Assembly (NCBI GenBank): GCA_021772935.1
Contig: JAJFLA010000042.1
Location: 1-64,000, forward strand
Source of the DNA: Gammaproteobacteria bacterium
GTDB taxonomy: Bacteria > Pseudomonadota > Gammaproteobacteria > Xanthomonadales > SZUA-36
Direction: 5' to 3'
Length of the DNA stretch: 64,000 bases
The notes under the pieces: generated by a model
What the model was told of the DNA's origin: nothing
The model's input: only the letters and a program-made list of their open reading frames with translations
The model's database searches: none
Shown: piece by piece, positions 1 through 64,000 of the stretch
Layout of the letters: each line of letters starts with the position of its first letter
How positions within the stretch are numbered: the stretch's first letter is position 1
Position numbers and translations under genes: made by a program

Positions 1-2
1 TA

Positions 3-113
3 TTACGGGTGATTCAGCTCAATTTGTTCGAGCGGAGAAGTTTGCTGGACATACTCAAACCAGACCCTCCGAGGCACAAAAAAAGCGAACCTCAGATGAG
101 GTTCACTTTATGA
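3..113 (+). CDS. Possible 3' end of a transposase (partial)
   Basis: An open frame enters from the left edge and stops at TGA 111-113. Its last 36 residues include QLNLFERRSLLDILKP followed by a basic, proline-containing tail. That pattern resembles the C-terminus of some IS4-like DDE transposases, but the catalytic part lies outside the window, so the call is only suggestive. It overlaps the 3' part of the small minus-strand gene below; both need not be real. Confidence 0.28.
   Translation, partial: LRVIQLNLFERRSLLDILKPDPPRHKKSEPQMRFTL
78..107 (-). terminator. Rho-independent terminator, minus strand
   Basis: A 7-bp stem (GAACCTC / GAGGTTC, 87-93 and 98-104) with a 4-nt loop is followed, read on the minus strand, by a run of seven T (84-78). 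It sits at the stop codon of the small membrane ORF and would end that transcript. Confidence 0.6.
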
Positions 114-229
114 CTGTCAAACTGTGGGACAGTAGTGGCCGCAATAGCCCTTTTGAGGCGGTAACGCGGCACCAGCAACACGGCAGTCACCGCTATTAAA
201 ACCAGCACAACAAATACCCAGTAAGCCAT
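92..229 (-). CDS. Small single-span membrane protein, 45 aa, unknown function
   Basis: The ORF starts at ATG 229 and stops at TGA 94-92. The N-terminal half (MAYWVFVVLVLIAVTAVLLV) is one hydrophobic span, followed by a basic stretch (RYRLKR) expected to stay in the cytoplasm, then a short polar tail. A purine-rich GAGGGTGG lies just upstream of the ATG, and a T-run terminator coincides with the stop, which makes a real short transcript plausible. I recognise no family. Confidence 0.4.
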   Translation of the reverse strand: MAYWVFVVLVLIAVTAVLLVPRYRLKRAIAATTVPQFDSHKVNLI

Positions 230-387
230 CTAAACCACCCTCACAATACCCAGGCTCCTAGCTTACCAGACACTTCTCCAATTCATTGGGTCGGAGTAAA
301 AACTCTTTGCACAAGACTTCCAACAATGTGGTTTTTACACTGACCCCAAATATTTCAAATATTTTCCCCAAATATTTTGTATGAATA

Positions 388-1074
388 TTAATTATTTATA
401 ACCCAACTTGCAGTTGGCAGCGCATTGCAGACTCTAGCGGCGTGTTGAATGTTTTCCGCATCATATAAGCCCTCATAATGCCAGGTAATAATCTCAGCCA
501 GTGTACCTTGACCCATATTACATCCTCCCATAAACGGCCTCGGGCAAGCGCTCTGTGAAGGTGTTCCGGCGCCTGTGCAGTTTGGAACAATATTATCCCA
601 AGTCCAAAACGAGCCGATATATTCGACGCAAGTGCTTCCTCTTTCTACAACATTGCATGATCCTCTGGCTTTATTTTTATAGTAGTTGCTATTAGAAACC
701 TCTTCTCCTGACCCAGGTCCTTCGTTTTCGTATTCCCCGCTTCCCGGACCGGTTGGTTCGGCCGGAGCGTACTCACCACTTCCCGGGCCGCTTGGTTCGG
801 CCGGAGCATACTCACCACTTCCCGGGCCGCTTGGTTCGGCCGGTGCGTACTCACCACTTCCCGGACCGCTTGGCTCCGGGCCAGTTGGTGCGACTGGTGC
901 GTACTCTCCACTGCCTGGACCGGTTGGCTCCGGGCCGGTTGGTGCGACTGGTGCGTACTCTCCACTGCCTGGACTGGTTGGTTCAGCGGGAGCGTATTCA
1001 CTGCCCGGTTTCATTGCGTAGATAGTGCAAGATAAGAGGATCGCTGCGGCTGCAAAAATGATCTTCCAATTCAT
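388..1074 (-). CDS. Repeat-rich secreted protein with Cys-rich C-terminal domain, 228 aa
   Basis: The N-terminus is a signal sequence; LLSC at residues 13-16 is close to a lipobox, so a lipoprotein is possible. Residues 23-125 are low-complexity tandem repeats built on GPGSGEYAPAEP and GPEPTGPGSGEYAPVAPT. The C-terminal part (about 135-228) is non-repetitive with six cysteines (C140, C149, C166, C177, C185, C216), suggesting a disulfide-bonded extracytoplasmic domain. The start is supported by AAGGAGG 8 nt upstream. Architecture suggests an acidic, extended linker presenting a small folded domain at the surface. The family and partner are unknown. Confidence 0.7.
   Translation of the reverse strand: MNWKIIFAAAAILLSCTIYAMKPGSEYAPAEPTSPGSGEYAPVAPTGPEPTGPGSGEYAPVAPTGPEPSGPGSGEYAPAEPSGPGSGEYAPAEPSGPGSGEYAPAEPTGPGSGEYENEGPGSGEEVSNSNYYKNKARGSCNVVERGSTCVEYIGSFWTWDNIVPNCTGAGTPSQSACPRPFMGGCNMGQGTLAEIITWHYEGLYDAENIQHAARVCNALPTASWVINN
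735..1010. repeat. Coding tandem repeats (39- and 51-54-nt units)
   Basis: Within the preceding gene, units of 13 codons (GPGSGEYAPAEPS) and 17-18 codons (adding GPEPTG or VAPT) repeat about six times. Several neighbouring units are nearly identical at the nucleotide level, which favours slippage and copy-number change between strains. Confidence 0.8.
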
Positions 1075-1502
1075 AATGAACCTCCTTACAAACGTTAATG
1101 CATCCGAGCGGAATTGCCCCTACAAAACCATGACGTATGAAAATGGATAAATTTCATTACCCACCCCATAAAATCAGTCCACGACCTTTCTACCGAATCG
1201 GGAGACTATTGGATTTTTATTTGCTAACTTATATGAATAATCTGACGATGAGGCAGAACCCAGTAACGCGTTGATGAGTATACGCTTTTTTAAGTGGGTA
1301 TACAGAGTGATACCGCATCGTTATCTCAGGTACAAGCCTGCCGGCATAAGCCACGCTGGAATGGTTGTTTCTGGCTGTGGATTCAACCGGTACCGGACGG
1401 GCCGGTACCAGACACCCACTAACCGTAGATTTCTGGGAAATAGCTGCATTTGGTCTTATACTCTTCCGTGTACACAACCTCATGAGGTACACCAAAGGTA
1501 TT
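1075..1502. other. Intergenic region with one strong hairpin
   Basis: The region separates the divergent secreted-protein and hemerythrin genes. It contains a perfect 8-bp inverted repeat (GGTACCGG / CCGGTACC, 1389-1409) with a 5-nt loop and no T-run, so it is more likely an operator or RNA structure than a terminator. I see no other supported feature. Confidence 0.5.
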
Positions 1503-1943
1503 ATGGAATCAGAAGTGGGCAGTATAGGTTGGACTAAAGAACTTGAAACCGGAATTGATATTCTGGATGAACAACATCATCGATATGTTGACTTGTTAAG
1601 TGATTATTTTCAAAAAGTCGCTGAACACACCAGGACTGAAGAAAAAGCTGACCAGCTAACTGATTCATTTGATTTTTTGCGTCAATATGCAGGTGAGCAT
1701 TTTGCTACAGAAGAATCAATTATGAAGGATGCAGGGTATCCTGATTATTTATCCCACCTGGAAGAACATTTGCATTTTCTACAGCATGTGGGAGAGCTAT
1801 ACAAGGATATGAAATCAAAAGGCTTTAGTCCCGAACTTTCCCGCGAAGTTAATTACTATACCGTTGAGTGGTTTATCGAACATATTCTTTTGGCAGACAT
1901 GAAACTGGTAGAGTTTTTGAAGGCCAAAGACTGGAAAATGTAG
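1503..1943 (+). CDS. Bacteriohemerythrin, 146 aa
   Basis: A single hemerythrin domain, a four-helix bundle that binds O2 at a di-iron site in the cytoplasm. The expected ligands are all visible: H25 (EQHH), H66 and E70 (HFATE), H85 and H89 (HLEEH), H127 and D132 (HILLAD). I start at ATG 1503 because the family begins with a short leader before the W-x-x-x-(L/F)-x-x-G motif seen here as WTKELETGI, and AAAGGT precedes it; an upstream in-frame ATG at 1482 is possible. It stands alone. An O2-storage or O2-sensing role fits the Fnr- and NirS-bearing genome. Confidence 0.9.
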   Translation: MESEVGSIGWTKELETGIDILDEQHHRYVDLLSDYFQKVAEHTRTEEKADQLTDSFDFLRQYAGEHFATEESIMKDAGYPDYLSHLEEHLHFLQHVGELYKDMKSKGFSPELSREVNYYTVEWFIEHILLADMKLVEFLKAKDWKM

Positions 1944-2326
1944 ACAAGTGGACACCTGCTCTGAATCAGGTTTTAAATAAACTTTTTCATGAATTGGGTT
2001 GACGTTGGTGCAACGTATAGCCATCCCCAATAATACGATGTTGAGTTTAAGCTTGGTTTTGCAGGGACAAGTAATGCCATGAAGAGGTGATGAATGTCCC
2101 CATCCACCGGATCAGTCGTACTGACAAAGCAGGCTATCTTGAACATGGCACCAAAATAGAACAGAAATATACGGCGCTTAAAAATACTTTCCAAGCGGGT
2201 AACCTGATCAATGTAATATCTGGCCATCGTTTCCGTGCCATCACCAACCGTTCTGTTAACCTTAAAACCCCCTTGCTTATAACCATCGATATCTTTTGAC
2301 AACTAACAACAGAGATTGGAATAAAA
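1944..2326. other. Intergenic, no supported feature
   Basis: Short open frames exist on both strands, but none has a recognisable family, a convincing ribosome binding site or compositional support. I see no terminator or repeat. Confidence 0.5.
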
Positions 2327-3040
2327 ATGATTGGGAGAACAAAAACTATATCTAAAAGTTTCAATCAGAATAATTCTAAATATTTGTTGCTGGATTTGAC
2401 AATCTATATTTCTGTCATGTTTTTAGTTAGAGAAATATACCTCCCGAATGTTGGGTTTTTAGCAAATGGTTTGTTTTGGTCGTTCTCCACTCTTGTCGTA
2501 GCAAGCTGGAGAATGAGAGTAAGAGGGGTGACATGGAGCGAATTGGGTTTATGTAAACCCAAAAACTTTACCAAAACCCTGATTGTCGCCGCTGCAATTT
2601 TAGCAGCTGTTGTTATATCAATGATTATTTTTGAAGTACTCAAGGACCAACTACCATTTTCGTTAGCTCCAGATACATCGAATGAGAGCGCGGTCTCAAA
2701 ATTTGGGGATCTCAAAGGAAACTTTACTCTGTTTTTCTCAATTATTGGTCTGGTTTTGATTGAGTCGTTTTTGGAAGAGCTATTGGACCGGGGTTTCTTG
2801 ATGAACTGGTTCGAGCGCTTTTTCTCCAAGGTGCCTTGGAACACCATTATCGCCGTGATATTGCAGGCAGTCATTTTTGGATTCAGACACTCTTATGATC
2901 TATCAGAAAGATCTATAACTGCTGGTATTATTGCTCTCATTATGGGAACGGCATATATGGCTTTCGGGCGAAATTTATGGCCCTTAATAATTGCTCACTG
3001 CGCACTAAATACCATATCTATGCTGGGGAGAGTAATTTGA
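2327..3040 (+). CDS. CPBP family intramembrane metalloprotease, 237 aa
   Basis: A multi-span membrane protein with the three CPBP (Abi/CAAX protease) motifs: EELLDR (E150, E151, R155), FRHS (H188) and HCALN (H224, N228). In the family these residues form a glutamate-based or metal-dependent active site within the bilayer. Bacterial members process membrane peptides or serve in bacteriocin self-immunity; nothing nearby indicates the substrate. The family call is secure and the role is open. Confidence 0.85.
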   Translation: MIGRTKTISKSFNQNNSKYLLLDLTIYISVMFLVREIYLPNVGFLANGLFWSFSTLVVASWRMRVRGVTWSELGLCKPKNFTKTLIVAAAILAAVVISMIIFEVLKDQLPFSLAPDTSNESAVSKFGDLKGNFTLFFSIIGLVLIESFLEELLDRGFLMNWFERFFSKVPWNTIIAVILQAVIFGFRHSYDLSERSITAGIIALIMGTAYMAFGRNLWPLIIAHCALNTISMLGRVI

Positions 3041-3183
3041 AACCGATACCCTGCTATCTCATCACCAATAGAGATGGGGAACCGGGTAAAGAACCTGGAT
3101 GCTCGGGTTGAATCATTGAGATTGAAAACCCAGGGTTTTTAATAAAAAATATGTATCGCAAAAAAATCGTAAGGCAATCACGA

Positions 3184-5253
3184 ATGTATACTAACAAGGC
3201 CTTCGCATCTGGCTGCATCTTGATTACCCTTTTGGGCATGTCATTGTCTGTTGCCTCTGAAGACAAGGTGACGAATGAGGCTGAAGCTACGATTAATGCG
3301 ACCGACAACTCAGTCTATCCCGCAAGTTTTTTTGAGCAATACCTACCACAAAACGCCCTCGAGATGGTTGAGCGATTACCGGGGTTTAATTTTGATCGGG
3401 GATCAGACGCACGTGGTTTTGGTGGCAATGCAGGCAATGTGCTGATCGATGGTGCGCGCCCTACGTCAAAATCAGGTGGCTTGCGTTCGGCCCTGGTTCG
3501 TATGCCTGCCAGCCAGGTCGAGCGAATAGAGATTTTACGCGGTGGTATCAGCTCTGGAGAAGCCGCAGGGCAAACGATTGTCGCTAATGTCATCCGTAAA
3601 AAAAATGTCACCAGCGGTAGCTGGGCATTTAAAGAGAGGTGGGTTAACCACGAGCGGATACGACCGAACCTGGAAGCGGCAATAACAACCCAGTTAGGTG
3701 TTTGGGACTCTTCATTTGACATTGATATAGGGGCAAACCCGAGATATCGAACCGCCATCATCGAAACCAATGATGCAGAAAATCAGCTTATCTTCGGTTC
3801 TGATGAAGTACTTAGCGAACTCAATGAATTCGCATTTATCAACGCTGAAGGTGCGCGGGATGTTGGTAAAGGCCGGCTCACACTGAATGCTCGCATTGGT
3901 GGTAACCGACACGGGTCAAATACCACTCGCGACCTTTTTGATGGCCGTCTGCCAGAAGGCAGTAGCCGTGATCGGTTTTGGGAATTGGGTGTTATCGATA
4001 AAAATAAAATGGCGGAACTCGGTTCGGACTGGAGCCATAGCAATGATGACTGGAAATGGCGGGTGATAGGACTCGGCCTTATCGATGACGATCAATTCGA
4101 CAATCAATTTCATATCGAAACAATCGCCAGCGGCGCAGTCTCCGACAGTAGTTTCTCCCAGGATGCGTTGACCACCGAATTGATTGCCCGCACCACCTAT
4201 GGGAAAGTATCCGGTTCAAATTTCAAGCCTGAATTTGGTTTTGAAGTCGCTAAAAACAAGCTGTCCAGCGATGCGGTATCTTTTCTCGATGGCGTGCAAC
4301 AAAAACTCAATGGTGGCGATGTCGAAGTTGAGGAGTTGCGCGCAGAAATTTTTTCCAGCTTTGTTTATACCGCGAACAATCAACTGAGTATAGATGCAGG
4401 CTTAACCGCAGAAATATCAAGAATCAAGGTTTCTGGCGACGCCTCTCAGCGACAGACCTTTAACTTTATTAAACCCCGGATATCAGCAACCTATAAATTC
4501 AATAAAGATCACCAATTGGCATTGGAGCTGGAGCGTAAGGTAGGTCAGCTCGACTTCAATGACTTTGCAGCCAGCTCACAGGTAAGCGATGATCGCACGA
4601 CATCAGGGAATCCTGACCTGGAGCCCAACCAGACGAATGAGATCGTTGCCACCTATGACTGGAGCTTCAGCGAACGCGGCAGCTTGAAGATCAAGGCGTT
4701 TCATGAATGGCAGAAGGGCCTTCTGGAGCAAATCCTATTACCGTCTGGTGGCCAGGGTATTGGCAACGCAGGAAACGCCAGGCTTTGGGGTCTGGAGACT
4801 AATATCAATTTGCCTCTTGATCCCGTGTTAAAAAATGGGCTGCTGGAAATCTGGCATTTTTTCAGTGATTCCACTTTTGATGATCCCTTTATCAATCGCA
4901 GCAGAAGAATCAACGGCTACTCACCAAACTGGTTAACATTCAAATTGCGTCAGGATTTGACACAACATAAGTTTGCCTGGGGAATTGAGTATTTTGGCAA
5001 CTTTAAAGATCAGACTTTCTTTGTTGATGAGAAACAGACCTTTAGTGGCAACAAGCGTTACCGGTTTTTTGTTGAATCGAGCCGGTTTTTTGGTGTCAAA
5101 ACCCAGTTGGAAGTAACCGACCTGAACACCGCTGATTTAACCCGCTCACGATTCATATTTGATGCAGATCGTGGTGGTAAATTTGCAGGTGCTGAAATAG
5201 CTCACCGACAACGTCGTCCGCAAGTAAAATTGACGTTTTCGAGAAATTTTTGA
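3184..5253 (+). CDS. TonB-dependent outer-membrane receptor, 689 aa
   Basis: A signal peptide is followed by a plug domain (residues about 40-150, with NVLIDGARP and VERIEILRGG) and a long beta-barrel ending in the aromatic residue F. I prefer ATG 3184, preceded by TAAGG at a good distance, over ATG 3151, which has no ribosome binding site; both give export signals. The plug sequence SGEAAGQTIVANVIRK departs from the usual siderophore-receptor form. No transporter or regulator adjoins it, so the ligand is unknown. Confidence 0.85.
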   Translation: MYTNKAFASGCILITLLGMSLSVASEDKVTNEAEATINATDNSVYPASFFEQYLPQNALEMVERLPGFNFDRGSDARGFGGNAGNVLIDGARPTSKSGGLRSALVRMPASQVERIEILRGGISSGEAAGQTIVANVIRKKNVTSGSWAFKERWVNHERIRPNLEAAITTQLGVWDSSFDIDIGANPRYRTAIIETNDAENQLIFGSDEVLSELNEFAFINAEGARDVGKGRLTLNARIGGNRHGSNTTRDLFDGRLPEGSSRDRFWELGVIDKNKMAELGSDWSHSNDDWKWRVIGLGLIDDDQFDNQFHIETIASGAVSDSSFSQDALTTELIARTTYGKVSGSNFKPEFGFEVAKNKLSSDAVSFLDGVQQKLNGGDVEVEELRAEIFSSFVYTANNQLSIDAGLTAEISRIKVSGDASQRQTFNFIKPRISATYKFNKDHQLALELERKVGQLDFNDFAASSQVSDDRTTSGNPDLEPNQTNEIVATYDWSFSERGSLKIKAFHEWQKGLLEQILLPSGGQGIGNAGNARLWGLETNINLPLDPVLKNGLLEIWHFFSDSTFDDPFINRSRRINGYSPNWLTFKLRQDLTQHKFAWGIEYFGNFKDQTFFVDEKQTFSGNKRYRFFVESSRFFGVKTQLEVTDLNTADLTRSRFIFDADRGGKFAGAEIAHRQRRPQVKLTFSRNF

Positions 5254-5408
5254 AGCGATTGACAAGTAATTAAGCCGTAACCTTATTGTTATTTGCCAGC
5301 ACCCGTATGTACCGAGGTCTTATATAACCTTCCTTAGGTATATGGCAAAAGTGTTAGCGGGTCTTACGCCAACATTTCAGACCACCCTTGGCAGACTCTG
5401 CTATCCAA

Positions 5409-6104
5409 CTATTGGACGTTTATACCTTTAATCAATAACCAAAAGCCAAGCACTACCTCGTCAATAAACATAGGTAGAAACCCCAGCCTAAGCATGGCTG
5501 CCTGATGAGGATAAAGAAGGGCGGCAAAAGAAATTATCATTACCACTAATGATGAGAATATTCCAAAAACGGCTAACAACCTTGGGATCTTGTTTGACTT
5601 GAACCATAAATAGTTAAAGACAGTTGACCCCAGACCAAAAAAAACCAAACCAATCCAATACCCACTGAATCGAGCTGCGAGAAACAATTTCACCAGGGCC
5701 TGCAACTGGTCTGTTGCAAATACCGTCAGGTATTCAGCACCACTTAAAAGCACCAAAACAAAAATATTAGTGAGCAGAACAGCGCTCATAACAGAGACCT
5801 CTCCCAACCTCCAAAATAGCGCTAGCTGTGCAAGGTTCTTATTGACCGGTTTGAGTAATACATAAAGAGACGAGGCCAACAATACAACACCGGCATAAGT
5901 GACTAATTCGCTGACAATGGCGATACGAAACAACCCATCAAAAGCAACAATATTGTTGGCTGTTTCTGCCACATTTCCGGGCACAAAAAGATATTTGAAA
6001 CGAATAAATTCGGCGAAGATACCGGTTGCCATAGTAAGAAGAAACATGAAACCTGCAACTCTTGCTGGCTTCTGCTGCATCATATCGGTGATACTTTTGC
6101 TCAT
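5409..6104 (-). CDS. DUF4386 family membrane protein, 231 aa
   Basis: An integral membrane protein of about six hydrophobic segments matching the DUF4386 pattern: the N-terminal QKPARVAGFMFLLTMATGI, the central LLASSLYVLLKPVN, and a C-terminal LLWLLIKG-like end. ATG 6104 is chosen because GGAGGA lies 7 nt upstream; the frame is open further but lacks support. It is divergently transcribed from an AraC regulator 200 bp away, which probably controls it. Function is unknown. Confidence 0.75.
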   Translation of the reverse strand: MSKSITDMMQQKPARVAGFMFLLTMATGIFAEFIRFKYLFVPGNVAETANNIVAFDGLFRIAIVSELVTYAGVVLLASSLYVLLKPVNKNLAQLALFWRLGEVSVMSAVLLTNIFVLVLLSGAEYLTVFATDQLQALVKLFLAARFSGYWIGLVFFGLGSTVFNYLWFKSNKIPRLLAVFGIFSSLVVMIISFAALLYPHQAAMLRLGFLPMFIDEVVLGFWLLIKGINVQ

Positions 6105-6304
6105 GTCAGTTCCTCCAAATAAGCATCCATAATGAATACACTTAGTCGCCCCACCGGAGCCAAGGTCTTGTTGACCGCCTACAGTTATACGAATACATTT
6201 CCCATCTTCATGCCACGTGGGAATATAGTAAGTGGTATCTGTTCCTAGACACATGACAGCAGTGATCAAAAAGATGACTTCAGATTTCAGGCAGGACAAA
6301 AGCA

Positions 6305-7336
6305 ATGGCTGAGCCCACAATTTCGGCGGGGTTCGCCAAAGCATTGATGAATCTGGCTGTTTCAAAAGGCGCCAGTCAACAACTGCTAATTGAGCGATCT
6401 GGTATTTGTCTTGACGACCTGCTGGATCAGGACAGCCGAATTTCACTTAAAAACTACATGGCGCTGATGCAGGCGGGCGTGGAATTATGCAACGAACCCG
6501 CCCTCGCATTACAGTTTGGAGAGGCATTCAGCATGCCTGAACTATCGATTGTAGGACTCATTTGCCAATCCGCTGAAACAATGACTGAAGCATTCGCACA
6601 AATGAACCGATTTACACGCCTAATGCTTGATTCAGATGAGGGTGAATCTACGGATTGGTTTGAGATCGTCCACAACGAGAAAGGGGCATGGCTGGTGCTT
6701 ACAAGCAATATTTACGCCATATTTCCACAACTTACAGAGTCCGCTATCGCGCGGTGTATTAGCGGATATAGGGGCACTTTTGGCGATAATCCATTTGCGA
6801 AAGCAGTTCACGTCACCCACGCAGAACCAAGCTACCGGTCTGAGTATGATCGTATATTTAAGGTGCCAGTGATTTTTGGTAGCGATAAGAATGCAGTGCT
6901 GATCGATGAAGCATGCATGTCTTTAGAAATGCCGCCGTCTAATCGCTATGTTTTTGGAGTATTGAGTGAGCGTGCAGACGGCCTACTCAAAAGTCTGGAA
7001 AGCTCAAAAACCATCAAGGGACAAGTGGAGAGCTTACTCATACCTATCTTGCATACGGGCGACCTAAGCATGGAGTTGATTGCGAAGAAGTTGGGACTAG
7101 GCCGCCAGGCACTTTATCGTAAGTTGAAAACAGAGAGTGTGAGTTATGAAAAACTGCTTGATGAATTGCGGCACAAGATGGCATTGCATTATTTAGGTGA
7201 AAAAAAAGTTTCCGTAAATGAAACTGCGTACTTAGTTGGTTTCTCTGAGCCTAGCGCTTTTTCTCGTGCCTTCAAACGCTGGACCGGTAACAGCCCGAGC
7301 ATGACATACCAAAAAAAAACAAACGGTAACTTTTAA
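6305..7336 (+). CDS. AraC-family transcriptional regulator, 343 aa
   Basis: The N-terminal half (about 1-200) matches the arabinose-binding-like domain of the OruR/PchR-type subgroup. The C-terminal (about 245-340) is the double helix-turn-helix of AraC, with the signature GFSEPSAFSRAFKRWTG. It should bind DNA as a ligand-responsive activator. It faces the DUF4386 gene across a shared 200-bp promoter region, so that gene is its likeliest target. Confidence 0.85.
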   Translation: MAEPTISAGFAKALMNLAVSKGASQQLLIERSGICLDDLLDQDSRISLKNYMALMQAGVELCNEPALALQFGEAFSMPELSIVGLICQSAETMTEAFAQMNRFTRLMLDSDEGESTDWFEIVHNEKGAWLVLTSNIYAIFPQLTESAIARCISGYRGTFGDNPFAKAVHVTHAEPSYRSEYDRIFKVPVIFGSDKNAVLIDEACMSLEMPPSNRYVFGVLSERADGLLKSLESSKTIKGQVESLLIPILHTGDLSMELIAKKLGLGRQALYRKLKTESVSYEKLLDELRHKMALHYLGEKKVSVNETAYLVGFSEPSAFSRAFKRWTGNSPSMTYQKKTNGNF

Positions 7337-7596
7337 GATACACCTTGTTTTTATGAGAGACAGATATTTAGTGGCAACAGGCGTTTTCAGATATTTTTTG
7401 AAGTGCTTGGCACCTTAGCAGCGCACTTTACTAACCGCACTTTGAGAACAGGAAGAATGGCAAGGAACCGGGCAAGGACAGCTCCAAAGTTTTGGCTTTA
7501 ACATACCAGCTGTTGTATACACCAACCTGGGTTTGTCATTTCTAAACCATTATCAAAACGTGAAGCCTTAACAGAATCAGTACGGGGAGTAGAAAT

Positions 7597-7929
7597 ATGG
7601 CATGGGTCTATTTGTTCATAGCGGGTCTTTTTGAATGTGGGTGGGCGATCGGGCTCAAGTATACCGTTGGGTTTACAAAACCTGTTCCATCATTTTTAAC
7701 CATCGCAGCCATGGTGATCAGCTTTTGGTTACTGTCAATTGCCATGAAAACAATCCCGGTGAGTACTGCTTATGTGGTTTGGACCGGTATTGGTGCCGTT
7801 GGTGTTGCTATCCTGGGTATGATTCTTCTGGATGAATCACGGGACATCATGCGAATATTGTTTTTGCTAATGATTGTCGCGGGCATAGTTGGTCTGAAAC
7901 TGGTGTCGCCGTCACCAGCAGCCACCTAG
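7597..7929 (+). CDS. sugE: SMR-family exporter, SugE/Gdx type, 110 aa
   Basis: Four transmembrane helices, with the essential proton/substrate glutamate at E13 in [12 protein letters not shown]. This GWAIGLKY context is typical of the SugE/Gdx subgroup, which exports guanidinium and small quaternary ammonium compounds as an antiparallel dimer, rather than of EmrE. I looked for a guanidine riboswitch in the 260 bp upstream and did not recognise one. A small hairpin (7966-7983) lies downstream. Confidence 0.88.
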
Positions 7930-7965
7930 CAAACGCAGTTGCATTAAATGCACTGTAGATGGGTG

Positions 7966-7983
7966 TCAGCCTTGAAAGGCTGA
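7966..7983 (+). terminator. Stem-loop after sugE, weak terminator candidate
   Basis: A 7-bp stem (TCAGCCT / AGGCTGA) with loop TGAA, 37 nt after the sugE stop. It lacks a T-run, so it may be a processing or pausing signal rather than a terminator. Confidence 0.3.
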
Positions 7984-8039
7984 AACTGAACCTGGATAAA
8001 TCTATGCGCGTAGAGCGACATGGTGAGTGAGGGAGCAAT

Positions 8040-8474
8040 ATGGTTGAACTGAAAGGGAATTTTCCAGTCGTGTTGTCGCAAGACTTGAGCTGGAGTGACA
8101 TGGATGCATTTGAACATATCAACAATGCAGTATATTTCCGTTTTTTTGAAGATGCCCGAATCGCGTATTTTGAAAAGCTCAAAGTCATGCAGCACAAAAA
8201 CGATACGGGTGTAGGACCTATATTGGCTTCCACGAGCTGTGACTTTCGTGCACCTCTAAGCTTTCCGGACACCATCCAGATTGCCACTGTTATTGAGAGT
8301 ATTGAGCGCAAACGCTTCAAGATGAAATACTTCGTGTACAGTGAGAGGCTCAACAAGATTGCAGCTGAAGGGGGAGGCCTGATCGTCTATTATGATTATG
8401 GTCAGGAGCGAAGTTGCGAAATCCCCGATGTTATTTTGTCTGCAATACATGCTTCACAGGATGATTATGTATGA
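8040..8474 (+). CDS. Hotdog-fold acyl-CoA thioesterase, 144 aa
   Basis: A single 4HBT domain of the YbgC/FadM kind, with the catalytic-loop pattern DMDAFEHINNAVYFRFFEDAR; the aspartate in DMDAFEHINN is the expected nucleophile or base. Such enzymes hydrolyse short- or long-chain acyl-CoAs in the cytoplasm. GAGGGAG precedes the ATG. A 22-codon frame (MIMYERARK...) overlaps its end (8461-8529) but is probably chance. Confidence 0.85.
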   Translation: MVELKGNFPVVLSQDLSWSDMDAFEHINNAVYFRFFEDARIAYFEKLKVMQHKNDTGVGPILASTSCDFRAPLSFPDTIQIATVIESIERKRFKMKYFVYSERLNKIAAEGGGLIVYYDYGQERSCEIPDVILSAIHASQDDYV

Positions 8475-8532
8475 ACGGGCCCGCAAAGCGTTTGAGATTT
8501 TGATCGATTTGGTGGATAAAGAAGCATAACTA

Positions 8533-9789
8533 ATGACAACAAACATAACTCGTCGTGCTTTTACAGGTCTCCTTGGTCTGGGTATGACCTGGCCTTTTGC
8601 GGCCAGGCTGGGTATTGCCGATACAGCCAAAAACTTTCGGATACGGACCATAACCGCCGGTCTCCATTTGCAAAATGCCGATCATTTTGAACCACTCAAA
8701 CAAGCGCTGGTTTTTTTGCAAGGGGCACAAAAAGCATTTCAAACGGATGGCTACGAAGTCCAGACCCTGCGGATGGCAACCCAACCACTGCTCAACTACC
8801 TGCCAGACTGGAAGAGCCCGGCTGCATTGCGCTCACTGCAGGCGATCGACCGCTTCGCCGTCGACAACGGTGTCATGTTCAGCATCGGCCCGGTGATCAC
8901 TGATGACCGGTACGATGCGGAATTTGCACCCTGGGCCGCGGAGGTCGTGCAGCAAACCAACAACATCAGTTTTACCATGCGCGCGGCCTCGGCAGAACAG
9001 GGCATACATCGGCAGACGATCCGCATGGCTGCAGAAACTATTCAGGCCCTGGCAACCACAAAGAAAGGTGGTGAAGGCAATTTCCGCTTTGCTGCAACAG
9101 CATTTGTACCCGCGGGTTCACCGTTTTTTCCGGCGGCTTATTACCAACAAAGCCAATCATTCAGTATCGGTCTTGAGTCTCCAAACCTGTTAAGTGAAGC
9201 ATTCGAGGGCCCACTGAATCTTGAGCAGGCAAAGCGGCGACTGAAAGCACAGATGGAAGCAGCATTTACACCGGTGGCCAAGTCCGGGCAAAGACTTGCA
9301 CACCAGGCCGGCTGGCAGTACCTGGGTATTGATGCCTCACCCGCGCCCGGTCTTGATGCCAGTATCGGTCAGGCCATTGAAACCTTGACACACAAAGCGT
9401 TTGGTAGTGCATCAACTTTGGCCGGCTGCGCGGCGATCACCGATGTGCTCAAGGGCCTGGAGCTTAAGACCTGTGGTTATTCCGGTCTGATGTTACCGGT
9501 TCTGGAAGACCCGGTATTGGCCCAACGAGCCGCTGAAGGTCGTTATGGGGTTGCCGAGCTGCTGCTGTATTCAAGTGTATGTGGTACCGGTCTTGATGTT
9601 GTGCCGCTGCCAGGGGATACCACTACAGAGGCGCTTGCTGCCGTCATTGGAGACATGGCGGCACTCGCCACCAAGTATCGCAAGGCGCTTTCCGCCCGGT
9701 TATTTCCGATGCCCGGTAAACGGGCGGGTGAGATGGTCAGTTTTGACAATCCCTTTCTGACCGAGACGATGGTCATGTCACTTGACTAA
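8533..9789 (+). CDS. DUF711 family protein with Tat-like signal, 418 aa
   Basis: The C-terminal half carries the DUF711 signature, including GCAAITDVLKGL, CGYSGLMLPVLED and GVAELLLYSSVCGTGLDVVPLPGD. DUF711 proteins are related to the pyruvate-formate-lyase-like ten-stranded barrel fold, but no activity is established. Unlike the usual cytosolic members, this one begins TRRAFTGLLGLG, a twin-arginine signal pattern followed by a hydrophobic stretch and AAR/A-type cleavage region, so it is probably exported folded to the periplasm. Confidence 0.75.
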   Translation: MTTNITRRAFTGLLGLGMTWPFAARLGIADTAKNFRIRTITAGLHLQNADHFEPLKQALVFLQGAQKAFQTDGYEVQTLRMATQPLLNYLPDWKSPAALRSLQAIDRFAVDNGVMFSIGPVITDDRYDAEFAPWAAEVVQQTNNISFTMRAASAEQGIHRQTIRMAAETIQALATTKKGGEGNFRFAATAFVPAGSPFFPAAYYQQSQSFSIGLESPNLLSEAFEGPLNLEQAKRRLKAQMEAAFTPVAKSGQRLAHQAGWQYLGIDASPAPGLDASIGQAIETLTHKAFGSASTLAGCAAITDVLKGLELKTCGYSGLMLPVLEDPVLAQRAAEGRYGVAELLLYSSVCGTGLDVVPLPGDTTTEALAAVIGDMAALATKYRKALSARLFPMPGKRAGEMVSFDNPFLTETMVMSLD

Positions 9790-9818
9790 GAAGATTCACC
9801 ATGCTGTCTTTGACGCTA

Positions 9819-10169
9819 TTAGCCAAAACAATTTTTCAAGTCATCATACTTTGCAGTAATTGCGTGCACATTGGTATAACCCATTTCTTGCAGCGTCAGG
9901 GCCGAGAGTGATGCACGACCGCCACCGCCACAATGCGTCAGGATTAAGGTATCTGCATCCGGGCACAATTTTGGCACTTTCATTTCAACCAGACCACGAG
10001 AGATATTAATAGAGTCTTTGAGTTTGGATTCAGCCGCGTTATTAGCCTCCCGAACATCAATGATTACAGCATGATCTGATGCCTCATACAGTGCTTTGGC
10101 AGAAGCAACATCAAGACAATTGATCCGTGTCTGGGCTTCGCTTATCAACTCAGCGGCGGTCTTTATCAA
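9819..10169 (-). CDS. Single-domain rhodanese, 116 aa
   Basis: A single rhodanese domain with the persulfide-forming cysteine in the loop HCGGGGRAS and the upstream VIIDVREANN motif. It starts at TTG 10169, supported by AGGGGAG upstream. The loop is glycine-rich compared with the usual CxxGxR. It lies 125 bp past the end of the microcompartment operon on the same strand, but separated by a gap, so a shared function is not implied. Confidence 0.8.
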   Translation of the reverse strand: MIKTAAELISEAQTRINCLDVASAKALYEASDHAVIIDVREANNAAESKLKDSINISRGLVEMKVPKLCPDADTLILTHCGGGGRASLSALTLQEMGYTNVHAITAKYDDLKNCFG

Positions 10170-10294
10170 TGTAACTCCCCTGGTGAATATAAAAAGTGCA
10201 GTGTTGATTTAGAGCATAGTCTGGGACGCACGCGTTTGGGAGCCTCTCCAGATGGTTTTCTACCGAAAATGCGCTCCATTTCAAGCTTCCATAA

Positions 10295-10567
10295 TTAGCT
10301 CGATTCGAGCTCAACCGCGTCAACAATGCCAACGACGATTGAACGCACTGGCGCATTACCGTCGCCGAGTATCTGGCGAGCGCCAGTACCCTCATCCAGG
10401 ATCAGGACGGTCTCGCCATCGCCGGCACCGATCGTATCGATAGCGATGAGATAACCGCCGGTCGGTTTCCCAGTCGGGTCGAGTCGCTCAGCGAGCAGCA
10501 GCTTGCGACCGTCGACGATGGTGTGATGGATGGTCGAAACGACGTTGCCGGTAATGCGGGCGAGAAT
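10295..10567 (-). CDS. BMC-P pentameric shell protein (third copy), 90 aa
   Basis: An EutN/CcmL-type beta-barrel protein that caps vertices of a microcompartment shell as a pentamer. Visible hallmarks are the start MILARITGNVVSTIHH, the central GYLIAIDTIGAGDGETVLILDEG and the C-terminal VRSIVVGIVDAVEL. I start at ATG 10567, where the family begins; it overlaps the end of the preceding BMC-P gene by a few bases. It is the last gene of the operon. Confidence 0.9.
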   Translation of the reverse strand: MLARITGNVVSTIHHTIVDGRKLLLAERLDPTGKPTGGYLIAIDTIGAGDGETVLILDEGTGARQILGDGNAPVRSIVVGIVDAVELESS

Positions 10568-10574
10568 CATCAGT

Positions 10575-10871
10575 TCACGTCCCCTGATCCATGCCCATGG
10601 ACAGATAGTTTGTGACCTCATCGACCAGGCCGACGATGGCATCGTCGACCGGGACAAACGAAGGATCAAGTGTAAGCGCGGCCTCGCGGCTTGCTACCCA
10701 GTAGATTACCTGACCGGGTCCCGCCATGCGGGTACCATCGGCGCAGACCAGTGGTTCTCCTTCGGCCTGGCCCTCACGGTCGAGTGGCTGGACCCAGAGC
10801 AACGGCGTGGCAGAGAGTTCATCCACCAGCATCGCGGGGACCACGGTTCCTATTACGCGTCCCAAGAGCAT
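10575..10871 (-). CDS. BMC-P pentameric shell protein (second copy), 98 aa
   Basis: An EutN/CcmL-family pentamer subunit. It begins MLLGRVIGTVVP and has the conserved C-terminal DDAIVGLVDEV. The middle segment (GPGQVIYWVASREAAL) has lost the usual GAGxGExVL form. GAGGAGA lies just upstream of ATG 10871, inside the end of the preceding BMC-T gene, so the two are translationally linked. The divergence from the other two pentamers suggests distinct vertices or a specialised interface. Confidence 0.88.
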   Translation of the reverse strand: MLLGRVIGTVVPAMLVDELSATPLLWVQPLDREGQAEGEPLVCADGTRMAGPGQVIYWVASREAALTLDPSFVPVDDAIVGLVDEVTNYLSMGMDQGT

Positions 10872-11473
10872 GCAATCTCCTCGGGGTATTCAGCACCAGC
10901 TGGCTCAAGAACGGGGCACAAACTAAAATGTGTTCCTTGGTCTAGCAGCAAGCGCAAGTCTGGTTCAAGCCGTGGCAATAGTGTGCGTGCAAGAAGCTGG
11001 TCCCCAGCCCGATCGGAACAGATATCGAGCGCAGTCTCAACATCGGACAGATCACCGCACATCAGCGCCAGCGCGTGCCCGCCCAGGTCATCACCAAGGC
11101 GAACCTCGGCGAGCATAACGGGGGTACTCTTGACCGCCGCATCAACAGCGGCCAGCAATGCGGGTGAAGAATTTGTTTCCACCACCGCCAATGCGTCGCC
11201 TTCGAGATCCTGGCGCGCGCCGAGAACCGCGTCATGCAGGTATGGGTGAACGTCACCGAGGAATACGCTATCGCTAAGACAGTGTTCAGCCTCACCCAGT
11301 TGCAGTCCGACCGCATAAGCCTCTTGCGTACTGGCAACACTGCCTCCGACAAGAATCAGGAATCTACCCGGATGGATCGTTCCGCAACGCAGCATTGCGA
11401 TGGGTGATTTTTTGAGCATCAGATCACTTGCCAGTACACCGGTAGCGATGGTGTTGAATTCAAGTAATGCCAT
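10853..11473 (-). CDS. BMC-T tandem-domain shell protein, 206 aa
   Basis: Two BMC folds in tandem, expected to form a pseudohexameric trimer in the shell facet. The first repeat shows TIATGVLASDLMLKKSPIAM and PGRFLILVGGSVASTQEAY; the second (about 95-180) shows STPVMLAEVRLGDDLGGHAL and GDLSDVETALD. The layout is PduB/EutL-like, the kind that can carry a larger central pore. ATG 11473 is preferred to an upstream GTG. It is separated by about 140 bp from the aldehyde dehydrogenase gene. Confidence 0.85.
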   Translation of the reverse strand: MALLEFNTIATGVLASDLMLKKSPIAMLRCGTIHPGRFLILVGGSVASTQEAYAVGLQLGEAEHCLSDSVFLGDVHPYLHDAVLGARQDLEGDALAVVETNSSPALLAAVDAAVKSTPVMLAEVRLGDDLGGHALALMCGDLSDVETALDICSDRAGDQLLARTLLPRLEPDLRLLLDQGTHFSLCPVLEPAGAEYPEEIACSWDA

Positions 11474-11612
11474 GGCTCCGTGTCGCCTCTTTTTCTGCAC
11501 CTTAGGTCTTGCCCGCAGACTGCATTATTGGTAATTGTGAGAATTTACCCACTATCCATTGATGTATGAAAACAGGTTTGATTTTTTGATCCACCTTCAT
11601 GAAATATACGGC

Positions 11613-13082
11613 TTAAACAATACGGAAGTGATCGACCATGACGCAGCGCCTCAGTCGACTAAAAGAGATCGGGCCAGTGAGTCCTTCACCGGTTGGGCTG
11701 GCAATGGTAAAACTGGTGTAACCTTCCCCACCTTCGCCGAGACCGGCGAAAAACGGCCCATTCTTGGTAAAGATACTGGTGTTGATCGTGCGAGCCATGC
11801 GACTCAAAGCATCGATATCGCGTGAGTACATACCGGCCGAATGTCCAAATCCGTGTTCAGCTTCCTTGGCCAACTCAATACCCTGATTAACATCTGGAAC
11901 GGAGGTAACCGGCAGCACCGGCATCATTTGCTCGGTCCAGATCAGAGGGTGGTCATTCGGCACACGTGCAACCAGTAGTGGCGGATCACCGGCACATGAA
12001 ATGCCTGCCCGCAAGAGAATCTCTTTTGCGTTCTTACCAATGAGGTCTTTCTCAACCACCGCGCGTTGCCGCGGCCCGCGTTGTTCGCTGAAAATCGCCT
12101 GTTCCACCCGGTGGAGTTCACCTGCAGTTAAAACATAAGCGCCCTGTCGACCCATCTGTTGCAACAGTTCCTCAACAATACTCTCGACGGCGATAACTTC
12201 TTTTTCATCTACGCACACAATATTATTATCAAACGAGGCACCTGCAATGATGCTACGGGCGGCGTGTTCAATATCGGCAGTTGCATCGACCACCACAGGC
12301 GGGTTACCAGGGCCAGCGCAAATAGCGCGCTTGCCACTCTTCATCGCTTGTTCCACAACGCCGCTGCCACCGGTCACGGCGAGCAGACGGATACCCTTGT
12401 GGCCCATTAACGTCTGCGCAGATTTGATAGTCGGCTCAGCCACTGCAGTTACGAGGTTGGCCGGTCCACCGCCCCGAATGATTGCACGGTGTAACAGACG
12501 AATATTGGCCATAGAGCACTCACGGGCGCTCGGGTGTACATTGAAGACGATGCTATTACCCGCCGAAAGCATGGCGATCGTGTTGCAGATAATGGTGGAA
12601 GTTGGATTCGTTGTCGGCGTGATGGCGCCGATCACGCCATAAGGCGCATATTCTGTAAGTGTCAGTCCGTTGTCCCCGGTGACAGCTTGCGGTGTGAGCA
12701 CCTCAGTACCGGCAGTCTTTTGTGTGACCAGTCGATTCTTGATTATCTTGTGCTCAACACGACCCAGACCGGTTTCACGTTGTGCGTGGCGCGCAAGTTC
12801 TTCGGAATGCTCAAGCATTGACTCGCGAATCGCGGCGATGATTTTCTGCCGTCCTGCAAGTGACATACCATCTAATTCTCGGAAGGCGATGCCCGCTGCC
12901 TCGACGGCCGCATCGACCGTAGCAAAGACCCCTTCACCAAGTGCTTCCCGGAAAGCACTTGCCGGTTCATTTTGCTTTACAGTGAATTTCGCCTGCGCAG
13001 CCGATGACCCCGAGAGGCGTTCGGCAAGACGTCTGGCGATGGTGTCCACCTGTTGATCGCTAATCCCGCCCTGACGGATCAC
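11613..13082 (-). CDS. CoA-acylating aldehyde dehydrogenase of the microcompartment, 489 aa
   Basis: An EutE/PduP-type aldehyde dehydrogenase that converts acetaldehyde or another short aldehyde plus CoA and NAD+ to acyl-CoA. The catalytic cysteine is C290 in FDNNIVCVDEKEV, and the GPGNPPVVV cofactor segment is present. Residues 7-23 (ISDQQVDTIARRLAERL) form an amphipathic helix followed by a flexible linker, the typical form of an encapsulation peptide that binds the shell lumen. GTG 13082 overlaps the stop of the preceding BMC-P gene by 4 nt. In this operon its aldehyde would come from the DeoC domain. Confidence 0.93.
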   Translation of the reverse strand: MIRQGGISDQQVDTIARRLAERLSGSSAAQAKFTVKQNEPASAFREALGEGVFATVDAAVEAAGIAFRELDGMSLAGRQKIIAAIRESMLEHSEELARHAQRETGLGRVEHKIIKNRLVTQKTAGTEVLTPQAVTGDNGLTLTEYAPYGVIGAITPTTNPTSTIICNTIAMLSAGNSIVFNVHPSARECSMANIRLLHRAIIRGGGPANLVTAVAEPTIKSAQTLMGHKGIRLLAVTGGSGVVEQAMKSGKRAICAGPGNPPVVVDATADIEHAARSIIAGASFDNNIVCVDEKEVIAVESIVEELLQQMGRQGAYVLTAGELHRVEQAIFSEQRGPRQRAVVEKDLIGKNAKEILLRAGISCAGDPPLLVARVPNDHPLIWTEQMMPVLPVTSVPDVNQGIELAKEAEHGFGHSAGMYSRDIDALSRMARTINTSIFTKNGPFFAGLGEGGEGYTSFTIASPTGEGLTGPISFSRLRRCVMVDHFRIV

Positions 13083-13381
13083 GCGTCAGTCTCCCCCTTA
13101 CGGTATTTCTCGTCACCACCAATCTCCCAGCTATCGACGATTGCCATAACGACTGCGTCAACCGGTTTTTGGTCGGTCCGCTCGGTCTGGCGGGCAGAAG
13201 AACCACTGGCAAACAGCACCATTTCACCAACCCCGGCACCGACGGCATCTACCGCCACTACCGAACCGCCTGAAGGCTTGTTGTCGTGGCCCCAAAGGCC
13301 CAGCATCAGGAATTTCAGACCGACAAGCTTGGCGTCTTTTTCGGTGGCAACGACAGTGCCGAGTACTTTTGCGAGTTTCAC
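13079..13381 (-). CDS. BMC-P pentameric shell protein (first copy), 100 aa
   Basis: A canonical EutN/CcmL pentamer: MKLAKVLGTVVATEKD at the start, GGSVVAVDAVGAGVGEMVLFASGSSAR in the middle (motif split here by description only), and a C-terminal DAVVMAIVDSWEI. It starts at GTG 13381 with AAGGAAAGG upstream. It sits between BMC-H and the aldehyde dehydrogenase, with which it shares a 4-nt overlap, so the two are tightly coupled in translation. Confidence 0.92.
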   Translation of the reverse strand: MKLAKVLGTVVATEKDAKLVGLKFLMLGLWGHDNKPSGGSVVAVDAVGAGVGEMVLFASGSSARQTERTDQKPVDAVVMAIVDSWEIGGDEKYRKGETDA

Positions 13382-13403
13382 AGCAGCACCTTTCCTTTAT
13401 CCG

Positions 13404-13700
13404 CTACTTCTGCGACGTTTCGGGGTTGCGGCCCAGTGGGATCGCCATATCTACACCGGAGTGAGGACGTGCGATAACATGTGCAGCAACTACATCACCG
13501 ACGCGGGCACCTGAGATTCGTCCGGCATCACAGGCCGCCCTTACGGCTGCGACGTCGCCCCGCACCACTGCAGTTATATAACCACCACCAGTTTTCTCGT
13601 AGCCAACGAGTTCGACTTTGGCCGCTTTGACCATTGCATCGGCCGCCTCCACCATGGCCGGAAAACTGCGGCATTCGATCATTCCTAATGCTTCTGACAT
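13404..13700 (-). CDS. BMC-H hexameric shell protein, 98 aa
   Basis: The only single-domain BMC hexamer in the locus and so the main facet tile. It carries the hallmarks EALGMIECRSFPAMVEAADA, KVELVGYEKTGGGYITAVVRGD, a loop SGARVGDVVAAHVIARPH and the C-terminal helix start. ATG 13700 has GAGGAG 6 nt upstream; the frame is open nine codons further but that part is not conserved. Having only one BMC-H implies a compositionally simple shell. Confidence 0.95.
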   Translation of the reverse strand: MSEALGMIECRSFPAMVEAADAMVKAAKVELVGYEKTGGGYITAVVRGDVAAVRAACDAGRISGARVGDVVAAHVIARPHSGVDMAIPLGRNPETSQK

Positions 13701-13742
13701 TGTCTTGCTCCTCGCAAATCTGGGCATTGTGCCCGGGTTAAT

Positions 13743-14363
13743 CTATGTTTTTACCTGGCCTGTAATGGCCATGATCGCCTGTGTTGCTGCCTCTTGAGCC
13801 ACCACCACATCTCGTTCCTCACCACCAATGTAAACACGTCCGAAACTGCCGACTGCACGTACTTCCAGGATATTGATATCCGCAGCCTTTTCTGCCTCAT
13901 TGGCTGCAAGCGCGGCATAGGCCGCCGGCTCGACTTCAAGTACAAACAGCGTCTGACCGGCGAGGATCATATTGCCGTGACGGAAACGGTTGATGAGCAT
14001 GGTCTGGGTGTCTTCGAGGTGACGCACAACCTGGTTGGCGACAACTCGTGGTTTGTGGCGGTCTTTTTCCTGCAAACCCAGGAAATCAAGTATCGCTTGT
14101 CCCGCTTGCCGCACATCGGCCTGGCTTTCAGAATGCAACTCGAGCATACCGTAATGCCGTTCAACGATCTGCATACCCGCCGTGACGTCTGTTGACTTGA
14201 GTGCAACATCAAGAATCTGGTTAATTGCCATACCGGGGGCGATTTCTACAAAAAGGCTCGCCTGACCCACTTTAGGCAGGAAACCCTTCGAGATTGTCGC
14301 CTGAAAGGAGGCGAACTGCGGCTGTAGTGAATCGAGAAAAACGTAAGCTCTCAGATCAACCAT
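13743..14363 (-). CDS. BMC-T tandem-domain shell protein, 206 aa
   Basis: A second double-BMC protein, similar in plan to CsoS1D/EutL trimers. Domain 1 covers about 1-95 (LRAYVFLDSLQPQFASFQA, ASLFVEIAPGMAINQILDVALK), and domain 2 about 105-206, with ILEVRAVGSFGRVYIGGEERDV near the end. AAGGAG precedes ATG 14363. It directly follows the RpiB-DeoC gene with a 12-bp gap. The two BMC-T proteins are clearly different in sequence and are not a recent duplication. Confidence 0.88.
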   Translation of the reverse strand: MVDLRAYVFLDSLQPQFASFQATISKGFLPKVGQASLFVEIAPGMAINQILDVALKSTDVTAGMQIVERHYGMLELHSESQADVRQAGQAILDFLGLQEKDRHKPRVVANQVVRHLEDTQTMLINRFRHGNMILAGQTLFVLEVEPAAYAALAANEAEKAADINILEVRAVGSFGRVYIGGEERDVVVAQEAATQAIMAITGQVKT

Positions 14364-14375
14364 TGATAAAACTCC

Positions 14376-15695
14376 TTAAGCGCTAACGCTTGTTAATTTT
14401 GCTTCTCGCACGATGCCGATACTGGCACTCACACCCAGTCGGGTGGCACCTGCCTCGATCATGGCCCTGGCATCGCTATAGGAACTAATGCCGCCAGAGG
14501 CCTTGACCTCCATACCGGCGCCGCGTACAACTTCGGCCATCAGTGCCACATCGCTCACGGTTGCACCGCCGGTTGAAAAACCAGTCGATGTCTTGACAAA
14601 ATGGGCACGCGCGGTTCGCGCGAGCTCCGAGGCACGTCGTTTCTCTTCATCGCTCAGCAACGCTGTTTCAAGGATAACCTTACATACTGCATTGCCATCA
14701 ACACAAGTCTCGACTACGCCCCGAATATCACGCAGCACCAGTGCGTCGTCGCCGCCTTTGAGCGCGCCTACATTGATCACCATATCAATCTCGCGGGCGC
14801 CGTTGCGAATTGCACGACGTGCTTCCATGGCCTTGATCGCGGGCTCATTTGCACCCAAGGGGAATCCAACAACTGTACATGTGAGCACCTCACTGTCACG
14901 CAGCAAATTAGCCGCCAGCGAGACCCACGTCGGGTTAATACAAACCGAACGAAAATTAAATTCGAGGGCCTCGGCGCAAAGTCTGCGAACCTGTTCTTCG
15001 GTTGCGTTAGCTTTGAGTATGGTGTGGTCGATGAAACGTGCCAGATCGCCGGGTATATTGCCCGGTTGTTCCGCAAGCGCAACGCTGGTCAAGCCAGTAG
15101 CACCTAATCGCACAAACTCACGGGCGGCTTCCGGGTTTTCACCGACGGACTCGCCACCTGCTTCAGAATTCTTTATCGGGCCAAGAATGTCGTGCAACCG
15201 ACTCACGACCCGTTCGATGTCCTGGTCGGACAAGTCCATATCCGCCATCTCTTCACCAAACATTGCGACACGTTTTTGATGACGAGGTTCGGTGCATTCA
15301 GTTACCAGCCATACATCAACAAGCTGTTCCGCAAGCCCGGTGCCAATTTGTCCAGCACCCAGCGCCAGTACGTTGGCGTCGTTGTGCTCTCGGCTGTGGC
15401 GCGCAGTCAACAGGTTATTGGCCACCGCTGCACGCACGCCTGGAACCTTGTTTGCGACCATACATGAACCGATACCGGCACCATCGATCATAATTCCGAC
15501 GTCTGCTTTACCCCGCGACACGGCTTCTGCGACCGCACGAGCAAAGACTGGATAGTCAACAGCTTCACGGGATGAAGTGCCGACATCCTCCACCGTATGC
15601 CCAGTCTCACGTAAATGGGCTGCAAGTATGGCTTTCAGGCCGAAGCCGCCGTGATCGGCACCGAGAGCAATTCTTTTTGCTTGTGTCATGCCCAT
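14376..15695 (-). CDS. rpiB-deoC: RpiB-DeoC fusion enzyme (sugar-phosphate isomerase + deoxyribose-phosphate aldolase), 439 aa
   Basis: Residues 1-150 are a RpiB/LacAB-fold isomerase domain (ADHGGFGLK, EHNDANVLALG). Residues about 212-439 are a class I DeoC aldolase with D304, K339 and the Schiff-base lysine K368 in FVKTSTGFSTGGAT; it would cleave 2-deoxyribose 5-phosphate to acetaldehyde and glyceraldehyde 3-phosphate. The linker holds a helix LSDQDIERVVSRLHDIL (155-171) that looks like an encapsulation peptide. In the RpiB part the catalytic cysteine position is D71 (IMIDGAGIG), so isomerase activity or substrate may be changed. ATG 15695 or 15689 could start; the latter overlaps the regulator stop as ATGA. 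Confidence 0.92.
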   Translation of the reverse strand: MGMTQAKRIALGADHGGFGLKAILAAHLRETGHTVEDVGTSSREAVDYPVFARAVAEAVSRGKADVGIMIDGAGIGSCMVANKVPGVRAAVANNLLTARHSREHNDANVLALGAGQIGTGLAEQLVDVWLVTECTEPRHQKRVAMFGEEMADMDLSDQDIERVVSRLHDILGPIKNSEAGGESVGENPEAAREFVRLGATGLTSVALAEQPGNIPGDLARFIDHTILKANATEEQVRRLCAEALEFNFRSVCINPTWVSLAANLLRDSEVLTCTVVGFPLGANEPAIKAMEARRAIRNGAREIDMVINVGALKGGDDALVLRDIRGVVETCVDGNAVCKVILETALLSDEEKRRASELARTARAHFVKTSTGFSTGGATVSDVALMAEVVRGAGMEVKASGGISSYSDARAMIEAGATRLGVSASIGIVREAKLTSVSA

Positions 15696-16033
15696 ACCGC
15701 CGAATCATCAGGTCGAGTGCGGCGCGGCGCCGTTCGTTTGGAACTCCTTTCTACATCAAGAATCTGCTGCAACTTCACAACATGAAGCCGAAGACGTTCG
15801 CGCCCTAACTCAGACATAAGAAACTTGGTCACAGAACGCTTACCATTCATAGTCTTATTGATTTCTATATAACCCACCTCGGCCAGTTTACGCGTCTGCG
15901 TGTGCAGGTTGCCATCGGACAGACTGGTTGCAGCTTTCATCTCAGTGAATGAGACAGGTACACCCGGCACAAGTGTAGCCAGGATGCCCAGGCGGCAGGG
16001 CGCGCTGATTATTTCGTCAAAATTTATGTTCAT
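15686..16033 (-). CDS. Winged-helix transcriptional regulator of the BMC operon, 115 aa
   Basis: A small winged-helix (HTH_34/MarR-ArsR-like) protein: PCRLGILATLVPGVPVSF, then the recognition region ATSLSDGNLHTQTRKLAEVGYI and a wing KTMNGKRSVTKF. It lacks a ligand domain. ATG 16033 is chosen because a promoter (16059-16086) overlaps the only upstream alternative. It is the first gene of the microcompartment operon and overlaps the next gene by 4 nt, so it probably controls its own operon. Confidence 0.85.
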   Translation of the reverse strand: MNINFDEIISAPCRLGILATLVPGVPVSFTEMKAATSLSDGNLHTQTRKLAEVGYIEINKTMNGKRSVTKFLMSELGRERLRLHVVKLQQILDVERSSKRTAPRRTRPDDSAVWA

Positions 16034-16474
16034 AGTGCCACTTACTTTATTTCGCAAAGTATTATGTATAGACCAATCTGTGTCAAGCACTTCTTTTGCC
16101 CTGGTGGGAAACCGCAGTGTTTTTTACTTTGTTATATGAAGTACTAAATTGGCAAGTACTCATTGATACAGTGTCATGCAGAAACGCTAAGAAATTAAAC
16201 TGTAAAACAAGCCCACAACAAGGGCCATTGTATGCAACGACTGAAACCATGCCTTCATCATTACTACCGACCCGACTGCAGAAAGGGCGACCATGAGAGA
16301 ACCACTTTGGCTGCTAGTGATAGTTTTTTTGATCTCGTTGTTAACAAAGTTTCCATGTCCCGACATCTTAGATTAGTATACAAAAATATTATCTGTCCTA
16401 TTAATTAGTCTTTGTTATCCACACAACTTAAACCGGACTTGAACCCGGTAAACTGACCCCAGGTTGCCGAGCAA
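16034..16474. other. Intergenic region between BMC operon and chorismate-lyase-like gene
   Basis: The left end holds the BMC operon promoter (separate entry). Between the -10 and the regulator ATG lies a small inverted repeat, ACTTT/AAAGT (16044-16060), a possible operator. The remainder, 16100-16474, is A+T-rich and shows no supported gene or terminator. Confidence 0.5.
16059..16086 (-). promoter_or_regulatory. Sigma-70 promoter of the BMC operon
   Basis: Read on the minus strand there is a perfect -35 TTGACA (16086-16081), a 16-bp spacer and a -10 TAATAC (16064-16059). Transcription would start near 16052, leaving a leader of about 20 nt before the regulator ATG at 16033. Confidence 0.6.
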
Positions 16475-17140
16475 ATGAATTACGCTTTTTCAAACTTCGA
16501 CAAGAGGTTGTCAAATCTCGTAGAGCTTCATGCTTTGGAGTCTGCAGGTAGCGTAAATGACACAGAACACCTGGAGGGCGAAAGTCTTCAACAGGCGGTG
16601 ACACTGTTGAACCAGCCTCTTTTAGCTCCATTTCTAAAAACATTACTGGTCACCGATGGCACCGTTACCATGGCAATCCAAGCATATTATGGCGAACCGA
16701 TAGAAGTAAAAACCCTGGCCCAATCTCTGGTTAAAAGCCCAGGACCCATCAAGCCATTGAAATTATCTGCTGAGGACGAGATTTTATATCGTGAAGTTAC
16801 TCTGACCGGTGCCGCAAGTGGCCGACGCTATGCCAGTGCTTACTCCATCATAAAAAAGGCTGTAGTACCTGAACCTATGTTCGATGATTTGGTAAGTCAA
16901 CGCGCGGGAATTGGAACACTGCTACGCAATACCGCCAGGGGAAGTTACCGCGATATACTAAAAATACGATCAGGTGGGCTTGGGGACCCACAGCCTTGTG
17001 TTAATAGAACTTACTGCGTCTATCTTGACGCGCAGCCAGCTATTTTGATCACCGAAGTATTTCCACTGAACGCCCATGGAAAACTGACAAAACCGACCAA
17101 GCCTCACCCGTGCCCTGCTGATACTCCGAGCAGAAGCTGA
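16475..17140 (+). CDS. Chorismate-lyase-like (DUF98/UbiC-fold) protein, 221 aa
   Basis: The segment LVTDGTVTMAIQAYYGEPIEVKTLAQ (two halves of one motif, residues about 58-83), the GAASGRRYASAYSII strand and RAGIGTLLRNTARGSY match the chorismate pyruvate-lyase family formerly DUF98. UbiC-like enzymes form 4-hydroxybenzoate and pyruvate from chorismate, but this subgroup is divergent and often associated with aryl secondary metabolites. No ubiquinone or aryl-polyene gene adjoins it, so the substrate is uncertain. The C-terminus is proline- and lysine-rich. Confidence 0.65.
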   Translation: MNYAFSNFDKRLSNLVELHALESAGSVNDTEHLEGESLQQAVTLLNQPLLAPFLKTLLVTDGTVTMAIQAYYGEPIEVKTLAQSLVKSPGPIKPLKLSAEDEILYREVTLTGAASGRRYASAYSIIKKAVVPEPMFDDLVSQRAGIGTLLRNTARGSYRDILKIRSGGLGDPQPCVNRTYCVYLDAQPAILITEVFPLNAHGKLTKPTKPHPCPADTPSRS

Positions 17141-17210
17141 CCAAATATATTTCATTGTTTGCCCAAGACTATGGCCATGTAACTACGCAGAGCGTCTTGC
17201 AACTGTATAC

Positions 17211-18785
17211 TTAAGGTCTCGCACCTAGGCTCACACAATCAATGTAAGCAAACCCATCACAGAACGAAGCATCACAAATTGCCCCGTCTGGTAAGAGTTT
17301 GGTGTAACCAACGTCTTCGTCCTTACTAAAAGCAGATGCCGCATTAAACCCTTTCCATCTGCAAAAATTGTCTGCTGCTGATTTACCACACTTGTTAGAA
17401 CCACCCTCTACAAAGCACCAGTCAAGCGCGACACCTGATACTTTTGGTTTTGTGAAACGCACACCTGAGGGTTCCGTTGTTGTGCCGCCGTCAACCAAAC
17501 CACCAACCCCTAACGCAGAATCTATGCTGGCTTGATCGCAACCCATAATCCGGGCTTCGTTAGCAGCAGCATTGGCCCCGATTTTGAGCAGATCGCCGCC
17601 CTGAGGGTGATTACCTGCCGCAATCATAAAATTTCGAATTTCGGCAATTTTCATTTTACACTGCTGATGATTGCCATCGGCTGGCCCACAACGACTTGCC
17701 TGGTTCCAAATGACTCCTGCGGAGCATTCACAGACCAATTGCCCATCGGCATTTTTACCCGTCGGCGATGTACCTGGGAAATTTGTCGCACAGGACTGTT
17801 GATCTGTCTGCTGTGGGCAACTTCTGCTGACTTTGTCCCAAACAATACCATTCGGGCATTCGCAGACTAATTGCCCATCGGCATTTTTACCCGTCGGCGA
17901 TGTACCTGGGAAGTTTTTTGTACAGGACTCTTGATCTGGATGAGGACTGCTTGAACAGGAAGGAAGATCTGGACGCCCTCCACAATCAACAAAAGCCCTT
18001 TCAGCGATTTTAGGTATTTTTGAACCCTTGTCGCCACAGGCTTCTGCATAAAGGCTCGTTGCGCTATCGGATTGAAAATCCGGTATAACAGACCACTCTG
18101 CGGGGGAGCCAAAGGCACAGCATATCTTTTTTGGGTTTGGCTGAGGTGGCCAACCATCTAGTGCAATCTCCAAACCATTTTGGATTGCGTCGCGCAGACT
18201 GCTGTTAGCCCCACTCTGATAATAAGCCGCCCGTGCTCCCGAGCGTCTGTGTGGCGGTGTTATCGCTGAGGCAATCGCAGCCCGGCCGCAGTAATAGCCG
18301 ACATCCAAAAAAGTAGAATCACAATTAGGGTTCGACTGAAAACTGTCCTGACGACCTGAATAATAAGTTTGAGCCAGAACATTTCTGTACATTCCCCAGA
18401 TGGACTCAATATACTTTGCCCGGTGAGAATGACTGGCATTCCGTGTGGCATTGCCGTAGTTATCAATTTTCCGGACAACTTCTTTTAACACATCAAGAAA
18501 CTGGATGTTTGTACTGAATGGTTGTTCCAGCAAAGATTCTGCTGCCAGAATATGGGCTTTTGCATTTGCAAGATTGGTTGCAATGTCCGTTATCTGATCG
18601 GGTGGTGGCGTTCCACCAAAAGCGTCACCAAAAAGTTTCATGCGTGCGCTTGCTTGCCCCAGGTTGATACCGGCAGACACGATATGTGATTGTGCCGAGG
18701 TAGCCCACACTTGAGCACTTGATAAAAGTAGCGAAATGATAGCGCACAAAACATAACCCAATAGCTTGCTACTATTTCTTTTCAT
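17211..18785 (-). CDS. Large secreted Cys-rich protein with internal repeat, 524 aa
   Basis: A Sec signal peptide (about 1-28, ending AQVWA) precedes a helical N-terminal domain (30-260). Residues about 285-370 contain two near-identical Cys-rich units built on NFPGTSPTGKNADGQLVCEC. The C-terminal about 85 residues (ALDWCFVEGGSNKCGKSAAD, FCRWKGF, GAICDASFCDGFAYIDC) match a domain seen in bacterial and plant secreted proteins, with paired cysteines. AGGA precedes the ATG. Function is not established; exported, disulfide-rich and possibly surface-acting. Confidence 0.75.
   Translation of the reverse strand: MKRNSSKLLGYVLCAIISLLLSSAQVWATSAQSHIVSAGINLGQASARMKLFGDAFGGTPPPDQITDIATNLANAKAHILAAESLLEQPFSTNIQFLDVLKEVVRKIDNYGNATRNASHSHRAKYIESIWGMYRNVLAQTYYSGRQDSFQSNPNCDSTFLDVGYYCGRAAIASAITPPHRRSGARAAYYQSGANSSLRDAIQNGLEIALDGWPPQPNPKKICCAFGSPAEWSVIPDFQSDSATSLYAEACGDKGSKIPKIAERAFVDCGGRPDLPSCSSSPHPDQESCTKNFPGTSPTGKNADGQLVCECPNGIVWDKVSRSCPQQTDQQSCATNFPGTSPTGKNADGQLVCECSAGVIWNQASRCGPADGNHQQCKMKIAEIRNFMIAAGNHPQGGDLLKIGANAAANEARIMGCDQASIDSALGVGGLVDGGTTTEPSGVRFTKPKVSGVALDWCFVEGGSNKCGKSAADNFCRWKGFNAASAFSKDEDVGYTKLLPDGAICDASFCDGFAYIDCVSLGARP
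17710..17920. repeat. Direct repeat inside the secreted protein gene
   Basis: Two copies of about 60 nt (about 17728-17790 and 17861-17923), encoding TSPTGKNADGQLVCEC, are nearly identical at the DNA level although their flanks have diverged. This points to recent duplication or gene conversion. Confidence 0.75.
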
Positions 18786-19184
18786 GGTTGATTCCTGCTT
18801 AATAAGTTTTTAGCTTACAACATACAAAATTTCTTTCTGGTTAAGTGACTAATAATTTGAAAAAAACCATTATTTGTCAATTGGTTAGATATAAAAAGGA
18901 TAGTGTTGAGTATAATTAAAACAGAAGTGACTTTCCATCTGGGCACTTTTGAGGCGCGCAAACTTAATGACTATCTCGTGACTGGCTCAGTTGTCATTGT
19001 TTATTCGCTCATGCCAGACGGCTCGACAAGCCATTATAGAACACGCATTGGTATGGGGCGTATTTCGCGGAATCCATCATGCGAGCAAGGTGAATATTAG
19101 TGAAATTACAACGATATTGATGTATGTTCTAGACTTACCATAAAGTTGCCTGGAGTGTCAGTCCATAAAAACAACGAAGCTGTT
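18786..19184. other. Intergenic region, mostly A+T-rich
   Basis: It lies between the divergent secreted-protein and sensor-kinase genes. A 65-codon frame starting at TTG 18903 has AAGGA at a fair distance, but its product matches no family and I do not call it. No terminator or repeat is evident. Confidence 0.45.
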
Positions 19185-21173
19185 ATGAACAACTTGAATT
19201 CATCATCGGGTTTCTCTATCCGATATTACGCGGCCCTGCTGGTCATCGGATTGACTTTGCTCATCGTCACCTCCCTTATTTGGAACACCACCAATCTCAA
19301 TAAGCAAGCCATCTATATGGCCACCAGTGAGGCGCGGGCCAACTGGGACAAGGATATGGCTTTCCGTCGCTGGGCAACGCTTCATGGCGGGGTCTATGTA
19401 AAACTGAATGAGAGAACACCGGCCAACCCCTACCTGGCACATTTACCGAACCGCGATGTAGAAACCACCGGTGGGGTCAAACTCACCTTGATGAACCCAG
19501 CTTACATGATGCGTCAAATAACCAAAGAGTTTGAATCCATGTATGGCATCAAGGGGAAAATCACCAGCCTGCTAACTCTTAACCCGACAAATGAGCCAGA
19601 CCCTTGGGAGTTAAGTGCGCTGAAGCAATTTGAAACCGGAACCAAAGAGATCATCCAGCAAACAAATATTGATGGGCAATCATATATTCGTTTAATGCGC
19701 CCCATGATTGTGCGTAAAGGCTGTCTCGCTTGCCATGGTCATCAAGGCTACAAGGTTGGCGACATTCGAGGGGGCGTCAGTATTTCTATCCCACTCAAAC
19801 CCTACTTTGAAATGGTTATGAATAGCAAAACATCTCTATTCTTTACCCATGGCTTGGTTTGGGTGGTGGGCATGCTGATGTTGAGCCTCGGTTTGTGGCA
19901 AGCGCGAAGACGGAAACAAGAAAGAGCCCAGATGGTACAGGAGCTGTATGATCATCGCCATCACCTCCAGGAACTGGTGGAGCAACGCACCACGCAGTTG
20001 ACTGAAGCGGGGCAACTGGCAGAAAGTGCCAACAAGGCCAAGAGTGCCTTCCTGGCCAATATGAGCCATGAAATTCGCACACCCATGAACGCCATCATCG
20101 GCTTGACCCATCTGCTACAACGTTCCAATCCGACGCAGGAACAGGTGGACAGACTTGCCAAGATAGATGTCTCTGCAAGGCACCTGCTGTCCATCATCAA
20201 TGACATCCTGGATCTATCCAAGATCGAAGCAGGCAAACTCTACCTGGAACATTCAGATTTTCACCTGGACGCGGTTTTCGATCAGGTCCAATCGCTGTTC
20301 AGAGACCAGGTTACATCCAAAGGCCTGACCATTGAAGTGGACCAGAACGATGTGCCACGGTGGCTTAATGGTGACCTGACCCGCTTGCGCCAGGCTCTGC
20401 TCAACTACGTTGGTAACGCCGTTAAGTTCACCGAGAAGGGCAGCATCTTCCTGCGTGCCAAAATGCTGGAAGAGCAAAATGATGAGGTTCTGGTGCGCTT
20501 CGAAGTACAGGACACAGGTATCGGCATTGCAACACACAAGCTATCCAGCCTGTTCAGGGAATTTGAACAAGCTGATGTGTCTACCACCCGCGAATACGGT
20601 GGAACCGGTTTAGGGCTGACCATAACCCGCCGTCTGGTGGAATTGATGGGTGGCGACGTGGGGGTTGAAAGTGAATTGGGCCGGGGCAGCACGTTCTGGC
20701 TTACCGCCCGGCTTGGCTATGGTCATGGCCCCCTGCCGAACACACCAGCAATTGAAGTGGTGGATGCCGAGGTACAGCTACAAACCCAACATGCGGGTTC
20801 ACGCATCCTGCTGGTCGAAGACAATCTTGTTAATTGCGAAGTGGCAGTGGCACTGCTGAGTAGCACGGGTCTGGCTGTAGATACAGCGGAAGATGGTGTA
20901 GAGGCCTTATCCATGGTCCGTTTCACTGATTACGACCTGATCCTGATGGATGTGCAGATGCCGCGAATGGACGGCCTGGAGGCAACCCGTTTGATCCGCT
21001 CCATGCCGCGCCTTCCAGGCACCACTACTGATGTACCGATCCTCGCGATGACTGCCAATGTGTTTGCAGAAGATCGTCAAGCCTGTTTGGATGCGGGTAT
21101 GAATGACTTCGTCGCCAAGCCCGTCGAGCCGCAAAACCTTTTCACAATGCTCATCAAATGGTTGCCGAAATAA
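19185..21173 (+). CDS. Hybrid sensor histidine kinase with periplasmic c-heme (DUF3365) domain, 662 aa
   Basis: Domain order: TM helix (13-33), a periplasmic DUF3365/Tll0287-like domain with a c-type heme motif C170-L-A-C173-H174, a second TM (about 205-228), coiled coil, HisKA with H285 (NMSHEIRTP), HATPase ([24 protein letters not shown]), then a receiver with D579 (LMDVQMP). The heme may sense redox state, NO or O2 and control a phosphorelay; no cognate regulator adjoins it. ATG 19185 is preferred to an upstream TTG at 19146. Confidence 0.9.
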
Positions 21174-21206
21174 CAATCAAGTCACTCTAAACATACTTCC
21201 CGATTA

Positions 21207-21419
21207 TCAAAGTGCTACGCGCCACGCACCGGTGTTAGAACCGGTAGTTTGGCTGTACCGGCGCTCGCGTCTAATACTGCGCTCAGCGCTTTTTACCTGA
21301 TCAAATTGGGTTGCATTTGCTGCTTCTTTATCGATGCCATTGAGTTTTGTCACAAGCTGACTATCGATGCATTGGTGCAAATCACTTGACTGGCTTTTAT
21401 ATTTAGTATTGTTTAACAT
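21207..21419 (-). CDS. Small hypothetical protein, 70 aa
   Basis: A polar, soluble 70-residue product starting MLNNTKYKSQSSDLHQC, with a basic C-terminal part (SIRRERRYSQ). AAGGAG lies 9 nt upstream of ATG 21419, and the gene is divergent from the LysR regulator 120 bp away, so it may be that regulator's target. No family recognised. Confidence 0.45.
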   Translation of the reverse strand: MLNNTKYKSQSSDLHQCIDSQLVTKLNGIDKEAANATQFDQVKSAERSIRRERRYSQTTGSNTGAWRVAL

Positions 21420-21539
21420 ATGTAAAGTCTCCTTAAATCTATATATCTAACTGTATTCAGCTTAAAATTACGCCTTGTTCGTGTAACTGTCGAACGGGTT
21501 TTTTTCATTTTCAGTTAAGTTTTTCTTAATGGTAATACA

Positions 21540-22442
21540 ATGCACTTACCTCTCAATGCCCTACGTACTTTCGAAGCTGTTGCCAGTCGTTTGAGCTTTT
21601 CAAAAGGTGCAGCGGCACTGAATGTGAGCGCGGCGGCGGTGAGCTCACAAATTCGCTCCCTGGAGGACCGACTCGGGCAACCACTTTTTCATCGCCATGG
21701 CCGTAACATAACGCTGACAACAGCCGGTCAAATGCTGCTTCCTGGTGTGCATCGGGGACTGACAGAATTAAACCAGGCCGTACTTTCGTTGCAGGAAGAT
21801 CGAACAGGTGGCGTGCTCAATGTCAGCATGATGCCATCATTTTTACAAAAATGGCTGACACCGAGACTGGCTGATTTCTACCTCACATACGACAATGTTG
21901 ATTTACGCATCAACGCCGATATTCAACCGGTGAGCTTTGACGAAACAGATTTTCATGCAGCCATTCGCTTTGGTCGTGGTAACTGGCCAGATCTCACTGT
22001 TGTAAAGCTTCTGGATGAGTGGACCTTACCGGTGTGCAGCCCTGAAATGTGGGCCAGCATCCAGCCGATTGAATCCGCGTCTGAACTCACCCAGCACACA
22101 CTTTTGCAAGGCGAGGATGAACTGTGGGAAACGTGGCTCAAAGCACTCGGAGGTAGTGCTGTACACCGGCGCGGACCAAGGTTTAATGACTCGGTATCTA
22201 TTGTGGTGGCGGCTGAACAAGGCCTCGGTATTGCATTGGCACGCTGGTCACTTGCAGCTGCAGAGCTCGCCTCCGGTCGCCTTGTAAGCTGTTTTCCACC
22301 TGCGGTTAAAAGTGATTTTGCATATTACTTTGTTGCACCATCACATTATTTTGACATGCCCAAAGTTGCTCTGTTTCGTGCATGGCTGGAAGAGTGCTGT
22401 CGCGCCTTCCCCACACCGGAAGCAAATGGGGTTGATGGCTAA
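21540..22442 (+). CDS. LysR-family regulator, GcvA-like, 300 aa
   Basis: The N-terminal winged helix has the GcvA-type signature LNALRTFEAVASRLSFSKGAAALNVS and ends in LTTAGQ. It is followed by a LysR substrate-binding domain of about 210 residues (SMMPSFLQKWLTPRL, GIALARWSLAAAELASGRLV). GcvA-like proteins regulate glycine cleavage or beta-lactamase genes, but the closest targets here are the small divergent gene and the following membrane GST-like gene. Confidence 0.88.
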   Translation: MHLPLNALRTFEAVASRLSFSKGAAALNVSAAAVSSQIRSLEDRLGQPLFHRHGRNITLTTAGQMLLPGVHRGLTELNQAVLSLQEDRTGGVLNVSMMPSFLQKWLTPRLADFYLTYDNVDLRINADIQPVSFDETDFHAAIRFGRGNWPDLTVVKLLDEWTLPVCSPEMWASIQPIESASELTQHTLLQGEDELWETWLKALGGSAVHRRGPRFNDSVSIVVAAEQGLGIALARWSLAAAELASGRLVSCFPPAVKSDFAYYFVAPSHYFDMPKVALFRAWLEECCRAFPTPEANGVDG

Positions 22443-22579
22443 AAAACCTCTATACCTAATCATGAAATTACATCTTGCGTACTCAATTTCCCGCTTGTAA
22501 CCACAACGCAATAGTCTTGGCCTACCCCGAATTGAGCCATTAATAAGCTGCATACTTGAGGCTTAGTTTGCGCGAGCTA

Positions 22580-23560
22580 TCAGTGTTGGCGCTCCTGTTC
22601 ATAAAGACGGCTGATATAATCAGTTGTGTTGGGATAACTGCTTATCCAGCGTTCTATGTCTGCCTGCATCGCCATCGGCGCACGTTGTCGCTCAACCCGT
22701 ACCGCGGCGGCCTTTTCACGTCCAAATCCTGGAGGCTGTAACCACAGCGCAGAAAGTGACGCAAATGTGATATCGACATAGTTAATTGACGCGTCGCCGA
22801 GAATAGAAACCCGTCCATCGGCGAGTTGCGAATCGATCTCTGCCAGCACGGTTTCAATATGATCGACAGATTTTCTGTAGCCGACATCGGAGATTCGAAA
22901 CGCCTTGCGCATGAGAGCACGCAAAACTGGAAACAACACGATCACCGTATAACGCTGCCAGGCTGGTATCGCAGGGCTGTTGCAACCCCAGGCGTGCTGG
23001 GTCAGGGCCCGGTCATCAAGAATATGGTAATAAACCCAGACTTGTAGATCCACACCATAGCGATCGAGCCTTTTTTCCAGTGCGAGCCGGTCCCCGGTAG
23101 GCTCGAGAAATTTTGCTCGATCAGCAAATTCAGCCGTATACGCACCCCACAGGTAGCGCAGAATTTCAGCTGAATTACCGATACTTGAACGCACCATCCC
23201 GGTACGGATTTTGAGTTGCGGCACGCTCCGACCGGCGAAAAAGATACCAAGCACGCCTACCATCTGGCGCTCAGTGTAATCAACACCAAGCCGATCCATA
23301 CACCAACGGATTTTTTCGACAAAGTGGCTGGCTGCAATGGTTTCAAGCTCAAGCTCGGGTGAAGCCGCAGGTGCAACGATACCACTTAAAGTTATTAGCC
23401 AGTGCCAGACAAGTGCAATCGCGACCAACGCGGCCGCAGCTGCCATTGAGACCCCAAACCCGACAACAATTAACGGCAGTAAAAACAAAAAAACAGCATG
23501 AATTAATTTTCGCTTTCCAGTCATATCGACATCGTAACGACACACGCCTTGAATTGACAT
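22580..23560 (-). CDS. Membrane-anchored glutathione S-transferase-like protein, 326 aa
   Basis: Two hydrophobic segments (about 19-60) anchor the protein. Residues about 72-150 form a thioredoxin-like GST N-terminal domain (SHFVEKIRWCMDRLGVDYTE and a PQLKIRTGMVRSSIGNSAEIL region carrying the usual S/I-dyad), and 190-310 an all-helical GST C-terminal domain (INYVDITFASLSALWLQP). Most bacterial GSTs are soluble, so the anchor is unusual. Activity and substrate are unknown. ATG 23524 is an alternative start. Confidence 0.75.
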   Translation of the reverse strand: MSIQGVCRYDVDMTGKRKLIHAVFLFLLPLIVVGFGVSMAAAAALVAIALVWHWLITLSGIVAPAASPELELETIAASHFVEKIRWCMDRLGVDYTERQMVGVLGIFFAGRSVPQLKIRTGMVRSSIGNSAEILRYLWGAYTAEFADRAKFLEPTGDRLALEKRLDRYGVDLQVWVYYHILDDRALTQHAWGCNSPAIPAWQRYTVIVLFPVLRALMRKAFRISDVGYRKSVDHIETVLAEIDSQLADGRVSILGDASINYVDITFASLSALWLQPPGFGREKAAAVRVERQRAPMAMQADIERWISSYPNTTDYISRLYEQERQH

Positions 23561-23622
23561 AGTGTGCGGCCTTATGCGACAAATAGGCCTATACCTTTAT
23601 CGTACACAGGAACCCAGAAGCA

Positions 23623-23904
23623 ATGCGAGCAATATGGAATGGCGCGTTAATCGCAGAAAGTAATGACACCGTCGTCGTTGAGGGAAATCACTACTTCCCG
23701 GCTGAATCGGTCAAAATGCAATTCATGCGGCCAAGTCTTACGCATAGCACCTGTCCCTGGAAGGGTGAAGCCAGTTATTACTCGATAATGGTAGGCGGTG
23801 AAGAAAACGCCGACGGCGCCTGGTACTACCCAAAAACAAAGAGTGCGGCAGATAACATCAAGGGGCGGGTGGCTTTTTGGAAGGGTGTCGAAGTCAAAGA
23901 ATAA
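23623..23904 (+). CDS. DUF427 domain protein, 93 aa
   Basis: The complete short DUF427 fold: MRAIWNGALIAESNDTVVVEG, NHYFPAESV, a STCPWKGEASYYSI motif and a WYYPKTKSAADNIKGRVAFW end. The family has a conserved C-P-W/Y-K-G pocket but no settled function. It is near full family length. Confidence 0.85.
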   Translation: MRAIWNGALIAESNDTVVVEGNHYFPAESVKMQFMRPSLTHSTCPWKGEASYYSIMVGGEENADGAWYYPKTKSAADNIKGRVAFWKGVEVKE

Positions 23905-23919
23905 AATTGACAAAATATA

Positions 23920-24057
23920 ATGATCATTCGACCTCAAAAAAACCAGGACATAAATGCGGTGTATGCCATCAATACAGCGGCCATTGAACTACAAGCTTCT
24001 GTGTTGCAGGGGAAAACTGGTATGGTTAAATACCATACTGCGTTCAGTAAGCTATAG
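23920..24057 (+). pseudogene. N-terminal remnant of a GNAT acetyltransferase
   Basis: A 45-codon frame begins MIIRPQKNQDINAVYAINTA, the typical beta1-alpha1 start of YhbS/PhnO-type GNAT acetyltransferases, and ends at TAG 24055-24057. The acetyl-CoA-binding loop and everything after are missing, and the next gene starts 16 nt later. This looks like an internal deletion that joined the start of a GNAT gene to the ACT gene. Confidence 0.4.
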
Positions 24058-24073
24058 ATTAAAGGGGCAAGTC

Positions 24074-24472
24074 TTGTTCGGTGAAAAAAATCTGGAAAAT
24101 TTGCTCGGCTCAATATCACCTGAATTAATCGAAGGTGATTATGTCTTCTGCAGTGTCGAAAACTCAAGCTATGGTGACTACGCCGACGCCCAACCGATCG
24201 CTTCGTTCTCCGAATCAGAGGGGCTAACCCTGGTATTGTTGAAAGAAGCCGCTGATCGTTTTGGTTTGACTTACGATGGCCTGTTCAGATGCATCACGCT
24301 TGGTGTCCACTCAAGCCTTGAAGCCGTTGGTCTGACGGCCGCGATTTCCAGCAAACTTGCCACACATGGAATCGCTGCCAACATCATCGCTGCCTATTTC
24401 CATGATCATGTTTTTGTTCAATCAGAACTTGCAGACCAGGCAATTGGTATATTATCGGAAGCCGAAAATTAA
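24074..24472 (+). CDS. ACT-domain protein (DUF2241/ACT_3), 132 aa
   Basis: A pair of ACT-like modules typical of PF10000: LIEGDYVFCSVEN, EGLTLVLLKEAADRFGLTY, FRCITLGVHSSLEAVGLTAAIS and IAANIIAAYFHDHVFV. ACT domains bind amino acids allosterically, but no enzyme is fused here. I start at TTG 24074, where the conserved part begins and AAGGGG lies 6 nt upstream; an in-frame ATG at 23954 would add a non-conserved 40-residue leader lying over the GNAT remnant. Confidence 0.8.
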   Translation: MFGEKNLENLLGSISPELIEGDYVFCSVENSSYGDYADAQPIASFSESEGLTLVLLKEAADRFGLTYDGLFRCITLGVHSSLEAVGLTAAISSKLATHGIAANIIAAYFHDHVFVQSELADQAIGILSEAEN

Positions 24473-24511
24473 AAACCAAATTTTTTTCATTTAATCAAAG
24501 GTAAAACACAT

Positions 24512-24931
24512 ATGCACTCTAATCTGATTTTTTGGCCAGTTCTTGTACAAATCCTGATCACCATCGCCGGTTTTCTTTTGCTGGGTGTTCGCAAAGCCAA
24601 GGCACTCAAGACAGACAATGTGGACATGGAAAAAACCTCTTTGGACAATGATGCATGGCCAGATTATGTATTGATGGTTTCCAACAACATCCGCAACCAG
24701 TTCCAGGTTCCGGTGTTATTTTATGTGCTGTGCTTTATCTTCTACAGCATCAACGCGGTCAGTACCACAGTGCTTTACCTGGCTTGGGCCTTTGTGCTTA
24801 GCAGAGTTGTTCATGCCTATATTCACATGAGCTCAAATTATGTTCCGGCACGCTTCAGAGTGTTCATACTTGGGTTTTTAATCATGCTTGTCATGGTCAT
24901 ATTTGCAGCTTTGGCTTTACTAAAAACCTGA
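24512..24931 (+). CDS. MAPEG family membrane protein, 139 aa
   Basis: Four transmembrane segments with the MAPEG signature NNIRNQFQVPVLFYVLCF and WAFVLSRVVHAYIHMSSNYVP (split by description). The family includes glutathione-dependent transferases and peroxidases of membranes; most bacterial members are uncharacterised. AAAGG precedes the ATG. It follows the ACT gene by 39 bp and precedes the acyl-CoA ligase by 46 bp, so a loose operon is possible. Confidence 0.85.
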   Translation: MHSNLIFWPVLVQILITIAGFLLLGVRKAKALKTDNVDMEKTSLDNDAWPDYVLMVSNNIRNQFQVPVLFYVLCFIFYSINAVSTTVLYLAWAFVLSRVVHAYIHMSSNYVPARFRVFILGFLIMLVMVIFAALALLKT

Positions 24932-24977
24932 ATATTTATTTCCACCCACCAAAGCAGCAAACAACAAGGAGATCAAG

Positions 24978-26594
24978 ATGCTGGGCCTGATGCAAGATTA
25001 CCCATTACTGGTTCAAACCATACTCGACCACGCAGCATTGAATCACGGTGAGCGAGAGATGGTAACCCGCTCTATCGAAGGCCCCATTAGGCGTTACACA
25101 TATCATGATCTGAGAATCCGTGCCCTGCGTGTGGCCAAAGCCCTGCAAAAAGAAGGCATAGGCCTGGGCGACCGGATCGCCACCATGGCCTGGAACACAG
25201 ACCGTCACGTTGAAGTCTGGTACGGAATCATGGGTCTGGGCGCCATCAGCCATACGGTCAACCCAAGGTTATTCGTAGAGCAGCTGATTTATATCATCAA
25301 TCACGCCGAAGACAAAATGCTGTTTGTGGACCTGACCTTTGTGCCAATTGTTGAAGCCATAGCAAAGCAACTACCCAGCATTAAAAAGTACATTATTCTA
25401 ACCGATGACCAGCATATGCCCGAAACCAGTCTGCCCAACGCACACGCATATGAAACCTGGCTGGCTGCATCCGATGCAGATTTCGAATGGCTTTCATTTG
25501 ACGAAAATACCGCTGCCGGGCTGTGTTACACCTCCGGCACCACCGGTAACCCCAAGGGCGTGCTTTATTCTCATCGTTCCAACGTCCTGCATAGCCTGAT
25601 GTGTAACCAGCCCGACGTACTTGGGGTCGATTCACGAGACAATGTCTTGCCCATCGTACCCATGTTTCACGCCAATGCCTGGGCAATCACTTTTTCCATT
25701 CCGGCCGCAGGTGCAAGCATGATCATGCCGGGGGCGGGCATGGATGGAAAAAGCATTTACGAACTGCTGGAAAGCGAGAAGGTATCCGCGTCAGCCGCCG
25801 TACCAACGGTATGGCTTGGACTGATGCAATACCTCGCAGACAATGATCTGAAGTTGCCTTATTTGAAGCGGGTTCTGATCGGTGGTGCCGCTTGCCCAAG
25901 GATGATGATCGAAACACTGGAAAACGACTATGGCATGGAAGTCATCCACGGTTGGGGCATGACCGAAATGTCACCGGTAGGCACCACAGGCAAACTGAAA
26001 AATGCCACTGAACACCTGCAGGGTGATGAGCGCATCAACCTGAAGCTCAAGCAAGGCCGCACACCTTATCTGGTGGAAATGAAAATTGTAGATGACCAGG
26101 GCAATGACCTGCCGCGCGATGGCGTCACCTCCGGTCACTTGTTGGTACGTGGCCCGGCGGTTTCCAGTGGGTATTTCAAGATTGACGGCGATATCTTGAA
26201 TAAAGATGGCTGGTTCGATACCGGTGATATCGCCAATATCGACAGCCTGGGTTATATGCAAATCACCGACCGCGACAAAGATGTCATCAAATCCGGCGGC
26301 GAGTGGATATCTTCCATCGAAATTGAAAATACAGCAATAGGTTGCGCTGGTGTTGCCGAAGCCGCGGTCATTGGTATCGCCCACCCCAAATGGACCGAAC
26401 GGCCATTACTGATCATTGTGCGCAAACCTGATGCCGATGTCAGTGCAGAACAGATCCTGGCCTACCTTGACGGTAAGATCGCCACTTGGTGGATGCCTGA
26501 CGCGGTTGAATTCATCGACGAAATACCACATACAGCCACCGGTAAAATTCAGAAAATGATATTGCGGGAGCAATTTGGGGGCTACCAGTTCTAA
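24978..26594 (+). CDS. Acyl-CoA ligase (AMP-forming), DmdB/long-chain type, 538 aa
   Basis: An ANL-superfamily adenylating enzyme that activates a carboxylic acid to acyl-AMP and then acyl-CoA. Motifs in order: P-loop-like CYTSGTTGNPKGV, the GWGMTEMSP A5 motif, WFDTGD, the hinge ITDRDKDVIKSGGEW and catalytic lysine near the end in TATGKIQK. Length and the start MLGLMQDYPLL resemble the medium/long-chain ligases that include methylmercaptopropionate ligase DmdB, though sequence alone does not fix the chain. AAGGAG lies ahead of the ATG. Confidence 0.9.
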   Translation: MLGLMQDYPLLVQTILDHAALNHGEREMVTRSIEGPIRRYTYHDLRIRALRVAKALQKEGIGLGDRIATMAWNTDRHVEVWYGIMGLGAISHTVNPRLFVEQLIYIINHAEDKMLFVDLTFVPIVEAIAKQLPSIKKYIILTDDQHMPETSLPNAHAYETWLAASDADFEWLSFDENTAAGLCYTSGTTGNPKGVLYSHRSNVLHSLMCNQPDVLGVDSRDNVLPIVPMFHANAWAITFSIPAAGASMIMPGAGMDGKSIYELLESEKVSASAAVPTVWLGLMQYLADNDLKLPYLKRVLIGGAACPRMMIETLENDYGMEVIHGWGMTEMSPVGTTGKLKNATEHLQGDERINLKLKQGRTPYLVEMKIVDDQGNDLPRDGVTSGHLLVRGPAVSSGYFKIDGDILNKDGWFDTGDIANIDSLGYMQITDRDKDVIKSGGEWISSIEIENTAIGCAGVAEAAVIGIAHPKWTERPLLIIVRKPDADVSAEQILAYLDGKIATWWMPDAVEFIDEIPHTATGKIQKMILREQFGGYQF

Positions 26595-26753
26595 GGGACC
26601 AACTATCGGTTTAGTATTAAAAATCCTCCAAATCAAGCGGGGATGTGTGTAACAGACCCCGCTAGCTTCACCAATGGGGATGTAAGCAATGAGCCCGCAT
26701 GGACGTGTTCACGGTGTGTCTCAAAGGCCGCCAGCTACAGTGCAAACTCCGTA

Positions 26754-26798
26754 GAAGGTGAGAGAAGGTGAGACCAGGAACTGGTCGAGAGGCTGGCC
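26754..26798. repeat. Dispersed repeat, copy A
   Basis: GAAGGTGAGAGAAGG followed by GGAACTGGTCGAGAGGCTGG. The same sequence, minus about 10 nt in the middle, occurs at 52941-52975. It is non-coding and lies between the acyl-CoA ligase gene and the cobalamin riboswitch. It could be a fragment of a mobile RNA element such as a group II intron, which I cannot verify. Confidence 0.6.
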
Positions 26799-26872
26799 TG
26801 GGCCATCCTTGGTGAATTATGCGGGTTAGCTTGACAAGCAGGTCTCGATCAATCAACCTGCTGCCTGAGTCT

Positions 26873-27078
26873 GCAGGTGTCCTTCTGACTGCTCGGTCAG
26901 AGGATTAAACGGGAAGACGGTGCGCCACTGAAGGTTAATTTCTTTAGGGTAATTCCGTCGCTGCCCCCGCAACGGTAGGCGAAGGTACGGGTCATTGCAG
27001 CCACTGTGCATCAGCATGGGAAGGCGACCTAACACTGGCGATAGTACATCGCCCTTCGCAAGCCCGGAGACCGGCCAG
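26873..27078 (+). promoter_or_regulatory. Cobalamin riboswitch (leader of btuB)
   Basis: The B12-box core is visible in order: an AACGGGAA...GGTGCG region, CCGTCGCTGCCCCCGCAACGG with the GCCCCCGCAAC box, GCCACTG, ATGGGAAGGCGACC and the closing AGCCCGGAGACCGGCC. This is the conserved AdoCbl/Cbl aptamer. A purine-rich GGGCGGAAG...CTTCCTCCGGCCC segment between the aptamer and the btuB start may be the expression platform. Cobalamin binding should shut down the downstream uptake genes. Confidence 0.93.
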
Positions 27079-27231
27079 CAGTTTTATTCACTTGTGCATT
27101 CGCGGTGGGCGGAAGTTTGTGAGAACTGCTTCCTCCGGCCCATCCGGTACCAGAAACAGCCTCCCAACTTCGATCTCCGTCAAAAAACACAAACCCTACG
27201 CGTTCGGGTGAGAACGCAGTGGAAAAAGACG

Positions 27232-29187
27232 ATGGTCAAACAACACATTAGAACCATTTCACATATGGTTAGCTTTGTATTATTCACCTTGTTCAGCACT
27301 CAACTTCTTGCAGAAAAGCCCTTGAAACTCGACGACTTGCTGGTCACAGCCAGCCTGCAACCCATATCCATTAATGATGTTGCCAGTTCTGTCACCGTCA
27401 TTACACGTGAAGAAATTGAGCTAAAACAGGTTAAATACCTGTCCGAGCTATTGCGAGATGTACCTGGTTTTTCAGTCAGCCAGGCCGGTGGCCCCGGCTC
27501 GCAGACCCAGGTGCGTGTACGCGGCGCAGAAGCCAATCAATTACTGGTGCTGGTAGATGGTATCCGCGCCAATGATCCCGCGGCCAGTGGTGAGTTTCAG
27601 TACCAATTTGCACTGACATCCAACATTGAACGCATCGAGATCATCCGCGGGCCTCAAAGCGCCACCTGGGGCAGTGATGCGATGGCGGGTGTGATCAACA
27701 TCATTCGTAAAAAGGACAACGCAAGCCAGTATATTTCAGGCACGCTTGAGACAGGCTCTTTCAACACCGTCAATGCGGGTGTTGACGGTGGTTATTCGGG
27801 AGATAGGTTTCATATCTATGGCGGCCTGTCTTACCTGGATAGCAGTGGCAGCAATATTTCACGAAGTGGGGATGAAAATGACGGCACGGAAAACACCACT
27901 GCCAATATCGCCCTGGAATTCGAAGCCAGCGACGCGTTCAGCATGCGGTTTTCAGGTCAGGTAGTGGATGTATCCAGTGAATTTGATGACATCGATTTTT
28001 TTGTCACCGGTCTGCCCGTCGACGCCGACCGAATGACAGAATCCAGGCAGACTTTCCTAAACAGCGAATTACACTATAAGCCACAACAAAACCCCTGGTC
28101 CGGCAGCATTTCTGTGAACTGGATGGAATCTGACAATAACAATTTCAGCGATGCACTATGGACCAGCTCAACCAACGCAGAAACACTTGAATTCCGCCTA
28201 CGCGGCGGCTTTACATTTGGGGCAGGTGAGACACCCAACAACCGCATCAGCTTTGCCCTCGAGCGTGAAGATATAGACTTTCATCAACGAGGTGAAGCTT
28301 CGGTTTTTGGCGACCCCAACCAGGACCAATCCTACGCTGTTAACAGTTATGCGTTGGAGTATGTTGGCAAGCCGATCAGTGGATTTACCTGGACCATGAG
28401 TAGCCGTCTGGATGACTACAATGCATTTGATGATACAACGACCTGGCAACTGGCAGCGTCATACCAGCTATTCTCTGCCCTGCGCATACGTGGCTCGGTG
28501 GGGACGGGCTCCAAGGCGCCGACGTTTACCGAACGGTTTGGCTTTTTTGCAGATTTCTTTATCGGAAACCCAAACCTGAAGCCGGAATCTTCTCAGGCTT
28601 GGGAAATCGGTCTGGATACCCGTTGGCATGATGACCAGTTTCAAATTCAGCTGGTTTATTTTGATCAGGATTTGCAGGACGAGATCGACGGTTTTGTGTT
28701 TGATCCTGATTCATTCCTGTTTACCGCTCAAAACAAGGATAGCGACAGCAGGCGGAAAGGTGTTGAAGCTCTATTTGATGCACGCTTGAGTCAGGCAGTT
28801 ACACTCTCAGCTTCTTATACCTACACCGATGCCAGTGAGATAGATGCCGCGGGTTTAGCAGTATCTGAAGTCAGGCGACCAGAACACGTGGCCAGTATTT
28901 CTGCCAGCTATTACTACGCAGATGATCGTGGCAACCTGAATCTGAGTCTGAACCACAGTGGTAAACAGCAGGATGTTTTCTTTTCTCCTACAAGTTTCAC
29001 ACTGGACCGCGTAGACATCGATGCCTTCACCGTACTTGATCTGGCTGCGTCATGGAAACTGACGCAATCATTGGAATTAACTGGTCGTATCAGCAACCTG
29101 TTTGATGAGGAATACGAAGAAATTCTTGGCTTTGCACGCCCCGGCCAAGCGGTATATGTCGGTCTGCGTGGACGCTTTAATTTTTAA
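27232..29187 (+). CDS. btuB: TonB-dependent vitamin B12 receptor BtuB, 651 aa
   Basis: Signal peptide, then the TonB box region (LDDLLVTAS), a plug domain (VTVITREEIE, LLVLVDGIRAND, IERIEIIRGPQSATWGSDA), and a beta-barrel ending in RFNF. ATG 27232 follows GGAAAAAG; the frame is open upstream only through the riboswitch. The identification rests on the cobalamin riboswitch directly ahead and on the BtuB-like plug. It imports cobalamin across the outer membrane and leads a three-gene cobalamin module. Confidence 0.93.
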   Translation: MVKQHIRTISHMVSFVLFTLFSTQLLAEKPLKLDDLLVTASLQPISINDVASSVTVITREEIELKQVKYLSELLRDVPGFSVSQAGGPGSQTQVRVRGAEANQLLVLVDGIRANDPAASGEFQYQFALTSNIERIEIIRGPQSATWGSDAMAGVINIIRKKDNASQYISGTLETGSFNTVNAGVDGGYSGDRFHIYGGLSYLDSSGSNISRSGDENDGTENTTANIALEFEASDAFSMRFSGQVVDVSSEFDDIDFFVTGLPVDADRMTESRQTFLNSELHYKPQQNPWSGSISVNWMESDNNNFSDALWTSSTNAETLEFRLRGGFTFGAGETPNNRISFALEREDIDFHQRGEASVFGDPNQDQSYAVNSYALEYVGKPISGFTWTMSSRLDDYNAFDDTTTWQLAASYQLFSALRIRGSVGTGSKAPTFTERFGFFADFFIGNPNLKPESSQAWEIGLDTRWHDDQFQIQLVYFDQDLQDEIDGFVFDPDSFLFTAQNKDSDSRRKGVEALFDARLSQAVTLSASYTYTDASEIDAAGLAVSEVRRPEHVASISASYYYADDRGNLNLSLNHSGKQQDVFFSPTSFTLDRVDIDAFTVLDLAASWKLTQSLELTGRISNLFDEEYEEILGFARPGQAVYVGLRGRFNF

Positions 29188-29198
29188 GGAGAATGATG

Positions 29199-29699
29199 AT
29201 GCATTATGTAATTTTGACCATTGCCGCACTCCTTCGCCTGCTACCTCACCCTTGGAATATCACCCCTATAGCTCCCATCGGTTTATTTGCCGGAACCTGG
29301 TGTAACCGACGGGTCGCCTGGTTAATGCCGATGATACCGTTGCTGATTGGCGATCTGATTACGGGTCTTTATAACCCATTGATCATGGTGTTCGTTTATA
29401 CAGGTATCGCATTGAGCGCCTTGTTTGGCAGGATATTTCTAGCCCAAAAAAGAAGTTTGTCGCGTTTTGCCGGTGCCATTACTGTCAACGCCCTGATCTT
29501 TTACCTGCTATCCAACTTTGCGGCATGGCTGGTGTACTACCCACGCACAATCGCTGGTCTGGTCGAGTGCTATTTGAAGGCAATTCCTTTTTTGGGGTAT
29601 TCGTTGCTGGGAGACAGTGTGTTTGTCGCTTTAATTTTCGGCACCCACCACCTGGCCAAAAGATCAATGGGGTTGGTACATGCCAATCAAACCACTTAG
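29199..29699 (+). CDS. DUF6580 membrane protein, putative cobalamin-uptake component, 166 aa
   Basis: A small integral membrane protein with about five spans and conserved LRLLPHPWNITPIAPIGLFA, LLIGDLITG and LLSNFAAWLVYYP patterns of the DUF6580 family. The fold resembles ECF-transporter S components, and its place directly after btuB under one riboswitch makes a role in moving cobalamin or a precursor across the inner membrane likely; that is inference. Three ATGs stand in a row; 29199 has the best spacing to AAGGAG. Confidence 0.75.
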   Translation: MHYVILTIAALLRLLPHPWNITPIAPIGLFAGTWCNRRVAWLMPMIPLLIGDLITGLYNPLIMVFVYTGIALSALFGRIFLAQKRSLSRFAGAITVNALIFYLLSNFAAWLVYYPRTIAGLVECYLKAIPFLGYSLLGDSVFVALIFGTHHLAKRSMGLVHANQTT

Positions 29700-30372
29700 A
29701 GCTTTGCTGTCATGGAGTAGTGGCAAGGACGCCGCGTGGGCACTGCATAATGTACTTAAAGCCGGAAAATATGAAGTCATGGGTCTGTTCACGACGGTCA
29801 ACCAGGCGGCTCGCAGGGTTGCAATGCACGGTGTTCGACAAACCATCCTCGAACAACAGGCAAAAGCTTGCAACCTGGATCTGTTTGTCGTCAACCTGCC
29901 CTGGCCATGTAGCAACCTGGAATATGAAACCAGAGTAACTTCCTGTCTGTCACGTTTGAAGCAAGAACTCAAAATCAGTCACATCATATTTGGTGACATT
30001 TTCCTTGAAGACGTGCGTCGCCACCGCGAAAAGCAGATGCAAAAGATTGGGCTTGAGTCGGTTTTTCCACTTTGGGGGCAGTCCACTCAAAAAGTAGCAC
30101 AGGAAATGCTGACAGCTGGTCTCGAGGCGGTTATAAGCTGTGTGGACAAAACCCAAATAGCAGAAGGTTTTTCTGGCCGAAAATATGATTTTACGTTGTT
30201 AAAGGACTTACCTATTGAAGCCGACCCCTGTGGCGAAAACGGTGAATTTCACACCCTGGTGATCGACGGGCCTATGTTCAAACAAAGAATTGTTGTTGAA
30301 CGCGGCAGACTTAAAGTTGACCCGCGTTTTGTATTTACAGATTTTCAATCGACCCAAACAGGTGGTGGTTAA
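29680..30372 (+). CDS. Dph6-like adenine-nucleotide alpha-hydrolase (diphthine-ammonia ligase family), 230 aa
   Basis: A PP-loop ATPase with the N-terminal motif SWSSGKDAAWAL and a C-terminal CGENGEFHTLVIDGP, the hallmark of the diphthamide-synthase-like family PF01902. Bacteria lack diphthamide, and bacterial members commonly lie in cobalamin-regulated operons, so an amidation or AMP-transfer step linked to B12 salvage is plausible. It overlaps the DUF6580 gene by 20 nt. Confidence 0.8.
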   Translation: MPIKPLRALLSWSSGKDAAWALHNVLKAGKYEVMGLFTTVNQAARRVAMHGVRQTILEQQAKACNLDLFVVNLPWPCSNLEYETRVTSCLSRLKQELKISHIIFGDIFLEDVRRHREKQMQKIGLESVFPLWGQSTQKVAQEMLTAGLEAVISCVDKTQIAEGFSGRKYDFTLLKDLPIEADPCGENGEFHTLVIDGPMFKQRIVVERGRLKVDPRFVFTDFQSTQTGGG

Positions 30373-30438
30373 AAGACAGCGCATGAAAATCGCTTCGCTC
30401 CTACCAGTGTCACAATCCACCATACTCGGGGCTTTACG

Positions 30439-31047
30439 TTAAACCGGATGTTTCACCAAGGCATTTTGTGCATCCAGGCTGTGTAAAATTCCATTTTCAA
30501 TATTGTAAATCCAACCGTGAACGGTGAGTTCCGACCCGTTTTTCCAAGCATTTTGAACCACCGAGGCATTACAAACGTTGGTGAATTGTTCTATTACATT
30601 TAACTCGCAAAGCAAGCTAAATTGTTCATTGAATGGCAGACCCGTCAGTTTATCGGCATTAAACCTGCGAACATCTTTAACATGCCGCAACCAATTGTCC
30701 AAAAGACCGTGTTGCTGGTTTTCCATTGCCGCCTTGATACCACCACAGCCATAGTGACCACATACGACAATATGCTTAACTTTTAATAATTCCACAGCAT
30801 ATTGAATAACTGACAGACAGTTCAGATCGGTATGAACCACCACATTTGCGATATTTCGATGAACAAATACCTCGCCAGGTGGCAAATTGACTATCTGGTT
30901 TGCCGGAACCCGGCTATCCGAACAACCAATCCAAAGATATTCCGGCTTCTGCTGCCTGGATAAACGAGAGAAATATGTAGGATCTTTTGCTTTGATCGCA
31001 GTGGCCCACTCCAGGTTTCTTTCGAAGAGGTGTTTTATGGTTTTCAA
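30439..31047 (-). CDS. can: Beta-class carbonic anhydrase, 202 aa
   Basis: Interconverts CO2 and bicarbonate. The zinc ligands are C42, H98 and C101 (GCSDSR and CGHYGCGG), and the D44-R46 dyad is present. Length is normal for the Can/CynT class. It starts 3 nt after the end of the 2-hydroxyacid dehydrogenase gene, so it is the last member of the hemN-fnr-dehydrogenase-can array. Confidence 0.93.
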   Translation of the reverse strand: MKTIKHLFERNLEWATAIKAKDPTYFSRLSRQQKPEYLWIGCSDSRVPANQIVNLPPGEVFVHRNIANVVVHTDLNCLSVIQYAVELLKVKHIVVCGHYGCGGIKAAMENQQHGLLDNWLRHVKDVRRFNADKLTGLPFNEQFSLLCELNVIEQFTNVCNASVVQNAWKNGSELTVHGWIYNIENGILHSLDAQNALVKHPV

Positions 31048-31050
31048 AAC

Positions 31051-31989
31051 TCAATACCCCAGGTCAAAATTTACCACATGCAGCAAGGGCTGCTTTGCCA
31101 TGAAACGTTGATAATTATCCACAAAAACCCCCACAATATCTTCAGGAAAACTGGTGGCCGCATTATGAGGTGTCACATACACATTGGGCAGGTGCCAGAG
31201 CGGACTATCTGAGGCCAGGGGCTCGCTTGCAAATACGTCGAGCACAGCACCACCAATAATCCCTGCCTGCAATGCAGCAACCAAGTCGGCTTCGTTGATG
31301 ATACCACCCCGCCCCACGTTCATCAGCACGGTTGATGGCTTCATCATTTTAAGCACATCAGCATCGATGAAATGCTTCGTTTGTGGCGTATCCGGAAGCG
31401 TGACCACCACGTAATCTGGCTTTTCAAGGAAGCCGGCCAGGTCATCGGTTGTGTAGACTTCTTCGACATCAGCGCAGGCTCGGCCAGAACGGTTAAGACC
31501 GATTACCCGCATTCCAAAATGTCGGGCTGTACCTGCAAGGTGTTGGCCAATAGACCCCAAGCCTATAATGCCTAGCGTGATTTCCCGCGCTGGGCGATAT
31601 GACAAGGGCTGCCAGTGTTTTTTCTGCTGATTACGTCGCATGGCAAACAGCTGTCGCTCGAGCGCGAACAGGTAGGTCATTACATATTCGCTGATTAGAG
31701 GACCAAACACGCCTTTTGCACCAGTCAAAATATAATTCCGGCGTTGGCCGGGCCGACATAAATGATCCACACCGGCCCAGCTTGACTGTACCCATTGCAA
31801 TCGCTCAGCTGATGCGAGTACTTGTTCAAGCAGCGGTGGGTCACCAAGAATGATATTGCAAGCAGCGATATTTGTGGCCGCAGACTCAACATCACCGGCT
31901 GTCACAATCTCGAGTTGCCGCAACTTGGCAGCATTGATCAATGCACTGTATTTTGCAAACTCCGCTGCGAGGATAAGCAGTCTGTTCAT
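31051..31989 (-). CDS. D-2-hydroxyacid dehydrogenase (GhrA-like), 312 aa
   Basis: An NAD(P)-dependent oxidoreductase with the split catalytic/Rossmann layout: GLGSIGQHL as dinucleotide-binding loop, catalytic R in VGRGGIIN, E in FASEPL and H in TPHNAATS. It is shorter than SerA or formate dehydrogenase and is closest in form to glyoxylate/hydroxypyruvate reductases. The substrate cannot be told from sequence. Confidence 0.85.
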   Translation of the reverse strand: MNRLLILAAEFAKYSALINAAKLRQLEIVTAGDVESAATNIAACNIILGDPPLLEQVLASAERLQWVQSSWAGVDHLCRPGQRRNYILTGAKGVFGPLISEYVMTYLFALERQLFAMRRNQQKKHWQPLSYRPAREITLGIIGLGSIGQHLAGTARHFGMRVIGLNRSGRACADVEEVYTTDDLAGFLEKPDYVVVTLPDTPQTKHFIDADVLKMMKPSTVLMNVGRGGIINEADLVAALQAGIIGGAVLDVFASEPLASDSPLWHLPNVYVTPHNAATSFPEDIVGVFVDNYQRFMAKQPLLHVVNFDLGY

Positions 31990-32027
31990 TGAGTCGGGTT
32001 CAGAAGCGAATTCGACAAGATGGGCGA

Positions 32028-32762
32028 TTAACAGGTATCTCGACGTGCCAGGTCTTTCAGTTTACCTTCGTTCAGAATAGCCACCTTCTTCCGATTCACA
32101 CGGATGATACCGGCACTCTGAAAACGCGCCAAAACACGTGAGATAGTTTCGGTGGCAAGACGAAGATTACTGGCGATATCACGACGTGACATACTCAAGT
32201 TAAACTCTTTTGCAGAGTAGCCCCGACTCGCAAAACGTTCTGATAGCGAACATAACAAACGAGCAATTCTTTCCTCTGCGCTGAGATCGGCCGCACTCGC
32301 CTCTAGCTCAGAAATATGCAGGCTCATAACGCGAAACAGTTCATCTTGAAGTTGCGGTAGCTGCCTGGCCATATCAGTAACCGAGTCAAAACTCAGACCA
32401 CAAACAGAGCTGGTATCAAGTGCTACGACATTAGCTTTGTGGGTTTTCTCATGAATGGCATCAAAACCTATGATTTCGCCGGGCAGGTAAAACCCCAGCA
32501 CCTGTTCTTCGCCGTTCTTATCGATGACATAACTCTTGAAGCAACCCGCACGAACCGCTGCAATAGACTGGAATTTATCACCTGTTCGAAAAATGTGCTC
32601 ACCGGGCTGAATCGGCCGGGATTTATTGACGATATGTTCGAATTGCTCGACTTCTCCGACACCGAGGCTGCGAGGAAGACACAGATTCCCAAGCGTACAC
32701 TGACTGCATGCAACCTGCGCACGCTCTGGAAAATAAGGCTTTTGTTGAATACTCGAACCCAT
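32028..32762 (-). CDS. fnr: Fnr/Anr oxygen-responsive regulator, 244 aa
   Basis: A CRP-family activator that binds DNA when its [4Fe-4S] cluster is intact. The cluster cysteines are C19, C22, C28 and a fourth in SSVCGLSF. A cyclic-nucleotide-like domain and a C-terminal HTH follow, with the Fnr-type recognition helix ETISRVLARF (E, S, R contacts). It adjoins hemN, the usual arrangement, and probably acts at the boxes near 34.4 and 36.8 kb. Confidence 0.95.
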   Translation of the reverse strand: MGSSIQQKPYFPERAQVACSQCTLGNLCLPRSLGVGEVEQFEHIVNKSRPIQPGEHIFRTGDKFQSIAAVRAGCFKSYVIDKNGEEQVLGFYLPGEIIGFDAIHEKTHKANVVALDTSSVCGLSFDSVTDMARQLPQLQDELFRVMSLHISELEASAADLSAEERIARLLCSLSERFASRGYSAKEFNLSMSRRDIASNLRLATETISRVLARFQSAGIIRVNRKKVAILNEGKLKDLARRDTC

Positions 32763-32823
32763 AAACCGCTGAACCCAACCCCATAGTATTTAGTTAGCGG
32801 TGGATTATAGCCTAAGAGTGTCA

Positions 32824-34215
32824 TTAAATGACTTTTGAGTACGCTTTTCCTTTCATATCTTTAATCAGGTATTCGTCAAATTTCATCGCGATTACGCGTA
32901 AAAGCAACAAGCCGGTCGGTGTAACCTCAAGACTTTGCTCGCTCAGCACAATCAGACCATCATCCTGTAGCGGTTTAAGCAACTCCAGTTCCAACGCAAA
33001 ATGGTCGGCGAAGTCGATGCGGTATTTACGCTCGAACTCAGCAAACCGGACACGGCCCTGGCACATAATTGCAGAGATCACTCCGCGTCGAAGCCGGTCT
33101 TCACCACTCAAGCCCAAGCCTCGCCATACCGGCAGTTCGCCATCATCTATGGCTGACTGCCAATCACGTATGTCCTTACGGTTTTGTACGAAACTGTTGC
33201 CAACTTTACCGATCGCACTGACACCCATCCCAATCAGGTCCGTCTCACTACAGGTAGAATACCCTTGGAAATTACGTTGTAGTGATCCATCTTCCATTGC
33301 AATGGATAGCTCGTCATCCGGCAACGCAAAATGATCCATGCCAATATAGACATAACCAGCATCCACCAGCTTGGTAACAGTAGAGGCCAGTAATTGGAGT
33401 CGCACTTCGGCAACCGGTACCTCTTCCGAGTTGATCATGCGCTGGGCACGAAACAGGTGTGGCAAATGGGCATAGTTGTATACCGATAAACGATTCGGGC
33501 GAGCCGTGAGTACGGAATCAATGGTCTTTTCAAATGACTTTGCAGTTTGTAGTGGCAATCCATAGATCAGATCCACCGATACCGAGTTAAATCCGAACTT
33601 ACGCGCCGCATCAATCAGGGCCAGCGTTTTACCCTCATCCTGGATACGGTTGACGGCTTTTTGTACAGCAGGGTCGAAATCCTGTATTCCCATGCTGACC
33701 CGGTTAAAACCAATATCAGCCAGATAGGCAATTCTTTCTTCATTGACGGTTCGCGGGTCGATTTCAATTGAGAACTCACGACTGGCCGCACGGCTTAAGA
33801 GGAAGCTCTGGGACAATTGTTCAATAATATGCTTGAGTTGCATATCATCGTAATAGGTTGGAGTACCGCCACCAAAATGTAATTGCACGACTTGCCGGTC
33901 ACGGTCAAACAAGCTTCCTTGCATCTCGATTTCTTTATCGAGGTGTGCCAGGTAAATCTCTGCTCGTCGGGTATTGCTCGTCACCTTCTTATTGCAAGCG
34001 CAGTAATAACAAAGCTCTTTGCAAAACGGTAAGTGCACATACAATGACAACGGTCTCGGGATCAGATCGTCATTGCTGTTTTGTATATGCCGGCGATAGG
34101 CCTCAGTATCAAATCCCTCATGAAACTGCAACGCAGTGGGGTAAGATGTATAACGAGGTCCGGCCAGGCCGTACTTGGTGATAAGTTCTGTCGGAAAAGA
34201 CGTAGTTATACTCAT
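32824..34215 (-). CDS. hemN: Oxygen-independent coproporphyrinogen III oxidase HemN, 463 aa
   Basis: A radical-SAM enzyme that decarboxylates coproporphyrinogen III to protoporphyrinogen IX without O2. The cluster motif is C65-x3-C69-x2-C72-x-C74 (FCKELCYYCAC), the exact HemN form with the fourth cysteine, which separates it from HemW. Full length matches E. coli HemN. It heads the minus-strand array with fnr and faces the heme-receptor/nirS block, fitting anaerobic heme demand. Confidence 0.95.
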   Translation of the reverse strand: MSITTSFPTELITKYGLAGPRYTSYPTALQFHEGFDTEAYRRHIQNSNDDLIPRPLSLYVHLPFCKELCYYCACNKKVTSNTRRAEIYLAHLDKEIEMQGSLFDRDRQVVQLHFGGGTPTYYDDMQLKHIIEQLSQSFLLSRAASREFSIEIDPRTVNEERIAYLADIGFNRVSMGIQDFDPAVQKAVNRIQDEGKTLALIDAARKFGFNSVSVDLIYGLPLQTAKSFEKTIDSVLTARPNRLSVYNYAHLPHLFRAQRMINSEEVPVAEVRLQLLASTVTKLVDAGYVYIGMDHFALPDDELSIAMEDGSLQRNFQGYSTCSETDLIGMGVSAIGKVGNSFVQNRKDIRDWQSAIDDGELPVWRGLGLSGEDRLRRGVISAIMCQGRVRFAEFERKYRIDFADHFALELELLKPLQDDGLIVLSEQSLEVTPTGLLLLRVIAMKFDEYLIKDMKGKAYSKVI

Positions 34216-34392
34216 GGCGAAGCTTCCCGTGCCACTCAGGCAGACAGGGATGTACCCCCCGCTGTTGGAAAAAAGCCCTGGAATACCATAAGCGATATTT
34301 GCTTAACCTTGACGAGCTTTGTCATGTAAAATCTGCCTGTTTTGTTAATGTGGGTGTGCTGCGCACGGTAGCACCGCCTCAGCCAACGACAA

Positions 34393-34406
34393 ATGACTCA
34401 GGTCAA
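34393..34406. promoter_or_regulatory. Fnr/Dnr-like box
   Basis: ATGACTCAGGTCAA is close to the TTGAT-N4-ATCAA consensus in the form TTGAC-N4-GTCAA with one mismatch. It may serve either divergent promoter. A near-identical box is upstream of nirS. Confidence 0.55.
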
Positions 34407-34476
34407 GAACAACTTAGGAACCCCGATTTGCTTGCTTTCACGACCGCGTGATCGGAGTGCAAGTGAAACACATGAC

Positions 34477-34490
34477 TTGAGTCATTTCAA
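34477..34490. promoter_or_regulatory. Fnr/Dnr-like box upstream of TonB receptor
   Basis: TTGAGTCATTTCAA keeps both TTGA and TCAA half-sites of the Fnr consensus at correct spacing. Its centre lies about 60 bp ahead of the receptor ATG, a position suited to activation. Confidence 0.6.
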
Positions 34491-34543
34491 GGTCATAACA
34501 AACCAACTAAGCTGCGCGCTTTTTTTTTGAAGGAAGTAAATAA

Positions 34544-36745
34544 ATGCACCGACCAAGATGGAAACTGGTTCTGATATGGGCACTATTACCGATAACGGCT
34601 ACAGCCGAAAATGCAGGGGATAGCCTTGACCTGGAACCAATAGAGCTCGATCCGATGGTCGTGGTTGCAAGTAAAAGTCCAAGACCACTTTCTGATGTGG
34701 TTGGCCAAGTCAGTGTTATAGGTGCTGATTTTATTGATCGTTATTTAGTTGAGAGTGTTGATGAGCTGTTGCGTTACGAGCCTGGCCTGAACCTTGAGAG
34801 CTCAGGTACACGTTTCGGTACAAACGCGATCAACATTCGCGGCATCGGCGGCAACCGCGTAGCCATTGAGGTTGATGGCATCCCGGTGCGTGACAGGTTT
34901 GCTATTGGAAATTTTTCAGATAGTGGCAGGGTATTATCGGAGACCGACAGGATCAAACGGCTCGAAGTCCTGTACGGTCCGGCCTCCACCCTGTACGGGT
35001 CTGATGCGCTTGGCGGTGTAATGGCCATCACCACCTGGGACCCTGATGATTTATTGGCGAAGGCCAATGGCAGGAACTTTTATTCATTGCGTGGTGGCTA
35101 CCAAAGCAGCAACGACAGTATCGTCGGATCGGGTGTTGCAGCTTGGGGAAATGATAATAATGGACTCCTATTTGCCGCCACCTGGCGCGATGGTCATGAA
35201 CTGGACAACCAGGCAGTTACCGGTACATCTCAGGACAAACAGAATTGGAACAGTCAGGATTATTTCCTGCGCTACACCCACGATACGCAAGGCGGAAATC
35301 GTCTGCGTATCACGCTGGATGACTATCAGAAAGAGGCCAAAACCAATATTGATTCGCTACCGGGTAACGGCCGTTTCCGCAGCACGACTTCTCTTAGCGG
35401 TGATGATAGCGATGAAAATCGCCAGCTGAGCGTCGAGTACCAATTCAACACTAGCTGGGGTAACGGTGTGATGCGTGCTTTTGATGTCAATTCAAGCACA
35501 CAACAATTGACACATGAGGAAAGGGCTGCTTCGAGCAAGCCAATCCGGCTGCAACGTTTCTTTCAATACGATCAGGAATTCAGCGGCTTGGAGCTAAACC
35601 TGTTTCGTGATATATCGCTAGCTGGCAGCGACCACCACTTCGGTGCTGGCATTGAACTGCAGCGCACAGACTCCAGCGAATTCCGTGATGGCCTCCAACA
35701 AAGCCTGGTGGATGATTCCATCACCAATATTGTGCTGGGTGAAACTCTGCCGGTGCGTGATTTTCCAAATTCACGTACCGATGAGCTGGGCGTATTTATC
35801 CAGGATGAAATCAGTCTGGGAGACGGTCATTGGGAACTGGTGCCAGCCATTCGCTATGACCGTTATGACCTCGACCCGCGCCCGGACGTCTTGTATCTGG
35901 AAGACAACCCCGGAGCGGAAGTTGTTGCCATCAGCGAGGACAACCTCAGCCCTCGCTTCGGAATCCTGTACCACGTTAATGACGACCTCGGCATTTACGC
36001 ACAGTATGTGAATGGATTCAGGGCGCCACCGTTTGAGGATGCCAATATCGGTCTGGATATTCCCTTGTTCAATATCCGCGCCATCCCCAACCCAAATTTG
36101 AAATCCGAAACCTCCCAAGGCGTTGAGCTTGGCTTCAGATACATCTCAAGCAGTACCCGCCTGACGCTGGCATTGTTTGATACCCATTACGATGACTTTA
36201 TCGAAACCAAGGCGCGCATCGGAATCGACCCGGAAAGTGGTGTACTGTTGTTTCAGTCACGCAATATTGAACGTGCCCGTACCTACGGTTTGGATCTGCG
36301 TCTGGAACAAAACCTGGCTGGCTGGAGCGAGTCCCTTGAAAACTGGTCTTTAAGCGGCGCGGCTTACTGGTCGAGAGGCGAAAACCAAGAAACTGACCAG
36401 CCTTTGAACAGTGTCTCTCCGCCACAAATGGTGCTGGGCGTTTCATGGTCATCACCTGACAAACGATGGGATGCCAACCTGACAGGCACCTTCACGGCCC
36501 GCCAGGACAGAATCGATGTAACTGCCGGCGCGCGGTTTCAAACCCCTTCCTGGGTTACCATAGATTTGGCGGCAGGTTGGCACATCAATGATCATTTCGA
36601 CCTGCGTATTGGAGTTTATAACCTGGCAGACGAGCGCTACTGGCGCTGGTCGGATGTCAGCCTGTTTAGTCCTGACAACCCAATGCTGGAACTACTGAGC
36701 AGACCAGGGCGGAATTACTCAGTCACCGCTCGGTTCCAATGGTGA
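34544..36745 (+). CDS. TonB-dependent heme/hemoglobin-type receptor, 733 aa
   Basis: Signal peptide (ending ATA-ENA), a TonB-box-like LDPMVVVASK, a plug (INIRGIGGNRVAIEVDGIPV, RLEVLYGPASTLYGSDALGG) and a barrel. The central FRAPPFEDANIGLD and PNPNLKSETSQGVELGF motifs are those of the hemoglobin/transferrin/lactoferrin receptor family. With hemN and fnr on one side and the multi-heme nirS on the other, uptake of heme is the likely job; copper or another metal is the alternative. It ends in the aromatic W. Confidence 0.85.
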   Translation: MHRPRWKLVLIWALLPITATAENAGDSLDLEPIELDPMVVVASKSPRPLSDVVGQVSVIGADFIDRYLVESVDELLRYEPGLNLESSGTRFGTNAINIRGIGGNRVAIEVDGIPVRDRFAIGNFSDSGRVLSETDRIKRLEVLYGPASTLYGSDALGGVMAITTWDPDDLLAKANGRNFYSLRGGYQSSNDSIVGSGVAAWGNDNNGLLFAATWRDGHELDNQAVTGTSQDKQNWNSQDYFLRYTHDTQGGNRLRITLDDYQKEAKTNIDSLPGNGRFRSTTSLSGDDSDENRQLSVEYQFNTSWGNGVMRAFDVNSSTQQLTHEERAASSKPIRLQRFFQYDQEFSGLELNLFRDISLAGSDHHFGAGIELQRTDSSEFRDGLQQSLVDDSITNIVLGETLPVRDFPNSRTDELGVFIQDEISLGDGHWELVPAIRYDRYDLDPRPDVLYLEDNPGAEVVAISEDNLSPRFGILYHVNDDLGIYAQYVNGFRAPPFEDANIGLDIPLFNIRAIPNPNLKSETSQGVELGFRYISSSTRLTLALFDTHYDDFIETKARIGIDPESGVLLFQSRNIERARTYGLDLRLEQNLAGWSESLENWSLSGAAYWSRGENQETDQPLNSVSPPQMVLGVSWSSPDKRWDANLTGTFTARQDRIDVTAGARFQTPSWVTIDLAAGWHINDHFDLRIGVYNLADERYWRWSDVSLFSPDNPMLELLSRPGRNYSVTARFQW

Positions 36746-36786
36746 GCCTGGTTTTTTCCAGTCACACAATGCCAGGAACGTTTTAC

Positions 36787-36800
36787 ATGACTCATGTCAA
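36787..36800. promoter_or_regulatory. Fnr/Dnr-like box upstream of nirS
   Basis: ATGACTCATGTCAA differs from the 34393 box at one base and is near-palindromic. Its centre is about 95 bp ahead of the nirS ATG, which allows a -41.5-type activator position with a leader of about 50 nt. Confidence 0.65.
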
Positions 36801-36862
36801 TTACGCTGGCACACTAACAGTGTAAATTCCAGACTGGATTTTTATAAGCTAAAAACTACTAA

Positions 36863-39004
<2,142 letters not shown>

Positions 39005-39011
39005 CCACAAC

Positions 39012-39042
39012 CCGGCTGGCTGCAGGCAATGCAGCCAGCCGG
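39012..39042 (+). terminator. Strong stem-loop between nirS and the porin gene
   Basis: A perfect 13-bp GC-rich stem (39012-39024 / 39030-39042) with a 5-nt loop GGCAA, starting 8 nt after the nirS stop. No T-run follows, so it more probably stabilises nirS mRNA or tunes read-through to the porin than ends transcription. Confidence 0.65.
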
Positions 39043-39074
39043 ATTATTCAACCAAATTTTTAAGGATTATCGTC

Positions 39075-40310
39075 ATGGATAAGAGATGTGCTGCGACCAA
39101 AACAACCGCAGCTTTATTGACCATACTACTTGCTGCAGTCAGCGTGCCGGCTATTGCAGCAGATGATTTAGGTGAGGCATTTACCCAGGGTAAATTTGGC
39201 TACAGTTTCCGCTGGAGACTGGAAACTGTTGATCAGGACCCACTTCCTCATGATGCGACAGCAGCACCTTTGCGCGCACGTATCAATTACAAAACAGCCG
39301 ACTTGAATGGTTTTTCATTCAAGGCAGAGTTTGACTATATCTTTGATCTTGGTATCGATAAGTCTAATGCCGGTGGTGGCAACATGCCCATTCTTCCCGG
39401 TTATCCAGTCGTCGCTGACCCTGAAGGCGAGGACCTCAACCAGATTTACCTGCAATATAAGGCAGCCTTCGGTGGCCAGTTCCGTATCGGTCGCCAACGT
39501 ATCATTTTGGACAATGCCCGTTTCGTTGGTAACGTGGGTTGGCGGCAGAATGAGCAAACCTATGATGCATTCTCGTTTAACCATAAAGCTGACAATGGAT
39601 TGAATATCCAATATGCGTATGTGGACAACGTCAACCGAATCTTTGGCGAAGACGTAGCAGCAGGTGATCACTCGCAAAACACCCACTTGCTTAACCTCAC
39701 TTACGCCTTTGAAGGCATCGGCAAACTGACGGGCTATTACTACGATATCGATAACGAAGATGTTGCTGGTCTTTCAAACACGACCTGGGGTGTTCGTTTC
39801 AGCGGAAAAACAGCTGCGGACAGTCTCAAATTTGGCTATGGGTTTGAATATGCGACCCAGTCAGACAATGCTAATAACCCGGTTACATACGATGCAGATT
39901 ACTGGCGAATCGACCTGTCAGCTAACTTCAGTGCTGCAACTGTTTATGCGGGTTACGAGTCACTTGAAGGCGATAGCTCCAAAGCGGGACAGGCATTCCG
40001 TACACCATTGGCAACCTTACATGCCTTTAATGGTTGGGCTGACAAATTCCTCGGTACACCCGGTGCCGGTTTGAATGACGCCTTTGTCGGGGTCAAAGGC
40101 AAACTGGGTAAGTGGAAGTGGAATCTGTTGTATCACGACTTCTCAGCACAATCCGGTTCTGCCGATTTCGGTACCGAAATTGATGGTTCCATCGCTCGCA
40201 AGTTCAAAGAAAACTACGGCATTTTGTTCAAAGTGGCCAATTTTGACACAGACAGCTCAAGCTACGGGGATACCACTAAAATCTGGGTACAACTGACTGC
40301 AGACTTTTAA
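39075..40310 (+). CDS. Outer-membrane porin of the alginate-export type, 411 aa
   Basis: A signal peptide (ending VPAIAA) is followed by a beta-barrel rich in alternating aromatic residues and ending in LTADF. Motifs such as FRIGRQRIILDNARFVGNVGWR and ARINYKTADLNGFSFKAEFD match the alginate-export-like porin family. AAGGATT lies ahead of ATG 39075. Its place right after nirS suggests passage of nitrite, nitrate or small organic acids, but the ligand is inferred from context only. Confidence 0.8.
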   Translation: MDKRCAATKTTAALLTILLAAVSVPAIAADDLGEAFTQGKFGYSFRWRLETVDQDPLPHDATAAPLRARINYKTADLNGFSFKAEFDYIFDLGIDKSNAGGGNMPILPGYPVVADPEGEDLNQIYLQYKAAFGGQFRIGRQRIILDNARFVGNVGWRQNEQTYDAFSFNHKADNGLNIQYAYVDNVNRIFGEDVAAGDHSQNTHLLNLTYAFEGIGKLTGYYYDIDNEDVAGLSNTTWGVRFSGKTAADSLKFGYGFEYATQSDNANNPVTYDADYWRIDLSANFSAATVYAGYESLEGDSSKAGQAFRTPLATLHAFNGWADKFLGTPGAGLNDAFVGVKGKLGKWKWNLLYHDFSAQSGSADFGTEIDGSIARKFKENYGILFKVANFDTDSSSYGDTTKIWVQLTADF

Positions 40311-40345
40311 GAACCTTATCAGCCCCTCCACAGGCTGAAAGATTT

Positions 40346-40384
40346 GACCCGGCCATTTACTCTCCAGTGCCGGGTCTTTTTTTT
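40346..40384 (+). terminator. Rho-independent terminator after the porin gene
   Basis: An 8-bp stem GACCCGGC / GCCGGGTC (40346-40353, 40369-40376) is followed by eight T. It cleanly separates the nirS block from the restriction-like island. Confidence 0.9.
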
Positions 40385-40391
40385 GCCTGGG

Positions 40392-40409
40392 TGAACCTTG
40401 TATGGTTCA
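40392..40409. promoter_or_regulatory. Inverted repeat, candidate operator of the LexA-like repressor
   Basis: TGAACC / GGTTCA around a 6-nt centre gives GAAC-N8-GTTC, reminiscent of LexA half-sites but with wider spacing than the GAAC-N4-GTTC box. It lies 23 bp upstream of the -35 of the repressor gene. Confidence 0.4.
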
Positions 40410-40431
40410 TTGGTCTTTACCTGCAAAGCTG

Positions 40432-40460
40432 TTGACGACCTTGAAAAATAGTCAGATACT
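40432..40460 (+). promoter_or_regulatory. Promoter of the LexA-like/methyltransferase/nuclease operon
   Basis: -35 TTGACG (40432-40437), 17-bp spacer, -10 GATACT (40455-40460). Transcription would begin near 40467, where an ATG stands, so the first gene may be translated from a leaderless message. Confidence 0.5.
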
Positions 40461-41084
40461 ATGCAAATGAGTAGTGCCTCAATGGAGATTACCAACAAGC
40501 AATCCGATATCCTCGCTTTTTGCATCGAGTGCTGGGAAGCGGGAGAATCCCTACCGTCTCTGCGAGAAATTTGTGGCCATTTTGGATATGCCAGCACACG
40601 TGCGGCGGTCGATCATTTGAGTGCCCTCAAAACTAAAGGCTATCTAGCCGATGACACCGAGAGTAAAAGAGGTTACCGATTAACGGAAAAATCCACTGGA
40701 TTGCCGGTCCTGGGTTCCATCCCAGCTGGTATTCCTTTGGCAACGGAAGAGTACGTCGAGTCCCGTTTTTCCATCAATACGCGTTCTTTTGGCATCACCG
40801 ACCGCCGCAAGGCCTTCTTCCTAAGTGTCCGCGGTGACTCGATGACTGGTCGCCGTATTTTTGATGGCGATCTTGTCCTCGTTGAAAGGTGCACCCGCTT
40901 CAAAAATAAAGACGTAGTCGCCGCCCTTATAGACAACGAGTCCACCTTGAAGACCTTCATCAAAAAAAACGGCGGTCGTCCCTGGCTCCGCAGTGAAAAT
41001 CCTCAATATCCAGATCTGATCCCTGCATGGGATCTTCAGATTCAGGGTGTTGTTCGCGGCGTAGTCCGCGTTTTCCCGTCATGA
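40461..41084 (+). CDS. LexA-like self-cleaving repressor, 207 aa
   Basis: The N-terminal winged helix (LPSLREICGHFGYASTRAAVDHL) and C-terminal S24 peptidase domain follow LexA. The catalytic dyad is S127 (RGDSM) and K164 (STLKTF), with the A89-G90 cleavage site in SIPAGIPLA. The wing lacks the E. coli-type SOS recognition sequence, so it is a specialised paralog. It overlaps the methyltransferase gene by 4 nt (ATGA), implying that DNA damage or RecA filaments relieve repression of the downstream modification and nuclease genes. Starts at 40467 or 40482 are possible. Confidence 0.88.
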   Translation: MQMSSASMEITNKQSDILAFCIECWEAGESLPSLREICGHFGYASTRAAVDHLSALKTKGYLADDTESKRGYRLTEKSTGLPVLGSIPAGIPLATEEYVESRFSINTRSFGITDRRKAFFLSVRGDSMTGRRIFDGDLVLVERCTRFKNKDVVAALIDNESTLKTFIKKNGGRPWLRSENPQYPDLIPAWDLQIQGVVRGVVRVFPS

Positions 41085-43942
41085 GCGCACTATTGCAAGA
41101 GCTCCATCTTGCGCCGCTAAAGGGGGGCAAGGCGGAGTTTTCGGGATTAATCTCAGTCAAGAGTAACCAGCTCCCTCTATGCTCGATTGCTGAGATAGTG
41201 GCTCAACGTGAGGCGGCACTCTTAGAAGGTGGCAAGGAAACGGAAAATATCTCCATCGATTATATTTTCTTTCGCCGCTTTGCCGATGAGCGGTCTTCGC
41301 AAGTTGCCGCCTACATTCTTGATAACAGTGAGGGTATACACTCGAATGAACAAATCGCCGAGCTTCATTATCGAGTATGGCTGAGCGGAAACGCACCACT
41401 ACTTTATGTGGAATGGCCCACCCGCGTGGATATTCTTAAATGCGCGGCAGGGCCTGTTTTTTGGGACAAGAAAAATAACAGTACGAAGTATTGCGCATCA
41501 GAAACAATTAACACTGTTTCCGACGTTTCCCGAGCACTTGATGTGACTTTGTCCAAGCGCTTTTCTGCTTACCGCTTAAGTGATGGAACATTTTGGGATG
41601 ATCCTGATAATGCAGACTGGGCTTGTGCAGACAAAGCTGCTCACAAGTCATTGATTCAAGCAGTGGTTGAAGCCGATAAGGCTTTGGACGGAGAGAATAG
41701 CCCTCTCATGCGCCGTTTTTTACTCTTGTTCATTCTTGCAAAGTATCTGGAGGATCGTGGAGTTTTTCCCAAGAAATGGTTCGACGATTTTCATAGTGGA
41801 GCATGTGGCTTTCTAGAAGTTCTTGCCAGTGGAAAGACTACAGCTGTGCGGAAAATGCTGACTGCCCTTAAAGAAAAATTCAACGGTGACATTTTTGATA
41901 TTTCCAACGACATAGAAGAATCTCTCACGCGAAAATCGTTGACGCATTTCACTGTTCTTCTCGAAGCCAACACTTTAAAAAGGCAGATGTTTTTGTGGAA
42001 GCAATTTAGCTTCAGCTACATTCCTGTCGAAGTTTTGAGTTATCTATATCAGCATTTTGCACAAAAAGAGGAAGGCGCTGTTTTTACACCTCCATTTGTT
42101 GTAGATCTTATGCTGGATCATGCCATGCCCTATGAAAAAATAACGGGAATGGAGACGGTATTAGATCCTACATGTGGTTCTGGAATTTTTCTAGTAGGAG
42201 CCTTTCGCCGCCTTGTAAATCACTGGCAAAGCCAAAATTTATGGGCGTGTCCTAGTGTAGGGCAACTAAAGAAGATGCTGAAGTCTTCAATTTTTGGCGC
42301 AGAACTAGACCCAAATGCGGCTCAGGTAACAGCCTTTAATCTGGCGCTAGCTGTATGTGATGCTCTCCAACCCAATGTCATCTGGCATCACCTTAAGTTC
42401 GATAAACTTATCGGGAAAAACATTCTTGTTGGTGACGTATTTGAAAATATAGGAAGAATTCAAGATATTGTAGGTAATGGATTTACTACAATTTTAGGTA
42501 ACCCTCCTTTTAAGTCCAAACTGACGAAAGCAGCGTTTGATACTCGAAGGAATGGCTCTAACAAAATTCCCATCCCCGATAATAATATGTGTTATCGGAT
42601 TGCTGAAGAAGCGATGGCACTATTGGCACCTAAAGGTCGGATGTGCCTCATACAAACGGCAGGCTTTCTTTACAATGCGAAGGCTCGCCGCTTTCTTGTG
42701 GACTTTATATCCTCGAACACGGTAGATACAGTTTTAGATTTTATTTCAATCCGGCACCTTTTTGAAGGAGCTGATCCTAAGACAGTAGCGATCGTCGCGA
42801 CGCCTGGGGTTCCATCTACGGATCATGAGATTGTCCATCACACATTTCGGCGGACCAAGAGCGTACATGAACGCATTGGTTTTGAACTCGATCACTATGA
42901 TCGCCATATTGTCCCGCAAGACACGGCTAGAGATTTTCCTTCGGTATGGAAGGCCAACCTTCTTGGTGGGGGAAGACTGCTACACCTTTCGCAAAAAGTA
43001 TCGTCGTATAGAACACTCGGAGAATTTTGGGATATGCGGGGATGGAGCCATGGAGAAGGATTTATCGTTGGGAAGGGTTCTAAACGCAAATTAAACAATT
43101 GGTTACCAGGCAAGTCATTTTTGCCAACGGAAGCTCTTACTAAGGACGGCATAAAGAAAGATTTGATTGGTATTGTGAAGAACACGGAATTTTCAGCCCC
43201 TCGAGTTCCCGAGCGCTTCACTCCTCCCATGTTTTTGATTCGTGAGAACGAAACTCTATCAACAACATTTTGGAGGAAAGGGACCCTCACTTTTCTCCAC
43301 CAGATAATCAGTATCAATGCTCCGGCAGAAAATGAACATGAATTAAGTAGGTTTGCCGAAACCTTCGAACGAAACAAAAAGCTGAGTAGAGCTTTCTGTC
43401 TTCTAACAAGTTCTCGGGCGTTGGTAGGAAAATCAACATCACTTTTGAAAAAAGATATCGAAAATATCCCTTGGCCTACAGATGAAGGGATTATCGACTT
43501 GGTCTGGTGGGAGCGAATCTTGCTGGATGACATCTTAATTCACACATCGAAACTCATTCGAGTTGGACAAAACTCCCCGGTTATTAAAAATGCAGTTGAT
43601 GGGGATTCTTTGGCTCGTTATACATCCTTATTCGTAAAATTGCTGGGGAGCGTTTATAAAAATTTGTGCCCAGGGAAATCCGGCCGTTTCGATGGACTAG
43701 CTTACCAGGCATTTTATTTTGGAGAACAATCTAATCTTGATTGGCCCGATGACTGGAGCAGAAAGCTTGCAAGTGTTGTTTACAAGAGCAACTCTGCGAT
43801 CCACACATCTCGCGTGATCCGCTTTTACGAGGAAAATACCCTTATCATTGTCAAACCGGATCGCCTGCGGCATTGGATACCTTCCACCGCCATCCGGGAT
43901 GCGGATGAAACCCTGGTTGAACTACAACAGCAAGGATTCTAA
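41081..43942 (+). CDS. N6-adenine DNA methyltransferase, Eco57I-like, 953 aa
   Basis: The central class I methyltransferase has the SAM motif VLDPTCGSGIFLVGAF (about 360-375) and catalytic NPPF (474-477). The order of motifs is that of gamma-type adenine methylases such as Eco57I/type IIG. A large N-terminal part (1-330; DYIFFRRFADERSSQVAAYI, LYVEWPTRVDIL) and a C-terminal part (600-953) may hold target recognition. I do not see a clear fused nuclease; cleavage is probably provided by the next gene. ATG 41081 overlaps the repressor stop. The region is visibly A+T-richer than its neighbours. Confidence 0.85.
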   Translation: MSALLQELHLAPLKGGKAEFSGLISVKSNQLPLCSIAEIVAQREAALLEGGKETENISIDYIFFRRFADERSSQVAAYILDNSEGIHSNEQIAELHYRVWLSGNAPLLYVEWPTRVDILKCAAGPVFWDKKNNSTKYCASETINTVSDVSRALDVTLSKRFSAYRLSDGTFWDDPDNADWACADKAAHKSLIQAVVEADKALDGENSPLMRRFLLLFILAKYLEDRGVFPKKWFDDFHSGACGFLEVLASGKTTAVRKMLTALKEKFNGDIFDISNDIEESLTRKSLTHFTVLLEANTLKRQMFLWKQFSFSYIPVEVLSYLYQHFAQKEEGAVFTPPFVVDLMLDHAMPYEKITGMETVLDPTCGSGIFLVGAFRRLVNHWQSQNLWACPSVGQLKKMLKSSIFGAELDPNAAQVTAFNLALAVCDALQPNVIWHHLKFDKLIGKNILVGDVFENIGRIQDIVGNGFTTILGNPPFKSKLTKAAFDTRRNGSNKIPIPDNNMCYRIAEEAMALLAPKGRMCLIQTAGFLYNAKARRFLVDFISSNTVDTVLDFISIRHLFEGADPKTVAIVATPGVPSTDHEIVHHTFRRTKSVHERIGFELDHYDRHIVPQDTARDFPSVWKANLLGGGRLLHLSQKVSSYRTLGEFWDMRGWSHGEGFIVGKGSKRKLNNWLPGKSFLPTEALTKDGIKKDLIGIVKNTEFSAPRVPERFTPPMFLIRENETLSTTFWRKGTLTFLHQIISINAPAENEHELSRFAETFERNKKLSRAFCLLTSSRALVGKSTSLLKKDIENIPWPTDEGIIDLVWWERILLDDILIHTSKLIRVGQNSPVIKNAVDGDSLARYTSLFVKLLGSVYKNLCPGKSGRFDGLAYQAFYFGEQSNLDWPDDWSRKLASVVYKSNSAIHTSRVIRFYEENTLIIVKPDRLRHWIPSTAIRDADETLVELQQQGF

Positions 43943-43945
43943 GTC

Positions 43946-44644
43946 ATGTCGCAATCGGGCAATTCAATCGGACGACTCGGCAAAACAGCTATCTGCAACA
44001 AGTTAATTGACCAGACAATTGATTTTATCTGGAGTTCACTTCTCCCTTGGAAAAACGACCCCACACGCCCATTCGCTGAGGCTGAAGAGGAATTAAATGC
44101 ACAGCTCCAAAACTTTCTACAATCGCGTGCTAGCGAAGAATTTCCAATGATCTTTTTCCAGCATGAACAGCGCCAGGAGGGACGCAGAAGAGTGGATCTT
44201 GCGGCAAAACCAATACACTCTGTCGCTATTCAGGGTGTAGGGTACAGTCGATATCAGCCGATAATTGTTATAGAAGGAAAACGGCTACCTGCACCATCAA
44301 AATCTAGGGAGCGTGAGTATGTAACTGGCGGAGAAAATATGTCAGGAGGCATTCAGCGTTTCAAGTTGGGCGTTCATGGAAAGGATCACGAAACAGTAAT
44401 CATCCTCGGATATATCCAGAAGAGAACTCCACAAGATTGGTATTCTTGCATCAATACATGGATTTCTGATTTGACTAAAACTCACCCGGATGATTGGAGC
44501 ACCAAGGAAAAACTGTCCGAATTTCAGTACTTAGATTTAGGCGTAAGGGCGAAAACAGTTTCGATTCATCCACGTATGAAGGGAAGTAAGTCAAGAACTA
44601 TACGAATTCTTCACTTTTGGATTCAATGTTCCGAAATTCCGTGA
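43946..44644 (+). CDS. PD-(D/E)XK nuclease, 232 aa
   Basis: The core D84 (RRRVDLAAKP) and E110-x-K112 (IVIEGKRL) form the D-x25-E-x-K catalytic motif of the restriction-endonuclease fold, followed by a conserved SGGIQRFKLG helix. It starts 3 nt after the methyltransferase stop, so it is co-translated. This fits a separate cleavage subunit of a restriction or defence system; a DNA-repair or transposon nuclease is the alternative. No close family recognised. Confidence 0.75.
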   Translation: MSQSGNSIGRLGKTAICNKLIDQTIDFIWSSLLPWKNDPTRPFAEAEEELNAQLQNFLQSRASEEFPMIFFQHEQRQEGRRRVDLAAKPIHSVAIQGVGYSRYQPIIVIEGKRLPAPSKSREREYVTGGENMSGGIQRFKLGVHGKDHETVIILGYIQKRTPQDWYSCINTWISDLTKTHPDDWSTKEKLSEFQYLDLGVRAKTVSIHPRMKGSKSRTIRILHFWIQCSEIP

Positions 44645-44678
44645 CCTACGTTTCCTCAGGCCCAACCGGACATTCTCT

Positions 44679-45463
44679 GGTATTGACAAGTTAAGTGATG
44701 TTAGTCGGTAATAGTTGGATGAGCAGATCCACAACTTTATACAAACGCCACCGGTTTCCACCGGAAATCATTCAATACGCAGTATGGCTCTATCATCGTT
44801 TCAATCTCAGTCATCGAGATATCGAAGAACTGTTAGCTGAACGAGGTGTCGTCGTAAGCTACGAATCCATTCAGTTGTGGTGCAACAAGCTTGGACCCCA
44901 TTATGCTAGGCGTTTGAAACGCCGTCACCAAGGGTTTGGTGATACATTCTATATCGATGAAGTCTTCGTGAAGATCAACGGCGAACAACACTATCTCTGG
45001 CGCGCAGTTGACCAGGATAGCAAGGTGGTGGATGTGTTTCTGCAGGCCAAGCGGGATGGTGCCACTGCGAAGCGATTTTTCAAGCGATTACTCCGAAACC
45101 ATGGCGGTGAACCCAGGAGGATTGTGACCGATAAACTGCGAAGCTATTGCGTTGCTCACCGGGAAATTATACCTGAGTCAATCCATGACACTGAACGATA
45201 TGCGAACAACCGGGCAGAACAATCTCATGAATCCACTCGAATCCGGGAACGTGGGATGAGGTGATTCAAATCAATTGGGCAGGCTCAGAGATTTCTGGGA
45301 GTGCATGCCGCCGTTTACAATCTATTTAATCTCGGAAGGCATATGATCAAGGCTGAACACTATCGAAGCCTTAGGGAAGGTGCGTTTGGACGGTGGGTAG
45401 AGGCAGTTGCATGATATTAGTTACCAGGCTTTCACAGCCTGAGATATTTAACTTGTCAGTACC
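44679..45463 (+). mobile_element. IS6-family insertion sequence, about 785 bp
   Basis: Terminal inverted repeats of about 16 bp (44679-44694, GGTATTGACAAGTTAA; 45448-45463 in inverse with one mismatch) flank a single transposase frame. Size and gene type are typical of IS6/IS26. The 8 bp outside each end (CATTCTCT and TCCTAGCC) do not match, so there is no target duplication, as expected after recombination or an adjacent deletion. Confidence 0.85.
44719..45414 (+). pseudogene. IS6-family transposase, interrupted by an in-frame stop
   Basis: The product carries an HTH (FNLSHRDIEELLAERGV) and the IS6 DDE catalytic residues in YIDEVF, IVTDKLRSY and NNRAEQSHESTR. The frame stops at TGA 45262-45264 after RERGMR, and the same frame continues FKSIGQAQRFLGVHAAVYN to TGA 45412-45414, exactly the missing IS6 C-terminus. 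A single CGA-to-TGA change explains it, so the transposase is probably inactive unless the stop is read through. Confidence 0.88.
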
Positions 45464-45586
45464 TCCTAGCCAGCTTGCGATTGGCTTCAATACTGCGTTG
45501 CTCCCAGAACCTGCATTGTCCAACGATCAACCAAACTGTTTCGCCAGCTACAGCGCAATTCCCGTATTTTTGGTGAAATGTCCGGG

Positions 45587-46951
45587 CTAGGCAGTAAAGG
45601 CCTCAGCATTGACCAGGAAGTGGACCGCGATACTGGCCGCATAACCAATTGCAATGGCCCAAGTCCACTTCAGGTGTGTGAAAAATGTGTATACCCCACG
45701 TGCCTGACCCATCACTGCAACCCCGGCAGCCGAGCCGATGGATAACATTGATCCACCAACGCCCGCCGTTAACGTAACCAACAGCCACTGCCCATGATCC
45801 ATCTCAGGGTTCATGGCCAGTACTGCAAACATTACCGGAATGTTATCCACCAGGGCCGACGCGATTCCCACCAGCACGTTTGAAATAGTCGGCCCCAAAC
45901 CGCTATACATTAACTCAGACCCAAGGGCCAGATAGCCGAATGCCCCCAAACCACCGACACACAGGATTACACCATAGAAAAACATCAGGGTATCCCACTC
46001 AGCTTTTTGCAAACTTGCATAAATATCGTAAGGTCTGGCCGCCAGTTCACTTTCTGCCAAATGAATGGCTTCGCTGCCAAGTGCCGAATCTTCCCTTGGA
46101 CCATCGGGTACCCGATCTTGCTTTCGGCGTTTAAGGTAGTAACCGAATAATTTCAGAAAACCCAAACCTGTCATCATGCCCATTACCGGTGGTATATGCA
46201 GGTAGCTGTGCATCGAAACCGCCATGGTTATCGTCAGGATGAATAGTGCTACCACGATCCACGCACCATGTTTTAAATGTGCTTCTTCGTGCACCGGATC
46301 AGGCTTGCCAGATGATAAGCCAAAAGACAGCAGGCCAGCGGTAACCAGCCAATTAACGATTGAAGGTACCAACAAGGCAAAGAATTCACCGAACTGGACA
46401 TGCTCTTTTTGCCAAACCATCAAGGTGGTTATGTCGCCAAACGGGCTGAACGCCCCACCGGCATTAGCAGCGACAACAATATTGATACAGGCCAGCGCCA
46501 CGAAACGGTGATTATTTCCGCCGACAGATATAGCCACTGTCGCCATCAACAAAGCAGTGGCCAGATTATCAGCAATGGGTGACATTACAAAAGCGATACC
46601 ACCCGTGATCCAAAACACCTGGCGCAGCGAAAACCCCTGGTTAACCAGCCACGCGCGCAGCACTTCAAATATCCCGCGCTCTTCCATGGTGTTAATAAAG
46701 GTCATTGCGGCCAGCAGAAACAGGAATAATTCTGCAAATTCGAGCAGATTATGGCGAACCAGTTCTTCTGCCGAATGAGTGTCGCCTGCAGCCGCATAGG
46801 CAAAAGCAACCAGTATCCAGATAAAGCCGGCAGCCACGATGACGGGCTTCGATTTTCGCAGGTGAATATTCTCTTCAAGAATAACCAGGATATAAGCGCC
46901 AATGAATATCGCGACAGCCATCAATCCGGCCCAATGTGTAGTCAGGTCCAT
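45587..46951 (-). CDS. nhaD: NhaD-type Na+/H+ antiporter, 454 aa
   Basis: About twelve transmembrane helices of the IT/ArsB-NhaD superfamily. Marker segments are the charged SPIADNLATALL and GGAFSPFGDITTLMVWQ near the ion-binding site, and VDNIPVMFAVLAM in the C-terminal half. It expels Na+ or Li+ in exchange for protons at the inner membrane, typical of marine and alkaliphilic gammaproteobacteria. It stands alone on the minus strand next to the IS6 element. Confidence 0.92.
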   Translation of the reverse strand: MDLTTHWAGLMAVAIFIGAYILVILEENIHLRKSKPVIVAAGFIWILVAFAYAAAGDTHSAEELVRHNLLEFAELFLFLLAAMTFINTMEERGIFEVLRAWLVNQGFSLRQVFWITGGIAFVMSPIADNLATALLMATVAISVGGNNHRFVALACINIVVAANAGGAFSPFGDITTLMVWQKEHVQFGEFFALLVPSIVNWLVTAGLLSFGLSSGKPDPVHEEAHLKHGAWIVVALFILTITMAVSMHSYLHIPPVMGMMTGLGFLKLFGYYLKRRKQDRVPDGPREDSALGSEAIHLAESELAARPYDIYASLQKAEWDTLMFFYGVILCVGGLGAFGYLALGSELMYSGLGPTISNVLVGIASALVDNIPVMFAVLAMNPEMDHGQWLLVTLTAGVGGSMLSIGSAAGVAVMGQARGVYTFFTHLKWTWAIAIGYAASIAVHFLVNAEAFTA

Positions 46952-47157
46952 CCTATTAATACTTCCTGTTAATTAATCCCATACCAATTATTTTACAACT
47001 TATGCGTATCTGTATCCTGATGTTGTCAGTTAGTGATTGCAATGGACGGTAATTAATGATCGATATCTGCTTTTGCTACTTTATCGTGATGTCGTGCACC
47101 TGGGGGTGTTTATCAGTTTATAATCTCTGTTCCAGAAACTGAACACTTCACCTGACT

Positions 47158-48018
47158 GTGAAACCAAACAGAATAAGAACAGTAACAATTCCCCTGGTTT
47201 TTTTAACGCTTGCTGCATGCGCTTCAATGATGCAATCGGCAACGAATAGTATGGCTGCCAATCTCAGTGCAGCCATCATGAATCAAAATGATCCTGAAAC
47301 AGTTCGCGATGGTGCGCCCGCTTATCTACTGATGCTCGATAGTTTTATCGAGGGCACGCCTGGTGATGCTGCAATGCTGGGTGCAGCCGCAGAACTATAC
47401 GCTGCATATGGCGTCATATTTGTTAAAGATGAGCAACGTGCCAATCGTCTGACCAATCGCGCTCTTTCATACGGGCAACAGTCTTTGTGCGCCAGCAACG
47501 AGACAGTTTGCGGAATACACGCGCTTTCATTTAAGGAATTTGAAAGTTCATTGGAAAAACTGGATAAAAAAGATGCGGCCGCCCTTTTTACATTTGGCCT
47601 GACTTCGATCGCTTACATTAAAGTCCACAGTAATGACTGGGGAGCAATGGCTAAATTACCGCGTGTTGAATCCGCACTCAAACGTGTACAGGTTTTGGAC
47701 CCACAATACAACGCCGTCCAGGTTGAGCATTTTCTCGCCGTACTAAACACCATCCGACCACCAGCGCTGGGGGGGGATTTTGAAGCAGGTAAAGTACATT
47801 ATGAGCGCGCACTGGCCCTGTCAGACAACAAGGACCTGTCAATCACCGTGGACTATGCCCGCTATTACGCACGTACACTGTATGATCGCGAGCTTCACGA
47901 CCGCCTGTTGAACGATGTCATGTCAGCGGAACCGAATCAGGATGGCTACACTCTATTTAACACCTTGGCACAACGCGAAGCACAGGAGTTGCTAGATACA
48001 GCGGATGACTATTTTTAA
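47158..48018 (+). CDS. TRAP-associated lipoprotein TatT, 286 aa
   Basis: A lipoprotein signal (LTLAAC) precedes an all-helical TPR-like protein of the TatT family, known from the Treponema TRAP-associated complex where it binds the substrate-binding protein TatP. It begins at GTG 47158, the only start that keeps the signal; no strong ribosome binding site is visible. It overlaps the next gene's upstream frame and leads a four-gene TRAP operon. Confidence 0.85.
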   Translation: MKPNRIRTVTIPLVFLTLAACASMMQSATNSMAANLSAAIMNQNDPETVRDGAPAYLLMLDSFIEGTPGDAAMLGAAAELYAAYGVIFVKDEQRANRLTNRALSYGQQSLCASNETVCGIHALSFKEFESSLEKLDKKDAAALFTFGLTSIAYIKVHSNDWGAMAKLPRVESALKRVQVLDPQYNAVQVEHFLAVLNTIRPPALGGDFEAGKVHYERALALSDNKDLSITVDYARYYARTLYDRELHDRLLNDVMSAEPNQDGYTLFNTLAQREAQELLDTADDYF

Positions 48019-48031
48019 ACAAGGAACACAC

Positions 48032-49087
48032 ATGGAGCTCTGCCTTAACAAAGGTTTTCCTAACCGGCATTTTGTCGGGCGAATTGCTATCACGCTAATA
48101 CTGCTTGGTGTGATGTCTCATGTCAGCGCCCAAACCATCAAAATAGCCACTCTCGCACCGGAGGGCTCCGGCTGGATGAAAGCCATGCGGGCAGGCGCCA
48201 AAGAAATCGGGGAGCGTACAGACACGCGCGTCAAATTCAAATTTTATGGTGGCGGAGTTCAAGGCAATGACAAGCAGGTGCTGCGGAAAATGCGCATCGG
48301 CCAGTTACACGGTGGTGCCTTTACATCAAATGCGCTCGGTGAGTTCCAGAAAGACGCCCTGCTTTATGGCATGCCCATGCTGTTCAACGACCTCGAAGAG
48401 GTAAAGTTTGCCAGAGACCGTATGGATGACGAATTGCGCACACGTATGGAACAGGCCGGCTATGTCAACTTTGGTTTTGCTGGTGGGGGGTTTGCCCACA
48501 TCATGTCAATCCAGCCTGTCGCCAATCTGGGTGATTTGCAGGGGCTGAAGGTCTGGATACCGGATGGGGACAAAATTTCATATGGCGCAATCAAGGCGCT
48601 TGGTGTCTCTCCGGTAACCATGCCACTGACCGACGTATTGACCGGTTTGCAAACAGAACTGATTGATACCATCATGAGCCCGCCCGCCGCTGCCATAGTT
48701 TTGCAGTGGAACACAGGGGTGAGTTATATCACTGAGTACCCCCTGGCCTACATTTTTGCCATGCTGGTTGTAGATAAAAAATACTTTGACCGCATCCCTC
48801 CTGCCGACCAGGACATTGTGCGTGAGGTCATGGAACGGGTTTATCTTGGCTTTGACCAACAAGGTAATGAAGATAATGAAAACGCCTACAAGGCTTTGCT
48901 TGATGATGGTATGAAGTCCATTGTTCCTGACCAGGGCCAGGTTCCTGAATGGCACATTGCAGTTCAAAAATCCAACCACCAACTTGCTGAGGAAGGTGTA
49001 ATAGATGCCAGGCTGCTTGGTGAACTTGAATGTTACGTAGCTGCCTTCCGTGCGGATGATCAGGCGAAAGACTGTAGCCAGTACTAA
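48032..49087 (+). CDS. dctP: TRAP transporter substrate-binding protein, DctP family, 351 aa
   Basis: After a signal peptide the product shows the DctP fold: TIKIATLAPEGSGWMKAM, GGGVQGNDKQVLRKMRIGQLHGG and GLKVWIPDG. The conserved ligand arginine of classic dicarboxylate binders is not obvious at that site, so the substrate may not be a simple C4 acid. AAGGA lies ahead of ATG 48032. Pairing with TatT suggests a hydrophobic or otherwise unusual ligand delivered through a TatPT complex. Confidence 0.9.
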   Translation: MELCLNKGFPNRHFVGRIAITLILLGVMSHVSAQTIKIATLAPEGSGWMKAMRAGAKEIGERTDTRVKFKFYGGGVQGNDKQVLRKMRIGQLHGGAFTSNALGEFQKDALLYGMPMLFNDLEEVKFARDRMDDELRTRMEQAGYVNFGFAGGGFAHIMSIQPVANLGDLQGLKVWIPDGDKISYGAIKALGVSPVTMPLTDVLTGLQTELIDTIMSPPAAAIVLQWNTGVSYITEYPLAYIFAMLVVDKKYFDRIPPADQDIVREVMERVYLGFDQQGNEDNENAYKALLDDGMKSIVPDQGQVPEWHIAVQKSNHQLAEEGVIDARLLGELECYVAAFRADDQAKDCSQY

Positions 49088-49608
49088 TGAGCCGCATCGC
49101 TTTAGTTTTCAACAGACTCGAAAAAGCTGGAACCTATGCGGAAGACGCCCTACTTTTAGTCATCCTGATCAGCATGATCTTGCTGGCCGGCACACAAATT
49201 TTTCTAAGAAACATTTTTGATACAAGCCTGTTTTGGGGCGATGAAATGCTTCGCATGATGGTATTGTGGTTAACCGTAGCTGGCGGCCTTGCGGCCAGCA
49301 GAATGGACAAACACATTAGTATTGCAGTGCTGGATCGTTTCCTTCCAAACGCCGTACAACTGGCTACAAAAATTATAATTGATTTTTTTACAGCATCTGT
49401 TTGTGCGCTATTCGCCTGGCACAGTGCGCGTTTTGTCATGAGTTCATATGAGTTCGGTGACACCCTGATGAAAAACACGCCAGCATGGATATTACAAATC
49501 ATATTACCCATCGGATTTGCGCTGATGGCTTACCGTCACCTGGTGCTTGCGATCAAGCGTCCTTTTAGTTTGACTGACAATTTGACTACTGGTAACAACC
49601 GCCAATGA
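49087..49608 (+). CDS. dctQ: TRAP transporter small permease, DctQ type, 173 aa
   Basis: Four transmembrane helices with the DctQ pattern LLAGTQIFLRNIFDTSLFWGDEMLRMM and a TVAGGLAASRMDKHISI segment (both shortened here). It forms the inner-membrane complex with the large permease. Its ATG overlaps the dctP stop by one base. Confidence 0.9.
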   Translation: MSRIALVFNRLEKAGTYAEDALLLVILISMILLAGTQIFLRNIFDTSLFWGDEMLRMMVLWLTVAGGLAASRMDKHISIAVLDRFLPNAVQLATKIIIDFFTASVCALFAWHSARFVMSSYEFGDTLMKNTPAWILQIILPIGFALMAYRHLVLAIKRPFSLTDNLTTGNNRQ

Positions 49609-50861
49609 TCATCGTGGGATCTATACTGGTGTTATTGGTTTTGTTCGGTGCCCCGTTATTTGCAGTCATTGCTGCTGGTGCGTTCTGGAATTTTTACCAG
49701 GCGGAGATTGATCTCCAGGCCATAGCCATTGAATTTTACGGTATCGCGGAAATGCCGATTCTGTTGGCCATCCCGTTGTTCACATTTGCGGGTTACCTAC
49801 TCAGTGAAAGCAATGCACCCAAGCGACTGGTGCGTCTGACAAGTGCTTTGCTCGGCTGGATGCCTGCCGGTCTGGCAATCGTTTCCCTGGTTGCATGCGC
49901 GTTTTTCACCGCCTTTACGGGTGCGTCTGGTGTTACCATCATCGCCTTGGGTGCGATATTGTTTCCCGCGATGCAACAAGCCGGCTATCCAGAGAAGTTC
50001 AATCTTGGACTCGTCACCTCAGCCGGCAGTCTTGGCTTGCTGTTTGCACCATCTTTGCCCTTGATTCTGTACGGTGTAGTTGCAGAGGTACCTATAGAAA
50101 GCCTGTTTCTTGCTGGCCTGTTGCCCGGTTTCCTGATGCTTATCGTCTTGTCTGCTTTCAGCATCTGGAAAAATCGCGCAATCCGTACACCTCTGGGAGA
50201 TTTTTCCTGGCGTGAAGTCCGTGCCGCAGTAGGTGAAGCAATGTGGGAAATACCATTGCCCATTGTCGTTCTCGGTGGAATCTATAGCGGTTATTTTGCA
50301 ATTTCCGAGGCCGCTGCGGTCACGGCATTGTATGTATTGATCATCGATGTGGTCGTACTCAAAGAAGTATCCCTGCGCAAACTACCGTCCATCATACGGG
50401 AATCCATGATCCTGGTCGGTGGTATCATGATGATATTGGGTGTGTCGCGAGCCTCCACCAATTTCATGATTGATGCTGGCGTGCCACAACAGTTATTGCA
50501 TTGGATCAGCGGGTTTGTTACCGGTGAAACTGCTTTCATGGTGATGCTACTGTTGTTCCTGTTGATGCTCGGCGCAATCCTGGATGTGTTTTCGGCAATT
50601 GTGCTGGTCGTGCCATTGATCCTGCCGGTAGCCACCCAGTTCGGTGTGGACCCGGTACATCTTGGAATTGTTTTTCTTGCCACCATGCAATTGGGCTATA
50701 TCACACCACCCATTGGTCTTAACTTGTTCATCGCGGGGTACCGGTTTGATCGGTCGATCGTAGATATTTATTTATCTACCTTGCCATTTTTTGTGTTCTT
50801 GATGATTTCTGTCGCGATAATTGCTTTCTGGCCAACCTTGTCGCTGATCTTGTTATCGTGA
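49605..50861 (+). CDS. dctM: TRAP transporter large permease, DctM type, 418 aa
   Basis: A 12-span permease with repeated DctM hairpins: GAPLFAVIAAGAF, TFAGYLLSES, FFTAFTGASGVTIIALG and LGYITPPIGLNLFI. It carries the Na+- or H+-coupled transport step. Its ATG overlaps dctQ by 4 nt, completing the tatT-dctP-dctQ-dctM operon. Confidence 0.92.
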   Translation: MIIVGSILVLLVLFGAPLFAVIAAGAFWNFYQAEIDLQAIAIEFYGIAEMPILLAIPLFTFAGYLLSESNAPKRLVRLTSALLGWMPAGLAIVSLVACAFFTAFTGASGVTIIALGAILFPAMQQAGYPEKFNLGLVTSAGSLGLLFAPSLPLILYGVVAEVPIESLFLAGLLPGFLMLIVLSAFSIWKNRAIRTPLGDFSWREVRAAVGEAMWEIPLPIVVLGGIYSGYFAISEAAAVTALYVLIIDVVVLKEVSLRKLPSIIRESMILVGGIMMILGVSRASTNFMIDAGVPQQLLHWISGFVTGETAFMVMLLLFLLMLGAILDVFSAIVLVVPLILPVATQFGVDPVHLGIVFLATMQLGYITPPIGLNLFIAGYRFDRSIVDIYLSTLPFFVFLMISVAIIAFWPTLSLILLS

Positions 50862-50892
50862 TAAAGGTGGCCAAGCATGCCCCCTTTACAGG

Positions 50893-51918
50893 TCATTTGA
50901 TCTCAGAGTTGACTGCTGCAGTGATAACGGCCCAATCCTGATAACATGCATCCAGAATTTGGAAGTCATCCTGATCGTCTACATCCAGACTCAGGCCACC
51001 GTAGGGGGTTACAACAATCTTAACCGGACCTCCGAGAACTTCACTGAGACTTTTTTCAACCCGCTCCTGAGTGTTACCCATCTTCAAGCGCCTATACCAG
51101 CGACCCTTTCCTTTCGAGAGCATTAATGTGAGCTGGATTCGCATCGCCAACCAAGCTGCCTGCCAGCCTCCCTGGCTTCTCAAAAAATTGAAAATCAAGG
51201 CCACGACATTGCGCCAATCTATCGCCTTACGGTAAGAAAAACCGGTTTGAAGGAATTCCTGATGAGATAGATTCCGTGGCCGGCCTACATAAATGTTGGC
51301 CAGGCGCAATCGGCCACATTCCAGTTCAACAAAAGGCCGTTTGATCCCCTGCTTGTCAACCGACGGATAAAACGGTTTGACACCAATCTCGTCAACCACA
51401 CCGGCAAGCATGGCGTAAGGCTTATCGGATGCATTATCAACACGTGCACAGCGGGATACAAAATCGTCTATTGAACGACTGGTCACCAGTGGCAAATCAC
51501 AAGAAATAATCAGCAAAGGCCTCTCTTTCAGCCCCTTGGTGGAGTCAGATTTGTGACGGTTTTCTGATGCTTCGATACCTGCCCAGCAATTGGTCAACAT
51601 TTTTCCGCGCTGGGCGATGATCTGAACCCTGGAAGAAATACCTGCGAGTGTTTTCTTTAACTCTTCTTCCGGGCCGACTACAAAAATCTGGCCGATCCTT
51701 TCAGCATCCACCAGGGCATTGACTACATAACGGATCAACACTTGCCCACTGACTTCCAGAAAAGCCTTGTTGCAGCCGGCAATCAAACGCTTTGGGTTTT
51801 GATGGGTACCGGCCAGAACAACAGCATCCAGCGGCAAGGTATAGGCATCTGAACGCTGAACCGCCTGCCCGGAATCGTCTGCTTTGTTACTGCCGTTTCG
51901 TTCTGTATTGGAATGCAT
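50893..51918 (-). CDS. MobA-like nucleotidyltransferase, 341 aa
   Basis: Residues 25-210 are a nucleotide-diphospho-sugar-transferase fold with the start PLDAVVLAGTHQNPKRLI, the substrate lysine in NKAFLEVSG and the metal-binding CDLPLV. The usual GGxSxRxG loop is changed to GTHQNPKR. A C-terminal part (220-341) ends in a SLDVDDQDDF motif. MobA/CofC-like enzymes transfer nucleotides to cofactors or sugars, but no partner gene adjoins it. Confidence 0.75.
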   Translation of the reverse strand: MHSNTERNGSNKADDSGQAVQRSDAYTLPLDAVVLAGTHQNPKRLIAGCNKAFLEVSGQVLIRYVVNALVDAERIGQIFVVGPEEELKKTLAGISSRVQIIAQRGKMLTNCWAGIEASENRHKSDSTKGLKERPLLIISCDLPLVTSRSIDDFVSRCARVDNASDKPYAMLAGVVDEIGVKPFYPSVDKQGIKRPFVELECGRLRLANIYVGRPRNLSHQEFLQTGFSYRKAIDWRNVVALIFNFLRSQGGWQAAWLAMRIQLTLMLSKGKGRWYRRLKMGNTQERVEKSLSEVLGGPVKIVVTPYGGLSLDVDDQDDFQILDACYQDWAVITAAVNSEIK

Positions 51919-52205
51919 GGTTGCCTGTTAAGTTCTGTTTCTCTCCAGAGGAGACCATACTGCTCATCTGTATGAGCCCGTACGCCTGACTTTAATAGTC
52001 GTCTCTGCTCACCTGATTTTATAGACTACCGCGTCAACTTGGAACACTAAAAGTAATTCACTTCCATCGCAAATCAATTCAATTACAAACGACTGTTTTC
52101 TGAATCAGTAAAACTACTGTACCCTATTAGGGCTCTTTGCTCCGAAAGGGTGGCATTGCCATCCTCATATTCATCACAATAACCTCTAAGAGGGAGAATA
52201 CAACC

Positions 52206-52877
52206 GTGGAACAAGCAATATTTAACGAAATGTTTTTGGCCTTTATATTTCGCTGGGTACATTTTTTGGCTGGCGTAACCTGGATTGGTTTGCTGTACTA
52301 CTTTAATTTCGTGCAAGGAGAATATTTTAAAGAAGCTGATGGCGGCGCTAAGTCTGATGTCATCCAGAAGCTGGTTCCACAGGCGCTTTGGTGGTTCCGC
52401 TGGGCTGCTATGTTCACCTTCTTGAGCGGAGCCTACTTACTCTACACTTTTCACCTCAGTGGTATTGGCATCCTCGTTGGCGCCACCCTGGGAACGATCA
52501 TGTTCCTTAATGTGTGGCTAATCATCTGGCCCAATCAAAAAGTCGTCATAGCCTCGGCCAAACAAGCCGCAGCCGGTGGAGCGGCTCTACCGGGTGCCGC
52601 AGCCGCCCTGGCCAAAGCAGGACTGGCCTCACGCACCAACACTTTATTTTCTATTCCTATGCTGTTCTTTATGGCCTCATCAAGACACGTGGGTCAGCTG
52701 CAAACCTCAATACACGACATTAACGTGGCGTCAATGGCCCTGATTTTTGGTCTCATTGCGGTGCTGGCACTCAATGGTGTAGTTGGGAAAACCGGACCAT
52801 TCACTTCTGTTAAAGGTGTCATTGGCAGTGGATTCTTACTGACCGCAATTATGTTTATCCTGGTTGAAATGATTTAA
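52206..52877 (+). CDS. Urate-oxidase-N-like membrane protein, 223 aa
   Basis: An integral membrane protein of about six spans matching the N-terminal domain of the PuuD-type urate hydroxylase (PF06181): FRWVHFLAGVTWIGLLYYFNFVQG, WFRWAAMFTFLSGAYLLY and WLIIWPNQKVVI. The cytochrome c domain fused to true PuuD is absent, and no purine gene is nearby, so activity on urate is doubtful. GTG 52206 is preceded by GAGGGAGA. Confidence 0.8.
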   Translation: MEQAIFNEMFLAFIFRWVHFLAGVTWIGLLYYFNFVQGEYFKEADGGAKSDVIQKLVPQALWWFRWAAMFTFLSGAYLLYTFHLSGIGILVGATLGTIMFLNVWLIIWPNQKVVIASAKQAAAGGAALPGAAAALAKAGLASRTNTLFSIPMLFFMASSRHVGQLQTSIHDINVASMALIFGLIAVLALNGVVGKTGPFTSVKGVIGSGFLLTAIMFILVEMI

Positions 52878-52905
52878 ACAGACTTTAACAAAGGTCTAGA
52901 GATCA

Positions 52906-52927
52906 GACCCGGGGTTCTCCCCGGGTC
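52906..52927 (+). terminator. Stem-loop after the urate-oxidase-like gene
   Basis: A 9-bp stem GACCCGGGG / CCCCGGGTC with loop TTCT, 28 nt after the stop. No T-run follows, so termination efficiency is uncertain. Confidence 0.5.
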
Positions 52928-52940
52928 GATATGATCAGGG

Positions 52941-52975
52941 GAAGGTGAGAGAAGGAACTGGTCGAGAGGCTGGCC
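52941..52975. repeat. Dispersed repeat, copy B
   Basis: Matches copy A at 26754-26798 over GAAGGTGAGAGAAGG and GGAACTGGTCGAGAGGCTGG, lacking about 10 nt found in copy A. Both copies are non-coding and lie ahead of RNA elements (riboswitch; structured RNA). Confidence 0.6.
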
Positions 52976-53195
52976 CGGACCACCGTAAAACTGTCAAGTC
53001 ACCGGCTTGGTTCATGAGCGGTTTGTCATTAACGTATGTTGAAAAATTTATTTGGGTCATTTTTAATCAATTATATTCGCTTCATCGCAAACCAATAAAA
53101 CACTTCATTTCAGTGTTAGTTATCTATTCAGTTACTTGTGATTTTTTACTGATATTTACGTTTAGAAAAACACCCTAAATAACCATTTTCTGGTT

Positions 53196-53224
53196 TTGAC
53201 AATCCTGTCCTTCAGGAGTAGCTT
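53196..53224 (+). promoter_or_regulatory. Promoter-like element of the structured RNA
   Basis: A perfect -35 TTGACA (53196-53201), 17-bp spacer and a weak -10 TAGCTT (53219-53224). It would start a transcript near 53231 that reaches the terminator at 53762. The weak -10 leaves the start uncertain. Confidence 0.4.
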
Positions 53225-53277
53225 AAGTACCCCGTTAGACAGAAACCCACCAACCGTAAGGTTGGGGTCGCAGGAAG

Positions 53278-53420
53278 AACGGAGAAGGTCGAAAGACTGG
53301 AAAACGTACGAAGAAAGTCGCAAGACTGGAAACGTGCGGAGAAAGTCGAAAGGCCGGAAGCGTACGGAGAAAGTCGAAAGGCCGGAAGCGTGCGGAGAAA
53401 GTTGAAAGACTGGAAACGAG
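53278..53420 (+). repeat. Five tandem 28-29-nt hairpin units
   Basis: Each unit has the form CGGAGAAAGTC-GAAA-GRCYGGAA with a short stem closed by a tetraloop. Loops are at 53291 (GAAA), 53320 (GCAA), 53348, 53376 and 53404 (GAAA). Base changes keep pairing in units 1, 2 and 5 (GGTC/GACT, AGTC/GACT, AGTT/GACT), while units 3 and 4 have AGTC/GGCC with a terminal mismatch. There are no spacers, so it is not a CRISPR array. Confidence 0.85.
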
Positions 53421-53729
53421 CAGAGTGCGAATCTACTGGAAGGCCGACCCGCCTGAAGGTAGAGAGGGTGGAAGAAAACGGACAGCGTCCAGGTGGTACA
53501 GGGCGCGTCACCCGGACCGGGTTCTGCCAAAAGAAGCGGTCGTACCATAAGGGTGACTCGATAGGAACACGCGATTCCTTGAGATAGACGCGAAACACGT
53601 CGATAAATAAAAGCGGGAAGAAGACTCGCGACCAGATACCGAAGGGCGGAACAAATCGGAGCTGGACGAAGTTGGAAAGGCCTAGGAGGATCTGCAGTCC
53701 ACCGCAAGCGGAGTTCCTACACTTCTATG

Positions 53730-53762
53730 ACGAGGGAGACGCAAGTCTCCCTCGTTTTTTTT
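53730..53762 (+). terminator. Strong rho-independent terminator
   Basis: A perfect 11-bp stem ACGAGGGAGAC / GTCTCCCTCGT with a GCAA loop and a run of eight T. It ends the candidate structured RNA and insulates the mla operon. Confidence 0.95.
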
Positions 53763-53909
53763 GTCTAAACAAAAGCAAACCAAAAACAGCCACTCGATCC
53801 CGAATTCGTACTACAATTGCACCCAGGTGAATTGAAATAGAACCATGCACTTCACGGTCAGTACCACTAAGCAACTATTACAGGCCAGACTGGCAGCAGG
53901 AACCGCAGC

Positions 53910-54707
53910 TTGAAAGACCCGATAATTCGCATCCGCAATGTGCTTTTTAAACGAGACGAAAAAGTCGTGCTTGATGACGTAAGCATGAATATTGGTCGCG
54001 GTAAAATTGTGGCCATAATGGGCCCGAGTGGTGTAGGTAAAACAACGATTCTACGACTGATCTCCGGTCAGCTACAACCATCCAAAGGCAGCATTGAAGT
54101 TGATGGAAAACTGGTTTCAAGCTTATCCAGACGTGCATTATATGATTGTAGAAAGGACATAGGCGTGTTGTTGCAAAATGGTGCTTTATTTACCGACCTG
54201 ACAGTATTTGAGAACGTCGCCACACCGTTGAGGGAACATAGCGACCTGATAGAAAAGGACATTGAGGAGCGTGTTATGGCCAAGCTGGAATCTGTAGGGC
54301 TGGCGGGCACGGAAGAGCTGATGCCACATAGCCTGTCAGGCGGAATGGCTCGACGCGTCGCACTGGCACGGGCCGTCATCATGAATCCAAAAATCGTATT
54401 GTTCGACGAACCCATGACCGGGTTGGACCCAATTGCCATGTCCACCGTGGGCCGTCTGATACGGGAAACCAATGACCAGTTGGGTTTAACCAGTGTCATT
54501 GTTACGCACAATGTTGTGCAGATGAAAAGGCTGGTGGACTATTGCTTTATTCTGGCCGGTGAAAAGCTAATTGCTGAAGGTACTCCGGAGGAGTTAATGC
54601 AAAGTGATGAGCCTGCGGTTGACCAGTTTATGAATGGTCGGGTCGAAGGGCCTATATCTTTCAAGTACCAAAATGCGGCGAGTAGCAGCGCCACAAGTCC
54701 TTCCTGA
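53910..54707 (+). CDS. mlaF: Phospholipid transport ATPase MlaF, 265 aa
   Basis: ABC ATPase of the Mla intermembrane lipid transport system. Walker A GPSGVGKTT, Q-loop GVLLQNGALF, signature LSGGMARR, Walker B IVLFDEP and H-loop VTHN are all present. It starts at TTG 53910, with AGGA upstream; no ATG lies before the conserved IRNVLFKR. It is first of five co-directional mla genes, 3 nt before mlaE. No STAS partner MlaB follows, unlike in E. coli. Confidence 0.93.
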   Translation: MKDPIIRIRNVLFKRDEKVVLDDVSMNIGRGKIVAIMGPSGVGKTTILRLISGQLQPSKGSIEVDGKLVSSLSRRALYDCRKDIGVLLQNGALFTDLTVFENVATPLREHSDLIEKDIEERVMAKLESVGLAGTEELMPHSLSGGMARRVALARAVIMNPKIVLFDEPMTGLDPIAMSTVGRLIRETNDQLGLTSVIVTHNVVQMKRLVDYCFILAGEKLIAEGTPEELMQSDEPAVDQFMNGRVEGPISFKYQNAASSSATSPS

Positions 54708-54709
54708 TC

Positions 54710-55480
54710 ATGAAAATACACTGGACCCAAAATAGCAAGCTACTGGCCCCCATCGCTGAAACCGGACACTGTGGTATCTTTCTGGCACGCATGCTCAGCG
54801 GTATACGTTTTGAACGTGAACTGTTAATAAGCACCTTACAACAAACCTACCTGATTGGTGCCCGTTCGCTGGTAATTATCATGATTTGCGGTTTTTTCGT
54901 AGGCATGGTGCTATCACTACAGTCCATCAATGCGTTGCAGCAGTTCGGCGCTTCCGACCAGGTCAGCCTTTTGGTGGGTAAATCGCTTTTTCGGGAATTG
55001 GGGCCGGTATTAACGGCCTTGTTATTTGCGGGTCGCGCGGGCACCTCAATTGCTGCTGAAATCGGCCTGATGAAAGCCACCAGCCAGATTGAGGCCATGC
55101 AGTTGATGGCTATCGACCCGGTACAGCGTATCGCTTTACCCCGTTTTCTGGCCGGTCTGATTTCGCTGCCCTTACTGACCGCAATGTTTAATGCCTTCGC
55201 AATTCTGGGTGCCGTGATGTTTTCCATCGGGGTCATGGGGCTGGATCCGGGTATTTTCTGGAGCAAGCTGCAAACCAGTATTTATTTCAGCAAGGACTTT
55301 ATGGGCGGAGTCTGGAAAAGCGTCGTGTTTGGCGGGCTTGTAAGCCTCATTGCTGTATATTTCGGCTATTATGCGAAGCCCACCGGTGAAGGTGTCGGCA
55401 CGGCGACTACACGCACTGTAGTAATGAGTTCAGTGCTAGTGCTTATTTTCGACTTTATTATGACTTCATTTCTCATTTGA
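54710..55480 (+). CDS. mlaE: Mla permease MlaE, 256 aa
   Basis: Integral inner-membrane permease of the MlaFEDB complex, with the family segments LVIIMICGFFVGMVLSLQ, LGPVLTALLFAGRAGTSIAAEIG (shortened) and QIEAMQLMAIDPV. Five to six spans. Together with MlaF and MlaD it moves phospholipid between the membranes to keep outer-membrane asymmetry. Confidence 0.95.
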   Translation: MKIHWTQNSKLLAPIAETGHCGIFLARMLSGIRFERELLISTLQQTYLIGARSLVIIMICGFFVGMVLSLQSINALQQFGASDQVSLLVGKSLFRELGPVLTALLFAGRAGTSIAAEIGLMKATSQIEAMQLMAIDPVQRIALPRFLAGLISLPLLTAMFNAFAILGAVMFSIGVMGLDPGIFWSKLQTSIYFSKDFMGGVWKSVVFGGLVSLIAVYFGYYAKPTGEGVGTATTRTVVMSSVLVLIFDFIMTSFLI

Positions 55481-55515
55481 ACGAACACTGATCTTAAAGC
55501 GTTGACGGAAAAAAC

Positions 55516-55986
55516 ATGCGTGCAAATTATAAAGTAGAACTATCTTCAGGAATTTTCCTACTGACGGGTATCGCAGCCTTGTTATGGCTGGCCACCGAAG
55601 CGACCGATTATGGCATGCAAGTTGGGGATGATACCTATGTGGTTACCGCCCGTTTTTCAAACGTCGCTGACCTGAAGGATCGGGCCCCCGTCAAAATCGG
55701 TGGTGTTACGGTAGGCCTGGTAGAGCGTATCACCCTCGACCCGATCACATTTGATGCAGTCGTTGAGATGAAAATTGACCAGCGGTTTTCTGACATTCCC
55801 ACCGACAGTAGTGCTTCTATTTTAACCAGCGGTATATTGGGTGATCGTTACATTGGTCTGGAACCGGGTGGTGCCTTGGAGGCACTGGTCGACGGCGACG
55901 ATATTTTCATCACGCAGTCTGCTGTTGTGCTGGAAACATTGATCAGCAAATACCTGTTCAATAGCGACAATGGGGATAAAGAATGA
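55516..55986 (+). CDS. mlaD: MCE-domain protein MlaD, 156 aa
   Basis: One N-terminal membrane helix followed by a single MCE domain (VTARFSNVADLKDRAPVKIGGVTVG region, ILTSGILGDRYIGLEPGG). MlaD forms a periplasmic hexameric ring that passes lipid between MlaC and MlaE. Its stop overlaps the mlaC start by 4 nt. Length is normal for the class. Confidence 0.95.
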   Translation: MRANYKVELSSGIFLLTGIAALLWLATEATDYGMQVGDDTYVVTARFSNVADLKDRAPVKIGGVTVGLVERITLDPITFDAVVEMKIDQRFSDIPTDSSASILTSGILGDRYIGLEPGGALEALVDGDDIFITQSAVVLETLISKYLFNSDNGDKE

Positions 55987-56597
55987 GTATCCGGGTACTA
56001 CTGTTAGCCATCGCTTGTCTTTTCTGCAATGGGCTTAATGCCCAGGCACAAGCAGATGACCCAGTTGCGTTGGTTGAAAGGACCACAGGTCGTATTTTTG
56101 CAAATGTAGCTGAAAACCTGGAGGAATACACGGCCAACCCGCAGGCTCTAAAAACACTGGTTCGCACAGACCTGATGCCATTGCTGGATGTTAATTATGC
56201 GGCACGTCTGGTCCTGGGTCGTGCTGGCAGAGGTCTTGAAAAAGAAAAAATTGAAGAATTTGCAATTTGTATGAGCAGCTTGCTGGTCAATCGCTATTCC
56301 AAAGGCTTGCTCTATTTCAGTAGTGATATCAAGCTTCAAGTATTGCCACAGCGTGGCGAACTGAACGAAAAGGTCACACGAGTACGAACACGCGTAACAC
56401 TGCCAAACGGTAAAGAAGCACCGGTAGATTACGCGTTTCATAAAACCCCCGAAGGTTGGAAGGCTTTTGATGTGATCGTTGAGGGTATATCTTATATCAC
56501 AACTTATCGAAACCAGATCATGCCGGATGTTCAGGCCAATGGAATAGATAGCGTTATCGCACGCCTGGGTACAGGTGATCTGGAGCTTTCTAACTAG
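55983..56597 (+). CDS. mlaC: Periplasmic phospholipid carrier MlaC, 204 aa
   Basis: A signal peptide (ending NAQAQA) precedes the MlaC/Ttg2D fold, with LMPLLDVNYAARLVLGRAGRG and the C-terminal GISYITTYRNQI. It shuttles phospholipids across the periplasm between MlaA and MlaD. Confidence 0.94.
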   Translation: MSIRVLLLAIACLFCNGLNAQAQADDPVALVERTTGRIFANVAENLEEYTANPQALKTLVRTDLMPLLDVNYAARLVLGRAGRGLEKEKIEEFAICMSSLLVNRYSKGLLYFSSDIKLQVLPQRGELNEKVTRVRTRVTLPNGKEAPVDYAFHKTPEGWKAFDVIVEGISYITTYRNQIMPDVQANGIDSVIARLGTGDLELSN

Positions 56598-56631
56598 TGT
56601 ACTGCATCGTAATTAATGGAGCTTTCAGACT

Positions 56632-57387
56632 ATGAAAAAACGACTTTCATTATTCAGCTTCATTTTTCTCAGCTTGCTGATAGCAGGGTGCGCGGGTACA
56701 CAAAACCGCCATACCGATCCGGAAAATGATCCTTGGGAAGGCTTTAACCGCAAAATATATGCTTTCAATGACGGGCTGGATAAGGTCGTACGACCGGTCG
56801 CTGTGGGCTATGACAAAATCATGCCCGATCCGTTTCAGCGCGGCGTCGGCAATTTTTTTAGAAATATCGATACCCCGGTGACTTTTGTTAATCAGGTCCT
56901 GCAGGGGAAATTCAAACAAAGCGGTTCAAGCGTTGGTCGCTTTCTGGTCAATTCGACCATTGGCCTGTTGGGTTTTTTTGATGTTGCCACCAAAATGGGC
57001 CTGCCCTACTACGATGAGGATCTTGGCCAGACTCTGGCCGCTTGGGGCTATGAAAACAGCCGTTACCTGATGTTGCCAGTATTAGGTCCTTCCTCGGTCA
57101 GAGATGGTGTCGGTCGTTTTACCGACAGCTATTACCACCCGGTTGGTCGTGCTCTCCACGGCCGAGATATATACGCTTACTGGATCGTCCGCGGCGTCGA
57201 TCAAAGAGCCCGTTTCCTGGATCAGGATGAAGAATTCGAACAGGCTTACGACCCGTATGTGCTTTTGCGTGATGTCTGGCTGCAAAACCGGGAGTTCCAA
57301 GTCTATGACGGCGACCCGCCCATGACGGATTATGACCTTTACCTGGACGACTACGCCGAGGAAGAAGAACCCGACTCAGAAGAATAG
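56632..57387 (+). CDS. mlaA: Outer-membrane lipoprotein MlaA (VacJ), 251 aa
   Basis: A lipobox (LIAGC) heads the MlaA ring protein: DPWEGFNRKIYAFNDGLDKVV, NFFRNIDTPVTFVNQVLQG and QTLAAWGYENSRYLMLPVLGPSSVRDG (shortened). It extracts phospholipid from the outer leaflet. In E. coli it is unlinked; here it closes the mla operon. The C-terminal tail is very acidic (EEEEPDSEE). Confidence 0.94.
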   Translation: MKKRLSLFSFIFLSLLIAGCAGTQNRHTDPENDPWEGFNRKIYAFNDGLDKVVRPVAVGYDKIMPDPFQRGVGNFFRNIDTPVTFVNQVLQGKFKQSGSSVGRFLVNSTIGLLGFFDVATKMGLPYYDEDLGQTLAAWGYENSRYLMLPVLGPSSVRDGVGRFTDSYYHPVGRALHGRDIYAYWIVRGVDQRARFLDQDEEFEQAYDPYVLLRDVWLQNREFQVYDGDPPMTDYDLYLDDYAEEEEPDSEE

Positions 57388-57484
57388 CTGTTTGGATTGA
57401 CCTATAAATTGGCTTGTCATGTCCTACTGGGATAAGCTTCTGTTTCTGATGCTTCACCTATGAGCGAGCATCCGTTAGGGCAGA

Positions 57485-59287
57485 ATGCTTAAAAAAACCA
57501 AAATTATAATTCTGTTGGTACTACTCATGTTAGGCGGCTGCGAACAACCACCGCCCACAGACAGCGGGTTGCCAGCCAAAATATACAGACACGCCATGGA
57601 TGGCGCGCCGGGTTCGCTTGACCCCGCTCAGGCAACATCACTGTATGCTAAATTTATTGTCGTCAACCTTTACGATACCCTTTATCGTTACAAGTATCTT
57701 GCCCGCCCTTATCAAGTGCAACCCAACCTGGCCGTTGCCATGCCGGAAGTCTCGGAGGACGGTTTACAGCTGACCATCCGGATAAAAAGGGGGGTTTATT
57801 TTATTGACGATCCGGTCTTTGAAGGTGGTATCGGCAGGGAAATTAAGGCCAAGGACTTTGTCTATTCCATCAAACGGCATTTTGATCCCGCCACCCGTGC
57901 ACAGGGCGCATGGTTATGGCAAAACCGAATTGAAGGCTTGGATCTTTGGAAAACAGAAGGGTCTGACTATGACAAGGAAGTCATCGGTCTGCGTGCCCTG
58001 GATGACTACACGGTGCAGATAACACTGAGTCGGCCATTCCCACAATTCGTGCATACATTGACGCAAGGCTATGCTGCCATTGTTTCCAGAGAAGCGGTAA
58101 GGAAATATGGGCAGATGTTATCCAACCACCCAGTGGGCTCCGGACCTTTCAGACTGGTTAGTCGTGATAGTGTGCGAGCGGTGCTGGCCAAAAACCATGG
58201 TTTTCGACAGGAACCATTTGACCTGACAGATGAGGGCTTTGACCCTGCAAAGCATGAAAAACTTGGCATACAACAGCTGCAAGGCAAAAGCCCTCCATTT
58301 ATTGATCAGCTGGAATTCGAGTTTATTACCGAAGATGCGGCCCGCTGGAATGCATTTTCGGCGGGGGAACTACACTTCATTAAGGTTCCTGTAAGTCAGT
58401 TTGACAATGTTCTTAGCCAGCGCAGCCCACTGACGCTGAGCCCACAATACGATGGTATGTATCATTTCGAAGCATCGCCGGAAGCTGGTTTCATCTATAC
58501 CAACTTCAATATGGCTGACCCGCGCATTGGCTACCACCCTGACCAGGAGCAAAACCATCGCAACCATGCCTTACGCTGCGCGATGGTTAAGGCCTTTGAC
58601 TGGGAAAAAAGAAACGAGATTTTCTTTTACGATATTGGTCAGGTCTTTCCCGGGATCATCCCGCCTTCCGTACCCGAATACGATGCCGACAGCGATACCA
58701 GCTATGTTCAGCGCGACTTGAAGGGTGCCAGGGAACTGTTGCTGGCCAACGGCTATGATGAGACCACGCTGCCAACACTCGAATACGGCTTTCCCAATAG
58801 CGTGACGGAACGGCAGATATTCGAACAATTCCGAAATTTCATGACGGACGCTGGCTACCCTGCAAGCAAGATCCGACCGCTGATATTCGCCACCTACGGT
58901 GATTACCAACGGGCATACTCTCAGGGCAAGGTGGCCTTGATCAACAGTAGTTGGACAATGGACTACCCTGATGTCGAGAACAACATGCAACTGTACTTCG
59001 GACCCAATGCTGCGCCAGGTTCCAATTCTGCCAGTTATAATAATCCAGACTACGACCGCTTATATAAAACCAGTGCAGTACTCAATGAATCACCCAGGCG
59101 CACGCAAATCTATCGCGAAATGAATCAATTATTGATGAATGATTGCGTAAGCATTACCGGGATTTCGAGAACTTTACTGTTTCTGTGGGACAAAGAAACC
59201 ATCATGAAACCCGACCGTTCATTTCTCGGCGGTTACTTTATGCGTTTTGTTGACTTGGTGGATTCTGCTAGTTCCACAGCACCATGA
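57485..59287 (+). CDS. Oligopeptide-type ABC substrate-binding lipoprotein, 600 aa
   Basis: A lipobox (LMLGGC) precedes an SBP_bac_5 fold: SLDPAQATSLYAKFIVVNLYDTLYRY (shortened), PNLAVAMPEVSEDGLQLTIRI and YGFPNSVTERQIF. The family binds peptides, nickel or glycosides in the periplasm. It leads a full five-gene ABC transporter, with the permease gene overlapping its stop by 4 nt. The ligand is not evident. Confidence 0.9.
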   Translation: MLKKTKIIILLVLLMLGGCEQPPPTDSGLPAKIYRHAMDGAPGSLDPAQATSLYAKFIVVNLYDTLYRYKYLARPYQVQPNLAVAMPEVSEDGLQLTIRIKRGVYFIDDPVFEGGIGREIKAKDFVYSIKRHFDPATRAQGAWLWQNRIEGLDLWKTEGSDYDKEVIGLRALDDYTVQITLSRPFPQFVHTLTQGYAAIVSREAVRKYGQMLSNHPVGSGPFRLVSRDSVRAVLAKNHGFRQEPFDLTDEGFDPAKHEKLGIQQLQGKSPPFIDQLEFEFITEDAARWNAFSAGELHFIKVPVSQFDNVLSQRSPLTLSPQYDGMYHFEASPEAGFIYTNFNMADPRIGYHPDQEQNHRNHALRCAMVKAFDWEKRNEIFFYDIGQVFPGIIPPSVPEYDADSDTSYVQRDLKGARELLLANGYDETTLPTLEYGFPNSVTERQIFEQFRNFMTDAGYPASKIRPLIFATYGDYQRAYSQGKVALINSSWTMDYPDVENNMQLYFGPNAAPGSNSASYNNPDYDRLYKTSAVLNESPRRTQIYREMNQLLMNDCVSITGISRTLLFLWDKETIMKPDRSFLGGYFMRFVDLVDSASSTAP

Positions 59288-60234
59288 GTGTTCCATACAT
59301 CACCAGCAGGCTGTTGTATGGCATCCCGTTAATGCTCGGTGTGACATTTATCAGTTTTTTACTGATGGTCCATTTCGGTCCAGACAAGACCTATGAGTTG
59401 ATTGGCAAAAACCCAACCGAGGAACAAATCAACGAAGTCCGGCAATCATTGGGCTACGACCAGCCCTTCCTGCTTCGCTATGGTAATTATGTCAAGGAGC
59501 TGTTGACGCTGGATCTGGGCTTGTCAGATTCCAGCGGTGAACCCGTTTCCTCGATCCTCATCAAGACCCTGCCTATTTCGCTTGCGCTTGTCTTGCCAGG
59601 ATTTGTACTGGGAAATTTACTCGGCATGGCACTCGGCTTACTGGCCGCCTGGTATCGTGGTAAATGGCTGGACAAACTGGTCATGAGTGCCTCGGTCGTG
59701 GGTATGAGTGTCAGTTTTCTCGTCATTATTATCAGCTTACAGATTTTGCTATGCACACCTTACGGTCTTAATTTATTTCCTGTACGTGGTTGGCAGGTTC
59801 ATGGTCTGGGGTCCTACTTTTATTATGTGACGGTACCAACCTTAGCGCTGGTGCTGGTAACACTGGGCTACAACACACGCTTTTACCGGGCAATCATGGC
59901 GGATGAAATAGAACGGGACCATATCCGTACTCTACGAGCATACGGCGCCGGGCCTGCCGAATTATTATTTAAACATGTTTTGAAAAACAGCCTGATCCCA
60001 GTGCTGACCCGAATCATGTTTTCGGTGCCGTTTGTGGTGGTATCAGGCAGCCTGCTGCTGGAAAGCTATTTCGGAATTCCAGGTATAGGTCTGGTGACCT
60101 TTAACGCGATTACCAGTGGTGATCAGCCCATACTCAAAGCGGTGGTTGGCCTGACTGGTGTGTTGTTTGTGCTGGCATTGACGATCAATGACATGCTCTA
60201 CAGCGTAGTTGACCCAAGGGTCTCAAAATCATGA
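59284..60234 (+). CDS. ABC permease, OppB type, 316 aa
   Basis: Inner-membrane permease with the N-terminal ITSRLLYGIPLMLGVTFISF and the coupling motif region RTLRAYGAGPAELLFKHVLKNSLIPVL (shortened), plus about six helices. It forms the channel with the following OppC-like subunit. Overlaps at both ends (4 nt) show a tight operon. Confidence 0.92.
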   Translation: MSVPYITSRLLYGIPLMLGVTFISFLLMVHFGPDKTYELIGKNPTEEQINEVRQSLGYDQPFLLRYGNYVKELLTLDLGLSDSSGEPVSSILIKTLPISLALVLPGFVLGNLLGMALGLLAAWYRGKWLDKLVMSASVVGMSVSFLVIIISLQILLCTPYGLNLFPVRGWQVHGLGSYFYYVTVPTLALVLVTLGYNTRFYRAIMADEIERDHIRTLRAYGAGPAELLFKHVLKNSLIPVLTRIMFSVPFVVVSGSLLLESYFGIPGIGLVTFNAITSGDQPILKAVVGLTGVLFVLALTINDMLYSVVDPRVSKS

Positions 60235-61070
60235 TGGGGGGCGCGTGGCGGCGACTAAAGTCTGACCGTTATGGCATGACTGGCTTGTTTATCGTGATAG
60301 TTTTTTCCATGGTCGCAGTGTGCGTCTGGAGCGGTCTACTGGGTCAGGGTTGGTCAGACGTCAGCGGCAACCGCTGGGAAAGTGTTAGTACCACGCATTG
60401 GTTTGGCACCAACCTGCTCGGCCAGGACATCCTGCAACGTACACTTTTTGGCACAGCGACTGCGTTTGAAGTAGGCTTACTCGTGACCTTTTGTTCCACC
60501 CTATTAGGTACTGTAATGGGGGCGCTGGCTGGCTGGTACAGTCATGGCTGGCTGGATGAAGTTATTTTGTGGCTCAAGGGCGTATTGGATTCAATTCCGT
60601 TTTATCTGTTTGCGGCAGCCGTTGCATTTGCATTGCAAGGCATTCCCTGGGCCATGCACCTGGCTATGATTATTACTTTCTGGACCACAACCGCTCGCAT
60701 CATCCGAGGTGAAGTCATGCGAATAAAGCAGCGGGAATTCATTGAGGCTGCTCGTGCGATCGGCTTGCCATCTATAAAAATCATATTTCGCCATGTGCTA
60801 CCAAACACATTTCACGTTTTACTGGTGCAGGCCTCTATTGTATTTGTAGCCGCTATCAATACCGAGGTCATATTGAGTTTTCTTGGTCTTGGCATTCAGG
60901 ATGGAGTGAGCTGGGGTCTGATGTTGGCTGAAAGTTCACAAGAGGTACTGGCCGGTCATTTCGGAAATTTTGTCGCCGCAGGCACCTCACTGTTTGTTTT
61001 ACTCATGGGTTTTAACCTGCTGGCCGATGCCCTACAGGATGCACTGGACAGCCGCAGGGCTACCGCATGA
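60231..61070 (+). CDS. ABC permease, OppC type, 279 aa
   Basis: The second permease, with the OppC N-terminal GTNLLGQDILQRTLFGTATAF and the EAA loop FIEAARAIGLPSIKIIFRHVLPN. It ends DALDSRRATA and overlaps the ATPase gene by 4 nt. Confidence 0.92.
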   Translation: MMGGAWRRLKSDRYGMTGLFIVIVFSMVAVCVWSGLLGQGWSDVSGNRWESVSTTHWFGTNLLGQDILQRTLFGTATAFEVGLLVTFCSTLLGTVMGALAGWYSHGWLDEVILWLKGVLDSIPFYLFAAAVAFALQGIPWAMHLAMIITFWTTTARIIRGEVMRIKQREFIEAARAIGLPSIKIIFRHVLPNTFHVLLVQASIVFVAAINTEVILSFLGLGIQDGVSWGLMLAESSQEVLAGHFGNFVAAGTSLFVLLMGFNLLADALQDALDSRRATA

Positions 61071-62038
61071 GTTGCCACGCCCTTAAAGTCAATGACCTCA
61101 GCGTCTGGTTTGAGACCGATTCTGGCCGCCGACAGGTTGTAGACCATATTAGTTTCAGTATCAACGCAGGAGAATCTACTGGGCTGGTAGGCGAATCCGG
61201 CTGCGGGAAAACCATGACAGCACTCGCCATATTGGGTCTGCTGCCGACATCTGGTGTGGGTGTCAGTGCCGCCAGTATTGAAATTAACGGCAAGGATATT
61301 TCCTCACTGAATGCGGCACAAAGACGTGCTGTTCTTGGCCGTGATATTGCCATGATTTTCCAACAACCCGGCACCGCACTTGATCCTGTATTTACAATAG
61401 GACACCAAATCAGTGCCGTGTACCGGCGCCATTTTGGTGGCAGCAAAAAACATCTCTGGCAGATCATGCTCGACTCACTTGAGGCTGTCGGTTTTAGTCG
61501 GGCTGAAAAGATCGCCAGCGCCTACCCACATCAACTATCCGGCGGCATGCGCCAACTGGCCATGATCGCCATGGCGACGGTGTGTAATCCGGTTGTAATC
61601 ATCGCAGATGAATCAACCACAGCACTGGATAACAGTACCAAGTCATTGATTTTAAAACAACTAGAACGGCTGCAGTTACAGCATAAAACTGCCATTTTAC
61701 TCATCAGCCATGACCTGGCTATGGTGCGACAAAGTTGCCGCAATGTGTTGGTAATGTATTGTGGCCGTCTACTCGAAAGAACAGATTGCCAAAGCCTGTA
61801 TTCCCATGCCCAGCACCCCTACAGTGCGGGGTTGTTGTCATGCATACCTCAGGTTAGCGCCAACCGACCACCCCGCATCAGTGCGATCCCGGGCCAGGTG
61901 CCTTCGGCGACGGACTTACCGTCAGGTTGTCACTTTGCCCCCCGGTGTATAAGGGTGAAACCTCAATGTCAGCAATCAGTTCCACATTTTGATTCTGAAG
62001 ATGACAGAGCTGTAGCTTGTTTCAGGCCCCTGTCATGA
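61067..62038 (+). CDS. ABC ATPase, OppD type, 323 aa
   Basis: Walker A GESGCGKT, signature LSGGMRQL, Walker B IIADES and H-loop LISHD, followed by the OppD C-terminal extension with four cysteines (CIRVKPQC region), which in family members can bind a 4Fe-4S cluster. The residue after the Walker B glutamate is S instead of the usual P (ADESTTALD); the catalytic glutamate is intact. It overlaps the second ATPase gene by 4 nt. Confidence 0.92.
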   Translation: MSCHALKVNDLSVWFETDSGRRQVVDHISFSINAGESTGLVGESGCGKTMTALAILGLLPTSGVGVSAASIEINGKDISSLNAAQRRAVLGRDIAMIFQQPGTALDPVFTIGHQISAVYRRHFGGSKKHLWQIMLDSLEAVGFSRAEKIASAYPHQLSGGMRQLAMIAMATVCNPVVIIADESTTALDNSTKSLILKQLERLQLQHKTAILLISHDLAMVRQSCRNVLVMYCGRLLERTDCQSLYSHAQHPYSAGLLSCIPQVSANRPPRISAIPGQVPSATDLPSGCHFAPRCIRVKPQCQQSVPHFDSEDDRAVACFRPLS

Positions 62039-63039
62039 GTACACCTACACCACCAACCAAGCCACCACTGCTTGAAGTACGCAATTTATCCTTGAGTTTC
62101 CACCAGCAGGAACAGGTAGCCATAGACCGGGTCAGTTTCAGCATCACCGCAGGCAGCACACTTGGCCTGGTCGGGGCGTCAGGAGCAGGAAAAAGCAGTA
62201 TTGCGCGTGCCATCATGCGTCTGATCAAGCCCGATAGTGGTGAAATTCTGTTCAAGGGCAAAAATATTTTCATGATGAATTCGCAGCAAATGATGGCAAC
62301 CCGCCAACGCATGCAACTTGTCTTTCAGGAACCTTTCACCTCTCTCAGTCCCCGGCGTACGATCGAACAAAGCCTATTGGAACCACTGCAGCATTTTGCC
62401 ATTGGTGATACAAACTCCAGACAGGAAAAGACCAGGCAGATTATACAAACTGTCGGACTCGACCATGATGTCCTGCGACGATACCCGCACCAACTCTCCA
62501 GCGGGCAGCAGCAGCGTATTGCTATCGCAAGAGCACTGATTACCAGCCCGGACCTATTGATTGCGGACGAAGCAGTTGCTTCATTGGATGTATCCATACA
62601 GGCACAAATCATCCAATTAATACAGTCTCTGCAAGAGGAACTTGGTATAACTTTGCTGTTTATTTCACATGATTTGGCCGTGATCCGACAAATTGCGAAT
62701 GATGTAGCCGTGATGTACCAGGGTCAGTTGCTGGAGCAATCTCCTGCAGACACTTTTTTCAGCAAACCAAACCACCCTTACAGCAAAACCTTGTTGTCTT
62801 TCACCAACAACAAAGCACCGACATCATTACCGGTTGAAAACTGGCGTCTGGATCGCGGGCGCACAACAGCTGAAACCACATCAAATTGTGTCTTTGCCCG
62901 TAGTTGTCAGGTCAAAATGCCCATCTGCGATCAGCTTGAGCCCGCCAGTCACCAAATCCAATATAGAAATCAACACCCTTTGGGGCCACATTACGTAAAA
63001 TGCCACCTTTATGAAGAAGTGAATACCAATGACACATGA
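62035..63039 (+). CDS. ABC ATPase, OppF type, 334 aa
   Basis: The second ATPase: Walker A GASGAGKSS, signature LSSGQQQR, Walker B LLIADEAVASLD and H-loop FISHD, with the OppF-type C-terminal cysteines (CVFARSCQVKMPIC). ATG 62035 gives an ATGA overlap with the first ATPase; a longer frame is open but not conserved. Confidence 0.92.
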   Translation: MSTPTPPTKPPLLEVRNLSLSFHQQEQVAIDRVSFSITAGSTLGLVGASGAGKSSIARAIMRLIKPDSGEILFKGKNIFMMNSQQMMATRQRMQLVFQEPFTSLSPRRTIEQSLLEPLQHFAIGDTNSRQEKTRQIIQTVGLDHDVLRRYPHQLSSGQQQRIAIARALITSPDLLIADEAVASLDVSIQAQIIQLIQSLQEELGITLLFISHDLAVIRQIANDVAVMYQGQLLEQSPADTFFSKPNHPYSKTLLSFTNNKAPTSLPVENWRLDRGRTTAETTSNCVFARSCQVKMPICDQLEPASHQIQYRNQHPLGPHYVKCHLYEEVNTNDT

Positions 63040-63511
63040 GAAGTATATTGACAAGAAACACCTAAGGTTTGCTTTGGTGATATTAGTGGTCGTGCTTTGC
63101 ACCGCTTGCGGAGCGAAAATCATACGCGGCGCATCACCTTTGATGCGATTAAATGAACTAAGCCATCAAAACAACAGCATTACGCTAAAACTGAGCATGC
63201 GTAACCTCAATGGGCTTGCGCTTGATGTCCAGAACATTGACCTCAGTCTTACCATGAATAGCGACCACTCACTAACCTACAAGGGCTCTGTCGACACTAA
63301 CATTGCTGCCAATGGCACCGAAACATGGTCAGTGGACATTGTCGAAAGTAAGAGCAACCGCGAACTGCTGAATACACTGCAAAACGGTGACATCAAGAGC
63401 CTTCCTTACACTTTAAAGGGTTCAATCACTACCCTGGGCGATGGCACCATGCGCTTTGAGCATGAAGGTCATCTCTACCCTCTTCCTGGACGACCGGGAC
63501 ATTTCCGCTAA
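63029..63511 (+). CDS. LEA14-like (water-stress domain) lipoprotein, 160 aa
   Basis: A membrane-helix signal ending in the lipobox LCTACG (cysteine about residue 28) precedes a single LEA-2/WHy domain (NELSHQNNSITLKLSMRNLNGLALDVQNIDLSL, shortened; TNIAANGTETWSVDI). Such domains are linked to desiccation and envelope stress, with no enzyme activity. It overlaps the end of the ATPase gene by 11 nt, so it is co-expressed with the transporter, which is unusual. Confidence 0.8.
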   Translation: MTHEKYIDKKHLRFALVILVVVLCTACGAKIIRGASPLMRLNELSHQNNSITLKLSMRNLNGLALDVQNIDLSLTMNSDHSLTYKGSVDTNIAANGTETWSVDIVESKSNRELLNTLQNGDIKSLPYTLKGSITTLGDGTMRFEHEGHLYPLPGRPGHFR

Positions 63512-63589
63512 TGACTATCCTGACTGCTGGGCCTAAACCAGCACAAAAGTTAATCTGTAAACAGAATCAATCAACCGCAGGAGTTGGCC

Positions 63590-64000
63590 ATGTCTTTACA
63601 TATTAGTTTTGAGCTCAGCCAGTCCGATCTGGAACATTTTTGCGATGTCATGCTACGTGCCCGTGAAAATGCCAAAGGCTATTCTCAACAACAAGTTATT
63701 GATCGCGCCGAAAAGTTGATGAGACAGGTCAACCAGTCTGATGCAACCGATTTTATCCGTGACCGCATGTACCAATTAGAAACATTGATCGGCATGGTTG
63801 TAGACAAGGGCTGGAACATGATGGAAGACGACCGTGAACGGGTGCTCGCTGCAATGTCTTATTTTTCCGAACCAGAAGACCTTATACCTGATGATATTCC
63901 TGGGCTCGGATTTTTAGACGATGCCATCATGATCGAAATTGTCTGCAAAGAACTTGAACACGAAATCCAGGCTTACCGGGAATTTGTAGTCTTCCGCGCC
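63590..64000 (+). CDS. YkvA/DUF1232-like protein (partial, runs off the window)
   Basis: ATG 63590 follows GCAGGAG. The product begins MSLHISFELSQSDLEHFCDV and continues with a helical region to the conserved YFSEPEDLIPDDIPGLGFLDDA (shortened), the DUF1232 core, then a C-terminal helix. At least 137 codons are visible with no stop before the window end. DUF1232 proteins are small membrane-associated proteins of unknown function; the long N-terminal soluble part here is less usual. Confidence 0.7.
   Translation, partial: MSLHISFELSQSDLEHFCDVMLRARENAKGYSQQQVIDRAEKLMRQVNQSDATDFIRDRMYQLETLIGMVVDKGWNMMEDDRERVLAAMSYFSEPEDLIPDDIPGLGFLDDAIMIEIVCKELEHEIQAYREFVVFRA

Follow-up and report, generated by a model that had tools for sequence, protein, structure and literature searches.

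Bacterial RNA classes of more than 350 nt are few, and several of them are unexplained; raiA is a structured RNA of unknown function. OLE, from Gram-positive bacteria, is described in one account (PMC9723947) as an RNA of about 600 nt with an intricate structure and conserved stretches. A second account (PMC12286853) presents OLE as a dimer with a symmetric palindromic kissing loop, describes OLE, GOLLD and ROOL alike as homo-oligomers assembled partly by symmetric kissing loops, and reports raiA as resolved in the form of a monomer; raiA, being large yet monomeric, indicates that size alone is no predictor of assembly.

The locus described here lies in a 64,000-nt stretch of DNA (contig JAJFLA010000042.1, positions 1 to 64,000, of the gammaproteobacterial assembly GCA_021772935.1), the whole of which is referred to below as the window. 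Positions 53196-53762 look like a complete non-coding RNA gene, comprising a promoter, a predicted transcript of ~530 nt and a terminator (Table 1), and this gene almost certainly defines a real and new class of RNA. The case for a real RNA is made by covariation in both halves of the core, by a structure far above that of slid versions and by compensations in the pseudoknot; that for a new class by the absence of any Rfam match at E 5, by the location of the matches at divergent loci outside the RNA and by the presence of the RNase P RNA elsewhere. Together with conservation in two families, these observations bear out the original prediction of a large structured RNA outside known classes.

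Gene architecture and conserved core

The promoter-like pair is found at all 34 RNAs, with TTGAC in every case and a spacer of 17 bp (18 in two of them), an agreement that for the seven divergent loci is partly built in because they were located by that very pattern. In the window its -35 is the TTGACA element that had been noticed earlier. The GTAA-loop hairpin upstream of the array and the perfect 11-bp terminator of the original prediction are likewise present, the terminator arms (53730-53740/53745-53755) being 100% paired and the hairpin recurring in all 27 aligned sequences. Judging from the conserved promoter-like pair and the terminator, the RNA would form a transcription unit of its own, with a predicted start near 53230-53232. 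It is flanked on one side by an ORF (52137-52877) whose membrane-protein product matches a urate-oxidase N-terminal domain and on the other by the mla genes, beginning with mlaF. Folding of the whole stretch beats that of shuffles (z -2.23, with 3 of 100 shuffles equally good; z -1.39 for the antisense strand). A coding gene, sense or antisense, was rejected because its frames are broken by gaps, in agreement with the predicted lack of coding potential: gap runs that are not multiples of 3 account for 118 of 147 and 149 of 149 in two core alignments, leaving no conserved reading frame, and a Pfam search of two antisense ORFs recovered no match. The stop-free runs of 69-92 aa on the antisense strand within the ~270-nt core are attributed to the T-poor composition of the sense strand.

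Table 1. Features of the RNA gene and its surroundings, in window coordinates
Feature	Position	Strand	Remarks
Conserved upstream DNA box TTCGCTTYRTCGCAA	53076..53090	+	120 bp before -35
Second conserved upstream box, ATTCAnnAACTTG-like	53125..53138	+	71 bp before -35; alignment of 26 upstream regions
Promoter	53196..53224	+	-35 TTGACA 53196-53201, 17-bp spacer, -10 TAGCTT 53219-53224
5' hairpin CCAACC-GTAA-GGTTGG	53250..53265	+	sequence; alignment of 5' regions
Five hairpin units in tandem (29, 28, 28, 28, 28 nt)	53279..53419	+	TRF, repeat search, unit analysis
Conserved core, first half (model R1): GGCCGACCCGCC, H1, pseudoknot, H2, H4, GAGATAGACG	53437..53591	+	alignment A1, pair counts, covariance-model searches
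Hairpin H1	53485..53506	+	arms 53485-53490/53501-53506; loop contains UGGUAC 53494-53499; both-side changes in 6/6 pairs
Pseudoknot	53494..53547	+	UGGUA(C) 53494-53499 with (G)UACCA 53542-53547
Helix H2	53507..53557	+	arms 53507-53513/53551-53557; 97.9% of cells paired; both-side changes in 3/7 pairs
Hairpin H4	53563..53579	+	arms 53563-53567/53575-53579; both-side changes in 4/5 pairs
Most conserved element GAGATA-GACG...CGUC-GAUAAA	53581..53607	+	other genera have their second array site at its tip
Hairpin H6	53613..53629	+	arms 53613-53617/53625-53629; 83.0% of cells paired; both-side changes in 2/5 pairs; one pair fails in 8/27
Helix H7	53632..53665	+	arms 53632-53635/53662-53665; both-side changes in 3/4 pairs; inner helix with zero double changes, 79% of cells pairing
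Hairpin H8	53685..53703	+	palindromic tip CUGCAG 53692-53697; stem 96.3% paired; both-side changes in 3/5 pairs, in just 4 cells
ACUUCUA-like conserved stretch	53721..53727	+	immediately 5' of terminator; alignment and divergent loci, by eye
Intrinsic terminator, 11-bp hairpin and U-run	53730..53762	+	repeat search; pairs covary in 27 sequences
Neighbour mlaF (ABC ATPase), then mlaE	53910..54707	+	Pfam ABC_tran; MlaE next; synteny

Downstream of the array the RNA possesses a strongly constrained core. In alignment A1 (27 sequences, 31 pairs) 98.8% of the cells pair, and changes on both sides occur in 13 pairs and 53 cells, as opposed to 6.1 and 16.7 after shuffling and to 2-4 double-changed pairs when the partner strands are slid by 1-3 columns. 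The corresponding values for alignment A3 (27 sequences, 17 pairs) are 88.9%, 8 pairs and 21 cells, with 2.9 and 5.2 in shuffled and 0-5 pairs in slid versions. The comparison of relatives, which had been suggested as a check, hence shows core stems that are conserved and covary well above shuffles. Among the predicted helices H1, H2, H4 and H7 are supported by compensating changes, and H6 and H8 more weakly so (Table 1). The five counted pairs of the pseudoknot are intact in 27 of 27 main-lineage sequences and without covariation there; in the second family its strands read GUGGUA:UGCCAC and GGUGGU:ACCACC, with pairing preserved, and on shuffling of the 3' strands the observed energy is reached by 0-30 of 200 shuffles, depending on the RNA. 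A long-range pairing of GGCC with GGCC (53442-53445 with 53679-53682) is nearly invariant, and covariation thus neither supports nor refutes it. A closing stem, P1, joining the 5' end of the transcript to the strand before H1, was plausible by eye and was set aside after a blind test that gave its own-lineage and cross-lineage scores as 13.6 and 13.4.

The GAGATA-GACG...CGUC-GAUAAA element shows a single variable column among the 19 RNAs of alignment A4, which span two families; exceptions outside those 19 are L029 and L031, which read CGTCAATAAA, and L043, L100 and L125, which read GAGATAGATG. The CUGCAG palindrome at the tip of H8 is present in 30 of 34 RNAs; L011 and L103 lack it, and L016 and L029 have an altered form. 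By chance, 1 in 64 random hexamers would be palindromic.

The conserved feature extends 5' beyond the -35 at 53196, to a DNA box matching TTCGCTTYRTCGCAA. With up to 3 mismatches allowed, this box is found in all but one of 27 main-lineage genes, the exception having only 92 upstream bases, and in the 26 it is positioned at -118 to -121 from the -35 save for one case at -110. It recurs at -21 in four divergent genes, which belong to g8 and g10, whereas a search of three genes of the second family (f5) did not find it; its rate in shuffled upstream DNA is 0.002. The exact 14-mer of the box occurs a single time in this genome, at this RNA gene. Across seven genomes there are 10 exact sites (1-3 each) and one site for a reversed control pattern; four of the 10 are at the RNA. 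The other six are not, and some of these lie close to where a long open frame begins or ends; three of the seven RNA genes have a box that deviates from the exact pattern. The box may bind a regulator. In the alignment of upstream regions, L016, L033, L035 and L036 display TGTGGATAA or TGTGGAC, sequences that we take to be DnaA-box-like, in the interval separating this box from the promoter.

Hairpin arrays at two sites

The five 28-29-nt hairpin units with GAAA or GCAA loops that had been noticed at this locus are indeed present, their loops reading GAAA, GCAA, GAAA, GAAA and GAAA in order; TRF delimits the array as 53280-53425, with a period of 28, 5.2 copies and a score of 185. Each unit is built of a 3-bp outer stem, a 5x5 purine internal loop, a 4-bp inner stem and a GNRA loop, in the phase NCG-GAGAA-RGUC-GNRA-GACY-GGAAR-CGN, with one additional A in unit 1. 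The proposal that the stems keep pairing through base changes holds over 24 units from four genomes, in which pairing is retained at 90 of 96 inner-stem positions, compared with 79.7 on shuffling the 3' halves among all 24 units (0 of 20000 shuffles being as good). It holds only in part for the window array by itself, where units 3 and 4 carry an A.C mismatch within the 4-bp stem and pairing within units is no better than that between units (0.90 vs 0.93; the three other arrays have 1.00, 1.00 and 0.92 vs 0.83, 0.83 and 0.81). Given these near-equal values in the window array, separate hairpins and a nested rod are indistinguishable there; moreover, since each unit is nearly self-complementary, neighbouring units, or two molecules, could pair together. 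The compact tertiary fold suggested by the GNRA loops receives indirect support from the conserved pseudoknot, but in L007 every second loop is not GNRA.

No other part of the RNA is as poorly conserved as the array, and relatives form a series of length variants from about 360 to 900 nt on one constant core. In 11 of 27 RNAs the 5' site is occupied by 96-98 nt containing one hairpin unit; L004 and L005 have three units there, the window five and L007 thirteen. The stretch in L007 exceeds the 98-nt form by exactly 12 x 28 nt with a mean unit identity of only 64%; all of its odd units have GNRA loops and none of the even ones, and this strict alternation among thirteen 28-nt units suggests a 56-nt super-unit. 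L003 has long hairpins with GAAA/GAAA internal loops at this site instead. In nine of the 27 RNAs the 5' site is reduced to 29 nt without a unit and a branched hairpin array of 198-557 nt, with GGAA-type internal loops, is found instead at the GACG/CGUC tip. Sixteen RNAs combine a 5' array with a tip of 5-16 nt, two have neither array and 0 of 27 have both; these counts, which cover 27 RNAs and leave aside the seven divergent ones, follow phylogeny and represent few independent events.

Relation to known families and phyletic distribution

Scanning of 52870-53930 with the covariance models of Rfam 15, the first check suggested for the locus, recovered 0 matches at E<=5 and none at the gathering score. 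The OLE family is included in this library and GOLLD and ROOL are both represented in it, so that the scan also covers these models, none of which matched the locus at E<=5. Eight Rfam matches in five divergent loci (mir-341, the rnk leader and others) were rejected, all of them lying outside the RNA and below gathering scores, as was an identity with RNase P RNA, the RF00010 match of this genome being elsewhere (G000:C52, 342 bits). A CRISPR array with 28-nt repeats was likewise discarded because the units abut without spacers. No phage or plasmid record was matched in blastn searches; viral contigs scanned by pattern yielded 0 matches and one chance match (L151), which falls inside a 383-aa ORF with the rest of the core missing, on a contig that also carries a long, presumably capsid-like, ORF. 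A literature search, with most subscription papers outside its reach, found no published description of this RNA. Across the window as a whole, a cobalamin riboswitch elsewhere (26858-27093, 110.9 bits) is the only Rfam match at the gathering score. At 729-981 the window also contains tandem repeats of 39 and 54 bases; both lengths are multiples of three, and these repeats thus perhaps lie within a gene for a repeat-containing protein.

In a blastn survey of 61 genomes (E<1e-10) the RNA was recovered from 28 of the 37 genomes that belong to this family and from 0 of 24 of other families in the order. Model R1, built from 27 sequences of the first half of the core and searched in 398 sampled genomes of the order, matched 33 genomes of the family, including the diverged g8 and g10 forms, and one genome of a second family. 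Model R2, built from 19 sequences with the diverged forms included, matched 33 of 39 sampled family genomes and three of the second family f5, besides one match judged false; the hits of both models are partly by construction because the models drew on many of the same genomes, G051, G067 and G171 being part of neither. A diverged core is present in three of four f5 genomes. Sampling of 369 genomes of the class and 398 of the phylum returned the window itself and three weak matches that were rejected on inspection, although remote relatives may be missed because the searches of more than 40 genomes used stricter filters that lose some weak matches. Inspection of G234/L142 (E 0.0014), G564/L138 and G716/L139, all of them weak, led to their dismissal as chance matches, and G833/L168 (E 0.009) is without the GAGATAGACG motif even at one mismatch.

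A DNA-pattern search recovered 30 named genome contigs, with the RNA model present in 22 and absent from eight; the 22 carriers come from uncultured MAGs that bear the labels Lysobacterales, Xanthomonadales, Oceanospirillales, Gammaproteobacteria or Proteobacteria. Six family genomes gave no strong match, three of them yielding scraps at E 0.1-0.45 and three nothing, and are 60-96% complete; the most complete of them, G012 (96%), is also without an MlaF match at E<=1e-40, and its locus may therefore be unassembled. Where a genome gave a second match, this was a contig-end overlap or a further part of the one gene, with the exception of a 22-base scrap in this genome. In G004 (L010/L023) and G006 (L006/L022) the contigs end inside the RNA gene and overlap, and the two partial copies in each are probably one gene.

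Possible functions and comparison with known RNAs

The presence of the RNA in 33 of 39 family genomes, its structural constraint and its absence from Rfam indicate that it probably does something that its hosts need. The reading favoured here is that the locus encodes a large, structured non-coding RNA of a new class, which acts in trans and serves as a scaffold; in its entirety this reading has slightly less than an even chance of being right. The predicted independent transcript, issuing from its own promoter and ending at its own terminator, would fold into a core of about eight helices and a pseudoknot, most of them backed by covariation, and this core would most likely be the working part that binds a partner. 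The length-variable arms, in which short helices alternate with symmetric purine loops (GAGAA/GGAAA, GAAA/GAAA, GGAA/GGAA), would most likely be stiff, multivalent rods, and the RNA would probably be a scaffold for a ribonucleoprotein or an RNA-only particle. A second copy may pair via the palindromic CUGCAG loop of H8, as OLE, GOLLD and ROOL do via loops of their own. The scaffold function as such is proposed tentatively, on the grounds that the arms vary from 1 to 13 units or switch site as the core stays the same and that the palindromic tip is so widely retained. Somewhat more doubtful is the fuller picture of an 'ornate' RNA, near-universal in its lineage, that self-assembles via a CUGCAG kissing loop and has its size tuned by hairpin arms at either site but never both; if true, it would be a natural modular RNA scaffold with an evolvable arm length. 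The series of length variants on a constant core makes questions about RNA scaffolds, purine-loop rods and self-assembly testable by comparison.

The genomic context bears on the alternative that the mla operon is controlled by the RNA as its cis-acting leader, a riboswitch or an attenuator. At all 27 main-lineage loci used in the alignments, and at L103, the RNA lies directly before mlaF on the same strand, as such a leader would; however, a strong terminator lies before mlaF, and the association in cis is not constant. The best MlaF match is on a different contig from the RNA in five genomes, three of them from g8 and two, G040 and G051, from f5 (the two of the three f5 carriers that the comparison covered), and no Mla match was found in the 5.5-6 kb around the RNA in G016, G026, G031 and G040. 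The best f5 match is 38-40% identical and so may be another ABC ATPase rather than a true mlaF. The separation in these five divergent genomes implies that the RNA probably acts in trans and makes a cis role for mla unlikely as its main role, leaving the leader explanation improbable and mostly refuted. Marginally less probable again is a sponge that sequesters CsrA/RsmA, which had been suggested from the many GGA triplets. RNAs of the CsrB/RsmZ type have many GGA triplets, repeated hairpins and a terminator, as does this RNA; 10 of 34 RNAs show a mild enrichment of GGA by itself (z 2.0 or more), and GGAA reaches z 5.2, with 2.8-3.1 in two second-family RNAs. The ANGGA core, however, is at shuffle expectation in all 34 (z -2.1 to +1.1), which speaks against the suggestion, GGA stays below z 2 in all seven divergent RNAs, and the GGAs of the variable arms sit in symmetric internal loops rather than in hairpin loops.

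A base-pairing regulatory sRNA of the Hfq or ProQ type and of unusual size, acting in trans through exposed stretches such as ACUUCUA with the arms as stabilisers, would account for the promoter-like pair, the U-rich terminator and the conserved ACUUCUA-like stretch adjoining it. It is nevertheless unlikely, given that the most conserved parts are helices, junctions and the pseudoknot rather than one exposed seed and that the U-runs are short in the divergent RNAs. The near-invariance of the GAGATA-GACG/CGUC-GAUAAA junction, which varies less than any other element across 19 RNAs from two families, could alternatively reflect the active site, together with the pseudoknot, of a ribozyme or RNP enzyme with the arms as peripheral domains. 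RNase P and group I RNAs similarly combine a core with variable peripheral extensions; yet there is no similarity to catalytic RNAs in Rfam and the neighbouring genes suggest no chemistry, so that this explanation is distinctly unlikely. The tandem array of variable copy number also invites the interpretation as a mobile or selfish repeat element rather than a functional RNA. In f5 the RNA (loci L107 and L140) lies between two genes that we name from their sequences as glnE and a transposase gene, the latter presumably RAYT-like (REP-associated). Against such an element stand the nature of the second matches within genomes, which but for the scrap mentioned above come from contig overlaps or from the one gene, the same neighbour in the main lineages, the strong covariation and the failure of blastn and pattern searches to find the RNA on plasmids, in phages or on any truly viral sequence; it is disfavoured to the point of being scarcely credible.

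The scaffold reading thus preferred places this RNA beside the large RNAs introduced above. Like raiA it is a structured RNA of unknown function, from which it differs in giving no match to that family in the Rfam scan of the locus. OLE has a comparable size, an intricate conserved structure and a palindromic loop; it differs in its origin from Gram-positives, in the failure of its model to match and in the hairpin arrays, which here vary at two sites. OLE is also part of a membrane-bound RNP that has partner proteins of its own; for the present RNA no partner gene of a known kind was recognised. GOLLD and ROOL are likewise large ornate RNAs with kissing loops that assemble into multimers (PMC12286853); the present RNA differs from them in giving no Rfam match and in the lack of viral or plasmid copies in blastn or pattern searches. 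The resemblance to OLE, GOLLD and ROOL is one of style, i.e. of size, an ornate core and a palindromic loop, and not of homology.
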